Shown one piece after another: positions 1 to 64,000 of a stretch of 64,000 bases of DNA; the stretch's first letter is position 1; every line of letters begins with the position of its first letter. This DNA comes from Ignavibacteriota bacterium (GTDB taxonomy: Bacteria > Bacteroidota > Ignavibacteria > SZUA-365), in the NCBI GenBank assembly GCA_016218045.1, contig JACRFB010000001.1, forward strand, positions 62,001 to 126,000, written 5' to 3'. Both the position numbers and the translations under genes were made by a program. A model generated the notes under the pieces. The model did no database searches. It had not been told where the DNA came from and saw only the letters and a program-made list of their open reading frames with translations.

Positions 1-19
1 GACGCATGGGGAGCTGCTT

Positions 20-1033
20 CTACTTGGAGATGGGTGGGTGGGATGCCGGCACGAATTGCGCGAGCGCTGCCGCGAGCTGCCGCGAGCGGACTTCACGGCC
101 CACGGCGTTGAGATGATACACTGTGTCGAGAAACATGTATTCCGGATATGTCGATTCTCGCGGATGACGCAGTACGGCTCCAGGCAGTGCCGCGGTGAGA
201 AGCGCATGAAGACTGTCGATCCAGCGTCGACTCTGCTCGTAGTATTTCTCCGGTACAGGAGGGTATTCGATCAGGACACGCACACCCATTCCCGCACACG
301 CATCTCGAAACTCTTGCACGTGTGTGATGGCCTGCTGATCGATGTAGGCGCCTGTGATGGGATCCCAGTCGCGGAGGGGATGGGATCGCCGCACCCGCTC
401 GCGGCTCCATGTATCGCCATGATACCCTGGGGCGTCGGATATCGTGTCGACGCGATTTATAGTCCATCCGGTTTGTTCTTGTGCGGGTATATCACCGGGT
501 GCGACGAAGTTGCGGAGCCGCTTATCGAGCGGGTCTTTGAATTTCAACGGCACCGCCTCGAGAATGGCTTCAAGCTGTCCCCACGACCGAATGTACTGCA
601 TCGCCTCCGGATTCTCGATCAGATGATCAAGCAGCGGATGCCATCCGTCGAAAGTTCCGCTGAACTGCGCGTATTCGGGCGCAAGAAGCACGATATCACC
701 CGTGCGAAACTTTTCACGCGCCTGCCGCATCATGAAGCGTAATCCGATTCCCGCATGAGTCCCGAGATTGATGACGGGAATGCCGCACAGTTCCTCCATG
801 ACTTTGCTGTTCTGTCCGAAGGCGACCGATGAACCACCGATGACAATGATTCGCGGGGCGGGGATGGTATCGAGCATGTCGACTTTGTGATACATCGCGT
901 CGTAGGAGTGTCGCGCCTGGGGCATAAGAGCGTAATATGACAGCACGAACACGTTCACGCCCAGGATGAGCGCGACGAGCAGAACTCCTCGCGTAACGAC
1001 ACGGCGGAGCGCCGCGAGGTCAGAAGACGACAT
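20..1033 (-). CDS. SGNH/AlgJ-DltD-like membrane-anchored hydrolase
   Basis: A 337-residue protein with one N-terminal membrane segment (about residues 13-35) followed by an extracytoplasmic domain. GGSSVAFG at about residues 66-73 resembles the serine-containing block I of SGNH/GDSL hydrolases, and DTVYH near residues 303-307 supplies the expected C-terminal Asp and His. It overlaps the end of the upstream MBOAT gene by 14 bases, an arrangement typical of acyl-transfer pairs such as AlgI with AlgJ/X or DltB with DltD. Inferred role: transfer or removal of acyl groups on a surface polysaccharide after MBOAT moves them across the membrane. I chose the ATG at 1033. A longer frame runs upstream but has no signal character. 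The substrate cannot be told from the sequence. Confidence 0.75.
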   Translation of the reverse strand: MSSSDLAALRRVVTRGVLLVALILGVNVFVLSYYALMPQARHSYDAMYHKVDMLDTIPAPRIIVIGGSSVAFGQNSKVMEELCGIPVINLGTHAGIGLRFMMRQAREKFRTGDIVLLAPEYAQFSGTFDGWHPLLDHLIENPEAMQYIRSWGQLEAILEAVPLKFKDPLDKRLRNFVAPGDIPAQEQTGWTINRVDTISDAPGYHGDTWSRERVRRSHPLRDWDPITGAYIDQQAITHVQEFRDACAGMGVRVLIEYPPVPEKYYEQSRRWIDSLHALLTAALPGAVLRHPRESTYPEYMFLDTVYHLNAVGREVRSRQLAAALAQFVPASHPPISK

Positions 1034-2495
1034 AGGCAAAGCGAGTGAGCCCGTATACGGGTACAAATGTTTCGATGGCCAGCACAAGCAGGATGTATAT
1101 TGCCCAGCGTACAACAATCGGAGCTGCGGCGAGAGCCGGTAATAACGATTTTCGTTCCTGCAAGTATTGGACTGCGCCTATCATTGCCGCGAACATCATC
1201 GACCAGTAGATATCCACCGCGCGCAAACCATCACGGAACGACGTGTCCATGTGCGTGAGGGATATCATCTCCGATAGAAAACCTCTTGCAGTCTCGAAGG
1301 ATTCGGAGCGGAATATCACCCACGCAAGACTCACCAGATGGAAGGTGATAAAAACAGCGACGAAACGTCTGAAAGGATGCGACGCTGAAAATCCCGCCCG
1401 CGTCCATACACGCTGACGCAGTTTTTTTGTGGAGCGCGATGCGGTGAGATAGGCACCGTGGAGCAAACCCCAGAGCAGAAACGGTCCGCCTGCGCCGTGC
1501 CATAATCCACACAGCACCATGGTGACACTCGCTGCTGCAGCGTACGATACAAAGTCGCGCGCGAACGGAGTCCGCAACAGCGGCGCGGCACGCCGGCCGG
1601 AAGCATACGCGATGGGTAGAAACACAAAATCGCGCAGCCAGAACGACAGCGATATGTGCCAGCGCGTCCAGAAATCGGCAATACTCGTCGCCATGTACGG
1701 CTGTCTGAAATTGACGGCTGGACGAAAGCCCAGCATTAAACTGAGACCGATGGCGATATTCGTGTACCCGGAGAAATCGCAATAGAGCTGGACGGCGTAC
1801 AGGTACATTCCCAGCCAGAGGCGCACGGTGCCCGCCCCCGACGGATTGCTGAACACAGCGTCGGTGTAGAGCGCCAGCCGGTCGGCAATCACGACCTTCA
1901 TGAAGACCCCGACGGTAATGAGTATAATACCATCGGCGAGCTGTCTGTAGAGTTCGGATCGTGGTGCGCTCAGCGCCGCGAAAAACGGAGCGGGCCTCTC
2001 GATAGGACCGGCGAGAAATTGCGGGAAGAAAAAAAGATACAACGCGGCATCACGCAGCGACGGAGGCTCCGGAAGCCGGCCGTGATATGCATCGAGGAGT
2101 AACGCAAGTGCGCGGAACGAGTAGAAGGACAGGCCCACGATGACAAACGCTGAATGGGCATCCTCCGCTGCCGATCCAGTGCTCCAACCCAATAGACTCG
2201 CGAGCGGTGTCGCAAGACCGAGGTAATCCTTCGCAAAAACGAGCGGAGTCAGAATGGCGGCCGATGCCACAATCGCGATCAGTCGTCTGTGTCGCCGCAT
2301 CGTGTCACGCACGACTCGGGCCGCGAGCCATGCGGCTGTACCCATCGCACTAAGAACGAGAAAACCCGGTATTCCGTATGACGCGGCAAACAGCAATCCC
2401 ACAGCCGTGGTCAGAGGCCGCACCCAGCGAGCGGGCAGGGCGTGACTCAGCAGCGCGGCTGCGATGAGCGGGAGTATGAACAGCAACCCGGACAT
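1020..2495 (-). CDS. MBOAT-family membrane-bound O-acyltransferase (AlgI/DltB-like)
   Basis: A 491-residue polytopic membrane protein. The AlgI-type signature RWHISLSFWLRDF lies near residue 279, followed by GLWHGAGG near residue 331, whose His is the usual MBOAT active-site residue. The length matches AlgI and PatA relatives. Known family role: channelling acyl groups from a cytoplasmic donor to an extracytoplasmic acceptor such as alginate, teichoic acid or peptidoglycan. The partner gene downstream is an SGNH-like protein that overlaps it by 14 bases, so the two are probably translationally coupled. It starts 25 bases after the stop of the large T9SS protein gene and may be read from the same transcript. 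The acceptor polymer is unknown. Confidence 0.88.
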   Translation of the reverse strand: MSGLLFILPLIAAALLSHALPARWVRPLTTAVGLLFAASYGIPGFLVLSAMGTAAWLAARVVRDTMRRHRRLIAIVASAAILTPLVFAKDYLGLATPLASLLGWSTGSAAEDAHSAFVIVGLSFYSFRALALLLDAYHGRLPEPPSLRDAALYLFFFPQFLAGPIERPAPFFAALSAPRSELYRQLADGIILITVGVFMKVVIADRLALYTDAVFSNPSGAGTVRLWLGMYLYAVQLYCDFSGYTNIAIGLSLMLGFRPAVNFRQPYMATSIADFWTRWHISLSFWLRDFVFLPIAYASGRRAAPLLRTPFARDFVSYAAAASVTMVLCGLWHGAGGPFLLWGLLHGAYLTASRSTKKLRQRVWTRAGFSASHPFRRFVAVFITFHLVSLAWVIFRSESFETARGFLSEMISLTHMDTSFRDGLRAVDIYWSMMFAAMIGAVQYLQERKSLLPALAAAPIVVRWAIYILLVLAIETFVPVYGLTRFAYVVF

Positions 2496-2520
2496 CGATA
2501 GCTCTGCGGCAGGTCCGGCG

Positions 2521-5500
2521 CTATTTGGCGAGCAACATGGAGCGTGTCAGGACCATCGTTTCAGTCTGCAGCACGTATTGATACGTGCCTGATGGGAGCC
2601 CACCCGCGTGAAATCGCGCGTGATGCGTGCCGGCGCCCTGCACCGCGTCTACAAGGCGCGACACCAGCCGCCCGAGCGCGTCGTACACATCCAGACGCAC
2701 GCGGCCATTTTCGATAATGGTGTACGAAATGTCCGTTTCTGGGTTGAAGGGATTTGGCGCGTTCTGTGCCAGCGTTGCGCGGACCGATCCGTCGAACAGA
2801 CGAGTGCCGCCTTCGCGGCAGATGTTCGCAAGCGTAAACACGCCTGGAATGGACGTGATCGCCAGTTGCCCGCCTATGCCCTCGGCACTGTCGAGGATCA
2901 GCGTCGTGCTCTCGACACGGCCCAGCATGGCGCGGAAGCGCAGTGTCACAAGCACGTTCCGCGCGTCGGGCACAAGCGGGAGTGTGAGCGGAATGAACCG
3001 TTCACCACCCGCGATGTTTCCCGATACAACATCGAGCGGCTCGAGGATATCGGCGTTGTAGCGCAGTGTTGTGCGTATGCCTGTGGCGCCAAAGAGCCGT
3101 GGATTGATGCCGCTGCGCAGGTAGATCGGGACTTCCACAATCTCGCCGGGAGCGGCGCTGAGAGTATCGGTTTCGAGTGTCACAGCAGCCGTTCCGCGCG
3201 CGCCTGTCACAAGAGCCGGAGTTACCCCGCAGCCGGGCGAGAAACCGAAGCGGATGGTATCGGTGAATGCACCGTCGCTGCCCGGATCCGTGAAGCGGAT
3301 CCGTATCATCGCCGAGGCGCCGGGCGCGAGATCAACGGGTATTCCTGCTGCAATGATGAAGGGTCCGCCCGGACGCACGGTTGCCTGATCGATGCGGATG
3401 GGACGATCGCCGGTGTTTGTCACCGCGAGATCACGCTCCGCTGGAAACGAGGTGAGTGGTAAAAGTCCGAAATCGGTCGCCGTCGTGGCCAGCCCCGAGG
3501 AATCGCGGCGGCCGCTGAGATCGATGCGCAGAGGCAAGGAGCAGGGCTCCGCCGTTGCGATGAACAGACCTGCTTCCGTGCCCGCCGCATCCGGTGCAAA
3601 ACGCAGGCGCACGTCGGCTCCACTGCCGGCGCCGATCTTCAGCGGGAATGGAGGCGCGATAATCTGGAAGCGCGGATTGCTCGTGACCGGCTGTGTGATG
3701 GTGAGTTCGATAGTGCCGGTGTTGAGAATCCGCACGGTGGTGTCGGCGTTTTCACCCGCGCACAGAAGGGTCCGGAACACGGCCGCCGCGTCGGCGAGAA
3801 CCGCGGCTGAATCGGCCCGCCCCGACAACGCGATGCTGATGTCGCGCGGGCAGCCCGGCGCCTCGCCGCGAATCGCGATACTGCCGTTTTCGAGAAGACC
3901 CGCGCGCGATGGCCTGTACCGCACGCGGAATTGCATCGTCCGCATCGCAGGATCGAACGGCATCGGAAAGGCCGACGGCAGGGGCGAAATCAATTCAAAT
4001 GGACCGCTCAGCACAGGAGGCCGCAACAGCAGAACAACCGTACCGGAATTTTCGATCGTGAAAACGGTATCGGCCGTTGTGGAGTTACACAGTAAAAGAT
4101 CCGATATTCTGATATCCTGCGATGTTGTCGCGAGACCCGCGCTGTCTTTTGACGCGGTAATGTAGACGGGCCAGGGATTACGCGTGCGCGCGGTATCATT
4201 TGTATGTATGAGCAAAGTATCGCTCACGGTGATGATGCTGCCCGGTGCGGGCGCAAAACGTATCACGACCGGAATCGAATCGCCGGGTGCGACAGTCGCG
4301 GGGAAAGCAGGCGACAGGATCGACAGCGAGGGATGTCCAGTCACAAACGCGGCGGAGCGGAGCTCGAGGAGTCCGTCGCCTTCGTTGCGCACATGTACCG
4401 TGTGTGTTGCGGACGACTCGCACACGAGCGCGGGGACGCGGTGCTCCTGCACACCCGCGGTGCGGGCATATGCCTTGAAGATCAGTGTGTTCGCCGCCGC
4501 CTGCGACAGTATCCACTGCGGTTCGGCCGCATACGGATCGCTCGACGCGGCGACCTGCTTCTGCAACACGGTCAGATAGTACACCGACTCGTCGCCGGGC
4601 AGGGTTATCCCGAGTGACCACGTATTGTTGGCGTAGACAGGGATGTCGGCGATGCGCGTCCACGGCATGCCGGGCGATCGCAGATAGACAAGAATTTCAT
4701 CACCGCTGCCCGTGCCTGTCAGCACAAAGGATCGCGGCACATAGCGCGATGTATCCGTGGACGGGCCGCGGAAGTTCGATACGCGTGGACTCGAAAACGC
4801 AATCGTGCTGCGGGGACCGTCGAGGCGGACACGTCCGCTGCCCCCTGCAAGAGGTCCGGCGCCGCCCTCAGCTCCGACGGTTGCAAAGCTGTAGCCGAGA
4901 CGTGTTTCGACCGAAATGCCGCCGCCGGATCCCGAGCCGCCGGGACCATTCGCGCGATTCTGTCCTCCGCCGCCATGAGCGTACACGTCCACATTCGACA
5001 TCGCGGGAGTGTACAGCCGTATGGCGCCACCGCCGCCGCCCCCTTCGCCGGAACAGACCGAGAGGCCCTGAGGATTTCCTCCGGCGCCACCGGATCCACC
5101 CGCAAGGGGAACAAGCGCGGCGTTGCCATGCGTCAGGCCGCCGTTGTTGGTGCCGGCGACGGACGCCCCGTCGCTCGCGTATCCGCCGCCACCCCCGCCG
5201 CGTGTCTGTTGATAGCCGCTGCCGCCTCCGTAGCCCCCGTTCGGTCTGCAGCCGAGCCCGTCGTTGCACCCGACACCGGAGCTACCGAACGGATGGCCGG
5301 TACCGCCGCCCGCCGCTTCGTATGCGGGTGAGGTGCCGCCGGCCACACCATTGAGCGAGACCCCGGTTGCTGCCGCGATGCCACCCGTCGAGGGTCCCGG
5401 CTGCCGCCATTCGTCACTCGAGAACGGCACATTCGAACCATTTCGCCCGCCGCGGCCTCCGCCTGTGAAACCTCCGCCGCCGTCGGAGCCGCCGCCCGTC

Positions 5501-6240
5501 ACATCGCAGTAATTTCCGCCGCCACCACCGCCGCCTGGACCCGCGTCTTTCCCCGATGCGTTTGTGTTGATTGCGGAGCCGAGTCGTCCGGTGACCCGTC
5601 CCATCGAGATAAGGACAAAGGGCAGATATCCCTGATTCCCCTGCACCGCCGGATCCACATCATTTGTTGACACACCCACCTGGGCGTCACCCAGCACGAT
5701 GCTGTCAACAATCATCGCCCCTCTTCGAGAACGGATACCGAGTCCTCCAGCACCGATCAACTGTCCGGAGACAGGTCTCAAGGCCGGCTGCGGACGCACG
5801 AGCGCGAACGGTTCGCCGTTTGAAGTACGACCCGCGACGAGAACCACGAGTTTTACCAAAAATTCCGGCTGTAACGCGCGCCAGTCGTCGCTGTTCGGTT
5901 GTACGGAAGGATGGACAAAGATCTGCGTGGACGCCATGCGCCCGTTCCACGATACGACCACCGGTCCGATCGTCACTTTTGCCGAATCCGCGGGATTGGC
6001 ACACACGATGCGTACCGCGTCACCGGGATTGTTGAGATACAATCCGTCTGCACCGAAATTGCCCGGTGCATCGGCGGGGCCGATGAACTCGACATAGGTG
6101 TTCATTCCCGGAGTCCCCAGGTCAGGCACGATGTACGACAACACCTGTGCGGAGAGGCCCGTGGAACTTACGACGAGCAGCATCGCGGCAAATATCGCGC
6201 GGCCGGTGAAGCGGCGAAAAACGGTCAACGGATGATTCAT
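2521..6240 (-). CDS. Large glycine-rich surface protein with anchor-D-type repeats and T9SS sorting domain
   Basis: About 1,239 residues from the ATG at 6240, which is followed by a hydrophobic signal peptide ending near LSAQ. The order is an N-terminal domain (about 30-220), a glycine-rich low-complexity stretch (about 230-480, runs of GGGGGG), then three or more beta-sandwich repeats of the choice-of-anchor-D/ASPM-SPD-2-Hydin kind (about 610-1020, recurring IxFTP- or RFAP-like strands). A cohesin-like segment and a C-terminal T9SS type A sorting domain follow, with NPFNPET and DALGRLV motifs. Expected location is the cell surface after T9SS export. Function is unknown; adhesion or surface structure is plausible. 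ATGs up to 66 bases upstream also lie in frame, but 6240 gives the cleanest signal peptide. Confidence 0.82.
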   Translation of the reverse strand: MNHPLTVFRRFTGRAIFAAMLLVVSSTGLSAQVLSYIVPDLGTPGMNTYVEFIGPADAPGNFGADGLYLNNPGDAVRIVCANPADSAKVTIGPVVVSWNGRMASTQIFVHPSVQPNSDDWRALQPEFLVKLVVLVAGRTSNGEPFALVRPQPALRPVSGQLIGAGGLGIRSRRGAMIVDSIVLGDAQVGVSTNDVDPAVQGNQGYLPFVLISMGRVTGRLGSAINTNASGKDAGPGGGGGGGNYCDVTGGGSDGGGGFTGGGRGGRNGSNVPFSSDEWRQPGPSTGGIAAATGVSLNGVAGGTSPAYEAAGGGTGHPFGSSGVGCNDGLGCRPNGGYGGGSGYQQTRGGGGGGYASDGASVAGTNNGGLTHGNAALVPLAGGSGGAGGNPQGLSVCSGEGGGGGGAIRLYTPAMSNVDVYAHGGGGQNRANGPGGSGSGGGISVETRLGYSFATVGAEGGAGPLAGGSGRVRLDGPRSTIAFSSPRVSNFRGPSTDTSRYVPRSFVLTGTGSGDEILVYLRSPGMPWTRIADIPVYANNTWSLGITLPGDESVYYLTVLQKQVAASSDPYAAEPQWILSQAAANTLIFKAYARTAGVQEHRVPALVCESSATHTVHVRNEGDGLLELRSAAFVTGHPSLSILSPAFPATVAPGDSIPVVIRFAPAPGSIITVSDTLLIHTNDTARTRNPWPVYITASKDSAGLATTSQDIRISDLLLCNSTTADTVFTIENSGTVVLLLRPPVLSGPFELISPLPSAFPMPFDPAMRTMQFRVRYRPSRAGLLENGSIAIRGEAPGCPRDISIALSGRADSAAVLADAAAVFRTLLCAGENADTTVRILNTGTIELTITQPVTSNPRFQIIAPPFPLKIGAGSGADVRLRFAPDAAGTEAGLFIATAEPCSLPLRIDLSGRRDSSGLATTATDFGLLPLTSFPAERDLAVTNTGDRPIRIDQATVRPGGPFIIAAGIPVDLAPGASAMIRIRFTDPGSDGAFTDTIRFGFSPGCGVTPALVTGARGTAAVTLETDTLSAAPGEIVEVPIYLRSGINPRLFGATGIRTTLRYNADILEPLDVVSGNIAGGERFIPLTLPLVPDARNVLVTLRFRAMLGRVESTTLILDSAEGIGGQLAITSIPGVFTLANICREGGTRLFDGSVRATLAQNAPNPFNPETDISYTIIENGRVRLDVYDALGRLVSRLVDAVQGAGTHHARFHAGGLPSGTYQYVLQTETMVLTRSMLLAK

Positions 6241-6425
6241 GGGAGAACGCTGCATCGATGGTGGATACATGGGTTCGTGAGCAACATACGGCGCATCGGC
6301 CGGCACATGGGCAGAGCTGAAAGATACGACAGCAGTGCCGATTCCGGAACGACGGACGGCGATTTGCAGATGGGGTCCGCACAGCTTTCAAATGCGCGGT
6401 TGTGCGTTTTTTTTTATACTTGTGT

Positions 6426-7259
6426 ATGCACGCACCACCTATCCCGCCCTGGAAGGAGGACTGGAGCGAAAGCCGCTGGGATGCGGCGCTGAATGCTCGT
6501 CTCGAGTCGCTCGACTTTGATGTGATCGTCGATACGCCGCGACCGGCGGTCGAAAACCTGGCGATCGACGAGGCGCTGTTGTATCGCGTCGCATCGGGGA
6601 TCCGTCGTCCGCTCCTGCGACTGTGGGACTGGAGCGAAGCCGCCGTTGTTCTTGGCTCGTATCAATCCGTCTCCGATGAATTCGACGCGGTGTACGCCGC
6701 GTCGGCGGGTTTTCGATTTGTGCGTCGCATCAGCGGCGGCGGAGCGATGGTTGTTGAACCCGGGCGCACGATCACCTGGTCGCTTATCGTCCCTGAAACA
6801 ATCGTGCAGGATCTCTCATACGTCCAGTCGTTTGCCTACCTCGACAACTGGTGTATACGCGCGTTACGAGCGATCGGCGTGCCGGCTTCGTACAAACCCA
6901 TCAACGATCTCGTCTCGCCGGCGGGCAAGATGGCGGGGGCCGCGCAATGTCGCAGACGAGGCACCGTCCTGCATCATGCCGCGATGGCATGGCGGTTGGA
7001 CAACACAACCATGCGTCTTCTGTTGCGGCATGGAGTGCCCCGCATCAGCACAAAAAGTATCGCAAGCGCTGAGAAACACGTCAGTCCGCTCTCCGATTTT
7101 ACCACCCTCACACGCGCCGACGTCATGGCACATCTCGCCGCGTCGTTCCGCGCGGTATTCAGGACAGAGACATCCTCTATCACCGCGGGAGATCTCGCCG
7201 ACGCCTCCACACGCCGTGAGCAGCTCGCATCACATGAATGGCTGTACCGCGTACCGTGA
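6426..7259 (+). CDS. Lipoate-protein ligase A / octanoyltransferase family protein
   Basis: A 277-residue member of the BPL/LplA fold family. RRISGGGAM at about residues 100-108 is the lipoyl-binding motif, and GKMAGAAQ carries the conserved lysine near residue 168 that contacts the acyl-adenylate. The family attaches lipoic acid or octanoate to E2 subunits of 2-oxo acid dehydrogenases and to glycine-cleavage H protein. It lacks the C-terminal LplA accessory domain (LplB-like), so it could be a short ligase or a LipM-type octanoyltransferase. The conserved cysteine that would decide for LipM is not obvious. A GTG at 6402 is in frame, but it would add a poly-T-encoded Phe/Leu tract, so I prefer the ATG at 6426. 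Confidence 0.8.
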   Translation: MHAPPIPPWKEDWSESRWDAALNARLESLDFDVIVDTPRPAVENLAIDEALLYRVASGIRRPLLRLWDWSEAAVVLGSYQSVSDEFDAVYAASAGFRFVRRISGGGAMVVEPGRTITWSLIVPETIVQDLSYVQSFAYLDNWCIRALRAIGVPASYKPINDLVSPAGKMAGAAQCRRRGTVLHHAAMAWRLDNTTMRLLLRHGVPRISTKSIASAEKHVSPLSDFTTLTRADVMAHLAASFRAVFRTETSSITAGDLADASTRREQLASHEWLYRVP

Positions 7260-7280
7260 CGATGATACTGCTTCATGAAG

Positions 7281-7390
7281 AAGTAGCAAAGTAGCAATGT
7301 AGCAAAGTAGAAAGGCGGCGGTTGCTACTTTGCCACTTTGCCACTTTGCTTCATTTTCACTTTCCAACCTTGCTGCTTTCCCACTTTTCT
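7281..7390. repeat. Imperfect octamer-repeat array with inverted halves
   Basis: The gap between the convergent lipoate ligase and alanine racemase genes is filled by repeats of about 8 bases. The left half has copies of AAGTAGCA. From about 7323 the right half has copies of ACTTTGCC and variants, which are the same motif (GGCAAAGT, AGCAAAGT) on the other strand. The two halves can pair into a long imperfect hairpin around GGCGGCGG. The last bases run into the stop codon of the racemase gene. It may act as a two-way transcription stop or simply be an expanded short repeat. Confidence 0.7.
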
Positions 7391-8534
7391 ATGTGGAGAA
7401 GTAGCGGCGCGGGACGCGTGTGTTGATGCCGGTGAGAATCTCGTAGGGAATGGTGCCGACGCGCCTGGCGATTTCCTCGACCGTAATGGTCTCGCCGCCC
7501 TGGTTCCCGATGAGCACAACTTCATCGTCGTTGAACGCGGAGTTGTCCCCGATGTCGACCATACACTGGTCCATCGAAATGCTGCCGACGATGGGGTATC
7601 TGTGTCCGCCGATCAGTACATCCCCGTTGTTCGACAGCGCTCGAGAAAAACCGTCGCCATACCCCACGGGCAGGGTGACGATGCGCGTGTGCCGCGGGGC
7701 CGTCCACGTGTGATCGTACCCGAGCGCGTAGCCGGGAGGCACCGCCTTGAAATACACGACTCGCGTGCGAAACGAGAGGACCGGGCGTAACGTCGCCGAT
7801 TTTCGGACCTCGGGGTCCGGATATACGCCGTACAGCATTATGCCCGGTCGGACCATGTCGAGAATGCTGTCGGGGTGTTGAAGCAGCGCGCCCGAATTGG
7901 CAATGTGGCGGACCGGCATGGGAACGCCGTTCGTGGGAAAAAACTCCAAGGCCTCGAGAAAACGGTCGAGCTGCATGCGCGTGAATGCGGTATCGGCGGC
8001 GTGTGAGGAGGCGAAGTGCGAGAATACCCCTCCAAGGTCGCAATGCGACGCACACACAGCAGCTTCGAACAGCGCCCGTGCATTTTCGGGACGGACGCCG
8101 ATTCGGCCCATGCCCGTGTCGAGTTTCAGATGCACGCGCGCACGCACGCCCATGGCGGCGGCCGTCTCCTCGATCTGTCCGAGCTTGAACACCGACGATG
8201 CGGTGAGCTGAAGGTCGTACTCGAGAAAATGGGATATCTGATTCCCGATGATGCCTCCCAGCACGAGGACAGGTGCTGTGATGCCCGCGCGACGCAGTGC
8301 TATCCCCTCCTCGAGAAACGCCACGCCAAGTTCGTCGGCACCGTACTCGAGCAATGCGCGCGCCGTACGCACAAGGCCGTGCCCGTACGCGTTCGCCTTC
8401 ACCGTCGCCATGATGCGCGCCGTTCCGGCGAGACGCCGCGCCTCGGCAACATTATGCCGCAGCGCATCCAGATCGACAAGCGCGACGGTGGGACGCAGGA
8501 CGATCGATTCGTCCTCGAACACCCGGTCAATCAT
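7389..8534 (-). CDS. alr: Alanine racemase
   Basis: A 381-residue PLP enzyme that interconverts L- and D-alanine for peptidoglycan synthesis. VKANAYGHG contains the PLP lysine at residue 46, and GYDHTW near residue 276 contains the second catalytic base, tyrosine. HLKLDTGMGRIG and SMDQCMVD are also family landmarks. The length is normal for Alr. It follows the PAS/GAF sensor gene with a 25-base gap, so the two may be co-transcribed. The stop codon falls in an octamer repeat array. Confidence 0.95.
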   Translation of the reverse strand: MIDRVFEDESIVLRPTVALVDLDALRHNVAEARRLAGTARIMATVKANAYGHGLVRTARALLEYGADELGVAFLEEGIALRRAGITAPVLVLGGIIGNQISHFLEYDLQLTASSVFKLGQIEETAAAMGVRARVHLKLDTGMGRIGVRPENARALFEAAVCASHCDLGGVFSHFASSHAADTAFTRMQLDRFLEALEFFPTNGVPMPVRHIANSGALLQHPDSILDMVRPGIMLYGVYPDPEVRKSATLRPVLSFRTRVVYFKAVPPGYALGYDHTWTAPRHTRIVTLPVGYGDGFSRALSNNGDVLIGGHRYPIVGSISMDQCMVDIGDNSAFNDDEVVLIGNQGGETITVEEIARRVGTIPYEILTGINTRVPRRYFST

Positions 8535-8559
8535 CGAAATACACCGCCTGTGTATGGCT

Positions 8560-10866
8560 TCAACGGGCTGAACACACCAGCGACAGGACCAGCACGGCGG
8601 GATTCCCGCGGTCTACCAGAACAACAACGGACGCCGCGGGTGTGACAAACTCGTGCCTGTCTGCCTTGCCCGCAACCGCGTCGGCAAGACCTTCAAGCAT
8701 CGCGTCATCGTCCGCGAAGAGATCCCCCACAGGCAGCAACTGTTGGACCGCGTCACGCGGGATCCCGAGAAGCTGCGCGGCAGCCGGCTCAAGCGCCGTC
8801 AACCGGCCGAGATCCAGCAGCATGGTGGTTTTTTTCTCGCGCCTGGCTCGGGCGGGCGGAGCGGGCAATTCAATGGCCGCTGTGGCTTCTTTCTTTTTCT
8901 TTTTTGCTGGTACAGCAGGTGTGTCCCCGCCTTTTGTGCGGCGCTTTTTCGGAGCGGGAGCGACATCCGCCTCCACCTCTGTCGGGACTGCGGTCGGAGC
9001 GGCGGCCTGTGGGGCCGCACGAGTGGCAACCGCGTCGGCAGCCGCGTGATCAATAACGGCGGGCAACTCCGCACTGGGAGACGTGCGGTAGAGAAGCCCG
9101 AGTAATTCACCGTTCTCGATCAGCGGGGTGATGCTCCAGTCCCAATAACTGACCTCTCCCGACCAGTTCCGAAAGGGTGCGGCGGTTTCGGCCACGGGGG
9201 CCTGCGTCGCGGCACAGTCGAGCACGCGCTCGTAAAATCCGGTCTGAGGATGCGCGTAGATCAGCTCGCTGGCAAACGTGTCCTTTACTCCTGTAGTACG
9301 GAAGGGTTGGTCGAGCATCTGCTGGAACGCGCGGTTTGCCATGCGGATCCGGAACGGCTGGCCCGGATCCATCAGGCACACTGCCGCGCTGGCGCTGTCG
9401 AGCACGGCATCGAGCAGTGGGCGCTGAACCGCTATGTGTTTGGCCAGCTCGAGCCGGCGGAGACGGTCGCGGATACCGGACTCCGCGAACGAAACAAACG
9501 TGGCGAGCGAGCGGAGCTGCGCGGCTTCGCCCTCGCGGAAACGTCCGCGCTCCTCGCTGAACACACCGAGGAGTCCGTCGACACGGCCGTCGTATATAAG
9601 CGGCAAAGACATCATGGAGAGGAGGTTCTCCTGCTCCGCCTGTTTTTTCCACGGGTGAAACGTGTCGCCATCTTGCGTGTCGAAGACGATCTGTTCGGCA
9701 CCTTCGCGGATGCATCTGCCTATCGGAGTGTTGCCATGTTCGGAGTTGTCATACCGCGCCTTGATCTTGAGCAGGAATTCGGCTCCGGACCCCGCCCACG
9801 CGCTGGGATGGATGCGTTGGTCGTTTGGTTTCAGGCGGCCGAACCATACAAGCGGGTACCCCGCGTCGACAAGCGCGTCACATACAAGCCGTTCCGTCTG
9901 CTCGAGCGACGTCGCGTGTACGATACCGCGTGCCACACGCGCCACCGCTCCCACAAGACCCGTGGGTTCGTGCATCATGTCATGACCGCCGCTGACGTCC
10001 ATCGGCCGGAGTATGGCGATCGCGCCGACTATCTGTTGGAGCGTGTCGTACAACGGCCATGCGCTGATGTCTATCAGCCGCATCGATCCATCGGATTGTA
10101 ACAAGGCGCAGCGACTCGACGGCACCGGTGCCTCTTCGACAAGGGCGCGCATGACAGGGTGATGCGAGACGCGCAGCACATTGCCCCGCAGATCCGTCAG
10201 GCGCAACCGCTGATCCGTGCAGGGCTGTCCCAGCACTTCGTTTCTGTACACCCCGAGGGTGTTTTCGGCGGAGCTGTTGATCTCGGTGATCAACCCGCGC
10301 GCATCCACGATCATGACGCCGTCGCTCACCGCACCCAAAATGGTCTGTTCGCGCATCGCCGCCATCGTGGCCTCCCGCTCCTCTCGCTCTTCCTGTGTTT
10401 CGCCATCGGCCTCGGTCGTTTCGACCGCCGCGCCAATCGCTAGAAAATATGTTTTGCCTTTCAGTGTCACACACGCGCTGGTGTATTCCTTGCGGATTCG
10501 GCGTCCGTCACTCGTCATATGATCGGTTTCCGCTTTCACCGCGTGCCGGACGCGTTTCATCGCGCTGAACGTCGACAGCCACGCGGCCCGCGTCATGGAT
10601 GGATCGACATCCATCACCACCAACCCGGGCACATCGTCGACAGCGTGCCCGAGGTGCTCGCGCAGCGTGTCGTTCATATAGGCGATACGCCCCGTCTCGG
10701 TGATGAGAATGATCTCGTCGCCCTCGCAACCGGGAAGCAACTGCCGGAGTTCTTCGTCATTGAAAGTATGCACCGGGGGGATGCTTTGCCCGCTGCTGCC
10801 TGAAGTGGAGCCGTGCGGAGCTGGCCGCTTTCCGGCCGGACCGTTTCGGAACGAGTACATTGTCAT
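8560..10866 (-). CDS. Multi-domain PAS/GAF sensor protein without a recognisable output domain
   Basis: About 768 residues, soluble, with no signal peptide. The order is: PAS (about 35-150, EIILITETGRIAYMN), PAS (about 180-300, GVMIVDARGLITEIN), GAF (about 310-480), a third PAS (about 490-610), a Lys/Ala/Pro-rich linker (about 630-700, with KKRRTK and KKKKK runs), then a short PAS-like tail. No histidine kinase, GGDEF, EAL, HTH or phosphatase motif follows. The frame ends cleanly, so it does not look like a truncation by frameshift. Probable role is signal sensing and relay through protein contacts. ATGs at 10908, 10866 and 10860 are all possible starts, and none has a clear ribosome site. 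Confidence 0.75.
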   Translation of the reverse strand: MTMYSFRNGPAGKRPAPHGSTSGSSGQSIPPVHTFNDEELRQLLPGCEGDEIILITETGRIAYMNDTLREHLGHAVDDVPGLVVMDVDPSMTRAAWLSTFSAMKRVRHAVKAETDHMTSDGRRIRKEYTSACVTLKGKTYFLAIGAAVETTEADGETQEEREEREATMAAMREQTILGAVSDGVMIVDARGLITEINSSAENTLGVYRNEVLGQPCTDQRLRLTDLRGNVLRVSHHPVMRALVEEAPVPSSRCALLQSDGSMRLIDISAWPLYDTLQQIVGAIAILRPMDVSGGHDMMHEPTGLVGAVARVARGIVHATSLEQTERLVCDALVDAGYPLVWFGRLKPNDQRIHPSAWAGSGAEFLLKIKARYDNSEHGNTPIGRCIREGAEQIVFDTQDGDTFHPWKKQAEQENLLSMMSLPLIYDGRVDGLLGVFSEERGRFREGEAAQLRSLATFVSFAESGIRDRLRRLELAKHIAVQRPLLDAVLDSASAAVCLMDPGQPFRIRMANRAFQQMLDQPFRTTGVKDTFASELIYAHPQTGFYERVLDCAATQAPVAETAAPFRNWSGEVSYWDWSITPLIENGELLGLLYRTSPSAELPAVIDHAAADAVATRAAPQAAAPTAVPTEVEADVAPAPKKRRTKGGDTPAVPAKKKKKEATAAIELPAPPARARREKKTTMLLDLGRLTALEPAAAQLLGIPRDAVQQLLPVGDLFADDDAMLEGLADAVAGKADRHEFVTPAASVVVLVDRGNPAVLVLSLVCSAR

Positions 10867-11081
10867 CCGTGTGTGCGTTGTGTCCCTCGTTCGATGCAAG
10901 GACTCCATCCGCCCAGGGCATGGCCGACGGCGTGTCTACGCATGGATAGGGACTATGTTGTGCATCGTGCAGGACGGTCAACGCCTTGTGTACATCGTTT
11001 CCCTGCACGCTGGTATATCCAGCCCGCATAATACGGGATTTTCGACATTGTGCAAAATCGAATATCCGACCCCGAAATCCT

Positions 11082-12683
11082 CTATTTCATCACCGTCAAC
11101 AGCGCGCTTGCACCAGCCCAACCCGATTCGCGGATGTGCGACAGTTGGCAGACGTACATGCCGGGCGCGAGGGATGCTCCTCGAAACGCCACGGCGTGCT
11201 CCCCCGCCTGCATCCAACCTCGAGCGAGAAGCTGCACCCGGCGTCCCATCATGTCGTACACCGCGAGATCCATCTCGCCGGCGGCGTCGAGACGGACGCG
11301 CAAAGTCGATTCGAAATTCGAGGCCATGGTCACGGGATTGGGATAGGGATCCAGCAGCAATCCTTCGCCCGGCGCGGGCACCGGCTCACGCGCAGTGATC
11401 GTGGAGTCGAGCAGGTGGGTATGGATGGACAGGAGTCCGTCATGCAGGCGCGTCCAAATCGGACGTATGCGTCCGTTATATGCGCTGATGCCGTTGTAGT
11501 CGCCCATGAACACGTTGGCGGTGGGGAAAAATGCCGCTTCGCTGATACACTCGTTACGGAATGTCGCCCCGCCGTCGAACGAGCGCGCCAGATACACGTC
11601 GGTGGAATCGCCCGCGTAGGCGCGTCTGTCGTAGAACACTATCACCAATTCTCCGGTGACCGGATCGACGGTGGCCCAGGTGAAGAATTGCTCCCTGCCA
11701 TTGCCGACCGCATCATCATTGACGCGGATGGGGGGAGACCATGTTTCACCACGATCCGTCGACTTGACGATGAACACATCGTGATCGCCGTTGCGCGAAT
11801 CCACCCAGTTCACATAGATGGTGCCGCGGTGCACCGATGATGAAATGTCGCAGACTGTCACGGGAAGTCCGTTGCAGCGATTGACGCCCGGAATATCGAT
11901 CACCCATCCGCCGGGTGTCGCCGTGATAACTTTGTCGACGCCCCAGGTGCCGCCGCCGTCGAAGGAGCGGTCGAAGTACAAACCCTCGGATCCGGACCAG
12001 GCCACATACACCTCGCCGTCCGGCCCGACGGCGGGAACGGCGCCCTCGACTGTCGCATCGTCGTCGCGGGCGTCGCCGCCGCGATCGCTGATGCGGACAA
12101 AGGGTTCGAAACTGTCGCCACGGTCGGTGGAGCGCGCGAAGACGATCACGGAACTGTCGCGCGGATTCGTGCTGCCGTATTTCGTGAAGTCGGTCCACGT
12201 TGCATACACATTTCCCCGGTGCGCACTGTTCGACAAGTCCGCGACAAGCCATTCCTTATCCTGCAGCGAGGAACGGAAAAAGCTCCCAGGTTTTGCCGAG
12301 TCCGAACTTGGACCGCGCAGCTTCACGCCCGACGACCAGGTGCGTCCGCCGTCGTCGCTTGTACGCACGGTGATCGCATCCCAGCCGTTAGTGAGATGCG
12401 CGTAGTAGCCCCTCCCGTCAGGGCCGAATGCGACGCAGGGATCGCCATAGGTTATGGTTGGGAGCTGCGACTGTCCCCAGGTCTTCCCACCGTCAAATGA
12501 CCAGTAGTAGTACCGAATATTGGCGCCCGCGATAATGTTGTCGGGATTCGCCGGATTGATGGCGATGCTGACTTCCTCGGGGCTGCCACCGGCCTGGCTG
12601 ATACGCACGTTGCGTCCCTGGCCCAGGGCGGCAGACACGATGAGACACAGTGCGCCGAACACGGCGATGATACGGGATGACAT
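11082..12683 (-). CDS. Secreted BNR/sialidase-like beta-propeller protein with T9SS sorting domain
   Basis: A 533-residue exported protein. The signal peptide (about 1-20) ends at ALGQ. The body has repeated Asp-box motifs such as SFDGGKTW, SDDGGRTW, STDRGDSF and SFDGGATF, which mark six-bladed sialidase/BNR propellers. The C-terminus (about 450-533) is a T9SS type A sorting domain with YPNP and DMMGRRV. The start at 12683 is supported by GGAGG four bases upstream, and it lies 11 bases after the LysE stop, so the two are probably co-transcribed. No catalytic sialidase set (RIP motif, Arg triad) is evident, so binding or a structural role is more likely than glycan cleavage. Confidence 0.85.
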   Translation of the reverse strand: MSSRIIAVFGALCLIVSAALGQGRNVRISQAGGSPEEVSIAINPANPDNIIAGANIRYYYWSFDGGKTWGQSQLPTITYGDPCVAFGPDGRGYYAHLTNGWDAITVRTSDDGGRTWSSGVKLRGPSSDSAKPGSFFRSSLQDKEWLVADLSNSAHRGNVYATWTDFTKYGSTNPRDSSVIVFARSTDRGDSFEPFVRISDRGGDARDDDATVEGAVPAVGPDGEVYVAWSGSEGLYFDRSFDGGGTWGVDKVITATPGGWVIDIPGVNRCNGLPVTVCDISSSVHRGTIYVNWVDSRNGDHDVFIVKSTDRGETWSPPIRVNDDAVGNGREQFFTWATVDPVTGELVIVFYDRRAYAGDSTDVYLARSFDGGATFRNECISEAAFFPTANVFMGDYNGISAYNGRIRPIWTRLHDGLLSIHTHLLDSTITAREPVPAPGEGLLLDPYPNPVTMASNFESTLRVRLDAAGEMDLAVYDMMGRRVQLLARGWMQAGEHAVAFRGASLAPGMYVCQLSHIRESGWAGASALLTVMK

Positions 12684-12694
12684 GGCGCCTCCGG

Positions 12695-13354
12695 TCAGGC
12701 GTGGGAGAGGTTCTGAAGTATCGTGATACTGAAGTACACACCAAAGCCGATAATGACAAGCGCGGTGATGGCTCCTGCGCGCCGCACGAAGGCGGGGGAA
12801 ATCTGGTGCCGGTTCCTGCGAACAAAGAGGGCCAGGCCGAGAAACCACGCAAAACTTCCGAGCCCGGTGGCGAACGAGAAAATCACCTTGTCCCAGAAGG
12901 TATTCGGAAGCAGGCCGTTGGCCGAGAGAAAACTGAGCACGGCCGTCCACGACACGAACAATGTCGGATTCGACAATGCCATGGCCGTGCCGAGCAACAC
13001 GCCCCAGGTGCGGCGGCCGTTGCGTGGCGATCCGTTTTCGACGGGCTTCGCCGCCTCTTCTCCGGCTTTACCGTCGAAGATGAGCATTTTTATGCCATAC
13101 AGAATCAGGAAGATCGACAGCCCGAACTGCACCCACTGGTTCTGGAGAAAAGGCGCCACCAGTGAAATGAGGCCGAGGGAGATTACCAGACAGTACAGGA
13201 TATCGATGATGACGGAGCCGATCGCAACATGTATGCCTCGGCGCGTCTGACCGCCCATCGTGCGCTGCGCGACGAAAATGGAAGTCGGACCGAGAGGGAT
13301 GGTCATCAGAATTCCGACGACTGTCCCGACCAAGAGGCTGATAAGAAGTTGCAT
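12695..13354 (-). CDS. LysE/RhtB-family amino-acid exporter
   Basis: A 219-residue inner-membrane protein with about six hydrophobic segments. The N-terminal IPLGPTSIFVAQRTM region corresponds to the conserved PGP block of LysE/RhtB transporters, and SNPTLFVSW is the second family landmark. A charged loop near residues 95-115 separates the two halves. The family exports amino acids or their analogues using the proton gradient. The substrate cannot be assigned. It is followed closely by the BNR-type T9SS gene. Confidence 0.85.
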   Translation of the reverse strand: MQLLISLLVGTVVGILMTIPLGPTSIFVAQRTMGGQTRRGIHVAIGSVIIDILYCLVISLGLISLVAPFLQNQWVQFGLSIFLILYGIKMLIFDGKAGEEAAKPVENGSPRNGRRTWGVLLGTAMALSNPTLFVSWTAVLSFLSANGLLPNTFWDKVIFSFATGLGSFAWFLGLALFVRRNRHQISPAFVRRAGAITALVIIGFGVYFSITILQNLSHA

Positions 13355-13418
13355 GGGTTGGCAGTGTGAGGGGTTGTGACCCGCAAGAAATCAATGTACA
13401 GAAAACACCAAAACGCGT

Positions 13419-13466
13419 CAACGCGAGGGCGGACCATCCTGCCGTCGATGGTCCGCCCCCGCGTTG
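13419..13466 (-). terminator. Strong hairpin terminator after the glutathione peroxidase gene
   Basis: Two 20-base arms (13419-13438 and 13447-13466) pair with a single mismatch around an 8-base loop. On the minus strand the hairpin is followed by a T-rich stretch (GCGTTTTGGTGTTTTC). It lies about 30 bases after the stop of the peroxidase gene and before the LysE gene, so it separates the two units. Confidence 0.8.
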
Positions 13467-13493
13467 TCCGTTTTTGCAGGATCTGTGTCCCGT

Positions 13494-14072
13494 CTATTTT
13501 GCCGTGAGGGTCTCCACCAAGCCCTTTAATTCTGCCGACATGGGGTCCACCTTCTGGCCATAGCGCGCAAGCACCTTCCCGTCGCGGTCGACAAGGAATT
13601 TGTTGAAATTCCACGTGATGTCACCGTTATGCCCCGCCTCACGCGTCAGATATGCGTAGAGGGGATGAATGTCGTCGCCCTTGACGCTGATCTTTGAAAA
13701 CATGTCGAAGCTGAGGTCGTACTTCGTGGAGCAAAACGTCTTGATCTCTTCATCGGTCCCTGGTTCCTGCTCACCGAAATTGTTCGCGGGAAAACCGAGT
13801 ATCTCGAAGCCGCGATCCTTGTATGCGCGGTAGAGCGACTCCAGTGTGGCATACTGTTTCGTATACCCGCAGAATGAAGCGGTATTGACGATGAGAAGCA
13901 CCTTGCCTTTGTAGGCGGCGAGTGGTGTCATGGTCCCGTCGATTTTTTTCATGGTAAACGAATACACGCCTTTCATGCCCTTGTCCTGTGTCTGAGCGGA
14001 ACCGTCCGGCGAAACCGCACACAGCAGAACCAGTGTCGTGGCAAGCAGGAATCGGGAAAATGGGGTCTGCAT
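13494..14072 (-). CDS. Exported glutathione peroxidase-family thiol peroxidase
   Basis: A 192-residue protein with an N-terminal signal peptide (about 1-27). It has NTASFCGYT with the peroxidatic cysteine at residue 68, GFPANNFGEQEPG with the conserved Gln, and WNFNKFL with the conserved Trp and Asn of the catalytic tetrad. A second cysteine in FCSTKY near residue 112 suggests a two-cysteine, thioredoxin-linked mechanism, as in most bacterial members. Expected role: reduction of peroxides in the periplasm. A strong terminator follows. Confidence 0.92.
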   Translation of the reverse strand: MQTPFSRFLLATTLVLLCAVSPDGSAQTQDKGMKGVYSFTMKKIDGTMTPLAAYKGKVLLIVNTASFCGYTKQYATLESLYRAYKDRGFEILGFPANNFGEQEPGTDEEIKTFCSTKYDLSFDMFSKISVKGDDIHPLYAYLTREAGHNGDITWNFNKFLVDRDGKVLARYGQKVDPMSAELKGLVETLTAK

Positions 14073-14193
14073 CGGAGCCTGTCCTTGGTTGAGTACTATG
14101 GAATCACCATCCCGAACACGGACGTCGGCTGTCTTGGTTCCGTGAAAACCCGCCTGCAGGGGAAAGCACTCGTGTGCATCGGGTGCGGCTGTC

Positions 14194-15573
<1,380 letters not shown>

Positions 15574-15643
15574 TGATCCTCCTGCTTGCAGACGTGTATC
15601 CGGCTCCGGCGCTAGCAGCCGTTGAAATTGAATCCCGGGCCAC

Positions 15644-16786
15644 TCATTCCGGGATCCCGACACCACCGAGCATCAATCGCCCCAGCCGGTCGATGAGAAT
15701 CGAGGGTGTCAGGCCGCCCTCTTCGGGAATCCCCTTCAGGTCGTCGGGAAATTCCTTTCCCCATACCGGGATGAAGCTTCGAGTACCGCGCTGCTGCGCA
15801 TCACGAAGAATCTCCTTGACCTGCGATTCGACGAAGCCGCGCTTTTCTTCGATGACAATGATGCGGCCCGCGGATGCGGCGAATTCTTCCACAATGAGAG
15901 GATCGAGAGGCCAGGTGCACCCGAGTTTCAGGACCGGGTGTACATCGACACAGTCGAGTTCGTACAGCGCATGCTGCAAGTAGTTGTAGGTGTTGCCGCT
16001 TGTGATGAATCCCGTAGCCGCGTCCCGACCCTGTTCGATGCGGTTGAGTCCGGACGCGCGGAGCGCATCCATAAACCGGGGCATGCGGCGTTCAATGATA
16101 TCCTTTTCGAGCCAGGCCGAATTGGGCGGAACGGATACGCGTTCGCGGAGCGCGATGCTGCGCGTGTCGATGCGCACCTTTTCATGCATGTTCACGGCAG
16201 GATAGCTGTTGGGCCGCAGTTGTACCGTGCCACCCCCATCCGCCTGATTCGTGGTGATGATGAGGCCGACGAGAAGCTGCGATTCGCGCGCGAGTGTGCA
16301 GGCCTCGCCGATCCAATCCTTGATTTCCTGATTCGATGCAGGTTCAAGAACCGGGATCTTGGCGGAGAAGAAGGTGTAGCGCGAATCGGCTCCCACTTGT
16401 GTGCTCGACAGCGCGGGGTCGTCGCCCGCTACGCAGATCGCGCCGGATCCGCTCTCAGGGATCGTGTAATTTGTGATCGCGAGTCCGTCGAGCGCCACAT
16501 ACGCGCCGACGCTCTTGAACACAGTCATCCCGATCACACCCGGTACGCCCATGGCTCCATGCAGGATGGCGGCCGATTGGTTCTCGTTGTTCGCGATCAC
16601 ACCCTTGATCCCCTTTTCCCGGAACAGCTCCTGATTCGTCTCGATCACATCGAAGACGTTCGCAACCGGTGAGCCGGGGTAGCCGGTGATAAGCGCCACA
16701 CCTGCCTCGAGTGCGCCCTTCACGAGCAGTTCATTCCCGTCGAAAACGGCAATGCCGTCTGATTGTACCAAGCGTGGATCGATCAT
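15644..16786 (-). CDS. Orphan N-terminal half of indolepyruvate:ferredoxin oxidoreductase alpha-like protein
   Basis: A 380-residue protein that matches the first half of IorA-type subunits. It has a TPP pyrimidine-binding-like domain (about 1-200, with GALEAGVALITGYPGSP and NNENQSAAI) followed by the transketolase-C-like domain (about 240-360, IIVIEEKRGFVESQV). IorA normally continues with a TPP pyrophosphate-binding domain and two 4Fe-4S ferredoxin motifs, to about 600 residues. Here the frame ends after GGVGIPE and no CPGCPHRG-like block lies downstream. Either the other half is encoded elsewhere, or this half has another role. It is next to an amino-acid decarboxylase, but no partner beta subunit is in view. 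Confidence 0.7.
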   Translation of the reverse strand: MIDPRLVQSDGIAVFDGNELLVKGALEAGVALITGYPGSPVANVFDVIETNQELFREKGIKGVIANNENQSAAILHGAMGVPGVIGMTVFKSVGAYVALDGLAITNYTIPESGSGAICVAGDDPALSSTQVGADSRYTFFSAKIPVLEPASNQEIKDWIGEACTLARESQLLVGLIITTNQADGGGTVQLRPNSYPAVNMHEKVRIDTRSIALRERVSVPPNSAWLEKDIIERRMPRFMDALRASGLNRIEQGRDAATGFITSGNTYNYLQHALYELDCVDVHPVLKLGCTWPLDPLIVEEFAASAGRIIVIEEKRGFVESQVKEILRDAQQRGTRSFIPVWGKEFPDDLKGIPEEGGLTPSILIDRLGRLMLGGVGIPE

Positions 16787-16897
16787 TTGGTGAAAATACG
16801 AAGATCCGGAGAGATACGTTTATCCATCTTTCGTCTTACACCTCCCGTGAGTAACTTCCCGCGATTCGAACCTTTCACTTTCCAAACAGGACACACG

Positions 16898-18085
16898 ATG
16901 GATCTTTCCGCCATTCAGCAGGCACTCAAAGCCGCCGGACTCGACGGCTGGCTTTTCTACGACTTTCACAACCGCGACGCCATCGCCGCCCGTATCCTGA
17001 AAATGGATACCAATCGTTTCGCATCGCGGCGCTGGTACTATTTCATTCCCGCCGAAGGCGAGCCGCAGAAACTGGTGCATCGCATTGAACCGTGGCGCTG
17101 CGACCATCTCCCGGGCGCAAAACACGTGTATCTGCCGTGGCAGCAGCAGCAGGCGCTGTTGCGCGATATTCTCGGCGGAGCGTCGCGCGTGGCGATGCAG
17201 TACTCGCCCAACAATTCCATTCCGTACGTGTCGATCGTTGACGCGGGCACCGTCGAACTGATTCGCTCCTTCGGCGTCGAAGTTGTGTCGAGCGGCGACC
17301 TCGTCGGCCTCTTCGAGGCGCATCTGTCGATGGAAGACTTCGCAAGCCACGAGAAGGCCGGCGAAATCATGCACATGGTGAAGGACGAGACGTTCCGCGA
17401 AATCGGCCGCCGCATCAAGGCAGGCGAGAATCCGCGCGAAGTGGACATTCAGCACTTCATGCACGGCTTGATGCGGGCCAATGGCATGCATTGGGACGAC
17501 GGTCCCATCGTCGCGGTGAATGAACATGCTGCCGATCCGCACTTCGAACCCACTGAGGCCAACAGCCACGCGATGAAAGAAGGCGACCTCGTGCTGCTCG
17601 ACCTCTGGGCCAAGCTCGACGTTCCCGGAAGCATCTACTACGACATCACGTGGATGGGCTACATCGGCACCGAGGTGCCCGCCCGCATCACGGAGGTGTT
17701 TAATGTGGCGCGTGACGCGCGCGATACGGCGCTTGATCTGGTGCGCGAACGCTTCGCGGCGAATGAGCCCCTGCACGGGTGGGAAGTGGACGATGCCTGC
17801 CGCAAGGTGATCGTTGACGCCGGTTATGGCGACTGGTTCACCCACCGCACCGGACACAACATCGGCGAGGAAGTGCACGGCAACGGCGTCCATATCGACA
17901 ATCTCGAGACCAAGGACGAGCGCAGCATCATCAAGGGCACGTGCTTCTCGGTGGAACCGGGCATATACATGGAACACGAGAAAATCGGGTTCCGGACCGA
18001 GATCGATGTTTTTGTCACCGACGAAGGCAACGTTGAAGTGACCGGCCCCATCCAGGCCGAGGTGATTCCGATACTCGCCCTGTAA
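16898..18085 (+). CDS. M24-family metallopeptidase (Xaa-Pro aminopeptidase-like)
   Basis: A 395-residue cytoplasmic pita-bread-fold protein. The expected five metal ligands are visible: Asp in LDLWAK (about 236), Asp in YYDITW (about 249), His in HRTGHNIG (about 321), Glu in SVEPGIY (about 352) and Glu in RTEIDV (about 368). An N-terminal creatinase-like domain precedes them. The family removes N-terminal residues next to proline or acts as a dipeptidase. I chose the ATG at 16898; frame upstream of it is open but overlaps the divergent neighbour's promoter region. The codons are unusually G+C rich, as in highly expressed genes. Confidence 0.88.
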   Translation: MDLSAIQQALKAAGLDGWLFYDFHNRDAIAARILKMDTNRFASRRWYYFIPAEGEPQKLVHRIEPWRCDHLPGAKHVYLPWQQQQALLRDILGGASRVAMQYSPNNSIPYVSIVDAGTVELIRSFGVEVVSSGDLVGLFEAHLSMEDFASHEKAGEIMHMVKDETFREIGRRIKAGENPREVDIQHFMHGLMRANGMHWDDGPIVAVNEHAADPHFEPTEANSHAMKEGDLVLLDLWAKLDVPGSIYYDITWMGYIGTEVPARITEVFNVARDARDTALDLVRERFAANEPLHGWEVDDACRKVIVDAGYGDWFTHRTGHNIGEEVHGNGVHIDNLETKDERSIIKGTCFSVEPGIYMEHEKIGFRTEIDVFVTDEGNVEVTGPIQAEVIPILAL

Positions 18086-18266
18086 CATCGATCCGGGCGC
18101 GGCGTCGCGGCCGTACGCCGCACCGTTGATGCCCGCTGGCAGGTACCGGAGTGTTCGCGCTTCACATGCCGCCTCGCGTCCCCTGCCCGTATAACATCCA
18201 TTTCCCGGCTCGCGCTGTGCGACACACCTTCCCTGTTCACTGTTCCATCCGACCCCCGGAGCCCCG

Positions 18267-19778
18267 ATGAACATCTACATCATTTTTCTCCTCGCGTATC
18301 TGCTGATTCTCACTGCCTACAATTTCTGGCACTCTCGCAAAACGATGTCGCGCGACGAGTACATGGTGGCGGGACGCAACCTCTCCCTGACGCAGATGGT
18401 GTTTACGCTCATCTGCACATGGATCGGATCGGGGACGTTTATTGCCGGTGCGGAGTATGCCTCGTATGCGGGATGGAGCGCAATGTGGCAGCCCGCGGGC
18501 GCGTTTGTGGGAATTGCGATCATCTACTTTGTTGCCGGCCGCATCCGCACTTTCGGGCAATACACCATCGGCGACATTCTCGAGGTGCGCTATGGGAAAT
18601 GGGCGCGGCTCTTCGGAGCGATCGCGCTCATCATCGCGTTTACTACCATTGTCGCGTATCAATTCCGCGCGGGCGGATACATCCTGAACGTCCTCACGGA
18701 CGGTGGTGTGAGTCTGGCGATGGGCCAGACGATCACCGCGCTGTTTGTGATCACCTTCGTGGCAATCGGCGGAATGATCGCCATTGCACACACGGATCTA
18801 CCAAACGGTATAATCATCGTCCTCGCCTGCCTCATCGCAGTGCCCTTTGTGATCGCGGCCGCTGGCGGATGGGGACACATACAGGAAGTACTGCCTCCCG
18901 GAAATTTTGAAGTGTTTTCGCCGGACTTCGGAAAGTATCCCGCACTGAAGGGATTCGCCTATTTCCTCTCGACGCTGCTGCTGTTGATGGGCATTCAGTC
19001 GATGTACCAGAAATTTTACGCGGCCAAATCCCCGCGCGAGGCGACGCGTGCCGTCGCCATCTGGATCGTCGGTACCATCGTGGTCGAGACCGTGGTTATC
19101 TGCATCGCTGTCTACGCCTCCTCGTACAATGTGGAACACGGGATGCAGTGGGACGGACGGTCGCTGGTTCTGAACGCCGCCCGCCACATGGTGCCTGTCT
19201 GGGCGGGTATTCTGCTTCTCGGCGCCGCCTGTGCCGTGGTGCTGTCGACCGGCATGAACTACCTTCTCTCGTCCAGTTCCAACGTGATGCGCGACATTTA
19301 CCAGCGCTTTATCAGCCCGAATGCCGACGAGTCGAAGATGGTCGCACTGCAAAAGGTATTCGTGGTGCTGATGGGCATCGTGGCGTTCCTCATGATCTTC
19401 ATTCCGACGGCTCTCGAACTGCCTATTTCGATCCTGCAGTACAGCTACTTTGCATACACGATTTATGGTGTCGCCATCACGCCGGCGCTGTTTGCGGCGT
19501 TGACATGGAAGCGCGCGACGAAACAGGGCGGCCTCGCCTCGATCGTCGGCGGCACGCTGGCGGTGGTGCTTTTCGAGATCGTGCTCCCGCGCATCGCGCC
19601 GGGAATCATGCTTGCCGCATCCACCGCAAAGGGTGGCGAAATTTTTGGCAGCGATCCGTGGGGCATACCCAGCATTTACCCGGCCCTCTTCATTTCCATC
19701 GCAGCTCTTGTGATTGTGAGTCTCATGACCCCGAAACCCAGGAAAGAGGATCTGGAGAAGTTGTTCCCCGGCTCCTAA
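18267..19778 (+). CDS. Sodium:solute symporter family (SSS) transporter
   Basis: A 503-residue membrane protein with about 13 hydrophobic segments. YMVAGRNLS near residue 36 and WIGSGTFI in the second segment are SSS-family landmarks, and residues such as SSSNVMRDIYQRF in the middle match the conserved block after helix 8. The family takes up small solutes such as amino acids, sugars, pantothenate or acetate with Na+. No substrate can be assigned. It lies about 180 bases after the M24 peptidase gene and may import or work on related peptide-derived substrates, though this is only proximity. Confidence 0.88.
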   Translation: MNIYIIFLLAYLLILTAYNFWHSRKTMSRDEYMVAGRNLSLTQMVFTLICTWIGSGTFIAGAEYASYAGWSAMWQPAGAFVGIAIIYFVAGRIRTFGQYTIGDILEVRYGKWARLFGAIALIIAFTTIVAYQFRAGGYILNVLTDGGVSLAMGQTITALFVITFVAIGGMIAIAHTDLPNGIIIVLACLIAVPFVIAAAGGWGHIQEVLPPGNFEVFSPDFGKYPALKGFAYFLSTLLLLMGIQSMYQKFYAAKSPREATRAVAIWIVGTIVVETVVICIAVYASSYNVEHGMQWDGRSLVLNAARHMVPVWAGILLLGAACAVVLSTGMNYLLSSSSNVMRDIYQRFISPNADESKMVALQKVFVVLMGIVAFLMIFIPTALELPISILQYSYFAYTIYGVAITPALFAALTWKRATKQGGLASIVGGTLAVVLFEIVLPRIAPGIMLAASTAKGGEIFGSDPWGIPSIYPALFISIAALVIVSLMTPKPRKEDLEKLFPGS

Positions 19779-19863
19779 GACCATTGTTTCTACCTGCGTC
19801 GGAATTCGCATCGCGGCACGGCGCGCGCGCCGCGGTTGATACAGTTGTTTTCCCGGACATCGG

Positions 19864-22800
19864 ATGCCTGACTTGAGCAAGGCATACACATTGGATTTTC
19901 CTTCGTTCACGCTGGTGACCGCCTCGGCGGGCTCGGGCAAGACCTATCAGCTCGCCTGGCGCGTGGCGCAGTACCTGCTCTCGGGCATCCCCTTTGAGCA
20001 GGTGCTGGCGATCACTTTCACACGGAACGCAGCGAGGGAGATGAAGGAACGAGTGTTGCGCGCCCTGAAGGATGTTGCGATCGGCGATGACGAGGCAATG
20101 GCCGAGGTGGCGTTGCGGTTGGGTCCGGAAGCACAAGGAGCCCAGACACGCGCGGCGGAACTCCTCGACGCAATATTGGAACGGTACGGCGATCTCGACA
20201 TCAGCACCATCGACAGTTTTATGACGCGGCTCTTCCGCGCCTCCGCCCTCGAGTACGGCTATGATCCGGCCTTCGAGATTGTCCTCCAGCACGACAATCT
20301 TCTCGACGACGCCTTCGAGCGTCTCGAACGGAAACTGTACGCTGGTTCAGATGAAGCCGCGCAGTTGAAACGAATTGCGGACATGATCGATCGCGACAGG
20401 TATGTGTGGGATCCGCTGCAACAAATTCGTGGTGAAGTGGGCGCACTGCACAGCGCGCTGTCTTCTCATGTAAAGCCGCCGGTGGTGGAGGACGGGAGTG
20501 CGGAAATTCGTGCGAGTGAAGCAGAGGTGCGCGCGTCGTTCGAACGGTTGCATGAGGCGGCCCTCGCGACGGGGCTTACCCTCGACCGAAATTTTCTCTC
20601 GCTCTCTGCCAAGCTGCGCGAAGGCGGCATCGCCCCGCTTCTGGAACGCGCGCGTAGGGAACCGAACAACGTCGTCAACAAGGGCGGCGTCGACAAGGCC
20701 TCCTACGAAGCCCGTGCCGGCACGCTTGCGCCGCTGTGCGACGCGCTGAACGCGGCACTGGAACATGCGGCCGTCGCAGGCATACTCCATGGCAGGTACC
20801 CCGTGGTGTACGCGGCGCACCGACTTCAAGAAGAACTCGACGAAGTGAAGCGGCGAAGTGGGCGTCTGCTCCTCGATGACATCGGGCGAATGCTCATCCG
20901 CCGCCTCGAAGAGGGTGCGATTCCCGAAATCTACTTCCGCCTCGGTGAACGCCTTCTGCATTTTCTCATCGACGAGTTTCAGGACACATCTCCGATTCAA
21001 TGGGGCGTGCTCGAGCCGCTGCTCGCGGAGGCACTGTCGGTGCAGGGCAGTCTCTTCATAGTCGGAGACACGAAGCAGTCCATCTACGGGTTCCGAGGCG
21101 CGGATTGGCGCATCATGCGTGGACTCACCGCGCGCACCTTCCCGTCCGCGTCGTTTCACGAAGTCACACTTCCCGTCAATTATCGCAGCGGCGGTGAAAT
21201 TCTTCGCTACAACGAGCAGACGTTCACATCCACGGTGCCTGCGCACGGTGAGGAAAAGGAGTGCCGCGCCAGTGGGCTCGACCGCAGCGCGCAAGAGGCA
21301 AAGCCGGGAAGAGAGAACGACGGCTATGTGGAAACCCGCTTCATTCCACGTGCGCAGGAAAACGCGGACCGCGAGGCAGTGATCGACATCGTGCGCGACT
21401 GTCTCGAACGTGGATACACGTGCCGCGACATCGCCATACTCACTCCCGCCAACGACAGCGTGATCACGGCCAGCGGCTGGCTCAAGGACGCAGGGTATCC
21501 CGTCCTGTCGCACAGCAGTCTCGATGCGCGCAATCGCACCGTCGTGCGCGAGATGTTAGCACTGCTCCGCTTCCTCGACGCGCCTGTCGACGATCTCGCC
21601 TTCGCAACAGTGCTGCTCGGACGTGTTTTTGTAGCCCGTTCCCAAGAATACGGCGTCGACAACTCCATCATCGAACGGTGCATCCTCGAGGCGCGACGCA
21701 CATCGCGCCCGGTATACAAGATCTTCCAGAGCGAGCTTCCGGCACTGTGGGCCGATCTCTTTGAACCGCTCTTTTCCGTGGTTGGATACGCGCCGCTGTA
21801 CGATCTGCTCTGCGATGCCTGCCGCACACTGGCCGTCTTTCGTCTGCATCCGGACGAGGAAGCCGCCATTTCGGCCATGCTGGAAGCGGCTGTGCAACTC
21901 GAGCAGCGAGGCGGAAACAGCGTCCGCGATTTCCTTGTCTCGGCCAATGACGAGCGCGAATCGTCGCTCTGGTCAATGCAGCCGCCCGCGGCGGCCGATG
22001 CCGTAACGCTCATGACCATACACAAGGCGAAGGGCCTTGATTTCCCCGTGGTCATCGTGCTGCTCTACGGAAAATCACACAGTACTTTCGGACCGTTTTT
22101 ACAGGAGACGGAAGAAGGCGTCCGTGTGCTGGCGTTGACTAAGGCGCGGCTCGGATTTGCGCCACACTTCGCATCCCTCTACAACGAAACGGTCTTCCGC
22201 GGCACTGTCGATGCGCTGAACCGTCTCTACGTTGCCCTCACACGCGCCGAGCAGGAAATGTACGTGTTGGGTGTATACGGCACCGCAAAATCCCCCGATC
22301 AGGTCGATCCGCCTGTGGCGTGGCTGCCCCAAAGAGAAGGTGATCCCTCGCGCCCGAAACCGCCAGTGCGCCGCGCAAGGAAGGATTCACACCCCCCCGC
22401 TCAGACGGAACACCATCACCTGCCCGTGCCGCGCGTATTCGACGGAGTGACACTACGCAATTACGGCGCCGAGCACCGCGGGACGGTACTGCACGCGGTG
22501 TTGGAACAGATCGAGCTTCTCCCGGACGACCTGCCGCGCATGATCGACACCGCGCTTGCAAAGATCGGCTTTGTGGACACTCCCGCCCTGACACGGGATT
22601 CACTCAGGACCACCCTCACGGATTTTTTCGCCGTTGCCTCCGTCCGGGCACTGTTTGTGTCCGACCCGCGCATCCGCGTTTTTTGCGAACAGGAATGTGT
22701 GCTCGCGACAGGAGCGCTGCAGCGCATCGACCGCTTGCATGTGACCGACAAAAGCGTGCTGGTCATCGATTATAAAACCGGGGGTGATGAGCACGAGCAG

Positions 22801-22920
22801 CAATACGTCCTCCAGGTCCGCGGCTACATGGCCGCGATGGCGGAAATCTTTCCCGGCCGCGGAATCGAGGGCGCGATTGTGTATATCGACCGATGCCGCG
22901 TCGTGAGAGTGACTCTATGA
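19864..22920 (+). CDS. addA: AddA-like ATP-dependent helicase-nuclease
   Basis: A 1,018-residue UvrD-type superfamily 1 helicase with a C-terminal RecB-type nuclease. Visible motifs are Walker A ASAGSGKT (about 20-27), Walker B DEFQDTSPIQW (about 371), GDTKQSIYGFRGAD (motif III region), HKAKGLDFPVV (motif V region), and LYVALTRAEQEMYV (motif VI). The nuclease has VIDYKTGG near residue 967 and QVRGY after it. Known role: processing of double-strand breaks for RecA loading. The next gene is AddB-like and overlaps it by four bases (ATGA), so the two are coupled. The protein is somewhat shorter than Bacillus AddA (about 1,230 residues). Confidence 0.88.
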   Translation: MPDLSKAYTLDFPSFTLVTASAGSGKTYQLAWRVAQYLLSGIPFEQVLAITFTRNAAREMKERVLRALKDVAIGDDEAMAEVALRLGPEAQGAQTRAAELLDAILERYGDLDISTIDSFMTRLFRASALEYGYDPAFEIVLQHDNLLDDAFERLERKLYAGSDEAAQLKRIADMIDRDRYVWDPLQQIRGEVGALHSALSSHVKPPVVEDGSAEIRASEAEVRASFERLHEAALATGLTLDRNFLSLSAKLREGGIAPLLERARREPNNVVNKGGVDKASYEARAGTLAPLCDALNAALEHAAVAGILHGRYPVVYAAHRLQEELDEVKRRSGRLLLDDIGRMLIRRLEEGAIPEIYFRLGERLLHFLIDEFQDTSPIQWGVLEPLLAEALSVQGSLFIVGDTKQSIYGFRGADWRIMRGLTARTFPSASFHEVTLPVNYRSGGEILRYNEQTFTSTVPAHGEEKECRASGLDRSAQEAKPGRENDGYVETRFIPRAQENADREAVIDIVRDCLERGYTCRDIAILTPANDSVITASGWLKDAGYPVLSHSSLDARNRTVVREMLALLRFLDAPVDDLAFATVLLGRVFVARSQEYGVDNSIIERCILEARRTSRPVYKIFQSELPALWADLFEPLFSVVGYAPLYDLLCDACRTLAVFRLHPDEEAAISAMLEAAVQLEQRGGNSVRDFLVSANDERESSLWSMQPPAAADAVTLMTIHKAKGLDFPVVIVLLYGKSHSTFGPFLQETEEGVRVLALTKARLGFAPHFASLYNETVFRGTVDALNRLYVALTRAEQEMYVLGVYGTAKSPDQVDPPVAWLPQREGDPSRPKPPVRRARKDSHPPAQTEHHHLPVPRVFDGVTLRNYGAEHRGTVLHAVLEQIELLPDDLPRMIDTALAKIGFVDTPALTRDSLRTTLTDFFAVASVRALFVSDPRIRVFCEQECVLATGALQRIDRLHVTDKSVLVIDYKTGGDEHEQQYVLQVRGYMAAMAEIFPGRGIEGAIVYIDRCRVVRVTL

Positions 22921-25736
22921 ACGTTCGCTTTCTTTCAGCAGGCGCCGATGTGGTGACGACTGTGCTCGATCTGATCGAGACATCGGGTGCGGATATTTCG
23001 GATACAATGGTCGTTTTTCCAGGCATGCGGCCGCGCTATTTCCTCTTCAAAGCACTGGCAGAGCGGCATGGAAGCGCCTTCTTCCCGCCGAACGTCACTA
23101 CCTCTGCGGGACTGATCGATGTTCTGTACAAACACCAGTGCGCGCAGGAGCGCCGCGATCTGGATCCGCTCGATGCCGCGGCTATCCTGCACGAACTTCA
23201 TGCGGCGCAGCCGCAGCGACTGGGCGGGCGGGCGTTCGAGTCTTTCGCGCAGTATTACCCTCTCGGTATGCGCACTTTCGGAGAGCTCGAGGAGCTGATG
23301 GCCGCGGGCGCGGATGGTGACACGCTCCGACGCGCAGCCGCATCGGCGCCGTTGCAGGAGCTTTCGGTGCTCGCCGCGCTTTTCCGTCCCTTTTACGCTG
23401 CGGTCGCCACCCGCGGCTGTTCAACGCCGGCAATGCGTTTGCGCGAGGTGGATGCATTGGCGAACTCGCTGCGCCCCCCTGCGGGACGGTTGATCTATGT
23501 TTTACCGCCATGGCTGTCACAACGCGAAAGGAGAATTCTGCTGCGTCTCCTTCAATTCGATTCGACCGTGCTTCTTGTTCAAGACGGGCCGGGTGTCAAT
23601 CCGCTCTGGGAATCACTCGGTGTGGCCGCTCCTCCCACGACCCGCGCGCCCGAGCCGCGCGTCACCATTGCCGAAGCTCCGGATATGCATGCCCAGGTAT
23701 TCGGACTCGCGGCCAGTCTGCGTAGCACCCTCGACGAGGGAGCGGCTGCGGATGAATCGACCGTGATAGTGCTGCCTAATGCACAGGCCCTTTTCCCCGT
23801 CATGCAGCACGTCCTGCCCCTGGCAGGTGAAACAGCATGGAATATTTCGCTCGGATACCCGCTCGCCCGGACGCCGGTGCACGCCTTTCTGACGCTGCTC
23901 TTTGATGTGTTGTTATCGATGCGTGATGGACGCTGCGGCGCGACAGAGTATGTGCGCTTTATGTTGCACCCGTACGTGAAGAACATCCGCAGTGAGGCGG
24001 AGGGTGATACCGCGCGGATGCTGTGCCACACAATCGAGGAAACCCTGATCGATCGGGGAGTTGATACGGTTTCGCCCCTCCTGATTGAGAACGACGATGA
24101 GATACTTTCCGCCGCGGTACGAATGCAGCGGGCGGGAATTCCTGGCTCGGACGCGCGCGCACTCCGTGCCCTGCTCGTCGAAATACACACCGCAACAATT
24201 CGCGCATTTGAACACGCGGCAACCTTGTCCGATTTTGCCGCCGCCGTTGTGCGCGTTCTCGAATACATCGGCAACAGAAGCACCGCCCGCGTACATCGGG
24301 ACTTCAGGCCCTTTGCGGAACAGGTCATGGACGCGATGTGGCGGGTGTCGCACAGCGATGCGGCATCCCTGGCGCATGGGGGAATGGAGGATTGTGTCAC
24401 GCTGTATCAGCACGTGATTGCCGGCATGGTGCACCATTTCCCGGGAACGCCTGTGCGCGGCCTGCAGGTACTTGGCCTTTCCGAGACCCGGGCCCTGCGC
24501 TTCCGAAGAGTGTTCATCCTCGATGCGCAGGACGACGTTCTGCCGGGTGGCCCGGGCGTACCCTCCCTGATTCCACCGCACGTGCGCGACTCCCTTGGCA
24601 TGCGGACCGAGAGGACGCGCGAGGACGAGATTGCTCACATCATGCACCATTTGCTCGCGGGCGCCGAACGAGTGTACTTTTTCTATTCGACCGCGTCCGG
24701 TGCCTCGAGAAGCCGCTATGTGGAACGACTGCTATGGGAGCAACAGCGCAAGGACAAGGTGACACGGAGCGACCCGTACATTGCGGCCATCGCGCCGGCG
24801 GTGACATTAACTAACGGGCTTCCGTCAGCAATTGGAAAATCTCCTGAGACACTCGCCGTTCTTTCCTCATCGTCGTTCCATGCGACCGGTCTCGATCGGT
24901 ATCTGCGGTGTCAGCGCCGTTTCTACTTTACAGACATTCTGGGCCTGCGTGAGCGTGCCGAAATTTCCGACGATGTGGAAGCACAGGATATCGGAATCCT
25001 CGTCCACGAGATCCTCGATGCCTATCATGCACCGCATGTGGGGCTCCGACTCGGCCCGGAACACTGCGACGAAAATGGCATCGAGGCGATCGCGCGAGAA
25101 CAATTCCGCACGATGATCGGTGATGTTACTGGCGGTCGCGTTCTGTTGCACGATCGTATCCTCCGGCGTATGCGCGAGTACGTGTCGGGCTATCTGCGTC
25201 CTCTGGTGAAACAACACGACATGCGGATCACACAAATCGAGACGCGCCTCGAGGGGCGTATTGCGGGTTTCCGTATCACGGGCAAACCCGATCGAATCGA
25301 TGACCGGGATGGACGTGTCATGATACTCGACTATAAAACAGGCGGCAACGCGAAACGCCGGACTGTCGATATCGAGTCGGTCGATCCGGACGATCGTGCC
25401 TCGTGGGCGACAGCCATCGGCTCACTCCAGCTCCCCTTGTACCATATCATGTATGCAGCCGCCCACAGCATCGATGTGACAATTGTACACCCGATGTATC
25501 TGAGCTTGAACGGACGTACAATTGACGCGAACTCGGAGGAACCCTATTGCACCGACCCCGGACTTCTCGGTGAAGCACATGAACGATTGGTGCGTGTGCT
25601 GGAAAGACTGATCCGAGAAATTATCAACCCCGGATTACCCTTGCTGCCGCCGCATGAAACGGGTGTTGAACCCAAATCCGTGTGTCCGTATTGCCCCTAT
25701 GTCTCACTGTGTGGAACGGAGTGGATTACACGCTGA
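22917..25736 (+). CDS. addB: AddB-like subunit with iron-sulfur PD-(D/E)XK nuclease
   Basis: A 939-residue partner of AddA. The C-terminal nuclease has ITGKPDRID and MILDYKTGG near residue 802, then LQLPLYH. Cysteines at YLRCQRRF (about 664) and CPYCPYVSLC (about 922) form the C...CX2CX5C set that holds a 4Fe-4S cluster in AddB. The N-terminal helicase-like region begins SAGADVVTTV where AddB usually has a Walker A, so the ATP site looks lost. The ATG overlaps the addA stop (ATGA), which supports the start. Expected role: the 5'-strand nuclease and Chi-like recognition part of the break-processing complex. Confidence 0.82.
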   Translation: MNVRFLSAGADVVTTVLDLIETSGADISDTMVVFPGMRPRYFLFKALAERHGSAFFPPNVTTSAGLIDVLYKHQCAQERRDLDPLDAAAILHELHAAQPQRLGGRAFESFAQYYPLGMRTFGELEELMAAGADGDTLRRAAASAPLQELSVLAALFRPFYAAVATRGCSTPAMRLREVDALANSLRPPAGRLIYVLPPWLSQRERRILLRLLQFDSTVLLVQDGPGVNPLWESLGVAAPPTTRAPEPRVTIAEAPDMHAQVFGLAASLRSTLDEGAAADESTVIVLPNAQALFPVMQHVLPLAGETAWNISLGYPLARTPVHAFLTLLFDVLLSMRDGRCGATEYVRFMLHPYVKNIRSEAEGDTARMLCHTIEETLIDRGVDTVSPLLIENDDEILSAAVRMQRAGIPGSDARALRALLVEIHTATIRAFEHAATLSDFAAAVVRVLEYIGNRSTARVHRDFRPFAEQVMDAMWRVSHSDAASLAHGGMEDCVTLYQHVIAGMVHHFPGTPVRGLQVLGLSETRALRFRRVFILDAQDDVLPGGPGVPSLIPPHVRDSLGMRTERTREDEIAHIMHHLLAGAERVYFFYSTASGASRSRYVERLLWEQQRKDKVTRSDPYIAAIAPAVTLTNGLPSAIGKSPETLAVLSSSSFHATGLDRYLRCQRRFYFTDILGLRERAEISDDVEAQDIGILVHEILDAYHAPHVGLRLGPEHCDENGIEAIAREQFRTMIGDVTGGRVLLHDRILRRMREYVSGYLRPLVKQHDMRITQIETRLEGRIAGFRITGKPDRIDDRDGRVMILDYKTGGNAKRRTVDIESVDPDDRASWATAIGSLQLPLYHIMYAAAHSIDVTIVHPMYLSLNGRTIDANSEEPYCTDPGLLGEAHERLVRVLERLIREIINPGLPLLPPHETGVEPKSVCPYCPYVSLCGTEWITR

Positions 25737-25942
25737 GGAGCGTCTCTCGACGCAAGCAGATTCTTCTTGCATAACACAAAGTTGTCTGCTATTTTGGTTC
25801 TTCATCGATAACCTCACATTTGGTACAGGCAATGATCCACGAGATCATGCATTCGGGACGTTCCAGAGATCATCGCTGGACGACCTTATTGGTGCTGGCG
25901 GCACTCAACATCATTCTGATGTTGTTTCTGGGGTAATTTGTT

Positions 25943-27094
25943 TCAGTTTGCGGACCGCCCGCAACTTTCGATCGTTTCGCGAAACACAACGTTCCGTTCT
26001 TGTAGTCCCGCCATCAGCGCGCCGTACGCGGCCGCGTCTGCACCGATATATTCAGGTGGCACGATTCCTTTACGCGTAATCACGCCATCGGCGACCAGGC
26101 GTGCCGCGACCGAACACGTGTATCCCGTTGTACGCGCCATCGATGTGGTGCCTGTCGCCGGATCGTAACGGTCGAGCAGGTCGTATGTGTACCTCAGGAT
26201 CTCCCCTTCACGCTGTCCTTCGATGACGACCCGCATCACGGTGAAATCGTGTTCGCCTTCCGGCAGGGTCCATTTCGGAAACAGCAGCGCGGCGGTAACA
26301 TCGAGCGGACGAAGCGAGACGCCGCGGACGGTGATTGGGTCGGTACGGAAGAATCCCGTCTCGCGAAGCACTCGCATGAGATCCGCATGACCCGGATATC
26401 TGAGTGTTTTTTCCTTCATGTCCGGCGCGTTCATCGTGACTGCCAGTGTGCGGAGGCCGTCGGAATTAAACGCCTCCAATGTGCCTATGCCGTCGAATTC
26501 CAGCAGCTCGATGTCACTGAGCGCTTCGCGCGTAACCAGCCTGCCGTTCTCCACATAACGCGCGGGACGGGTGTATTCCTCAATGACATCGACCGGCGAG
26601 AAGACCGCGGTGTATTCGTACGGCTTTCTTCGTGTCACCGGGAGTCCTCCGACATAACACAGGAATCGGTCCGTCCGGTTGAGCAAGGTATGGACATGCC
26701 CGAAGAGGATATTACCGCAGCCGGGAGCAACACCGCAATCAACAATCGCGGTCACACCCTGCGACTGGGCGGCTGAATCGAGCGTCAGTGCATCCTCAGG
26801 AAAAAAGCTGATGTCGACCACGTTTTTACCCGCGGCTATCGCCGCTTCGACGGTGCGATATCCCATGAAACCCGGCACGGCGCCAATCACGAGATCGTGA
26901 GCAGCGACAAGATCACGTACGCGATCGGGGGAGCTGAGATCCTCCTGTAGCCGCGCCACCCCGTCGATACCGGCGACGCGGGTCAGGGCCGCTTCGGATA
27001 CATCAACGGCAGTCACATTGAAAGAGGGTTCAAGTGCAAGATCACGAACGATGGCCGAGCCGACAAGGCCGCAACCGAGGACGATGATATCCAT
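25943..27094 (-). CDS. Saccharopine dehydrogenase-family oxidoreductase
   Basis: A 383-residue NAD(P)-dependent enzyme. A Rossmann nucleotide-binding motif GCGLVGSAI sits at residues 7-15, and VDISFFPED plus CGVAPGCGN are typical of the saccharopine dehydrogenase/lysine 6-dehydrogenase group. The family acts on amino-acid derivatives, such as saccharopine, L-lysine or carboxynorspermidine. The specific substrate is not clear. It lies downstream of a methyltransferase gene on the same strand, with a gap of about 115 bases. Confidence 0.82.
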   Translation of the reverse strand: MDIIVLGCGLVGSAIVRDLALEPSFNVTAVDVSEAALTRVAGIDGVARLQEDLSSPDRVRDLVAAHDLVIGAVPGFMGYRTVEAAIAAGKNVVDISFFPEDALTLDSAAQSQGVTAIVDCGVAPGCGNILFGHVHTLLNRTDRFLCYVGGLPVTRRKPYEYTAVFSPVDVIEEYTRPARYVENGRLVTREALSDIELLEFDGIGTLEAFNSDGLRTLAVTMNAPDMKEKTLRYPGHADLMRVLRETGFFRTDPITVRGVSLRPLDVTAALLFPKWTLPEGEHDFTVMRVVIEGQREGEILRYTYDLLDRYDPATGTTSMARTTGYTCSVAARLVADGVITRKGIVPPEYIGADAAAYGALMAGLQERNVVFRETIESCGRSAN

Positions 27095-27210
27095 GAGTGG
27101 TACTCTGCTTTGAGAGGAGGTGGTTGAATCGCGATAGTAAGGGTGAAAACGTAAGAATGGTGGTTAAACGGGTGCGTGGCAGGATGATCCTTCTCGCAGG
27201 AAAGGGCCGG

Positions 27211-27981
27211 TCACCTCGTCTCGAGCACAACGACCAGATCGCGGCTGCGGGGATCCCACTGTTCGAGCGCGAGTGTGGAAAACAGGCCCGCGCTTGTGAA
27301 ACCGGCCGTGATGGCGGCTTCCTGAATGATCGAGGTGGTGAATGGAGTCAGCAACGTAGAATGCAGCATGTGCCGCGGCGGCTGCGTGGTGGTATCTACG
27401 CTCAGGATATTGAACGTGAGCCGCGGTTCGGTGAAATCGTAGAATCGCACGATGGTTGTCCCCGGATCAGAGCGCACCGCGATGATTCGATCACGGATTG
27501 CGAGTATCCGTTCGTAATTGAGCAATTGGACTATCGCACGCCCACCGGAGTTGAGCGCCTCACGCCACTGTGCGAAGGTCTGCACAAGTTCGTCTGATGA
27601 TGCAAGGTGGGGAAGGGAATTGCCGAGACAAAACACGGCGTCAACGGGCTCCGAGTTGAGCAGGGCGGGCGCGAGAAAATCCCCCAGCACAAATTGGGCG
27701 TCGGTATACACGGCGGCGTTGCTCCGCGCACGCCGCAGCATTTCCGCCGAAATATCATACCCCGTTGTTTTAATGCCGAGTGATGAAAGGGCGCATACAT
27801 GGATTCCGGTTCCGCACCCCATATCCGCCGCGCTTCGGATCCTGAAGCGCGACACAAGCGGTTGTAGAATCGCCGCTTCTCTCGGCACCCGTTCCGTGAA
27901 CGCGGTCATCGTGTCGTAGGAGGAAGCCGCCGCATCATAAAATGCGGATGGTGGGAGCGGATGCGTGTTGTCCTGTGTCAT
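27211..27981 (-). CDS. Class I SAM-dependent methyltransferase
   Basis: A 256-residue cytoplasmic protein. DMGCGTGIH at about residues 53-61 is the SAM-binding motif I, GYDISAEML is the acidic loop, and FCLGNSLPH is the post-II block. It looks like the methyltransferase type 11/25 group that modifies small molecules. I chose the ATG at 27981 because the upstream extension of 19 residues has no family similarity. The acceptor is unknown. It is divergent from the amidase gene. Confidence 0.8.
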   Translation of the reverse strand: MTQDNTHPLPPSAFYDAAASSYDTMTAFTERVPREAAILQPLVSRFRIRSAADMGCGTGIHVCALSSLGIKTTGYDISAEMLRRARSNAAVYTDAQFVLGDFLAPALLNSEPVDAVFCLGNSLPHLASSDELVQTFAQWREALNSGGRAIVQLLNYERILAIRDRIIAVRSDPGTTIVRFYDFTEPRLTFNILSVDTTTQPPRHMLHSTLLTPFTTSIIQEAAITAGFTSAGLFSTLALEQWDPRSRDLVVVLETR

Positions 27982-28039
27982 GGCTGCCACAACATACCAA
28001 GAATCGCTCACGGATCGAAGTGTGTGCCGCTGCTCCATA

Positions 28040-28070
28040 TTGTCTGGCCCGCCATTGGTAGGTATATTTC
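28040..28070 (+). promoter_or_regulatory. Candidate Bacteroidota-type promoter for the amidase gene
   Basis: TTG at 28040-28042 and TATATTTC at 28063-28070 are separated by 20 bases, close to the TTTG-N19-TAnnTTTG pattern known for the Bacteroidota primary sigma factor. One base of the -7 element differs. The start codon lies 23 bases downstream. Confidence 0.35.
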
Positions 28071-28092
28071 ATGCACACCGACAACGGCACCC

Positions 28093-30357
28093 ATGCGCCT
28101 TCGCTTCCGACTTCCCGGCATCACTTTTCTCCCGATTCTGGCTGCGTTCCTGTCCCACTGCGGCAGCGCAGTATATTATGTGCGTCCGCCCGATTGGTCC
28201 GAACCTTCGCGCCGCGATTCCGCTATCACTCTGTTTGCGGAAGCGCTGCGGGGGAAGACCGTCTTCCTCGATCCGGGTCATGGCGGCGACGACCGCGCAA
28301 ACCGCGGACCGGCGGGCGATGTTATCGAAGCCGACGTGAATCTGCGTGTCGCACTCCGTCTGCGCGATTACCTCAAGGCGGCGGGCGCGAACGTGCTCAT
28401 GTCTCGAGAAGCAGATCAATCGGTGCCGCTTACCGCCCGCATACAGCAGGCGAACGCCAACAATGCCGATGTTTTTCTGTCCATTCATCACAATGCGGCG
28501 GAAAATCCTGCCACGAATTATACAGCCACGTTTTACCACGCGCACCCGGGTGCGCCCGGCTATAAACCCTCCAGCCACGATCTCGCACGCTATATCCAGC
28601 GTGATCTGGCCTTTGTCATGGGGAATCCCGGATCACTCGCGACCTTCGACGGAACAATCTCGGACTTCCTGATCCATCCCAACGAAGGATACGCCGTCCT
28701 GCGAAACGCCAAAATGACTTCGGTGTTGATCGAATGCGCGTTTTTTACGAGTGTGTACGAAGAGCAAAGGTTGAAGCGTGAGGAATTCAACGACATACAG
28801 GCGTGGGGAATTTTCCGCGGACTGGGAAAATACCTCCGCGCGGGGGTTCCGCAGCTCGCGTATGCATCCCCTGTCTTTTTTGCGGAAAAGCGTCCGCGCA
28901 TCACTGTGGAAGTAAAAGACAAGGGTGAAATAAAGGACGAATCGATCCGAGTATGGGTTGACGGGAAGGAGGAGGGCTTCATCTACAACGCGAAGTCCAA
29001 GCAGATCACAGTCACTCCTTCGGATGATCTTGGCGCGGGCTATCACCGGCTCTCCGCACAGGTGCGGAATTCCAACGAAAATTCCTCTGCGCCGTTTGAA
29101 CTCTATTTCGCCGTGGCCGCGGCGCCCGCGCTGCTCCGCTCGAGTGTTGAGCCCGCGATTCTGCCTCCGGACGATCAGACGTTCTCCCACATCGTCGTCA
29201 CCGCCGTCGACAGCGCCGGGAAATCGCTGGGCGACGATATTCCCATCCGCTTCACAACATCGATGGGACGTGATACGGTGCTTTTCACAAAACAGGGCGT
29301 AGTGCGGACCGTCATTGCGCCTGGCGCTGCACAGCGTGTCTCCTTCGAAGCGTCGAATGGACCCGTCCGCACGGGCGGAGCAGTAGCCACATCGCCCGAT
29401 GCATTGTACACGCGCGGGGTGGTCATGAGTTCCGACGGGAAACCCGTCGGTGGCGCTCGTATCATATTGCCAGGCGACAAGGAAGCCCTGACGAATGAAC
29501 AGGGCGAATACATCATTGCGGGCGTGCAGACCGATGGCCTCGAAGCCCGTATTACCGCTCCGGGCTACTTCATGCGCACTGAGGCCATGACGCGATCACG
29601 CGTTCAGGATCCTGTGCTGCTTGCCCCCGTCGCGCGTGGTGTGCTGCATGGAAAGACCATCTTGCTCGATCTGGCCACTCCCGCCGCGGCACCTCCGGAA
29701 AACCGAGTGGATGTCAGAACCCGTACCCAGCTCACGGCGTTGCTTGAAGCGTCTGGTGCACGGGTCATTATTCCCTCGCGTGAGGCGGCGACCCGGAAGG
29801 CGGCAGCGGACTTGCTCGCATCCCAGAAGGGCGCAGTGTACGTCCAGGTCGGACTCAATAGCGGCTCGACAAAGTACGCACTCAAGATCAACGGCCAGCA
29901 GGGCGCAAAATCATTGTCGGATATCATCCTTAAAACGTTTCCCGTGTATGTGAACGCCGCTCCGATGCCGTGGGTCCAGCGCACAAATCCGAATCCGGAT
30001 CTCGAGAAACTGCGGCATGTGGTTGTCCTGCTTCCACCCCCGGGGTCGAAGAGTTACGAAGAAGGCCTGTCGCCCTACTTCGCCATGAATGCTGCGTGGG
30101 CGCTCTACGCGTCCATCCTCGGCGCGGAAGGATTCAAAAGCAAGGGATCAAAGCTCATCGAAGTGACTGTTACCGAAAAGGGCACTAAAACGCCGGCCGC
30201 CTTTGCGCTCGTATCACTCAACGGCACTGTGCAGTGTATGACCGACGCGAAGGGCGTGGCTCGATTCAGAAACGTTACTGTGGGCGAAGACGACGTGCGT
30301 GCCGTGGATGCGGAGCGCCATGAAATTGCGGGTGTGAAAACCGAACTTGTGCCGTGA
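28093..30357 (+). CDS. N-acetylmuramoyl-L-alanine amidase, exported, with extra sensor-like domains
   Basis: About 754 residues. The N-terminus has a signal sequence with a cysteine at residue 23 (FLSHC), which may be an imperfect lipobox. An Amidase_3 domain follows (about 52-265): LDPGHGG with His63, Glu79 in VIEADVN, SIHHN near residue 133 and LIECAF near residue 213, the zinc ligands and catalytic Glu. The rest (about 280-754) has a beta-sandwich stretch, a carboxypeptidase-regulatory-like fold (GKPVGGARIILPGDKE) and a second alpha/beta region that lacks an obvious catalytic set. Known role: cutting the bond between muramic acid and the stem peptide during cell division. Much longer than plain AmiC (about 420). 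Confidence 0.85.
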   Translation: MRLRFRLPGITFLPILAAFLSHCGSAVYYVRPPDWSEPSRRDSAITLFAEALRGKTVFLDPGHGGDDRANRGPAGDVIEADVNLRVALRLRDYLKAAGANVLMSREADQSVPLTARIQQANANNADVFLSIHHNAAENPATNYTATFYHAHPGAPGYKPSSHDLARYIQRDLAFVMGNPGSLATFDGTISDFLIHPNEGYAVLRNAKMTSVLIECAFFTSVYEEQRLKREEFNDIQAWGIFRGLGKYLRAGVPQLAYASPVFFAEKRPRITVEVKDKGEIKDESIRVWVDGKEEGFIYNAKSKQITVTPSDDLGAGYHRLSAQVRNSNENSSAPFELYFAVAAAPALLRSSVEPAILPPDDQTFSHIVVTAVDSAGKSLGDDIPIRFTTSMGRDTVLFTKQGVVRTVIAPGAAQRVSFEASNGPVRTGGAVATSPDALYTRGVVMSSDGKPVGGARIILPGDKEALTNEQGEYIIAGVQTDGLEARITAPGYFMRTEAMTRSRVQDPVLLAPVARGVLHGKTILLDLATPAAAPPENRVDVRTRTQLTALLEASGARVIIPSREAATRKAAADLLASQKGAVYVQVGLNSGSTKYALKINGQQGAKSLSDIILKTFPVYVNAAPMPWVQRTNPNPDLEKLRHVVVLLPPPGSKSYEEGLSPYFAMNAAWALYASILGAEGFKSKGSKLIEVTVTEKGTKTPAAFALVSLNGTVQCMTDAKGVARFRNVTVGEDDVRAVDAERHEIAGVKTELVP

Positions 30358-30499
30358 GTTGCCCGATCTCGCAGACTGCGTCCCCGTTTGTGCCCGCCCT
30401 TGGAGAGGCGACGACGCATACCACTGGGCCTTGTATCACAACTGAGACACGCCCGACACGTGCTCGTCTCAACTCTGCACACGCCACGCGGAGGCGTGG

Positions 30500-31468
30500 A
30501 TGCTGAATCACATCTGGCTCGCCATCCTTGTCATCGGGATATTGACGGCTGCAGGTCGCGACATTCACGATTCGGTTCGCAACTCCTATGGGAACGGCAC
30601 GGCATTGCACCTTGCAGAGACGGGAATGGAGGCGGTGAACGGTCCAGGAAAATACCAGGCCGACCTCACCCTTTCTGCGGAGCAGCTACGGCGCAACATC
30701 CCTGCGCTTGCGCAACAGCAGAGCGATTGCAGCTTCACGGCGGACATCACCATGTTCGATGCGTATCGTGGCACAGCCCTGCTTACCATACCCAACGGCG
30801 CGCCCGACGTACTCACTGTCATGGCCACGGCCCAGGGCGGTGAGCGCCTCATAGGATCGTTGCTTCGTCGCGATACACCGCAGGGGCCCGTGTGGTCAAT
30901 CGTTTTACAACCCGTGCGGCTCGTCTATCTGCGAAAAATCACTATCGCCGCCTTCGACGCCGCAACGCTCGCCGTGCAGATTGCGATCGGCCTCATTGGT
31001 ATCATGGCACTATGGCTTGGTGTAATGAATGTTGCGCAGGAGGCCGGTCTGGTGTCGCTGCTTTCCCGTGCGGTGAAACCTCTGACACGACGCCTCTTCC
31101 CTGACGTTCCTTCCGATCATCCGGCCATCGCCGCGATCATGATGAATATTTCCGCGAACATGCTCGGGCTCGGAAATGCGGCAACGCCGTTCGGACTGAA
31201 AGCCATGGAGGAACTCGAGAAGGTGAACACACACAAAGGTACCGCAAGCAATGCGATGTGCACCTTCCTTGCAATGAACACCTCCTGCGTCACACTGATC
31301 CCTGCCACAGCCATTGCAGTACGTGCCTCCCTGGGATCGTCCAATCCCGCTGCGATTATCGGGACCACGCTGCTCGCATCACTGGTCGCCGCAAGCACGG
31401 GCGTCGCTGTTGCCAAGCTTCTGCAGCGGCTCCCGTGGTTCCGCCTGCCTGTCGAGACAACCCGTTGA
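30500..31468 (+). CDS. spmA: SpmA-like nucleoside-recognition (gate) domain membrane protein
   Basis: A 322-residue membrane protein. GGAGG upstream supports the ATG. A first membrane segment (about 1-18) is followed by about 100 residues of non-membrane sequence, then a gate-type domain (about 145-310) with ISANMLGLGNAATPFGLKAM, the signature of SpmA. It is longer than the Bacillus protein (about 196 residues) because of the inserted soluble part. The next gene, SpmB-like, starts inside its stop codon (TGATG). In Bacillus SpmA and SpmB affect spore core dehydration, but the same pair is common in bacteria that do not sporulate, where the role is unknown. It directly follows the amidase gene. 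Confidence 0.8.
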   Translation: MLNHIWLAILVIGILTAAGRDIHDSVRNSYGNGTALHLAETGMEAVNGPGKYQADLTLSAEQLRRNIPALAQQQSDCSFTADITMFDAYRGTALLTIPNGAPDVLTVMATAQGGERLIGSLLRRDTPQGPVWSIVLQPVRLVYLRKITIAAFDAATLAVQIAIGLIGIMALWLGVMNVAQEAGLVSLLSRAVKPLTRRLFPDVPSDHPAIAAIMMNISANMLGLGNAATPFGLKAMEELEKVNTHKGTASNAMCTFLAMNTSCVTLIPATAIAVRASLGSSNPAAIIGTTLLASLVAASTGVAVAKLLQRLPWFRLPVETTR

Positions 31469-32007
31469 TGGAAATCGTCCAGACCATACTATCCGCGGTG
31501 TCGGCACTGGCGATTCCGGCTCTCCTTCTTTTCTTTCTGGTCTATGGTGCCATGCGCCGCGTGAAGGTGTACGAAGTCGCGGTGGAGGGAGCCAAGGAGG
31601 GGTTTGCAACCGCAACCCGCATCATTCCCTATCTGGTACTCATGCTCGTCGCCATTGCGGTATTTCGCGCCAGCGGCGCGATGGATGTGGTCATAGCCGC
31701 AGTCCGGCCGGCAACGAATCTCCTTGGCTTCCCTGCCGAGGCGCTACCGATGGGTCTGTTGCGCCCCCTGTCAGGGAGCGGCTCGCTCGGCGTGATGACT
31801 GAAATCATGAAAACACACGGCCCGGATTCTTTTATCGGCATCCTCGTTTCGACAATGTACGGAAGCACCGAAACGACATTCTACGTTGTTGCAGTCTATT
31901 TCGGTTCTGTTGGGATACGGAATACGAGACACGCGCTGCCAACAGGGCTCATCGCCGACTTCGTGGCATTTCTCGCCGCATTGGCGGCAGTACGTATTTT
32001 GACCTAG
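31468..32007 (+). CDS. spmB: SpmB-like nucleoside-recognition (gate) domain membrane protein
   Basis: A 179-residue membrane protein with four or five hydrophobic segments. LLRPLSGSGSLGVMTEIM and YGSTETTFYVVAVYFGSVG are the SpmB-type gate motifs. Its ATG overlaps the stop of spmA (TGATG), so it is almost certainly translated by coupling. Length equals that of Bacillus SpmB (about 178). In this lineage the pair may transport a small molecule related to envelope synthesis, but this is inferred only from the amidase next to it. Confidence 0.85.
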   Translation: MEIVQTILSAVSALAIPALLLFFLVYGAMRRVKVYEVAVEGAKEGFATATRIIPYLVLMLVAIAVFRASGAMDVVIAAVRPATNLLGFPAEALPMGLLRPLSGSGSLGVMTEIMKTHGPDSFIGILVSTMYGSTETTFYVVAVYFGSVGIRNTRHALPTGLIADFVAFLAALAAVRILT

Positions 32008-32627
32008 AAGACACGTTCGCAGAGTTTCTCCACCCGCCCCCGAGAGGCGGTGCGGCTTCACGGGCTTCCGGTGTTGGCTGCCCGACACCGCCCCCGCGTG
32101 ATTGAGTGTCATATCGGCCAATTCACACCTAAATACTCGCATTTGTAGAAGGGAGACCTGCAAATACGAAACATTCGCATGGATGCAGCACCCCGCTTCC
32201 TTGGAATATATGGTATTGTATAATTTGCAATTTCTGTTGTTGTCATTGCTGCAACCGATTAATGCCGCTGGACCAAATACGTGCAAAACGCTGTTAATAA
32301 AGCACATCCGAGCTCGTTTGTCTGTTGGCCCGTGAATTGTTATAGCTTCTTCGGCAGTTATTATTGCAGATACTACACAAGATAATGCCTTGCTGCATAC
32401 GGCGTTAGTTCCCAGTCTCGAGGAGGCGCTTTACTTCGTCCGGACACCACGATTGTACTGCACACGTTCGAAAATAGAATGAGGTTTTATCCGATGTCAC
32501 GCACAGAACCGATGTACCCCCCGCCACAGGCGGCAGAGAAAAAACGACGCGATAATCCGCGCACAACAAAAGGCGCCTCACAGGCGCATAACACACATCG
32601 TCCATACACAATTGAACTGGTCCCCTC
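32008..32627. other. AT-rich intergenic region with small hairpins, no gene supported
   Basis: A 620-base gap. The part from about 32105 to 32470 is only about 40-45% G+C by eye, against about 59% around it. A short dyad GTGTTGG-CTGC-CCGACAC lies near 32080. Two tight hairpins, CCGCC-ACA-GGCGG at 32521-32533 and GCGCCT-CAC-AGGCGC at 32573-32587, lie just before the next start. The second is followed by CTTTTG on the minus strand, like a weak terminator for antisense reading. Small open frames here show no family similarity. It probably holds the promoter of the next gene and perhaps a decayed insertion. Confidence 0.5.
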
Positions 32628-34715
32628 ATGTCAGCGATATTACTTGAAAGAGTGCTTGTCCGCTCTTTTATAGCAGTCTGCTTCCTCATCGGAGGAATGA
32701 CGGCATTCGGTCAGATCCCGGGTAGAGACGGAGCAAAAACCATCTCTGGCTCGGAGACGATAAACACATACACTCGATTGACCAACAGCCCGGGTATTGG
32801 AGCGACGCAGCTCCGCGTTTCGAGTTACGCGGGATTCGCGGCCGGAGACTTGATCCTGATTTACCAGGCACAGGGGGCGACTCTCGACTGGGCAACAAAT
32901 TCGGCCTCATACGGATCCGTCACGAATTACAATAATGCCGGGCGTTATGAGTTCCACGAAATAGCATCCTTGCAGTCGCCGAACCGAATAAATCTGACAA
33001 GCGGCCTCCAGTACGCGTACACAAGCGGGGGTGCCGCTCAGGTGGTGCGGATCCCCCAGTACACCACTCTGAACGTACCAGCGGGAACCTCTATCATCCC
33101 ACAGGCGTGGAACGGACAGACCGGCGGTATCATTGCGGCAACGGTCCAGTACACTGCAACAATCGACGGATCTGTGAACGCGAATGGTGCGGGCTTCCGC
33201 GGTGGTGCGTTGTCCATCAACAATGGCGCTGCCTCGACGGACTTCACCGATTGGCGCACGACGGATGTCGCGGCTGGTGCTGAGAAAGGAGAAAGTATCG
33301 GAGGCAGCACGGCTACCTATGATTCGTATTCGGGCCGGTATGGTCGCGGCGCCCCTGCGAACGGAGGCGGAGGGGGAAATTCTCACAACGGCGGTGGGGG
33401 GGGTGGCGCCAACGGTGGTTCAGCCGCATTGTGGACGGGACAAGGTGTCATGTGTTCGTCTTGTACTGGAACAGTCGCTTGGTCTCTGGACCCTACCTAT
33501 ATCGCGCTGTCAGGCCTCTCGACGTCATCGGGGGGTGGTCGGGGTGGCTACACCTATGGCGCGGCAAATATGGATGCACTCAGCATTGGTCCCGGCAACG
33601 CCTCCTGGGCAGGAAATAATCGCCGCGAACGCGGGGGTCTAGGCGGACGTCCGCTGAGCATCGACCCCTGCGCTCGCGTGTTTTTCGGTGGCGGCGGAGG
33701 CGCAGGCAATGCCAACAATAGTTCAGGTGGAGCCGGCGGTAACGGTGGCGGAATCATCTTTCTTTATGCCTCTACGATAACCGGTCTGGGAAGTATTACC
33801 GCGAATGGTAACAATGGCGCAAACACCTCCAATACCCATAACGACGCTCCGGGCGGAGGTGGCGGTGGCGGAACAATCCTTCTCAATTCCAGTGGAAGTA
33901 TCAGTGGCGTGGGAATTACCGCGCATGGTGGCAACGGAGGCAATCAGGGTATCACGTCTGCTGAAAGTGAAGGCCCGGGCGGTGGTGGTGGTGGTGGCTT
34001 TATTGCAACCACAACCACGGCATTAACTCCGACAGCGACGGGAGGAACGCAAGGCAGCAGCACGTCGTCGAGTGTCACAGAGTTCCCGGTCAACGGCGCC
34101 ACCAGCGGAGGCGACGGACAAGTTTCCACCAACACAACCTGCTTTACCTCTCTCCCCGTGGAACTCGTCAGCTTTTCGGCCCATCGTTTCGATGGAAGAG
34201 TCCTCCTCACCTGGCGAACGGCAACCGAATCGAACAATGCGGGCTTCGAAATCGAACGTCAGAGCAATGGTGAGCCGTGGCATCAAATCGGTTTTATCCC
34301 GGGCTACGGCACGATCAACACACCACAGCGTTATGCCTTTGAAGATGCGGATCCGGGCGCTCTCGAATTGCGCTACCGGTTGCGCCAGGTAGATCGCGAC
34401 GGCAACAAGCGGTATTCGTCCACCGTGGTGTTACTCCGGACGGATGCAACCGCTCCGGTCGTTTTGTCGCACTACCCTGATCCTTTCACAACAGGCACGG
34501 TCCTGACATATTCACTCCCAACAGAGTCGGTCGTATCGCTGAGTGTGTTTGACGCCCTTGGCCGCGTTGTTGCACGGCTGGCAACGTCAGAGATCCAGGA
34601 CGCCGGCCAACACACCATTCCATTCGAATCCGGGGATCTCGCCCCCGGTGTCTATCACGGGGTTCTCGAAACACCAACGGGGATCCGTACAACGCGCATG
34701 TTGCGAGTGCGTTGA
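32628..34715 (+). CDS. Glycine-rich exported protein with T9SS sorting domain
   Basis: A 695-residue secreted protein. The signal peptide (about 1-27) ends at TAFGQ. An N-terminal domain of about 160 residues (GDLILIYQAQG, FHEIASLQ) is followed by a glycine-rich region (about 180-470) with runs of GGGGGG alternating with short Asn/Ser stretches. A linker with LPVELVSFSA and WRTATESNNAGFEIER motifs is typical of Bacteroidota exported proteins. The tail is a T9SS type A sorting domain (about 615-695, YPDPF, DALGRVV). Architecture parallels the large glycine-rich protein at 2.5-6.2 kb, so they may be related surface proteins. Function unknown. Confidence 0.85.
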   Translation: MSAILLERVLVRSFIAVCFLIGGMTAFGQIPGRDGAKTISGSETINTYTRLTNSPGIGATQLRVSSYAGFAAGDLILIYQAQGATLDWATNSASYGSVTNYNNAGRYEFHEIASLQSPNRINLTSGLQYAYTSGGAAQVVRIPQYTTLNVPAGTSIIPQAWNGQTGGIIAATVQYTATIDGSVNANGAGFRGGALSINNGAASTDFTDWRTTDVAAGAEKGESIGGSTATYDSYSGRYGRGAPANGGGGGNSHNGGGGGGANGGSAALWTGQGVMCSSCTGTVAWSLDPTYIALSGLSTSSGGGRGGYTYGAANMDALSIGPGNASWAGNNRRERGGLGGRPLSIDPCARVFFGGGGGAGNANNSSGGAGGNGGGIIFLYASTITGLGSITANGNNGANTSNTHNDAPGGGGGGGTILLNSSGSISGVGITAHGGNGGNQGITSAESEGPGGGGGGGFIATTTTALTPTATGGTQGSSTSSSVTEFPVNGATSGGDGQVSTNTTCFTSLPVELVSFSAHRFDGRVLLTWRTATESNNAGFEIERQSNGEPWHQIGFIPGYGTINTPQRYAFEDADPGALELRYRLRQVDRDGNKRYSSTVVLLRTDATAPVVLSHYPDPFTTGTVLTYSLPTESVVSLSVFDALGRVVARLATSEIQDAGQHTIPFESGDLAPGVYHGVLETPTGIRTTRMLRVR

Positions 34716-34732
34716 CAGGCTGCGCGGAATCG

Positions 34733-34771
34733 TGCCGGCGCTTCGTATCTCGAGGCGCCGGCATTTTTTTT
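34733..34771 (+). terminator. Rho-independent terminator after the glycine-rich T9SS gene
   Basis: TGCCGGCGC (34733-34741) pairs with GCGCCGGCA (34755-34763), followed by eight T residues. It lies about 18 bases after the stop at 34715. Confidence 0.9.
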
Positions 34772-34836
34772 CGTGCCTTTGCTTTCCGCCGCCGAATGCA
34801 TCATTTTCGCTCGGGTAACACCTTTTGAGAGGCGCT

Positions 34837-35193
34837 ATGGACAAAGAACTTGATGAGATGTTTGCCGATTACGAACTCGGCGCTGAAGTCGACGAGGAAC
34901 ACTACCTCAAACAGTCGAAAGAAGTGCACGAAAAGTTCGAACGGAAAATGCGCGATGTGGGCAGCCGCGTCAGATTTGCCGGCGATCTGATCGCACTGTG
35001 GCGCTACTTCACGGATACTGATGTGCCGTGGCAAAGAAAGGTTGTCGTGGTCTTTGCGCTGCTCTATTTCATCTCCCCGATCGACACGATTCCCGATTTG
35101 GCGCCGTTTGTCGGATATCTCGACGATTTCGGCGTGATCCTCGCGGTGACAAAGTTCATGTCGGACCAGCTCGCGCCGTATTATCCGGCATGA
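34837..35193 (+). CDS. DUF1232 (YkvA-type) protein
   Basis: A 118-residue protein. The C-terminal half has LLYFISPIDTIPDLAPFVGYLDD, which matches the DUF1232 signature of YkvA-like proteins. It is preceded by a charged helical region (about 10-55). An amphipathic or membrane-associated segment covers the SPIDTIPD block. Function of the family is not established. A TTG four codons upstream could also serve, but the ATG at 34837 has GAGAGG eight bases ahead. It lies upstream of recQ with a gap of about 136 bases. Confidence 0.85.
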   Translation: MDKELDEMFADYELGAEVDEEHYLKQSKEVHEKFERKMRDVGSRVRFAGDLIALWRYFTDTDVPWQRKVVVVFALLYFISPIDTIPDLAPFVGYLDDFGVILAVTKFMSDQLAPYYPA

Positions 35194-35329
35194 TGGCCGG
35201 TCGGCGCTGCGCCCCCTGTTCGGTTACGAACATTGGCGCTGCCGCGCAGTCGGCCGGTTTCTTTCCCGATCCGGGAACATTTTTCCCCTCCCGTGAGTAC
35301 AAGGATCGGGAACGATCGAGGGAGGTATC

Positions 35330-38011
35330 ATGAGCACAGCAGAAAGACCAACATTTGACGCGGCACGCCAGGCGCTGCGCACACATTTTGGGTACGCGGA
35401 TTTTCGGGGCGGACAGGAGGAGATCGTCAGGTCGATACTTGATGGACGCGACACGCTTGCCGTGCTTCCAACCGGCGGCGGGAAGTCCATCTGCTACCAG
35501 ATCCCCGCTTTGCTGCTCGACGGCATTACCATTGTAGTCTCCCCCCTGATCTCCCTGATGCAGGATCAGGTGGAGGCGTTGCGTCGCGCGCGCATCCGGG
35601 CCACGTTCGTCAATTCCATGCTCGATTTCCGCGACGCAATGGAACGTATCGAGCAGGCGCGGCGCGGTCTCTATAAGCTGATGTACGTGGCGCCGGAACG
35701 TTTTGAAAGCCCGGCATTCCTCGACCGGATGCGCGGGGCACGCGTCGCGCTGTTTGCGGTAGACGAGGCGCATTGTATCAGTGAATGGGGCCATGATTTC
35801 AGACCAAGCTATCTGAAATTACGAGAGGCCATCGAATTTCTCGGGACACCGCAGATCGCCGCGCTCACTGCGACCGCAACGCCGGATGTGCGTGAGGATG
35901 TGGTGCGCCAGCTTGCCCTCCGGCAGCCCTCGGTGATCGTCCGTGGATTCAACCGCCCCAACCTTTCGCTGCGCGTAAAACAGGGGACGAACAAACGTGA
36001 GGCGATCCTCGCCGCCTGCGCGGGTGACTCGTGCGGCATCGTGTATGCGGGGACACGAAATGCCGTCGAAGAAATCGCGGACATGTTGAGGCGGCACGGC
36101 ATCGTTTCCGAGGCCTATCACGCCGGCCTGCCCGACACACGCCGCAAGGATGTCCAGGAACGATTCATGCGAGGCGAGGCGAGGGTCATCGTGGCTACCA
36201 CCGCCTTCGGGATGGGCATCGACAAGCCCGATGTGCGCTTTGTCATCCATCACGATATGCCGGGTTCCATCGAGCAGTATTATCAGGAGGCGGGACGCGC
36301 GGGAAGGGACGGGAAGCCGAGTGTGTGCACAATCCTCCACCAGCCGGGCGACCGCTCCCTCCCGGAGTTTTTTATACGACAAACTTTCCCCGACCGCGCG
36401 CTGGTGCAAAGCGTGTACGCATTCCTTCACGCCACCGCGGGCAACCAGCTCGGACACAGTTTCCGCGGCCTTGTCAATCTGAATCCGCAGCAGATCGCGG
36501 CAGGAATAGGCAAGACGAGCGAGGCGGCTGTGCGCGGCGCTCTCGACCTTCTGGACCGCAGCGGCTATGTGCGCCGTATCGACGCCAGTTACGCGCATTC
36601 CACGGTACGTTTCATTGTCGAGCCAGATCAACTCCGCGAATGGCTCGTGCGCGAAGCGTCCGACACACTCTCACCTGTCGCAGTCGCTCTGCTTCGCACG
36701 GTGGGAAGTGAAGCGTTCTTCCACCCTGTCGATGTTTTTCTTAATGAGATTGCGGAAAAGACGTTCCGTTCCGAGGACCATATTCTGCAGGGTCTGCGTG
36801 AGATGCAGGCACAGGGTCTCGTCGAGTTCCAATCTGGCAGGAAGGGGAGCGGCTACGCCCTGTTTGGTGAGCGTGTGCAGGCACGCGACCTCACTATCGA
36901 TTATCGCGCCCTTGAAAAACGAATGGCGCATGCGTTCGAAAAACTTCGCGCGATGGAGCGGTATATCCTCGGTGTCGCCTGCAGACGAAATATGATTCTG
37001 GAGTACTTTCAAGAAACGGACATCAACAGCGTCTGCGGTATCTGCGATTCCTGCGAATCTGGAGCCGAGGTGGCGCCGCCGCCGGATGATGAGGATCGAT
37101 TCGAGGCCTTGGCGCCGATGGTGCTCGAATGCGTCGCCGAACTCGAGGGCAAATTCGGCCGAAGTGTTCTCATCGATGTCCTGCGCGGGTCCAAGTCCAA
37201 ACGTATCGCAGAGTACGGCCTGCAGCGGGCAACGGCGTACGGCCGCGCATCCACTGTGGAGCGTGGCGAGATATCCGCCGTGCTTGATGCGATGATCGGG
37301 CTCGGGTGGATCGGCATGTTTGAAAGTGTACGCCCTGCACTGCGATTGACGGAATTGGGGCGTGCAAAATTGACGCGCGAGATAACACCGCTCGAGATCT
37401 CCCCGGGTGGAAGCGACGCCGAACTGCGCGATCCCGTTTTATACGAATCACTGCGCGCCGCACGCCGCCGTATCGCCGGTGAACTGCGCATCCCCTCGCA
37501 CATGCTTGTGGCGGATGCGGTGCTCCGCGCCGTTGCAAACGCGGCGCCGGCTGATATGGATTCCCTCCTCGCGGTGGAAGGGATAGGACCCGTCACCGCA
37601 AAACGGATCGGGACCCAGCTACTCGCCACAATCCGTGAGCATCAACGCGAGAGGGAACTCGCGTTGGCGGTCTCACGTGAACAGCGTGCACTGCCCGATC
37701 TGCCGTCGTCGATCGTGCAAACCTTCGAGCTCTGCGTACAAAAGCTGCCGCTGCAAGACATCGCCGCGCGGCGGGGACTCACGGACGGAACCGTCTCCCA
37801 GCACATCGCCGAAATGATCGGCAAGGGCATACGAATCGATATCGACGCGCTGATGCCGAAAGATCATCAGCACCAGATTCGCGCGGCGCTCGGAAAGCTG
37901 CCTCGGGCCGATCTGAAAAAGATCAAATCTCTTGTGGACCCCGAAATCAGTTTTGCGGAAATCCGTATTGTCCTTGCGATCGTCGAGCGGGAGAAGCGCG
38001 TCGTCTCATGA
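35330..38011 (+). CDS. recQ: ATP-dependent DNA helicase RecQ, long form
   Basis: An 893-residue superfamily 2 helicase. It has Walker A TGGGKS (about 48-53), DEAHCISEWGHDFR (about 145-158), and the usual RecQ core to about residue 360. An RQC zinc-binding region follows, with cysteines at CRRNMI (about 551) and CGICDSC (about 569-575), then an HRDC domain (about 700-770) and a C-terminal helix-turn-helix-like domain (about 790-893, IAARRGLTDGTVSQHI). The extra tail is also found in RecQ proteins of many Firmicutes and Bacteroidota. Role: unwinding of forked or recombining DNA during repair. GGGAGG six bases upstream supports the start. It converges on htpG with a 12-base gap. Confidence 0.95.
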   Translation: MSTAERPTFDAARQALRTHFGYADFRGGQEEIVRSILDGRDTLAVLPTGGGKSICYQIPALLLDGITIVVSPLISLMQDQVEALRRARIRATFVNSMLDFRDAMERIEQARRGLYKLMYVAPERFESPAFLDRMRGARVALFAVDEAHCISEWGHDFRPSYLKLREAIEFLGTPQIAALTATATPDVREDVVRQLALRQPSVIVRGFNRPNLSLRVKQGTNKREAILAACAGDSCGIVYAGTRNAVEEIADMLRRHGIVSEAYHAGLPDTRRKDVQERFMRGEARVIVATTAFGMGIDKPDVRFVIHHDMPGSIEQYYQEAGRAGRDGKPSVCTILHQPGDRSLPEFFIRQTFPDRALVQSVYAFLHATAGNQLGHSFRGLVNLNPQQIAAGIGKTSEAAVRGALDLLDRSGYVRRIDASYAHSTVRFIVEPDQLREWLVREASDTLSPVAVALLRTVGSEAFFHPVDVFLNEIAEKTFRSEDHILQGLREMQAQGLVEFQSGRKGSGYALFGERVQARDLTIDYRALEKRMAHAFEKLRAMERYILGVACRRNMILEYFQETDINSVCGICDSCESGAEVAPPPDDEDRFEALAPMVLECVAELEGKFGRSVLIDVLRGSKSKRIAEYGLQRATAYGRASTVERGEISAVLDAMIGLGWIGMFESVRPALRLTELGRAKLTREITPLEISPGGSDAELRDPVLYESLRAARRRIAGELRIPSHMLVADAVLRAVANAAPADMDSLLAVEGIGPVTAKRIGTQLLATIREHQRERELALAVSREQRALPDLPSSIVQTFELCVQKLPLQDIAARRGLTDGTVSQHIAEMIGKGIRIDIDALMPKDHQHQIRAALGKLPRADLKKIKSLVDPEISFAEIRIVLAIVEREKRVVS

Positions 38012-38023
38012 TCGCGTGTTGCG

Positions 38024-39889
38024 TCACGGACGTGTCGCGCGTTCCATAAAGTTTGTCATCCGCCGCACAAAATCCGCGGGTGCGGTCAGTGCGCGCTCCA
38101 TGATAAGCGCGCCCTCGTACACCTGCTCGATCGCATCGCGGAGGAGAGGATCCGCTGGAGAGCTTGCGGCAATTCTGGCAAGGTTCCGCATCAATGGATG
38201 CGACAGGTTCAACTCCAGTATTTTTTTTGCGCTTTCGAAGTTGCTGTCGATTGCACGCATCATGCGCTCCATTTGCGGGTCGAGGCCCGACGCTGCGACT
38301 ACGAGTGTGGCCGCGGAATCCACAAGACGCCGGGATTCAGCAACATCCTTCACGCGGTCGCCCAGCACCTCGCGAAATGCTGCCAGCAACGCCGGCGCCC
38401 CGTCGGCGGCGTCGGCGGCGTCGGCATCGGAGACCGTTGCTTGTGCAAAGTCGACGTCGGCCTTTTCGATACTGGCGAACGTTTTGCCTTCATATTCTCC
38501 GAGAGTTGGAACAACGAAGACATCGATCGGATCTGTCAGAAAGAGAACTTCGAGACCGTGTTTGCGGAAATACTCGAGGTTGGGATTGTGTTCGATCATC
38601 GCGCGATGCTCTCCTGCGATGAAGTAAATCTCCTTCTGCTCCGCCGGCATACGACTCGTGTACGTTGCGAGCGAAACCAGTTCGCCCGCGGGTGCCGCCG
38701 TGGATTCATACCGCAGTAGATCGAGAAGCCGCTCCTTGTTTGCGACGTCGGTCGACACGCCCAGTTTGAACAGCGGTGCAAAGGCCTTCCAAAACCGGTT
38801 GTACAACTCCTCGTCTTTGGCGGCCCATTCTTCGAGCAGTGCGAGCACGCGCCCCGTCACAATCTCTCTGATGCGCATGATGAACGGGCTCGACTGTGTC
38901 AATTCTCGCGATACGTTCAGAGGTAAATCCTCGGTATCGATCACGCCGCGCACAAACCGCAGATAGTCCGGCAGCAGGTCCTTGCAGTCATCCTGGATGA
39001 ATACGCGGTTCGAATAGAGCTGTGGCCCCTTTTCCTCACGAGGGTCGAGGTACCGGCCAAGAGGTGTGGAAGGGATAAACAGCAGCGCTTTGAATGTGAC
39101 GCGGCCCTCCACACCGAAGTGCAGATGACCGAGCGGCGGAGTGGCATCGCCCGCGATAAACGTGAAGAACTCGCCGCGCTCGGTGTCGTTCACCTCGTCC
39201 TTTGCTCGTTGCCAGAGAGCGGTGACAGTGTTTACCTGCTCGCCGTTTATGGATATGGGGAAGTTCACAAAGTTCGAATACTTCCGGATCACGTCCTTCA
39301 CCCGCCAGACATGCGCGAATTCCGCGGCATCGTCCTTCAGCGTGAATATTATGCGTGTGCCGCGATGAGGGCGGTCAATTTCCTCGATCGTGAAACGGCC
39401 TTCGCCGCGCGATGTCCAGCGCAGGCCCTTGGAATCAGGCCCCGCGTGGCGCGTCTCGATGTGTATTTCATCCGTCACCATAAACGCGGAATAAAAGCCG
39501 ACACCGAATTTCCCTATCAGTTCACTGCCGTCAATTGCACCCTCCCCTGATCGCGCGGAACGAATAAAGTCAAGCGTACCGGACGATGCGATCGTGCCGA
39601 TGCGCTCGACAAGATCCTCGCGCGTCATGCCGATGCCCGTGTCTTCGATGGAGAATGACTTGGTTTTTTCGTCAATCTCGATGGTGATGCCCAGCGCGGC
39701 ATCGGAATCCAGAACCGGCGTGTTTGTTACCTGCATGAATCGGACCTTGTTCAAGGCGTCCGACGCATTCGAGATCAGCTCTCGGAGAAATACCTCAGGG
39801 TGCGTGTATAAGGAATGGATGATCAAGTGCAGCAACTGCTGCATTTCGGCCTTGTACTCGTATTCCTGAATGTGTGTCTCGTTCGTCAT
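38024..39889 (-). CDS. htpG: HtpG, Hsp90-family chaperone
   Basis: A 621-residue cytosolic chaperone of the usual length. The N-terminal GHKL ATPase has FLRELISNASDALNK (Asn and Asp near residues 30-40) and EDTGIGMTREDL; IGKFGVGFYSAF is the lid motif. The middle domain has RGVIDTEDLPLNVSREL. The start at 39889 is preceded by AGAGG, 10 bases ahead. An exact TACATTTG promoter element lies upstream. Role: ATP-driven folding and stress protection. Confidence 0.95.
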   Translation of the reverse strand: MTNETHIQEYEYKAEMQQLLHLIIHSLYTHPEVFLRELISNASDALNKVRFMQVTNTPVLDSDAALGITIEIDEKTKSFSIEDTGIGMTREDLVERIGTIASSGTLDFIRSARSGEGAIDGSELIGKFGVGFYSAFMVTDEIHIETRHAGPDSKGLRWTSRGEGRFTIEEIDRPHRGTRIIFTLKDDAAEFAHVWRVKDVIRKYSNFVNFPISINGEQVNTVTALWQRAKDEVNDTERGEFFTFIAGDATPPLGHLHFGVEGRVTFKALLFIPSTPLGRYLDPREEKGPQLYSNRVFIQDDCKDLLPDYLRFVRGVIDTEDLPLNVSRELTQSSPFIMRIREIVTGRVLALLEEWAAKDEELYNRFWKAFAPLFKLGVSTDVANKERLLDLLRYESTAAPAGELVSLATYTSRMPAEQKEIYFIAGEHRAMIEHNPNLEYFRKHGLEVLFLTDPIDVFVVPTLGEYEGKTFASIEKADVDFAQATVSDADAADAADGAPALLAAFREVLGDRVKDVAESRRLVDSAATLVVAASGLDPQMERMMRAIDSNFESAKKILELNLSHPLMRNLARIAASSPADPLLRDAIEQVYEGALIMERALTAPADFVRRMTNFMERATRP

Positions 39890-39968
39890 CGTGGTGGATC
39901 CTCTTGCGGGTGAGTGTATCACGCGTCACTCGGTGCAGGCATTGATTCCGGCCGGAGGTTCGCGCAAC

Positions 39969-40000
39969 CACAAATGTACGCCTGTTTCAGTCGCGTGGTC
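39969..40000 (-). promoter_or_regulatory. Candidate Bacteroidota-type promoter for htpG
   Basis: On the minus strand TTG (40000-39998) is followed after 21 bases by TACATTTG (39976-39969), an exact match to TAnnTTTG. The expected start of transcription is about 70 bases upstream of the htpG ATG. Confidence 0.5.
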
Positions 40001-40120
40001 AAGACTTTCGCGGGATGCCGCGGCGGGCCTGCTGTGAGACGGAAAAATGTTACCTTCACACCATGCACATGCCGCGAGTTCCAATGCACACGCGGGAAAT
40101 CTCCACACTTTACTCACGCC

Positions 40121-43075
40121 ATGGTCACGATCCGTTTGAACAACATTCTGTTTGTTTCGACTTGCCTCTGTATCGGCGCACTGTCATTTGCCGGATGCGG
40201 CCTGTTCCGCGCAGGCGTGGTACCTCCGCCGCACATGGAAAGTCGCGAGCCGGTGCGTGTGCCCCCCGTGTCGCAGCCCCCGCTCCACATCGAGGAACTT
40301 CCGCCGGACTCACTGCTTCAAGACGGGGACGGCACCATACACCCGGCGATGACCTCAACATGGGTCGACAGCGTGCTTGCAGGTCTGTCCCTGCGTCGAA
40401 AAGTGGCGCAGATGATTGTTCCGTTCACATATAGCAACACTGATGGAAAAAAGCTGCGCGAGTTGCGCGAGCAGGTGCGCGAACTTGGAGTTGGCGGTGT
40501 GATTATTTCGCTGGGTGATAAAAGCAATGCCGAGGCACTTGTTGACACGCTCCAATCCTGGTCGTCAGTGCCCTTGATGATCTCCGCCGATTTTGAGAAT
40601 GGATTGACGATGCGGTTAACCGGTGCCACGGAGTTTCCGTCGCTCATGGCTTTAGGTGCTGCGGATGATCCGGATCTTGCCTATGCCATGGGACGCGCCG
40701 TCGCCGAAGAGGCGCGCGAGGTGGGAGTGCATCAGAACTACTCGCCTGTTGCCGACGTGAACAATAATCCCGACAATCCTGTCATCAACGTCCGCTCCTT
40801 CGGAGAAGACGCGCCGCGGGTCGCTTCGCTTGCGGAGGCCTACATGCGCGGGCTGCAGGACGGCCGTATGATCGCAACTGCAAAACACTTCCCCGGCCAC
40901 GGCGACACCGATGTCGACTCACACAACGATCTGCCCGTGATAGCGCACTCCGCGGCGCGCCTCGATTCCGTCGAACTGTTCCCCTTCCGCCGCCTTATCG
41001 ATGCAGGCGTGCTCTCTGTCATGCTGGGTCATCTTGCCGTGCCGGCAGTGGAACCGGACTCCACGCGCCCGGCAACCGCATCCGCCGCACTGATCGACAC
41101 TCTGCTGCGCGCACGACTCGGGTTCCACGGTCTTGTGGTTACCGATGCACTGAATATGAAGGCCTTGACGCGCCGCTTCCGCAGCAACGGCGCCGTGGCG
41201 ATGGAGGCAGCGCGTGCCGGAGCCGATGTTCTGCTTATGCCGGTCGATGCGGAAGACGCAGTCAATGCGGTTAGCAAGGCGGTGGAGGATGGGCTCATCA
41301 GCGCCGAATCCATCGACCGGAGAGTGCGGCGCATCCTCGTGTACAAAGAATGGCTCGGTCTGGCGCACCAGCGCGTGCCCGACCGCGCGCGCAGCGGCAT
41401 TGCCACCGATAGCGCGCGCGCAGCACTTGCTCACTCCATCGCCCGCAGAACTGTGACCCTCGTGAAAAACGATTCCGGAGCGCTTCCGCTTCCACGCGTT
41501 CTGCCTGGGCGGACAGGCTGCATCTCGTTTCTGCACGGCAAGGAGAACGGCGACGAGCAGCGCTTCTCGTCCCTCCTCGCGGCAAGCGCGCCAGGGATAC
41601 ACCGCTTTACGGCTGAGAATACGATTCCACCGAAAGCGGCACGTGCTCTGCTCGATTCTCTGCGCCGTCTCGACATGCTCATCGTGGCGTCGTTCGTCAA
41701 TGTTCGCACCGGTGCCGGCAGCATCGCCTTGTCGGAGGATCAGCAGGATCTGATGGAGCAGGTCCGCTCGATGAGAATTCCCGTGGTCCTGCTGAGTTTC
41801 GGCAGCCCGTACACTGGGAAAACATTGCCGTGGATCCCTTCATACATCTGTTCGTACGGCGACGATCTCCCTTCTCTCGAAACTACCATCGACGTCCTTT
41901 TTGGAGCGGTAAATCCCTCCGGCCGCCTGCCCGTCTCGTTACCGGGTTATGCCCCTCGCGGACACGGCCTCTCCTATCCGCTCGCGAACACGCTCGATGC
42001 GGCAGTCACTTCTCACGTGTTCCGTCGGGTGGATTCGCTTGTGAATCTGAAAATTCGAGAGAGGGCTTTCCCCGGTGCGCAGCTTCTTGTGATTCATAAA
42101 GGCACGATTGTGCATGAACGTTGTTTCGGTATGGTGTCATACGACACGAATGATGCGGTGACACAGGCAACCATGTACGACCTCGCGTCGTTGTCGAAAG
42201 TGGTCTCGACCACAACCGCCGCCATGAAGCTGTGGGAAACCGGACGGCTGGATCTCGACGCTCCCGTGGCGCGCTACATCCCATCATTTGCACGCAACGG
42301 AAAGGCACACGTCACGATTCGCCACCTGCTCACGCATTCCGCAGGACTTCCCCCATTCAAACCGTACTTCACCTTCTGCACCGATGCAGCACAGGCATTG
42401 GATACAATTTTCGCCTCGCCGCTCGACTACGTTCCGGGCACACGCACTGTGTATTCGGATCTCGGAATGATCACACTCGCAAAGGTGATTGAACGGATCA
42501 CCGGAATCCCTCTCGATATTTATGCGCGCGAGCTGATTTTTGCGCCGCTCGGCATGTCCGCGACGATGTACACTCCTCCCGATTCGCTCGTTGACCGTTG
42601 TGCACCGACGGAGTACGACGCCGCCTGGCGGAAACGTCTGCTGCGTGGCACCGTGCACGACGAGACGGCCGCCCTGCTCGGCGGTGTGGCTGGACACGCG
42701 GGGCTCTTTTCTACCGCCCGGGACCTCGGACGCTTTGCACTCATGCTTATCGGAGGAGGTGAACTCGACGGTTCGCGCATTGTACGACGCACAACCATCG
42801 ACATGTTTACGCGAAGGCAGGGAGCAAGTTCACGGGCTCTCGGATGGGATACCAAATCGAGTCTGGGTTCGAGCGCGGGCCGGTATTTCTCGACGCGCGC
42901 CTTCGGACATACCGGATTCACGGGCACGTCGCTCTGGATCGACCGCGATGCGGGAATCGCCGTTGTGTTTCTCACAAATCGAGTGCACCCCACACGCGAG
43001 AACCGTGTGCTGCTCGGCTTCCGCCCCATCCTGCACGATGCCGTGCGAGAAGCTCTGTCGCGAATCGGAGAGTAG
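40121..43075 (+). CDS. Lipoprotein GH3 beta-N-acetylhexosaminidase fused to a serine beta-lactamase-like domain
   Basis: About 984 residues. The signal ends in a lipobox, FAGC, with Cys26. A GH3 domain (about 80-640) has the NagZ-type motif KHFPGHGDTDVDSH near residue 255 and the nucleophile Asp in VVTDALNMKA near residue 342. A serine hydrolase of the class C beta-lactamase/esterase fold follows (about 650-975), with SLSK near residue 690, YSD near 777 where class C enzymes have YxN, and HTGFTG in place of KTG. Such fusions are common in Bacteroidota. Likely role: turnover of peptidoglycan amino sugars and ester or peptide bonds in the envelope. It converges with the GH20-like gene with only 8 bases between stops. 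Confidence 0.88.
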   Translation: MVTIRLNNILFVSTCLCIGALSFAGCGLFRAGVVPPPHMESREPVRVPPVSQPPLHIEELPPDSLLQDGDGTIHPAMTSTWVDSVLAGLSLRRKVAQMIVPFTYSNTDGKKLRELREQVRELGVGGVIISLGDKSNAEALVDTLQSWSSVPLMISADFENGLTMRLTGATEFPSLMALGAADDPDLAYAMGRAVAEEAREVGVHQNYSPVADVNNNPDNPVINVRSFGEDAPRVASLAEAYMRGLQDGRMIATAKHFPGHGDTDVDSHNDLPVIAHSAARLDSVELFPFRRLIDAGVLSVMLGHLAVPAVEPDSTRPATASAALIDTLLRARLGFHGLVVTDALNMKALTRRFRSNGAVAMEAARAGADVLLMPVDAEDAVNAVSKAVEDGLISAESIDRRVRRILVYKEWLGLAHQRVPDRARSGIATDSARAALAHSIARRTVTLVKNDSGALPLPRVLPGRTGCISFLHGKENGDEQRFSSLLAASAPGIHRFTAENTIPPKAARALLDSLRRLDMLIVASFVNVRTGAGSIALSEDQQDLMEQVRSMRIPVVLLSFGSPYTGKTLPWIPSYICSYGDDLPSLETTIDVLFGAVNPSGRLPVSLPGYAPRGHGLSYPLANTLDAAVTSHVFRRVDSLVNLKIRERAFPGAQLLVIHKGTIVHERCFGMVSYDTNDAVTQATMYDLASLSKVVSTTTAAMKLWETGRLDLDAPVARYIPSFARNGKAHVTIRHLLTHSAGLPPFKPYFTFCTDAAQALDTIFASPLDYVPGTRTVYSDLGMITLAKVIERITGIPLDIYARELIFAPLGMSATMYTPPDSLVDRCAPTEYDAAWRKRLLRGTVHDETAALLGGVAGHAGLFSTARDLGRFALMLIGGGELDGSRIVRRTTIDMFTRRQGASSRALGWDTKSSLGSSAGRYFSTRAFGHTGFTGTSLWIDRDAGIAVVFLTNRVHPTRENRVLLGFRPILHDAVREALSRIGE

Positions 43076-43083
43076 ACGAAATC

Positions 43084-45846
43084 CTACCGGATAAAACGCA
43101 GTCTCCGCGCAATGCCCCCCGCGTGAACAGACGCGATGTACACGCCGCGGGGAAGGTCCTGCAACCACAACGTCACGCTCTGCACACCGCCATCCGCGGA
43201 AATTTTGGACCTGCTGCACACGGAACCCCGGACGTTCACAATCTCGATGTCGACGATACGACCGGCGGGGGCGCGGAATTCCATCATCGCCTGCGGCGCA
43301 TTCACCCCGGGATTCGGATACACGCCGAAAAGCTCAAGTTCGCCTGCGGGATCAACGGATTCGGAACCTGTCGGAACCTCTCCGAGTTCAAAAAACACTG
43401 TATCACCAAAGGGTACTTTTGTCGACCATCCGCGATTATCACTCGCTTCCACGAACCACTGCAGCCAGCGCGTCTGCGCGGGCAGCGTAAGCGGCACGGT
43501 CTGTAACACTCCGGGTGTCGGTGTGAAGGGCAGTGTTGCGAACGGATCACCGGGACGCGTGCGCCAGCGCACGGCTGCGGCTCCCGCACTCCAGGCGGCA
43601 TCCCACGGATCGCCGGTAATACGGATATAAAGATCCAAAACTCCGCCACCACGCAGCGTTGTCGGCGGACAATGTTCGATGTAGGGCGCGTGATTCCACG
43701 CGTACTCGCCGAAGGGCTTCAAGTACCCGTAGTTCGCGCGCCACGTGGTGTACATCATGCCGCGTGTGTTCGGGACTCCCCGCATCCACTCCTTCCAGAT
43801 GCGGATGTCGTTTTCGTCACCGTCGTAGAATGGTGCGGAAATCTGTCTGAATCCACGCGAGGCGAAGAAGTCCAGACTTTTCTGCACAATGCCCTCGCGC
43901 CCATTCCAGTTGACGATGCCGATGTCTTTCGGGAGAAGATCGGCACTGCCGCGCAGATCGCCGTTGACAAGGTAGTAGTTCCGTCGCACGGCGTTGTGGA
44001 ATTCGTCGAACATGTCGGACCATATCCACAGATCGGCGTTTGGACGCGCGCGGCGTATGATGTCGCGGCAACGCGACACGTTTTCCGCCAGCAATTGTCC
44101 CGGTGTGAGTCCGCGCGACTGATCACCGAGATCCCAGTTCAGCGTGCGTATTTCGTCGTGTTGCATGAAATACGTTTCCGCCCGCATGACAGTATCGAGC
44201 GCGCGGAATTCCCTGTCGAGAATGTCGTACACGACGGGTTCAGACGGCGTCATCATGACCTGCCCGCCGTATATCACTGTCGCATGATAGTACGACACGT
44301 AGAATGTGTCCGACGACATGTTCCGCGGTCGGATCCGCGGAGGGGTGTGATAGGTGTCGTACGATCCGGGCCATGGATTCCGGCCCATTCCCGCATCGCG
44401 AAGTGTATCGAAATCCGACCCTTCTGCATAGACACGGGCACCGGACTCGTCCTCGACCTTTAATGGTGCACCCGGTCTGCGTATGAGATTCACGAGCCCC
44501 GTTTCGTCGAAAGAGAGGTCATCCCACCAGATCTTTCCACCCTTGGCGTCCCATACCCCCCAGTACACAGTAACGGTATCGGATTCGAGACTGTTGAAGG
44601 TGAACTCGAGCTTCCGCCAGTCGCCCGTCGACGACGGCAGGCTGATGTCGGTGAATAGGAGCGTCGAGTTTTTATTTCCGATGGCCGTCATCGTGATACA
44701 GTTCGCGGGCAACAATCCCTCCGTGCGCACCCAGCCGGAGAGCCGGAACTGTGCGAAGGGAGGAACCTGGCGACGCAACGCGATGCGCCCATGGCCATAT
44801 TGCGGATCATACGTCGCGAATTTTTCGAATCGGACGCTGGCCTTGCCGCCATGTTTCACCGCGAGGTCCACATAACTGATCTTCCCCGGCTGGTCGATGA
44901 AGGTGAAGCCGGGAATGATATCCGAACCACTGAGTTGCTCGAAGTCGCCGTTGGGCATGGGAGGAATACGGCCAAGGAGCGAGGCGGTGGTGTCGCCCGG
45001 GAACTGCACATAGGGCTGACGGACTACAGGCACGCCCGCGGCGAGATTCGGATCGTGATAGAGCATCGATTCGGAATACCCGAACGGCATCACGCCGGGA
45101 ATGATCGACAGCCGCCTGTCGGCGGACCATCGAAGAAGCGAGCGCAGGGAATCGAAATAAAAATTCGGGAGAGTGGTTGGCCGTGAAAATTTCGAGTCGC
45201 TCAGATGCACGCCATTGAGACGGTTCCGGTACGCATCAGTCCATACCTGCTTGGCCTTGGTGATATTCGCTCCCACCTGTACGTTGGTTGAGTAGTACAG
45301 CCAGCGGATCGGAAACTCGGGCGCGTCGACAATGCGGCACGCGTGCAGCCAGCGTGAAGGTGATGCAGCGAGTAATTGCAGGAATGTATCGGCACCGTAC
45401 CAGAGGCCTGCGGAGTCCGATCCGACAATGAGCGCGCGCATCGGCGTGACATCGAGCACATACCCTTCGGGTCCGGGATACGTGGGCGTGACAACTATTT
45501 TCTGATCTGGCACCGCGTCGAGAAGCCGTCGCAGAAAAGGAACTCCCGTTCCGATAAAGATCCCGGACGCGGTCGAATCAGCGTCCGACCACAGCGCTAC
45601 GGGCAGCGTGTTTAATCCGAGTCCGCGTAGACGTGCATTGATATCGGCCGCAATTCCCCACGCAGGATTAGAGGGATCAAGGAAGATCGGATGCACCGGA
45701 GATGGAGAGTACACCGCCGAGAACATCAGCCGCACATAGGCCTGTCGCGGCTGCGGCCTGAGGGAATCGAGTCGGGTCTGCGCAGATACACCTGCGATGG
45801 TCAGCAGCAAGGAGAATACTATCGCTACTATGCGCACGCTTTTCAT
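43084..45846 (-). CDS. GH20-like glycoside hydrolase with inserted carbohydrate-binding domain and T9SS sorting domain
   Basis: About 920 residues. A signal peptide (about 1-22) ends in VSAQ. The N-terminal alpha/beta domain (about 40-160) resembles the GH20b domain. The catalytic barrel starts with RWLYYSTNVQVG near residue 180 and NRLNGVHLSD. It is interrupted by a beta-sandwich domain (about 305-460, YVDLAVKHGGKASVRFE) before the barrel resumes, with QHDEIR near residue 562, where the Asp-Glu pair of GH20 is expected. The tail has YPNPG and a T9SS sorting domain. AGGAG lies close to the start. Likely action: release of beta-linked N-acetylhexosamine from chitin or glycoproteins. Confidence 0.78.
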   Translation of the reverse strand: MKSVRIVAIVFSLLLTIAGVSAQTRLDSLRPQPRQAYVRLMFSAVYSPSPVHPIFLDPSNPAWGIAADINARLRGLGLNTLPVALWSDADSTASGIFIGTGVPFLRRLLDAVPDQKIVVTPTYPGPEGYVLDVTPMRALIVGSDSAGLWYGADTFLQLLAASPSRWLHACRIVDAPEFPIRWLYYSTNVQVGANITKAKQVWTDAYRNRLNGVHLSDSKFSRPTTLPNFYFDSLRSLLRWSADRRLSIIPGVMPFGYSESMLYHDPNLAAGVPVVRQPYVQFPGDTTASLLGRIPPMPNGDFEQLSGSDIIPGFTFIDQPGKISYVDLAVKHGGKASVRFEKFATYDPQYGHGRIALRRQVPPFAQFRLSGWVRTEGLLPANCITMTAIGNKNSTLLFTDISLPSSTGDWRKLEFTFNSLESDTVTVYWGVWDAKGGKIWWDDLSFDETGLVNLIRRPGAPLKVEDESGARVYAEGSDFDTLRDAGMGRNPWPGSYDTYHTPPRIRPRNMSSDTFYVSYYHATVIYGGQVMMTPSEPVVYDILDREFRALDTVMRAETYFMQHDEIRTLNWDLGDQSRGLTPGQLLAENVSRCRDIIRRARPNADLWIWSDMFDEFHNAVRRNYYLVNGDLRGSADLLPKDIGIVNWNGREGIVQKSLDFFASRGFRQISAPFYDGDENDIRIWKEWMRGVPNTRGMMYTTWRANYGYLKPFGEYAWNHAPYIEHCPPTTLRGGGVLDLYIRITGDPWDAAWSAGAAAVRWRTRPGDPFATLPFTPTPGVLQTVPLTLPAQTRWLQWFVEASDNRGWSTKVPFGDTVFFELGEVPTGSESVDPAGELELFGVYPNPGVNAPQAMMEFRAPAGRIVDIEIVNVRGSVCSRSKISADGGVQSVTLWLQDLPRGVYIASVHAGGIARRLRFIR

Positions 45847-45983
45847 CTCTCCTATCTCCGTTATGAAGAGGGAAATGTACCTGTTCCGGAAACTTGGGGA
45901 AAGTCGAACCTGCGGGTGCACAAAAATGGTTCCATACGCACGTATCCGATACGCAGGGCCGCGTCTGCCAATCCGGTGTGCCG

Positions 45984-45991
45984 TATATTTG
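45984..45991 (+). promoter_or_regulatory. Candidate -7 promoter element for the GxDxY-repeat gene
   Basis: TATATTTG matches TAnnTTTG exactly and lies 58 bases before the ATG at 46050. No TTG element is found at the usual distance upstream. Confidence 0.4.
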
Positions 45992-46049
45992 TGGAGCGCA
46001 CTGTTGGGCGCTCGAGGCCCTTCTCCCGCTCACGCTCACTCAAGACCCC

Positions 46050-48107
46050 ATGAAACCACTCGCCGCCGTCGCGCTGTTCTTCTGTGCCATTACGACCATG
46101 TCGGCACAGGACGAACTCCTCCGTAGCGCACTTTCATCCTTCGGACTCGATTCCGCCACTGTCGGATACAGGCCACAGCCAACGTGGGGCCCCGTCCCAC
46201 GAAGCGATCCGTTCCGCCTGCCGTATTTCGACGGCCTTCTCGCACGCCCGCTTAAGATTCCGAACTTCACACGCGAGATGCTGTTTCGTTACACTGTGTG
46301 GATGACGGGCGACAGCAGCAACTTCGCAACACCCACGCAGCGCAAGGTACGGCCGCTCGCGGGCCTCATCTACAACTCCGCGAGGAATCTCGGACACGAC
46401 GTCGGGCGCTATGGTTTCGACTACACACCTGTTGTACCTGCGGACCGGCCTCTCGCGCAGACCCTCGAGCGTGTTCTGCGTGCCGACGCGCGGGATCCGG
46501 GTAACGTGATCGTATACCCGTTGCCGACGCAGGACTGGTCGAACGATGTACGCAACGCCGAGTTGCAGGCGCAGAAGCTACCTCCCGGACTCGAACGGGT
46601 TGTTGCGTCCCTGCTCATAGCCATAGATGAAGCTGCCGTATGGCGCAACCGCTCTCTCGCGGCCATACCGAGGGCCCAATGGCCGTATATCTACCGCACC
46701 ACCACGCTCGAAGAATCGCAGTGCGATGCGCACACCTTCGATCAGACCGTGTACGATGCGGCGGCCGCCTTCGACGTGATGAGTGCGTCGTGGGGTGCAT
46801 CGTTGCTCGCACAGGCAGTCGAAAAGGCAGTGCCCGAACTCCGCTCCTTTCTAGGTCACACCGTGTCGCTCGACCTGCCCACCCCGCTGGGCAGGGTGAT
46901 AATCGCCGGTGGCGGCAACGACGTCCACTATGCAAGCGACTGCGCCCTCCTCATCGATCTCGGAGGTGACGATTCGTACTTCGGTCCTGCCGGCGCGGCA
47001 TCGCACGAGCGTCCGGTTTCCGTGCTCATCGATCTGAGTGGGAATGACAGATATGAGAACCGGCATTCCGGTATCGCGGCGCAGGGAGCAGGGGTGCTTG
47101 GCTTCGGCCTGCTTCTCGATCTCGGCGGAAACGATTCGTACTCGAGCCGCACATTTTCGCAGGGTTGCGGACGATTCGGTGTGGGCCTGCTGTACGACGA
47201 GTCGGGCAAGGACACATACTCGAGTGATGGATTCAGCCAGGGCGCGGGAATGTATGGCATCGGCATCCTCTTTGATCGCGCGGGTGACGATTCGTATTCA
47301 ACCGTCTACTACGCGCAGGGTTATGGTTTTTCGGCCGGACTCGGACTCCTCGCCGACGGCAGTGGCGACGACAGCTATATCGCTGACGACACGCAGCTCA
47401 CCCATGTGGGCGACGAGACGCCGAAACACAACGAGTCCGACGCGCAGGGCTACGGCGCCGGACGCCGCGGCGACCACACCGACGGGCACAACATGTCGGG
47501 CGGCCTCGGCATCCTGCACGACCTGTCGGGCGACGACTCCTACTCGGCGGGCGTGTTCGCGCAGGGCAGCGGCTACTGGTACGGCATGGGCGTGCTGAAC
47601 GATCACGCGGGTGACGACACCTACCGCGGCGTGTTTTTCAACCTCGGGGCCGCGGCCCACTTCGCTATCGGCGCGCTGTTCGACGACGCGGGCGACGACC
47701 GCACCGACCTCGTCATGACGCTCGGACTCGGCACGGCGCACGATGCATCAGCCGCAATCTACATCGATGCCGACGGCAATGATTCGTACACTATGTCAAA
47801 TGGCGACGATCGGGCATGCAGTCTCGGAAGCGCTCTGAACAATTCGTTCGCACTTTTCCTCAACATTCGCGGAAACGACAGCTATGCGCCCGTCGGAAAC
47901 GCGCTTGGGTACGCCACCGCCCGACAGCGCGGCGAATGGGTAATCTATGCTCCGAGCACAGGACTGTTTTTTGACATCGGTGGACGAGATACATACACGT
48001 TCCGCTTCGGCGGTGAGAACAGCAGTTGGAGCACCTCCGACAAAAAGACCCCCGGCGTATTTACTCTTGGCCGCGACGTCGAACAGGGATCGATCCGCTT
48101 CGAATAA
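46050..48107 (+). CDS. Exported protein with a GxDxY solenoid repeat region, unknown function
   Basis: About 685 residues. A signal peptide ends at MSAQ. Residues of about 20-280 are mixed alpha/beta without a known family. From about 290 to 670 there are about 12 repeats of 26-29 residues, each starting with G-D/N-D-S/T/R-Y and usually carrying QGxG in the middle and GxLxD at the end. One unit is enlarged by about 28 residues with a HNESDAQGYGAGRRGDH segment. The pattern suggests a beta-solenoid or a calcium-binding stack somewhat like RTX GGxGxD, but without that nonapeptide. No T9SS tail is present. It is followed by a gluzincin peptidase gene 42 bases away. Confidence 0.75.
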   Translation: MKPLAAVALFFCAITTMSAQDELLRSALSSFGLDSATVGYRPQPTWGPVPRSDPFRLPYFDGLLARPLKIPNFTREMLFRYTVWMTGDSSNFATPTQRKVRPLAGLIYNSARNLGHDVGRYGFDYTPVVPADRPLAQTLERVLRADARDPGNVIVYPLPTQDWSNDVRNAELQAQKLPPGLERVVASLLIAIDEAAVWRNRSLAAIPRAQWPYIYRTTTLEESQCDAHTFDQTVYDAAAAFDVMSASWGASLLAQAVEKAVPELRSFLGHTVSLDLPTPLGRVIIAGGGNDVHYASDCALLIDLGGDDSYFGPAGAASHERPVSVLIDLSGNDRYENRHSGIAAQGAGVLGFGLLLDLGGNDSYSSRTFSQGCGRFGVGLLYDESGKDTYSSDGFSQGAGMYGIGILFDRAGDDSYSTVYYAQGYGFSAGLGLLADGSGDDSYIADDTQLTHVGDETPKHNESDAQGYGAGRRGDHTDGHNMSGGLGILHDLSGDDSYSAGVFAQGSGYWYGMGVLNDHAGDDTYRGVFFNLGAAAHFAIGALFDDAGDDRTDLVMTLGLGTAHDASAAIYIDADGNDSYTMSNGDDRACSLGSALNNSFALFLNIRGNDSYAPVGNALGYATARQRGEWVIYAPSTGLFFDIGGRDTYTFRFGGENSSWSTSDKKTPGVFTLGRDVEQGSIRFE

Positions 48108-48149
48108 CCTGCAAAAACATCCAGCACATTCATAACTACGAGCACATCC

Positions 48150-49832
48150 ATGAAACGTTGTATCATCGCGCTGCTCCCGGCTATCCTCCTCTTCGCCGGA
48201 TGCGGAACCCCGGAGAAAAAGGACATGAACAAGGATTTCACAGACTTCCTCACCGACTTCGAGAAACGGATCGCGCCTTTGAACAAGGATGCGAACCTTG
48301 CGTATTTCAACGCGACGATTTCCGGCCGTGATGAGGACTACAAAAAATCGGCCGATCTCGAACTCGAACGTTCCCGCCTTTTTGCGGACACCGCCGCGTT
48401 CGCCAAACTGAAGGCCATCAAGGAATCAGGATCCATAACTGATCCAATTCTCTCCAGGCAGCTCCTCGTACTGTACAATGCCTTCCTCGCAAAGCAAATC
48501 GATGACAAAACGCTCGAGGAGATGGTGCGTATGCAGAATGAAACGGAGCAGAAGTTCTCCACCTTCCGCGCGGAAGTACACGGCAAGCAGTTGACGGACA
48601 ATCAACTCGAAGACGTGCTGAAAACCTCGAAGAACTCAAAGGAACTCGAGGCCGCGTGGGTCGCAAGCAAACACGTTGGTGACGTGGTGGTGAAGGACGT
48701 GCTCGCACTCGTAAAACTCCGGAACGACGTGGCGCGCAAGCTCGGCTTCAAGAATTACCACGCGATGCAGCTCGAACTCAGCGAGCAGAATCCGGACGAC
48801 ATCGAAAAATTGTTTGATGAACTCGATGCGCTTACTCGTGATGCTTTCACGAAACTGAAAGGCGACATCGACGGTTTCCTCGCCGCGCGTTACGGCATCC
48901 CGAAGGAGCAGCTCATGCCCTGGCATTATCAGAACCGCTACTTCCAGGAAGCGCCGCGTATCTACGATGTAGATCTTGATGCGCTGTACAAAGGAAAGGA
49001 CATCGTCGGAATCGCGACAGGATACTTTGCGGGAATCGGTCTTCCGATCGACGACATGGTGGCCAAGAGCGATCTTTTTGAAAAACCGGGCAAATACCAG
49101 CATGCGTATTGCACCGATATCGACCGTGAGGGCGATGTGCGCGTTGTGTGCAATATCACGCCGAGTTACAACTGGATGAACACAACCCTGCATGAATACG
49201 GCCATGCGGTGTATTCAAAATTCCTCGATCGCACCGCCCCGTGGATCCTGCGCGAGGAAGCACACACCTTCACCACCGAAGCCATAGCGATGTTGTTCGG
49301 CCGCTTTGCCTCGAATCCTGCCTGGATGAAGGAGGTCGCGAACATGCAGCCCGACGTCGTCGATAAAGCGGCGGACGCAAGCCGCAAATCTCTCCGCCTC
49401 GAGCAGCTTGTGTTCAGCCGCTGGGCTCAGGTCATGTACCGCTTTGAAAAGGCGATGTACGAAAATCCGGACCAGGATCTCAACGCGTTGTGGTGGCAGC
49501 TCGTCGAAAAATATCAGGGGTTGAAAAAACCCGCGGGTCGCAATGCGCCAGACTGGGCGTCGAAAATCCATGTGGCGTTGTACCCTGCGTACTATCATAA
49601 CTACCTGATGGGTGAATTGCTCGCCTCGCAATTGTGGTACTATATCAACGACCGAGTTCTGAAAGGCGCGGATCCATCAATACAGAGTTTTGCCGGAAAG
49701 ACTGATGTCGGTGTATACCTGCGCGAGAAGGTCTTCATGCCGGCACGCACTCTGTTCTGGAACGATATGATCGAGGCAGCCACCGGCGAGAAACTCACGG
49801 CGAAATATTATGCGAGGCAGTTTGTGGACTGA
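48150..49832 (+). CDS. Lipoprotein zinc peptidase, M2/M3-like gluzincin
   Basis: A 560-residue protein with a lipoprotein signal (FAGC, Cys18). HEYGHAVYSKF near residue 348 is the zinc HExxH motif, and HTFTTEAIAM about 26 residues later provides the third ligand Glu. HNYLMGELLASQLW and EEKLTAKYYARQF-like helical blocks near the C-terminus resemble angiotensin-converting enzyme (M2) relatives. The size also fits M2 (about 560-600 residues). Likely role: removing dipeptides from short peptides in the periplasm. The start has a normal signal sequence. A strong terminator follows at 49857. Confidence 0.8.
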   Translation: MKRCIIALLPAILLFAGCGTPEKKDMNKDFTDFLTDFEKRIAPLNKDANLAYFNATISGRDEDYKKSADLELERSRLFADTAAFAKLKAIKESGSITDPILSRQLLVLYNAFLAKQIDDKTLEEMVRMQNETEQKFSTFRAEVHGKQLTDNQLEDVLKTSKNSKELEAAWVASKHVGDVVVKDVLALVKLRNDVARKLGFKNYHAMQLELSEQNPDDIEKLFDELDALTRDAFTKLKGDIDGFLAARYGIPKEQLMPWHYQNRYFQEAPRIYDVDLDALYKGKDIVGIATGYFAGIGLPIDDMVAKSDLFEKPGKYQHAYCTDIDREGDVRVVCNITPSYNWMNTTLHEYGHAVYSKFLDRTAPWILREEAHTFTTEAIAMLFGRFASNPAWMKEVANMQPDVVDKAADASRKSLRLEQLVFSRWAQVMYRFEKAMYENPDQDLNALWWQLVEKYQGLKKPAGRNAPDWASKIHVALYPAYYHNYLMGELLASQLWYYINDRVLKGADPSIQSFAGKTDVGVYLREKVFMPARTLFWNDMIEAATGEKLTAKYYARQFVD

Positions 49833-49856
49833 CCTGCGTGCCAGGTCTCACGACAG

Positions 49857-49890
49857 AAAGGCGGAATCGATGGATTCCGCCTTTTTGTTT
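49857..49890 (+). terminator. Rho-independent terminator after the gluzincin peptidase gene
   Basis: Arms of 12 bases (49857-49868 and 49873-49884) pair perfectly around a 4-base loop, with a T-rich tail (TTTTTGTTT). It lies about 25 bases after the stop. Confidence 0.92.
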
Positions 49891-50041
49891 TCAGATGCGA
49901 GAATACATCCCGGACGTCCGGTAACTACTGTTCGACATCGGGCTTGTGCAGGAATAGGCGAACATGTCCGAATGTGATACTTTTCCTCTTTCACATGCGC
50001 ATGCCCCAACGTGCGCCGCGATGCATTCAGTCCCAATACGT

Positions 50042-51799
50042 ATGTCGAAGCTCCCATACCTTCTCACTCTTTTGTGCCTCTGCAGCGGTCCTCTGATCGC
50101 ACAGACAAACCCGCCGTGGGAGCGCCCATTGATGACCGCATGGTCGAAGGATGGAATCACTTTCGGCCCGCCTGTCATTTTTCAGGATTCCGCCGGCGTC
50201 CCGAGTGCCATCCGCTGGAAAGGCGACACGCTGGTCTGTGTTTTCCAATGGTTCCGACAGCCGATGAACACGACGACGTGGGATAGAGTCGCGGTGAAAT
50301 TCTCGTTTGATGCCGGCAGCACCTGGACCGCTCCAGCACCGATCATCGTGAGCGGATTACCGGTCGGGTATCAGCGACCGTTTGATCCGACCATTGCAGT
50401 TCTTCCAAATGGGAGGCTGCGCCTCTACTACTCATCCAGCGACGGCATGCCGCCCGGCGGTTTGACATCCATCGTGAATACATATTCCGCGATCAGTTCG
50501 GATGGCGTCCACTTTGTATTCGAACCCGGTGCCCGTTTCGACGACGCGAACAGGGCCGTCATCGATCCGGCCGTCACATTTTTCAAGGGCATCTGGCAGT
50601 ATGCTGCGCCTGCGGGTGCACCCCAGGATGGCGCCTTCCACGCGTCAAGCGGCGACGGACTCGAGTTCACGAGACACGCCTTGTACCCATCCGACAACCA
50701 GCACAATTGGACTGGAAATTTCCTCGCGACGGAGGCCGAAGAGTTGCGTTTCTACGGTTCCGGAAATAGGATCTGGTTCAATACTTCCAGCGATGGATTC
50801 ACATGGCTGGGCTACACAAACACCACATTGACAGGTGGTGATCCCACCGTGGTGAAAACCCCTGCCGGAATGTTTCTCGCGATCTTTGTCGGACACCCGT
50901 ACACACGGAGTGGATTTTTGTGCGGCGACACGTTGATTGACCCGCGTGACGGCCGACGCTATGGCACAGTCCGCATCGGCAGTGATTGTTGGATGAAGCA
51001 GAATCTGAATTTCGGCACCATGGTGCCGAGCGTCCCGTCGGCGACGCCACATTCTGATATGAGCGATAATGGCAGGCCGGAAAAATATGCCATGCACAAC
51101 AATGCCGCGAATTTGGAATCGTTCGGCGGATTGTATGAATGGAATGAATTGATGAATTACTCGCCGGCGGAAGGCGGGCAGGGATTGTGTCCACCCGGAT
51201 GGCATGTCTCCACCGATGCGGAGTGGCAGCGGCTCATCGCTGTTGCAGGCGGTTCATGGACTGATCCGTTCGCCGGACATGGCGGAAACGCGTTGAAACG
51301 AATCGGCGAAGGCTTCGGCCGGGGCGCTGGAACAGACCTCGTGAGATTCTCCGCACTACACGCGGGTGATCGTGACGCACTCGGAATATTTAACGGCGAG
51401 GGACTCCGCAGCATTTTCTGGACGTCCACTCGGGCCAATAACACTGATGCGTACCATTACACACTGTGGGCGGAAAACGATACGATACAGCGCCTCGTGC
51501 TCGGCAGCTCGACGGGCTTTTCGTGCCGGTGTGTTCTGAACGGCCCCACAAGTGGAATGAAGGCCATCCCGCCTACTGGAATCCGTGTGTCCGCGTACCC
51601 GAATCCGTTTTCTCGAACTATTGCAATCGCACCTGATGACGATGTGGCTCAATACATAATGATTGACGCCGCTGGCAGAGTGATCTGGTCCGGGCGGCAT
51701 GTACAGACACAGGATTTCTCGACTCTGTCAGCGGGCAAATATTTCCTGCACGTTCGCTCAATGGATGGCACGCATACCATCCTTCTGATCAAAGAATAA
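50042..51799 (+). CDS. Exported propeller protein with FISUMP domain and T9SS sorting domain
   Basis: About 585 residues. A signal peptide ends at LIAQ. An N-terminal five-bladed propeller-like region (about 30-290) has DAGSTWTAP and SSDGFTW repeats. A FISUMP domain follows (about 300-500): DPRDGRRYGTVRIG, CWMKQNLN, YEWNELM, CPPGWHVSTDAEW. FISUMP is widespread in Fibrobacteres and Bacteroidota exported proteins, with no settled function. The tail is a T9SS type A sorting domain (YPNPF, DAAGRVI). The ATG at 50042 gives a proper signal peptide. Confidence 0.85.
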   Translation: MSKLPYLLTLLCLCSGPLIAQTNPPWERPLMTAWSKDGITFGPPVIFQDSAGVPSAIRWKGDTLVCVFQWFRQPMNTTTWDRVAVKFSFDAGSTWTAPAPIIVSGLPVGYQRPFDPTIAVLPNGRLRLYYSSSDGMPPGGLTSIVNTYSAISSDGVHFVFEPGARFDDANRAVIDPAVTFFKGIWQYAAPAGAPQDGAFHASSGDGLEFTRHALYPSDNQHNWTGNFLATEAEELRFYGSGNRIWFNTSSDGFTWLGYTNTTLTGGDPTVVKTPAGMFLAIFVGHPYTRSGFLCGDTLIDPRDGRRYGTVRIGSDCWMKQNLNFGTMVPSVPSATPHSDMSDNGRPEKYAMHNNAANLESFGGLYEWNELMNYSPAEGGQGLCPPGWHVSTDAEWQRLIAVAGGSWTDPFAGHGGNALKRIGEGFGRGAGTDLVRFSALHAGDRDALGIFNGEGLRSIFWTSTRANNTDAYHYTLWAENDTIQRLVLGSSTGFSCRCVLNGPTSGMKAIPPTGIRVSAYPNPFSRTIAIAPDDDVAQYIMIDAAGRVIWSGRHVQTQDFSTLSAGKYFLHVRSMDGTHTILLIKE

Positions 51800-51880
51800 T
51801 GCTGAGTTTGCATCATCTTTTTGCGTCTGAGAGATAACTGCCCGTGGTTCATTCGTGCACGGTGAATCCCGAAAAGAGGA

Positions 51881-51916
51881 AAACGGCGGCCGACATTTCC
51901 AGTCCTGCCGCCGTTT
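51881..51916. terminator. Two-way hairpin between convergent T9SS genes
   Basis: AAACGGCGGC (51881-51890) pairs with GCCGCCGTTT (51907-51916). The A/T ends allow termination in both directions, for the plus-strand gene ending at 51799 and the minus-strand gene ending at 51939. Confidence 0.7.
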
Positions 51917-51938
51917 CGATAAATCGAAACCTTCGGTG

Positions 51939-53216
51939 TCAGCGCACGAGTAAAAATGTTCGAGTAGCCAGTCCACCACCGGCCTGAAGGCTGCATGTGT
52001 ACATCCCGGGGGCGAGGTCGTGCGCATTCCATTGTACATGATGGATGCCGGCCTGCACGGGTCGCGAGGGCATCAGCACATGTACACGGCCTGTCGCGTC
52101 GATCAACGTCAACGCGGCTGTGGATGCCCGCTCGATGCTGAAGGTGACAGTGCCCGATTCCTTCAACGGATGGGGTGTGACACCGTCAATGGAAAGTGCG
52201 ATGGTCCTGTCTATGCCCGGGAGGGATGTCGGCTGAGGATCGAACGTGCGAACGCCGTCTTCACATGCGGCGTACAGTTGCCCATCGACGGTGAGCAGAT
52301 CGGCAGCATAGCTGAAACCGATCGTTTCGCCCTGCTGCCAGGTCTGTCCGTGATCATCGGAGTGGAATGTGAGTGTGCCCTCGTGCAGCGTGTTCACAAG
52401 CGCATACACACGTGAGCCCAGTGTTGTGAGCCTGACGTCGAACGCCGCGGGAAACGGCGTCGGACACTCGGTCCAGGTCTGCGCCTCGTCATCACTCAGG
52501 AATACGCGTCTCGTGCCGGCAACCAGCAGGCGGCTTCCATCGCGGTGAAGGTCTACCAGTTCGAGTCCGGGAATCGGGGCGCCGGGTAGCGGCGCATCGA
52601 GCCACTTCGCTGCGCCCTGCGGCCGACGGAAAACGCCGCCGTTACCGCCCGCCGTTGCGATCATGGTCCCGTTCGACACCTCAAGAGTGTAAACGGTGTA
52701 GGAATTGTTCGATGACAGACCGTCGTTGAATGGTGTCCAGGAGGCGTCTCCAGCCCGGCGCACAAAGACACCGGCGCCACCGGTTCCCGCATAAAGCGAA
52801 TCACCTCGTACGGCGAAACAGAGTATATCGCTCGCGCCCAATCCTGAAAATCCCTCGTTCGCTGCCGACCATGTCGCGCCTTCGTCGCTGCTGCGCCAGA
52901 CCCCACTTTTGTACGTGCCGACGTAGAGATTGCCGTCGAATTGTGTGATTACGCTCAACGCGAGGATGTCGGGATGAACGATACCGAAGTCGGTCCAGGT
53001 ATTACCCCGGTTATCGTTGCGGTACACACGCCGCTCGCCAACCGCGTGGAGCGTGCCATCTATGCGGGTGAGTGAGACAAATTGTTCGATGGGGAGGCCG
53101 GGAATGCGCGTCCACGATTGCGCCCGCGCGTCCTGCGACAGCGCAGTGAGGAAAGATGCGGAGAAGAGGAAAACTGCGGTGGATAGCAGCCTGATGGCTT
53201 TTATATGCTGTGACAT
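51939..53216 (-). CDS. Exported BNR-type beta-propeller protein with T9SS sorting domain
   Basis: A 425-residue protein. A signal peptide (about 1-32) ends near ARAQ. Most of the length is a propeller with DNRGNTWTD, SDEGATWSA, SDDEAQTWTE and SDDHGQTWQQ Asp-box repeats, as in photosynthesis-factor-like or Vps10-like surface proteins. The C-terminal about 80 residues make a T9SS sorting domain (TPHPLKESG, LIDATGRVHVL). No sialidase active site is visible. Likely exposed at the surface, with a binding role. The neighbour at 50 kb is also a propeller plus T9SS protein in the opposite direction. Confidence 0.83.
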   Translation of the reverse strand: MSQHIKAIRLLSTAVFLFSASFLTALSQDARAQSWTRIPGLPIEQFVSLTRIDGTLHAVGERRVYRNDNRGNTWTDFGIVHPDILALSVITQFDGNLYVGTYKSGVWRSSDEGATWSAANEGFSGLGASDILCFAVRGDSLYAGTGGAGVFVRRAGDASWTPFNDGLSSNNSYTVYTLEVSNGTMIATAGGNGGVFRRPQGAAKWLDAPLPGAPIPGLELVDLHRDGSRLLVAGTRRVFLSDDEAQTWTECPTPFPAAFDVRLTTLGSRVYALVNTLHEGTLTFHSDDHGQTWQQGETIGFSYAADLLTVDGQLYAACEDGVRTFDPQPTSLPGIDRTIALSIDGVTPHPLKESGTVTFSIERASTAALTLIDATGRVHVLMPSRPVQAGIHHVQWNAHDLAPGMYTCSLQAGGGLATRTFLLVR

Positions 53217-53669
53217 CGTTCTTTCGATCTTGTAGGTGGAGAGCGTCGTATGTCATTAAACGGATAAATCGGCTCCGGGTTTCACCGGATCGTACTCTCA
53301 TACACTCCCATGCCCGGTGTACACGTCGCTTCGCCGTGAAATACAGCAGCATCCCGATACGCGATTGTGTCGGCCTGTTCCTTTGGTTTGTGGATGATGT
53401 GATGTTTTCATCTATAATGATGCACGCATCCACTTGGATACGGACCATCCGTGGTGACCGGGGCGGCTCTTCGCAAGCACCACGAATCGTTCCGAGGGTT
53501 TTCTCGCGCCGCACACCGCGTGTGTTTCCTGACTCTGCGTGTGCGCGTGTTCCTTCCGACGCCGGCCGTATCGGACAGACACTGATCCGGCAGAAAGGTG
53601 ATGCCGCACAGGTCGATCGCCAGCGCGCTAAAAGCACCACTGACATCTGAAGGCGGAGCAAAGTGAGTG
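53217..53669. other. Intergenic region, no gene supported
   Basis: About 450 bases between the BNR-type T9SS gene and tRNA-Ile. A plus-strand open frame of about 146 codons covers most of it but has no signal, no known motif and an arginine-rich composition of the shadow type. The left end should hold the promoter of the minus-strand T9SS gene. I see no repeats or clear hairpins. Confidence 0.55.
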
Positions 53670-53743
53670 TGGGCCCTGCCGGACTTGAACCAGCGACCAA
53701 CGGATTATGAGTCCGCCGCTCTAACCAACTGAGCTAAGGGCCC
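53670..53743 (-). tRNA. tRNA-Ile (CAU, AUA-reading)
   Basis: The 74-base cloverleaf reads GGGCCCT at the 5' end and AGGGCCC plus discriminator A at the 3' end, a perfect 7-base acceptor stem. The anticodon loop is CTCATAA, anticodon CAT. The GCTGG arm pairs with CCGGC around a TTCAAGT loop. The body, including TTAGCTCAG and GGTCGCTGG, matches the tRNA-Ile2 type whose C34 is changed to lysidine by TilS, rather than an elongator or initiator tRNA-Met. CCA is not encoded. Confidence 0.88.
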
Positions 53744-53933
53744 TTTGCAGTCTGATAAAATATCGTGTGAAAGGAGGAAATCCAACCGCGCGCCTGCGGA
53801 ATTTGTACCGTCGATTTCACGAGACAGGAAGACTCGCGGCATTATCGACCATGGGTGACATCTTGTCCCTTTGGGAATTGACGGCGTACATTGTTTTTCA
53901 CCGTTCAGCAAGCTTCCTGATCCCGAATCCGTC

Positions 53934-55118
53934 ATGATCCGCGCACTCCGTTCCGAATTTAATTTCGCATTTACACCTGAGCGGTACTCCACCTTCCTTG
54001 ACCTGATGGATAGTCGCGCGGGCACACACATCGAATTCCGGATATGCGAAACACCCGTCTTTGTGCCTGAGACCCTCGAGGCGCAACTGTTTGCCGCAAC
54101 GTGTGACATCCTTCGCCAACTTGTCACCGGCACAGCACGCGGGAACGCGCAGGCCGCGTATCCGACGGGCGCGGAGGCCCCGGACGAATCCCTGCATCCC
54201 GAGTTTGTGCAGGTGGATTTTGCTGTGACGCGCGAACAGGACGGGCAACTCGGCATACGCCTCATCGAACTTCAGGGCTTCCCTTCACTGTACGCGTTTC
54301 AGGAGATGTTCGGCCGGACGGCACGCGAGTTTTACGGATACAGTTCGCTGCGCCACCTCGCACCCGGCCTCTCGCCCGCAGCGTTTCACGAGCTGTTTCG
54401 CCTGGCTGTTGTCGGTCCGCACGATCCCTCGGAAGTGATTCTCCTGGAGGTCGACCCGTTGCACCAAAAAACCCTCCCCGATTTTCTGCTTACCGAGTCG
54501 ATGCTGGGGATTGAGACGGTCGACATCACAACTGTGGTAAAAAAGGATCGACGACTCTTTTACTTGTCAAGGTCGGGCCGGCAAATCCCCATCCGCCGCA
54601 TCTACAACCGCGCTATCATGGACGAAATTGTTCGTCGCGGCATCCGCGTGCCCTTTGCGTTCACCGACTCGCTGGACCTCGAATGGGCCTGCCATCCCAA
54701 TTGGTTTTACCGCATCAGCAAGCTCGCTCTCCCGTTCATCGAACACCGGACGGTACCAGCCGCACATATTCTCGATGGCATCGATCCCATCCCGGAAAAT
54801 CTTGATGACTATGTGCTGAAACCCCTGTATTCGTTCGCGGGTGGAGGCGTGATCGTCGGTCCTGCACGGGCGCAGGTGGAATCCATCCCCGCCACAATGC
54901 GTGGGCAGTATTTGCTGCAGGAACGAGTCCGTTATGCCCCGGTCCTCGAGACACCCTCGGGGCGAGCCTGCGTTGAACTGCGTGTGATGGTCTTGTGGAT
55001 CGATGAGCCTGTGCCGGTGATGCTGCTTGCACGCACGGGCAAAGGCGCAATGATGGGTGTGGATTTCAACAGAAATTTCGACTGGGTTGGCGCGAGCTGT
55101 GCACTCATCTCCGCCTAG
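53934..55118 (+). CDS. Conserved hypothetical, ATP-grasp-like protein
   Basis: About 394 residues, soluble, with no signal peptide. The C-terminal part has DDYVLKPLYSFAGGG near residue 290 and YLLQERV near residue 322, followed by CVELRVMVLWID. This is the order seen in ATP-grasp enzymes: a lysine plus glycine loop, a central adenine-contacting Glu, and later acidic residues. The N-terminal 280 residues have no family I recognise; LIELQGFPSLYAFQ is a conserved-looking block. I infer a ligase of unknown substrates. The ATG at 53934 is chosen; the longer frame starts nearer the tRNA. It converges on the HD-protein gene with a gap of 33 bases. Confidence 0.6.
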   Translation: MIRALRSEFNFAFTPERYSTFLDLMDSRAGTHIEFRICETPVFVPETLEAQLFAATCDILRQLVTGTARGNAQAAYPTGAEAPDESLHPEFVQVDFAVTREQDGQLGIRLIELQGFPSLYAFQEMFGRTAREFYGYSSLRHLAPGLSPAAFHELFRLAVVGPHDPSEVILLEVDPLHQKTLPDFLLTESMLGIETVDITTVVKKDRRLFYLSRSGRQIPIRRIYNRAIMDEIVRRGIRVPFAFTDSLDLEWACHPNWFYRISKLALPFIEHRTVPAAHILDGIDPIPENLDDYVLKPLYSFAGGGVIVGPARAQVESIPATMRGQYLLQERVRYAPVLETPSGRACVELRVMVLWIDEPVPVMLLARTGKGAMMGVDFNRNFDWVGASCALISA

Positions 55119-55151
55119 CGCCATCCCGGACTAACCCGACCGCGCCTCCGC

Positions 55152-55712
55152 TCACTCGCCCATCTCTCGCTGTACGTCCTCGACCACCGCGCGATACGCT
55201 TCAACAATCGGGTGATCCCACCCTGTCGCAACCGCGTCGAGGGCTTGGTAATAGAAATCGAGCGTCCGCTGTTTCCCACGCGCGAACTTCCGCCAGACGT
55301 CGTCGCCAATGAGTGCATGTGTGGCGAGGATGGACGACAGGTTGTGAATCTTGTCGGCCGCGCAAATGGCCTTGATCTCAGGTGGGGCATGCACGATGCC
55401 TGCCAGGTATCGCTTTTTACGCTCCTCCCATCGCCAGTGCTTCTCCTCTGTCACCGCCGTCACCATTGACGCGATCTCTTCCCCAAAATCCGCCGTGAGT
55501 TCTTCCACTGTGTACTCGGTGTCCTCCAATGTGTCGTGCAGCAATCCGGCTGCCACTACCGACTCGCGAAATCCCTGCCCCTGCAGGATGAAACCGACAT
55601 GAATCAGATGTGTGACGTAGGGGACATCGGGATCGGTCTTTCTCATGTCGCCATCATGCAGCCGCATCGCCGTGCGCACGGCGCGTTCAATCAGCGGAGA
55701 AAATGTATACAT
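55152..55712 (-). CDS. HD-domain hydrolase, small (p)ppGpp-hydrolase-like
   Basis: A 186-residue protein. THLIHVG (His35) and LLHDTLEDT (His59-Asp60) are the metal-binding motifs of the SpoT/Mesh1 hydrolase domain. CAADKIHNL matches its third conserved block (ADKxHNL). The size equals stand-alone small alarmone hydrolases (about 180-200 residues). There is no synthetase domain. Likely role: hydrolysis of ppGpp or a related nucleotide such as NADPH. It follows the NUDIX and MscS genes on the same strand. Confidence 0.82.
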   Translation of the reverse strand: MYTFSPLIERAVRTAMRLHDGDMRKTDPDVPYVTHLIHVGFILQGQGFRESVVAAGLLHDTLEDTEYTVEELTADFGEEIASMVTAVTEEKHWRWEERKKRYLAGIVHAPPEIKAICAADKIHNLSSILATHALIGDDVWRKFARGKQRTLDFYYQALDAVATGWDHPIVEAYRAVVEDVQREMGE

Positions 55713-55837
55713 GGAACAGCTCGCTTCCGAGAAATGTGTCAGATGAATGTATCCGTACGTTGCACCGGCCTCACCGTATCAGGAGCGTCAGAGAATCATC
55801 GGTGTGATCCTGCCTGATTTCTCTCCAACGAAGAGTT

Positions 55838-56395
55838 TCACGCATGTCCGCTCTGGATTACTCCGAGCTTCATGCCGGCCAGCATCAGTCCCGTTACGGT
55901 TTTTCCGTCCACAATATCGCCGTGTCGGCACATGTCGATGGCCTCGATGAGGGGCGTGCGCAACACTTCTATCGATTCCTCACCCTGTTCGAGACTCTGT
56001 GTGCCGGGCTCGAGATCCCGGGCGAGGTAGACGTGCAGGACCTCGCTACAGAAGCCCGGGGTGGTCAGCATGGATACGAGGTGCTCCACACGTCCCGCAC
56101 GCCAGCCGGTCTCTTCCTCGAGTTCGCGTCTCGCGCACGACAGCGGATCTTCGCCCGCATCAAGTTTTCCCGCGGGCAATTCGATGATGCGCTGCTTCAC
56201 GGGATACCGGAACTGGCGTATGAGCAGAACGTCATTGTTGGGGAATACGGCGGCCATCACCGCGCCGCCACCGTGCTGTACCACCTCGCGCATCGTGTGA
56301 TACCCGCTCTCGTGACGAAGTTCATCGCGAATGATCGTGAAGACGCGCCCGGAATACGGCGTTACCCTTTGAAGGATTTCAAATTGATCGGACAT
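55838..56395 (-). CDS. NUDIX hydrolase, ADP-ribose pyrophosphatase-like
   Basis: A 185-residue protein. The Nudix box GKLDAGEDP...ARRELEEETGW (G-x5-E-x7-REUxEExGU) is intact near residues 75-97, and the downstream FCSEVLHVYLA segment is typical of ADP-ribose pyrophosphatases. It probably hydrolyses ADP-ribose or a similar nucleotide sugar. The start at 56395 is chosen. It lies about 50 bases after the mscS stop and about 126 before the HD gene, so a three-gene transcript is plausible. Confidence 0.87.
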   Translation of the reverse strand: MSDQFEILQRVTPYSGRVFTIIRDELRHESGYHTMREVVQHGGGAVMAAVFPNNDVLLIRQFRYPVKQRIIELPAGKLDAGEDPLSCARRELEEETGWRAGRVEHLVSMLTTPGFCSEVLHVYLARDLEPGTQSLEQGEESIEVLRTPLIEAIDMCRHGDIVDGKTVTGLMLAGMKLGVIQSGHA

Positions 56396-56444
56396 GGTTT
56401 CTGTGTTCTGTAACCGACGTTTGCAGCGGGGACTCGTGTGTCCT

Positions 56445-57560
56445 CTACTGCAACTCGTCTGATGGAATGATCGGCCGCACGCCGGGTGCAAAGTGCACGA
56501 CGCGTTGTGGATACGGGATTTCGACCTTGTGCGCGCGCAACGTGTCGTAGATGAGGTGCATGATCTGTCCGGTTCGCGGCGGGATCCGGTTCGGATTGCG
56601 TATCCACACCTTCGCTTCCAGATGTACGGACGATTCGCCGAGTTGCATCACGCGCACTTCGGTACGATCCTGTTCCACAATATCGGGTTCTCGATTGATG
56701 GCTTCGATCACAAGCTGCTGCACGTGCGCCAGATCGGTTCCGTACGCCACGTTGAACGGTATATGAAAACGCATCATGTCGTTCGGATACGACAGATTCA
56801 TGATCTGGCTTTTCACGATCTCGGCGTTCGGGATAATCACCATCACGTTGTCGTCATCGATGAATTTGGTCGAACGGATTCCGATTTCGCGAACGTTGGC
56901 AAACGATCCGCTCGGAATCCGCACGCGGTCGCCAGGGCGGAAAGGACGGTCGATCATCAGAACGAATCCAGCGATGGTGTTTGCGAGTGTTTCCTGCGCG
57001 GCGAGCGCGATCGCGAGTGAGCCGACACCCAGCGACACAACCAACGTCGAAATGTTCTGCCCGAAATGATCGAGAATGACGATGGCAGCCGCGACAAATA
57101 CCACGACGTTCATCACGCGGTTCACAAGCGGCGCGAGTTCATCGTCGAGATGTGTATTTGTGCGGTGCGCCATATCCTTGAGATACCAAAGGATGAAGGC
57201 GTCAACGAGACGTGCCACTGCCAGGGCAATTGAAAGAATAAAAAAGACGTATGTGGCACCAGCGGCTACCTCGAGTATGGTCCGTACATGTGCTGGTTCT
57301 TTCGCGCCCACAGACTGCAGCGCGCCCGACGTCCAGTACAGTACACCGAGAACAAGCAGGCCCACGATCGACTTCTTCAGCACGGAGAGAAGAAAATCGT
57401 CGAGCGATGAGGCCGTGCGCCTCGCAAGCCGATGCTGCATGCCGCCGAGAAGCATCTTCAGAAGGCGCCCTGCAACAAACGCCAATGCGACAAATACGAG
57501 CGCCGAGAGCAGCACGCCCGTGAGCGCGTCAATCGGGAGAAAATCGAAGAGATTCGGCAT
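56445..57560 (-). CDS. mscS: MscS-family mechanosensitive channel
   Basis: A 371-residue inner-membrane protein. The membrane part has four or five hydrophobic segments (about 10-190), and the last one carries GVGSLAIALAAQETLANTIAG, the pore-helix motif (TM3). The soluble beta domain follows with DRPFRPGDRVRI and IPNAEIV, ending near residue 350. Length is longer than E. coli MscS (286) by one extra membrane pair. Role: opening under osmotic downshift to release solutes. It leads the NUDIX and HD genes. Confidence 0.93.
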   Translation of the reverse strand: MPNLFDFLPIDALTGVLLSALVFVALAFVAGRLLKMLLGGMQHRLARRTASSLDDFLLSVLKKSIVGLLVLGVLYWTSGALQSVGAKEPAHVRTILEVAAGATYVFFILSIALAVARLVDAFILWYLKDMAHRTNTHLDDELAPLVNRVMNVVVFVAAAIVILDHFGQNISTLVVSLGVGSLAIALAAQETLANTIAGFVLMIDRPFRPGDRVRIPSGSFANVREIGIRSTKFIDDDNVMVIIPNAEIVKSQIMNLSYPNDMMRFHIPFNVAYGTDLAHVQQLVIEAINREPDIVEQDRTEVRVMQLGESSVHLEAKVWIRNPNRIPPRTGQIMHLIYDTLRAHKVEIPYPQRVVHFAPGVRPIIPSDELQ

Positions 57561-57716
57561 ACGAGCACTTCATGTTGTTGAGACGGGTTAATATAAGCAG
57601 AATTGCGCTTCAGGAACTCCGTTCAGGAGTGTCCCTGCGCAATTCCCCGTCCGGTGTGTCTGAACCGATTATTGATTAGTTTTCAGCTCATCACCGTTGA
57701 ACAGCACTCAGCACCC

Positions 57717-58067
57717 ATGGTCGTTCTTCCGAATAATGACGACGATCTCCTCGCAGAATGCGAGATTCAGACGTTCCGTTCGAGCGGCAAGGGCGGACAG
57801 AACGTCAACAAGGTGGAATCGGCGGTCCGTCTCCTTCACCGTCCGACGGGTATTGTTGTGGTCGCGCGGGAGGAACGGTCGCAGTATCGAAATAAACAGA
57901 TCTGTCTGAAAAAGATCCGCTCCCTGGTCGCACAGCTCAATCACGTGCACACACCGCGTGTGAAGACACGGATCCCTGGACGCGCACGCGCTGAGAGACG
58001 CGATGAAAAAACACGGCAATCGAAGAAAAAACAGGCCCGATCCAGGCCTCGGCTGGACGGCGACTGA
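57717..58067 (+). CDS. Short GGQ-domain peptide release-factor-like protein
   Basis: A 116-residue protein consisting of the class I release factor catalytic domain alone. [14 protein letters not shown] holds the GGQ loop at residues 26-28, and [20 protein letters not shown] matches the RF1/RF2 strand after it. The tail is very basic ([15 protein letters not shown]), like the mRNA-channel tail of ArfB. It lacks the stop-codon reading domain. Likely role: hydrolysing peptidyl-tRNA on stalled ribosomes, or a related rescue step. The next gene starts only 9 bases after its stop. Confidence 0.82.
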
Positions 58068-58076
58068 GAGGCACAC

Positions 58077-60881
58077 ATGCGCAGACTCCTCCTCTTTCTG
58101 TTGCTGCCGACGTCTCTCACGGCACAATTCCTCGATCCCTTCCAGAATCCACCCGACGTGGATTGGAAACAGATCGATACACCGCACTACGAAATAGTGT
58201 TTCCAGCCGAATGCGAGAGTGATGCGCAACGGATCGCGAACACGCTGGAACATTTGTACACGCGTGTCTCGCGTACGCTGAACGTCAAACCCGGGCGCAT
58301 CACGCTGCACCTGTCCAATCGCACAACCACAGCCAACGGCTATGTGACACTCGGCCCCCGCTACTCCGAGTGGTTCTCCACCCCTCCGCAATCGTCACTG
58401 CTCGGATCGAACAATTGGTACACGCTTCTTGCGATGCACGAGATGCGGCACGTCGCGCAATTCGACGCACTGAACGAGGGATTCACGAAGGGGATGTATT
58501 ACCTCTTCGGCGAAACTGCGTGGTCCTTCCTTTCGTTCTGGTCTGTACCGGGCTGGGTGTGGGAAGGTGATGCAGTGGGAATCGAAACCGCCCTCAGCCG
58601 CAGCGGACGAGGACGTATGCCGGAATTCGACCGTGATATCCGGGCCCTTCTGCTGTCCGGTGAACGGCCCTCCTATTACGCCGCCTATCTCGGTTCATAC
58701 AAGACGTGGTATCCTTCGATCTACAATCTCGGGTACCTCATTACGACGCACACTCGCCGTGTATATGGCGTGGAGAAATACGCCACCATTTTCCGCCGCT
58801 CGGCCAATTGGTCATTCTTCCCGTGGGCCTGGTCTATGATGGCGGAATCCGAAACCGACCGCACGGCCGCTGGCTTGTACGATGATGCAATGGACGAGCT
58901 GACTACACTGTGGCAAACGCAACTGGACGGCCTCACCTTGACACAGGGCCGTGTATGCAACGCGGAGGAAAAGTCTGCCTGGACGAACTACTCCTACCCG
59001 CAGTATCTGTCTGACGGTAGTATCGCCGCCTTGAAAATGGGCCTAGCTGACCGTCCGACCCTGGTGCGCATCCTCCCCGACGGGACAGAGCAGTCGTTGT
59101 ATACTCCGGCTCTGTACAACGAACCTTTCAGCGCAGCAGGCATGCACCTCGTGTGGGCAGAACAGGTGCCCGATCTGCGCTGGGGAAAGTCCGATAGAAC
59201 CATTCTTCGACTGCTCGATGTGGTGACAGGCATCTGCCGCACCATTGAAGGTACGGGCACACTGTTTTGTCCGGTCCTTTCACCGGATGCATCGCGTATT
59301 GCGGCGGTTGACGTGGCCGCGCACGGAATGACAAATCTTGTTGTTCTCGACGTCCTCACCGGCGGAATCGTGAATCGCCTTGCCAACCCAGCAAACGACA
59401 TGCTGCAGACACCCGCATGGACTCCTGATGGCACGGGCCTCGTGTATGTCCGGATCCCTATCGCGGGAGGCAAAGCCGTCTCGCTCACACGCGTCGATGG
59501 AAGCGGAGCAGAAGATCTTCTCCCGCTCTCTGAAGAGGATGTCTCTCATCCGCGGATGGCGGGCGGACACCTTTTCTATGCGTCGCCGCGAAGCGGTATC
59601 GACAACATCTACGCGTTGAGTCTCGACACGCGAAACACCATGCAGGTCACATCGCTTCGCTTTGGGGCCGCCGCCCCTTCTCCGTCACACGATGGTCGTG
59701 CACTACTCTATTCCGCCTATACGATCCGTGGCTTTGATGTCGAGGAAACCGCCTTCAACCCGGCGCGCGGAACCCCTGTTGAGAAGGTTCAGGACAGATC
59801 GATCCGATATTGGGAGCCCCTGGTTGTGCAGGAGGACGGCATCGATGCCCTGACGGGAATCCCTGATTCACAACGTGCCGTGCGCGACTTCAACACGTGG
59901 GAACACGCGGTGTATCTTCATAGTTGGACGCTGCTGCCGCGGGAGAACACGAAGGAATGGCAGTTGACGCTGGCTTCGCTCAATACCATGAACACTCTCA
60001 GCGTCAGCTTGGGAGCGGTGTATGACATCAATGAGCACGTGGGCGCTGTCGCGGTCGATGCGAGTTATGCAGGATTCTTCCCCATTCTGTCGTTCGGTGC
60101 CTCAACGGGAAAGCGCGCGGCCACACTTGTGTCCGGAACGGGAGATACTCGCACGGAGTCTTGGAACGAAACTACTGCTCGCGCAGGCATTCTCGTCCCG
60201 CTCGATTTTTCCCGAGGGATTTACACAACGCGGCTTTCTCTGTCCGCTGATGTGCAATACCGTACTATTCGAAATAAAACGTTCTTTGAAATGTGGGACG
60301 CCAACAACGGCATTTTTGTCCCTCTCGTGTACCGGATCAGTCTTGTCGCGGGTCATCAGTGGATTCGCGAAATCTACCCGCGCTGGGGTCAGTTTGTTGA
60401 TCTGTCGCTGCATCATACACCGTTCAGCGGAGGAGATTATCAAGGGCGTCTCTTTTCGGCGCAGGGAAGTTTCTATTTCCCCGGTCTTGCACACGCCCAA
60501 AGCGTTTGGCTGCAATGCGGCATGGAGCATCAGGAGCCGCTGAACTACCACTTTGCAAGCCAGATGCTCTTTCCGCGCGGATACGCGTCGCGGTTTCATC
60601 GCACGCTTTTCAAGGCAAGTATCAACTACGCTCTGCCGCTGTGGTATCCGGATCTGCCGGTCTGGTCGCTCGCGTATTTTAAACGGATACGCGCCAACGC
60701 ATTTTATGAATACGGCGAAGGGTCCGGGAGCGGCGCCTCTGCCGTGTACAGGTCAAGCGGTGTCGAGCTGCTGGCCGACGCACATTGGCTTGCCCTGCCG
60801 TTCTCTATTTCCGTTGGCACCCGGGTCGTCTACCTTCACACGGAAAATCGCTGGGTTACGGAAGCGCTGATAGGGATGTAA
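58077..60881 (+). CDS. Exported HExxH metalloprotease-like protein with propeller and C-terminal outer-membrane barrel
   Basis: A 934-residue protein. A signal peptide ends at TAQ. The N-terminal domain (about 20-270) has MHEMRHVAQF near residue 121, a zinc HExxH motif in a gluzincin-like setting (WEGDAVGIET supplies a possible third ligand Glu). A TolB-like six-bladed propeller follows (about 290-600), with SDGSIAALKM, SPDASRIAAV and TPDGTGLVYV repeats. The C-terminal about 330 residues are amphipathic strands ending in aromatic residues, as in an outer-membrane barrel. The role is unknown; envelope protein processing is a guess. It is in one transcript with the small GGQ protein. Confidence 0.78.
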   Translation: MRRLLLFLLLPTSLTAQFLDPFQNPPDVDWKQIDTPHYEIVFPAECESDAQRIANTLEHLYTRVSRTLNVKPGRITLHLSNRTTTANGYVTLGPRYSEWFSTPPQSSLLGSNNWYTLLAMHEMRHVAQFDALNEGFTKGMYYLFGETAWSFLSFWSVPGWVWEGDAVGIETALSRSGRGRMPEFDRDIRALLLSGERPSYYAAYLGSYKTWYPSIYNLGYLITTHTRRVYGVEKYATIFRRSANWSFFPWAWSMMAESETDRTAAGLYDDAMDELTTLWQTQLDGLTLTQGRVCNAEEKSAWTNYSYPQYLSDGSIAALKMGLADRPTLVRILPDGTEQSLYTPALYNEPFSAAGMHLVWAEQVPDLRWGKSDRTILRLLDVVTGICRTIEGTGTLFCPVLSPDASRIAAVDVAAHGMTNLVVLDVLTGGIVNRLANPANDMLQTPAWTPDGTGLVYVRIPIAGGKAVSLTRVDGSGAEDLLPLSEEDVSHPRMAGGHLFYASPRSGIDNIYALSLDTRNTMQVTSLRFGAAAPSPSHDGRALLYSAYTIRGFDVEETAFNPARGTPVEKVQDRSIRYWEPLVVQEDGIDALTGIPDSQRAVRDFNTWEHAVYLHSWTLLPRENTKEWQLTLASLNTMNTLSVSLGAVYDINEHVGAVAVDASYAGFFPILSFGASTGKRAATLVSGTGDTRTESWNETTARAGILVPLDFSRGIYTTRLSLSADVQYRTIRNKTFFEMWDANNGIFVPLVYRISLVAGHQWIREIYPRWGQFVDLSLHHTPFSGGDYQGRLFSAQGSFYFPGLAHAQSVWLQCGMEHQEPLNYHFASQMLFPRGYASRFHRTLFKASINYALPLWYPDLPVWSLAYFKRIRANAFYEYGEGSGSGASAVYRSSGVELLADAHWLALPFSISVGTRVVYLHTENRWVTEALIGM

Positions 60882-60885
60882 TCGC

Positions 60886-60932
60886 TTGAAGAAAGCGGGC
60901 GGGGTCGCCTGGTAATGCCAGTTTTTCTTCAA
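60886..60932. terminator. Probable two-way terminator between the propeller protein and ndk genes
   Basis: TTGAAGAAA (60886-60894) pairs with TTTCTTCAA (60924-60932) around a loop with a small inner hairpin (CTGG...CCAG). Both arms end in A/T-rich sequence. It lies between the two convergent stops. Confidence 0.6.
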
Positions 60933-60954
60933 TGGGCATCGGTGACGCGTCCAG

Positions 60955-61371
60955 CTAACGGGACAACTCCGTTCCCGTGAAAAAGTAATTGACCTCGAAG
61001 GACGCGGTGTCGACAGCATCGGATCCGTGCGCGACATTGCGCTCGATGCTCGTGCCCATATCGCGTCGAATCGTGCCCGGCGCCGCCTTCTGCGGATCGG
61101 TTGAGCCCATCAACGCACGCCACCGTGTGATGGCGTCAGGGCCTTCCAGCGCCATGAGCACACACGGGCCTTCTGTCATAAAAGTGATCAGCGATTCGAA
61201 GAAAGGTTTCGAGCGGTGGACGTAATAAAATCCTTCCGCTCGGGTCCGTGTCATATGCTCCATCCTCATGCCGATGATACGGAGTCCATCCTGTTCGATG
61301 CGTTTGACGACTTCTCCGATGAGACCGGAGGCGACTCCATCGGGTTTGACTATTGCCAGGGTGCGTTGCAT
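60955..61371 (-). CDS. ndk: Nucleoside diphosphate kinase
   Basis: A 138-residue enzyme of the normal length. TLAIVKPDGV at the N-terminus and NVAHGSDA with the phosphorylated His115 are diagnostic. It uses ATP to make other nucleoside triphosphates. It follows tadA on the same strand with a gap of about 112 bases. Confidence 0.97.
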   Translation of the reverse strand: MQRTLAIVKPDGVASGLIGEVVKRIEQDGLRIIGMRMEHMTRTRAEGFYYVHRSKPFFESLITFMTEGPCVLMALEGPDAITRWRALMGSTDPQKAAPGTIRRDMGTSIERNVAHGSDAVDTASFEVNYFFTGTELSR

Positions 61372-61483
61372 GAATCAATGTCCTCGAAATATAAATGTCT
61401 GGCTCCTGCAGCTCGACGCCGGCTTCGACGGGGCGCTTCGCAATGCACAAAATACGGCGCTGTTTCGAAAATGCGAACGCGGC

Positions 61484-61945
61484 TCACACGCGCGCGTTGC
61501 CAAAGAAACCCTTCAGGAGCGCGGTGCTCTTGTAGTCGAGCACGCCGGGGATCACGTGTACCGTGTGATTCAGTCGCGTGTCTTCCACCACATTGAACAA
61601 AGTGCCGCATGCGCCGGCCTTGGGATCGTACGCACCGAATACAAGCACCGGGAGCCGCGCAAGCACGATGGCGCCCGCGCACATCGAGCACGGCTCAAGT
61701 GTCACGTACAGCGTGCATCCTTCGAGGCGTTTGTCCCCAATCGTATTTGCCGCTGCCGTGATGGCGAGAATCTCGGCGTGTGCGGTCGGATCCTTCAGCC
61801 GTTCTACTTGATTGTACCCTTTCCCAAGTACGGTGCCCTGACGAACGACCACAGCCCCGACAGGCACTTCATCTTCATCAAAGGCCCTCTCTGCCTGACG
61901 AAGCGCCAGTTCCATCCACCGCTCGTGTTCAGTGCCGCCGCTCAT
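61484..61945 (-). CDS. tadA: tRNA-specific adenosine deaminase
   Basis: A 153-residue zinc enzyme that changes A34 to inosine in tRNA-Arg. HAE at residues 56-58 and PCSMC with Cys86 and Cys89 are the zinc and catalytic motif. The size matches TadA. Its start overlaps the stop of the upstream lipoprotein gene by four bases (ATGA). Confidence 0.93.
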
Positions 61946-62565
61946 CGTAAAACCATGGAGGCAAGCACGGATTGCTGGACGATAAAATCCCTGTGAATCT
62001 CCTCTGCGTCCCGGGGAGCTGTTGCGGGCATTACCACGCATTCCATAAACCTCGACCCCGTATCGAAGACGACCACGCGAACCACATCGCTGGCTCCGGC
62101 GCTGTATTCATAGGCCGCGAAGTCGCGATTGTTCAGACGAAAGTACTCCGTTTCCTGAATCACTTTCACGGAATCCTGCGCATAGTCCTTCTTCAGATTC
62201 AGACTCACCTTGGCAACGCTGCGCAGGCCGTCCTTTTTCAGGGTTGCGTACAGCGCTGGGTCCATGGCGATGGGTGTGAAGGATATCGATGCGCTGTAAT
62301 CCTCTTTCACCAGCCACAGGGCGATCTGCGGAGCATTCTTCACATCCATCGTCTCCATCCAGCCCTTGGGACAACGTGCAACGACATCACCCGTAGCTGT
62401 TTGCACCAACGCCGTACCCAATTCGGCGGAAGGTGCGTAGCGGTAGCCCGCACCCAAACCCGAGGTCGTGACCTCTGCGGAGGATCCGCCGCACGACTCC
62501 AGCGATATCACACAGAGCCATGCAATAAGAAGGCCGCAGAGAAACCGTCGCGAGCCGCCGGTCAT
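61942..62565 (-). CDS. Lipoprotein of unknown function
   Basis: About 207 residues from the ATG at 62565. A signal with lipobox (LESC) lies near the N-terminus, followed by GGSS. The rest is alpha/beta, with [11 protein letters not shown] and TPIAMDPAL blocks; no family is recognised. A longer frame to 62919 lacks signal character and overlaps the DUF1684 gene. It is translationally coupled to tadA. Confidence 0.7.
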
Positions 62566-62653
62566 TCCGGAAAAGTGCGCCTTGGGATTTCTGGCCCCAG
62601 GCCCCTGTTGTTGATATGTGAAATTTGGGCTGCCAGCTTCGGATGCCGCCATC

Positions 62654-63328
62654 TTAATGCCTGTCGTTGTATTTCTTTTCACCGGCAGGTATGGCGATAG
62701 CGAGCCGGTTTTCCTCTGGCGGAATGGGGCAGTCGTATTTCGGATTATATGCGCAGTAGGGGTTGTAGGCGTAGTTGAAATCGAGAAAGACGGTGTCGGA
62801 TCCGGGCGACTCGATATCAAGGAAACGGCCGCCGGCATATGTTTCTCTCCCCGTGCTTGCGTCGGTGAAGGGAATAAACCAGTAGTTGCCGGAACTTGTG
62901 TCGCGTGGCGCATACACATTCAATCGATACTCCTTCCCGTCGCGTGTGAAAGGCAGGTACCCGATATGGAGCATGTCCCGCGGCCTATCCTTCGAAGTGG
63001 CCATCACGAAGCTCTTCGGGTCTGGAAAACGCTGCAGGGTACACTCGAACGCCCAGCTTCTATCGGGCGGGAAATACGGCAGCCCTGCAAACTCGGCGCG
63101 ATCACTATCGAGAAGAGGCGAGCTTTCGTCACGCAGGAAATGGAGGTCCTTTTTCTTGCGGTCCTTCACAACCTCGAGCGAGTACACATCGGAAGTGTCG
63201 ATGTCATAGGCCTGGGTTTCCGGGCGTGAACTGCGTCCGCACCCGCTAACAAGAACAATACCTAGGGCGAGGGTAAGAAAAACCGCGAGCGCCTGCCCGC
63301 GGTTCATGAAACAATTTCGGAGTGACAT
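62654..63328 (-). CDS. DUF1684 lipoprotein
   Basis: A 224-residue exported lipoprotein with lipobox VSGC near residue 30. The DUF1684 signature NPYCAYNPKYDCPIPPEEN is close to the C-terminus. The family is widespread in Bacteroidota, and the function is not established. The alternative start at 63307 would shorten the signal by seven residues. It lies 6 bases after the PorV-like gene's stop. Confidence 0.85.
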   Translation of the reverse strand: MSLRNCFMNRGQALAVFLTLALGIVLVSGCGRSSRPETQAYDIDTSDVYSLEVVKDRKKKDLHFLRDESSPLLDSDRAEFAGLPYFPPDRSWAFECTLQRFPDPKSFVMATSKDRPRDMLHIGYLPFTRDGKEYRLNVYAPRDTSSGNYWFIPFTDASTGRETYAGGRFLDIESPGSDTVFLDFNYAYNPYCAYNPKYDCPIPPEENRLAIAIPAGEKKYNDRH

Positions 63329-63334
63329 GTCGGA

Positions 63335-64000
63335 TTATTTTGTGTCGCGGAAGAACTTCTTTTCCTCGAGGGAGAGCCGCACGGAAATGCGATGCGTGGC
63401 TTCGGTGCTGAAGGACTCTGCGCCCATTGGATTCTGACCGAAGGCGTAATCGAGATACAGTTTCGGGAGGTGGACTCCCGCTCCCACGGTGAAATTCTGC
63501 GTATCGCTGAATCCACCCCTGATGGCGAACAGATCCCGGAATCGGTATTCCAGCCCGGCGCGGGGATTGATGCTTACCGGACCTACATGTGCAACTGAGG
63601 CGAATTGCCTGTTCTCGCCCATAATGTCAAAGTCTACAGCAGGCATTAACACACCTCCGGGAACGTCAAAAGCGTACGCCGCGCCGATTTTTGCCGTGGG
63701 TGAGACGAGGTCGTTCGTGCCGGTGGACCATGCGATGAGTGTGGTTGTCACATCCTGGAGATTTGCACCGAGAAGAAATTTCTCGCTCACTCGATATTGC
63801 GCGCCCACGTCGAACCCGACACCGTATGCGCTCCCGTCGGCCATCGATCGTAGCACCAGCTTCATGTTTACGCCCACGTTCAATTTCTGATGCGCGCGGA
63901 ACGCATACGTCAGGTAGCCCACCCAGTCCGAGGAGCTGAACGACCGTATCTTCGAAGCGTCAAGCCGTTCGCCAGGATCAAGTATGCCGTTTCCGTTGAG
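63335..64000 (-). CDS. PorV/PorQ-family outer-membrane protein (partial, C-terminal part)
   Basis: The reading frame is open to the right edge, so the N-terminus is outside the window. The visible part (about 221 residues) has amphipathic strands such as YAFRAHQKLNVGVNMK and FAIRGGFSDTQNFTVGAG, typical of UPF0164/PorV-like barrels that act in T9SS cargo handling. It is followed by two lipoproteins, tadA and ndk in one probable operon. Its presence agrees with the T9SS cargo proteins in this window. Confidence 0.78.
   Translation of the reverse strand, partial: LNGNGILDPGERLDASKIRSFSSSDWVGYLTYAFRAHQKLNVGVNMKLVLRSMADGSAYGVGFDVGAQYRVSEKFLLGANLQDVTTTLIAWSTGTNDLVSPTAKIGAAYAFDVPGGVLMPAVDFDIMGENRQFASVAHVGPVSINPRAGLEYRFRDLFAIRGGFSDTQNFTVGAGVHLPKLYLDYAFGQNPMGAESFSTEATHRISVRLSLEEKKFFRDTK

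Follow-up and report, generated by a model that had tools for sequence, protein, structure and literature searches.

A stand-alone alpha-type half and a candidate distant partner suggest the fission of an indolepyruvate:ferredoxin oxidoreductase-type enzyme in an Ignavibacteriota bacterium

A gene for half of an oxidoreductase

Why would a genome keep a gene for what looks like only the first half of an oxidoreductase, with no partner gene beside it? The question is raised by an open reading frame of 380 aa with an ATG start, located at 15644..16786 on the reverse strand of the 64,000-nt stretch of Ignavibacteriota DNA analysed here (the window). The original prediction saw in its product the pyrimidine-binding (PYR) and transketolase-C-like (TK-C) regions of indolepyruvate:ferredoxin oxidoreductase (IOR) and left three options: a split enzyme, a regulatory homologue or a new function. 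Based on the reading frame, NCBIfam matches, order-mates and a distant partner gene, we propose that it very probably encodes the alpha-type subunit (PYR plus TK-C) of a two-gene IOR-type 2-oxoacid:ferredoxin oxidoreductase (OFOR) that would have originated by fission of a fused enzyme.

The predicted regions were confirmed by NCBIfam, sub-threshold Pfam and structure matches. The protein aligns to positions 7-331 of 595 in IOR_alpha (E 4e-46) and 57-403 of 1170 in the fused IOR family PRK13030 (E 2.4e-45), both far under the curated cut-offs; against the TIGR03336 IOR_alpha equivalog it scores 157.5 vs 650.9 bits, and the part of the profile covered does not amount to the one-chain PYR, TK-C, TPP and ferredoxin arrangement of IorA. 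No Pfam family is matched at E <= 0.001, and at a loose threshold POR_N (E 0.011), TPP_enzyme_N and Transketolase_C appear, all under cut-offs. The PYR domain (residues ~13-180; 16247..16750, reverse strand) is placed by the sub-threshold POR_N match (24-177), alignment with the 1yd7 alpha subunit and the structure match, and the TK-C-like domain, OFOR domain II (residues ~255-376; 15659..16024, reverse strand), by the sub-threshold Transketolase_C match (260-329) and pLDDT. A phmmer search of the PDB with the single protein returned no match and a nine-sequence profile found two alpha subunits. The AlphaFold model has a mean pLDDT of 62.5, with poor regions at residues 1-44 and 180-226 and a block pLDDT of 84-94 at residues 231-350. 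Its top structural match by Z is 9bt4_A, the 402-residue alpha subunit of Methanosarcina pyruvate:ferredoxin oxidoreductase (302 residues aligned, Z 23.3, rmsd 4.5), and rows 2-11 also belong to the 2-oxoacid (or oxalate) oxidoreductase superfamily.

A PYR plus TK-C protein of such size has the usual layout of an OFOR alpha subunit, and the oddity of the window gene is its missing adjacent beta-type gene. Neither a TPP pyrophosphate (PP) domain nor ferredoxin motifs occur in the protein or next to the gene, just as originally noted, and the neighbours are a pyridoxal phosphate (PLP)-dependent decarboxylase, a glutathione peroxidase and a divergent M24 peptidase, with no gamma gene. An assembly-edge artefact was considered for this gene and rejected: it lies 77 kb inside a 336-kb contig and stands alone in four other genomes of the order.

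A complementary half on another contig

A six-frame search of the same genome (G000) with the window protein returned the gene itself, IorA-like frames on contigs C43 and C1 (C1:274562) and a KorA-like frame on C18. A second query, the C-terminal 811 residues of a Poribacterial fused protein, had a single strong hit here, C45:124727-127078 (46% identical along residues 16-808), and likewise one in each of the order-mates G013, G014 and G015 (44-45% identity); G012, a genome 74% complete, gave weak matches only. The C-terminal half that the original prediction proposed to look for elsewhere in the genome was thus found at C45:124709-127084 (forward strand, outside the window), with TPP, iron-sulphur, gamma and DUF6537 regions. 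This partner gene encodes 792 aa (814-815 aa in G013-G015) and starts just ahead of an 'RTPSYCAGCPH' stretch. The own-genome copy, the one scanned for Pfam domains, contains TPP_enzyme_C (E 1.5e-14), POR gamma (PF01558, E 6.1e-19) and, after gamma, DUF6537 (residues 598-784, E 4.2e-16), all above Pfam cut-offs, and the protein carries iron-sulphur (cysteine) motifs.

On PRK13030 (NF009589) the partner covers positions 427-1138, downstream of the segment matched by the window protein, so that the single chain of ~1170 aa that characterizes this family is here divided between two genes. Scores are 154.7 bits for the window protein and 290.0 for the partner, with a curated cut-off of 816 that the intact Poribacterial fusion itself (484.1 bits) also falls below. 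Scored per chain, both genes are under the curated cut-offs and the enzyme would consequently be missed in the order.

Together the two halves span the fused relatives, leaving a gap of some five residues between them. In a multiple alignment that included 27 fused proteins, the last residues of the G012-G015 short proteins correspond to positions 376-377 of L042, a fused relative of 1184 aa, and the first residues of the four partners to positions 382-383; the window protein ends at residue 376 by BLAST on L042 (the multiple alignment gives 419, taken as a stray residue). The halves sum to one fused enzyme with nothing over, leaving no room for split-intein parts. In a model of the fused protein that is too weak for interface mapping (mean pLDDT 49.4, pTM 0.34), the cut (376/382) lies between two helices, in a coil region with pLDDT below 50.

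Bookkeeping of domains in the genome agrees with a single unpaired couple. POR_N, which missed the window gene, detects five other PYR domains (C59, C16, C18, C43 and C1:274595), and TPP_enzyme_C assigns every one of them a PP domain, either within the same chain or next to it. The partner, matched at C45:124925, is the sole other PP match of the IOR-type family by homology; five further TPP_enzyme_C matches (C40, C26, C52, C45:20311 and C4) have no POR_N nearby and were assumed to be other TPP enzymes.

In all four genomes that have both halves these are on different contigs, and no operon backs the pairing. The own-genome partner sits on a 193-kb contig, 65 kb from its nearer end, so the halves are at least ~140 kb apart and neither is at an assembly edge; in G013-G015 they occupy different short contigs (5.8-23.7 kb) and are therefore not neighbours. 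Multihaem cytochrome genes are found near the own-genome partner (L063 810-2981; Cytochrome_C7 with cytochrome b561, Pfam) and, by eye, near that of G014 (L065 3857-5284).

Predicted catalytic residues and selection

Residue Glu68 of the window protein (codon at 16583..16585, reverse strand) is invariant in 32/32 short and fused sequences, as are many positions around it, and in the alignment with 1yd7 alpha it falls on the conserved Glu of 'EDEIAS'. By analogy with StOFOR, in which Glu294a is bonded to the N1' atom of TPP (PMC5020499), it is predicted to be the TPP-activating glutamate. The same study gives a Gly-Asp-Gly motif and Asn118b as the metal ligands and a CXGC motif as ligand of the proximal cluster (PMC5020499). 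In the partner, G117, D118 and N146 are each present in 31/31 sequences, along with the cysteines C32-x2-C35, C76 and C222 and seven more (257, 260, 263, 269, 290, 296 and 302), a total of 11 invariant cysteines. The sequence features of the OFOR superfamily that were tested are found, namely PYR with Glu, PP with GD...N and CXGC, and POR gamma, the latter two on the partner.

The second ferredoxin-like motif of the partner (L063:7710-10085, residues 290-302) has three invariant Cys (C290, C296 and C302) across the 31 sequences. At the place where partner and fused sequences have three, the IorA of L123 has a four-cysteine motif.

Among G013-G015, whose three pairs have unsaturated dS, dN/dS ranges from 0.104 to 0.150 in the short gene and from 0.090 to 0.120 in the partner, and by these ratios both genes are under purifying selection. 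In comparisons with the own genome and G012, dS is saturated.

Distribution of the two halves

Considering the own genome and 99 relatives, a strong match to the short form was found in five (G000 and G012-G015) and to the partner in four (G000 and G013-G015), which gives four genomes with both, one with the short form only (G012), none with the partner only and 95 with neither. All five are among the 16 genomes of the order, where the partner accompanies four of the five short forms and never occurs alone. Fisher tests return p 1.3e-6 for the 100 genomes and 0.0027 for the 16 of the order, values uncorrected for relatedness. Weaker matches were counted as paralogues (43/48 matched genomes in the short-form search, 19/23 in the partner search), strong and weak being separated by E <=1e-164 vs >=1e-31 for the short form and 0 vs >=3e-19 for the partner. 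None of the 11 family-mates of the own genome has either half at a strong match.

The clean frame end reported for the window gene recurs in its relatives: the short form has 376-380 aa in five genomes of three families, and the G012-G015 proteins are stand-alone and 66-72% identical to the window protein over nearly full length. Conservation as a stand-alone gene, proposed earlier as a check, therefore extends to 4/4 order-mates that have the gene, and the full-length gene at this locus that would indicate a recent deletion is seen in none of the four. Other groups do have full-length fused relatives, of ~1190 aa, the records being titled Verrucomicrobia and Poribacteria.

Wider samples return the same picture. 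At E <= 1e-40 each half occurs only in the own genome among 395 genomes of the phylum sample, and in the overlapping class sample (391 genomes) the short form is restricted to the same five. In the phylum sample of L042 the short protein has matches in 70/84 genomes, and in 69 of these the match falls in an open frame of 1086-1300 aa; in that of L038 the matches (8/288 genomes) are all in frames of 1209-1360 aa. The stand-alone form is thus seen only in one order, save for the Poribacterial genome G474, where the gene is in pieces. There (L100, G474:C60), by eye, a portion of the N half directly adjoins a portion of DUF6537 and the intervening middle is absent. In three Poribacterial genomes (L042 2512-8666, L100 and L101), also by eye, the fused gene, in pieces in one of them, is located between recN-like and shikimate dehydrogenase-like genes.

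History of the split

Trees were built for the N half (32 rows) and the C half (31 rows) with the 24 fused relatives on which the identity comparison also rests, i.e. L038-L043 plus 18 fetched from the 70 + 8 matched genomes, and three plasmid-borne outgroups; the IorA-like proteins of L067, L123 and L068 were left out. Split forms make up one clade per half with 100% bootstrap, beside fused relatives. The outgroup proteins, from Rhodococcus, Cupriavidus and Pseudosulfitobacter plasmids, are fused and align to both halves in the same domain order. The position of the split clade differs between trees, for which a long-branch warning applies: for the N half it falls beside 11 Verrucomicrobial fused proteins (support 88/77) and for the C half it is sister to all 24 non-outgroup fused forms (94/90).

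The C tree would fit a history in which the halves were separate from the start in this lineage and the fused forms arose by fusion, and OFOR alpha and beta subunits are indeed separate in many enzymes, an adjacent KorA/KorB-like pair being present in this very genome (C18). Against such a history, a fused outgroup with the same domain order means that two fusions would be needed, and the N tree places the split clade, weakly, within fused forms; we consider it unlikely. Since the outgroup is fused with the same order of halves, fission is the simpler history, and our best reading of the sequences is that a fused IOR-type enzyme was probably divided at the usual alpha/beta boundary, its halves now standing at separate loci.

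Gene neighbourhood

The decarboxylase beside the window gene, also part of the original prediction, proved to be a PLP-dependent group II decarboxylase-like gene downstream (14194..15573, reverse strand; Pyridoxal_deC, E 3.2e-25). It starts 70 nt past the window-gene stop, with AGGAGG just ahead of its ATG. Scanning 13300-17000 yielded a single promoter-like site, against a mean of 1.2 in shuffled sequence, and seven terminator-like sites, against 3.1; the stretch between the two genes, which judging by the sequence are probably co-transcribed, contains none of these sites. The decarboxylase is possibly substrate context, not part of the enzyme.

The order short IOR half, PLP decarboxylase and glutathione peroxidase is common to the window (13494-16786) and G012 (L034 8001-11179), with identities of 60% for the decarboxylase and 62% for the peroxidase. 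L034 (PABJ01000055.1), which appears to be contig C56 of G012, is a metagenome-assembled record titled Ectothiorhodospiraceae bacterium; it has the 72% identical short form and the gene order of the window, its genome is listed in the window's order and the title looks taxonomically wrong. In G013-G015 the short gene sits on contigs of 5.8-8.8 kb (L035-L037), where the decarboxylase had no match; there, an alpha/beta hydrolase gene is followed after a one-base gap by the short gene and then by an M24-like gene. A shared M24 peptidase neighbour was rejected, given that the M24-like proteins of the window and of these relatives are 26-28% identical over partial length. An alpha/beta hydrolase also lies upstream of the partner in G000 and G014 (36% mutual identity, opposite strands), and it is a different protein from the hydrolase next to the short gene (24% identity over partial length).

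Opposite the M24 peptidase of the window runs a long antisense ORF (16820-18274, reverse strand, 484 aa). Other such frames exist, and they are probably a side effect of G+C content.

Proposed mechanism

We propose that the window protein and the C45 protein would assemble as an alpha/(beta-delta-gamma) protomer without covalent joining, since each chain ends at the boundary and there is no room for split-intein parts. TPP would sit between the chains, bound by the GDS...N motif of the partner and activated by Glu68 of the window protein. A 2-oxoacid would be oxidatively decarboxylated, CoA taking the acyl group to yield an acyl-CoA, while electrons would leave TPP by way of the partner's clusters and reach an external carrier (ferredoxin).

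As for the substrate, our guess is an aryl or branched-chain 2-oxoacid derived from the degradation of amino acids; the 'indolepyruvate' of the enzyme name is inherited from the family models. For context, the IOR-family enzyme EdcC is required for in vivo growth on estradiol, its proposed role being the decarboxylation of a meta-cleavage product with addition of CoA (PMC7793797), and Aromatoleum IorAB reportedly turns phenylpyruvate into phenylacetyl-CoA (PMC9765128).

One may further speculate that the split is purposeful, the order tuning an iron-sulphur/TPP body through the supply of a small activating PYR/TK-C subunit, as in a two-key oxidoreductase. The context for this rather improbable idea is that the short half sits beside an amino-acid-decarboxylase-like gene in two genomes, G000 and G012.

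Alternative explanations

The short protein might be a homologue with a regulatory or moonlighting role and no catalytic one, in which case the distant partner would work with something else. Location on different contigs and the occurrence of the short form alone in G012 (74% complete) would fit, but Glu68 and its surroundings are invariant between short and fused proteins, constraint is similar on both genes and the searches of the genome left the partner no other unpaired OFOR-type PYR domain, which makes such a role very unlikely. Of the three options originally listed, the split enzyme is strongly supported by the complementary half on another contig, and a regulatory homologue or a new function is not needed because the catalytic Glu is kept and the partner co-occurs.

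Pairing with the TPP-domain subunit of another oxidoreductase of this genome, such as KorB, is highly improbable: separate KorB-type frames are present (C16 and C18) but have their own adjacent PYR genes, and the window protein resembles the fusions more closely (41-48% identity with the 24 N halves, the corresponding C halves being 36-47% identical to the C45 partner) than it does the other family members in the genome (29-31%). Finally, recent truncation or a pseudogene remnant of a full-length IorA, suggested by 380 aa vs 595 for the IOR_alpha profile, is scarcely credible and largely refuted by the conserved ends, the length being constant at 376-380 aa in five genomes of three families, with dN/dS of ~0.1 and an intact IorA-like gene elsewhere in the genome that is only 31% identical.

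Comparison with known systems

An apparent orphan gene thus becomes part of a testable two-gene enzyme, in which a fused IOR-type oxidoreductase would have come apart at the superfamily's usual alpha/beta boundary with its halves dispersed in the genome. Such a split pair would be a natural way to study PYR/TPP-domain recognition in OFOR enzymes. A description of an IOR split of this kind was not found in the literature searched, i.e. titles and the beginnings of abstracts, most subscription papers being outside it.

The closest system is the fused IOR family (NF009589/PRK13030; L038-L043), which has the same domains in the same order as the two halves combined and whose 24 Verrucomicrobial and Poribacterial members are those to which the own-genome halves show the N- and C-half identities given above. 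The difference is that here two genes on different contigs are cut at the TK-C/TPP-domain boundary. Two-gene IorA/IorB enzymes (TIGR03336, TIGR03334) have homologous domains, and a one-chain PYR, TK-C and TPP IorA-like gene also exists in this genome (C43). However, IorA joins PYR, TK-C, TPP and ferredoxin on one chain and only gamma is separate, whereas in the split pair PYR plus TK-C is separate and gamma is joined to the TPP domain.

KorA/KorB and PorA/PorB resemble the window gene in an alpha subunit of ~375-400 aa with PYR and TK-C, in the cut point and in providing the best structure match, 9bt4_A. Unlike the split pair, Kor-type PYR and PP genes are adjacent in the own genome, and to our knowledge the beta subunits of the KorA/KorB and PorA/PorB type have no gamma or DUF6537. 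Transketolase is a different enzyme, without iron-sulphur clusters. Archaeal PorA-PorB, KorA-KorC and KorB-KorC fusions are reported in one study (PMC11237513). A TPP enzyme in two chains, and with it a precedent for reconstitution, is offered by the 'split-gene' transketolase of Carboxydothermus hydrogenoformans, whose two chains are reported to reconstitute an active alpha2beta2 enzyme (PMC7661550).
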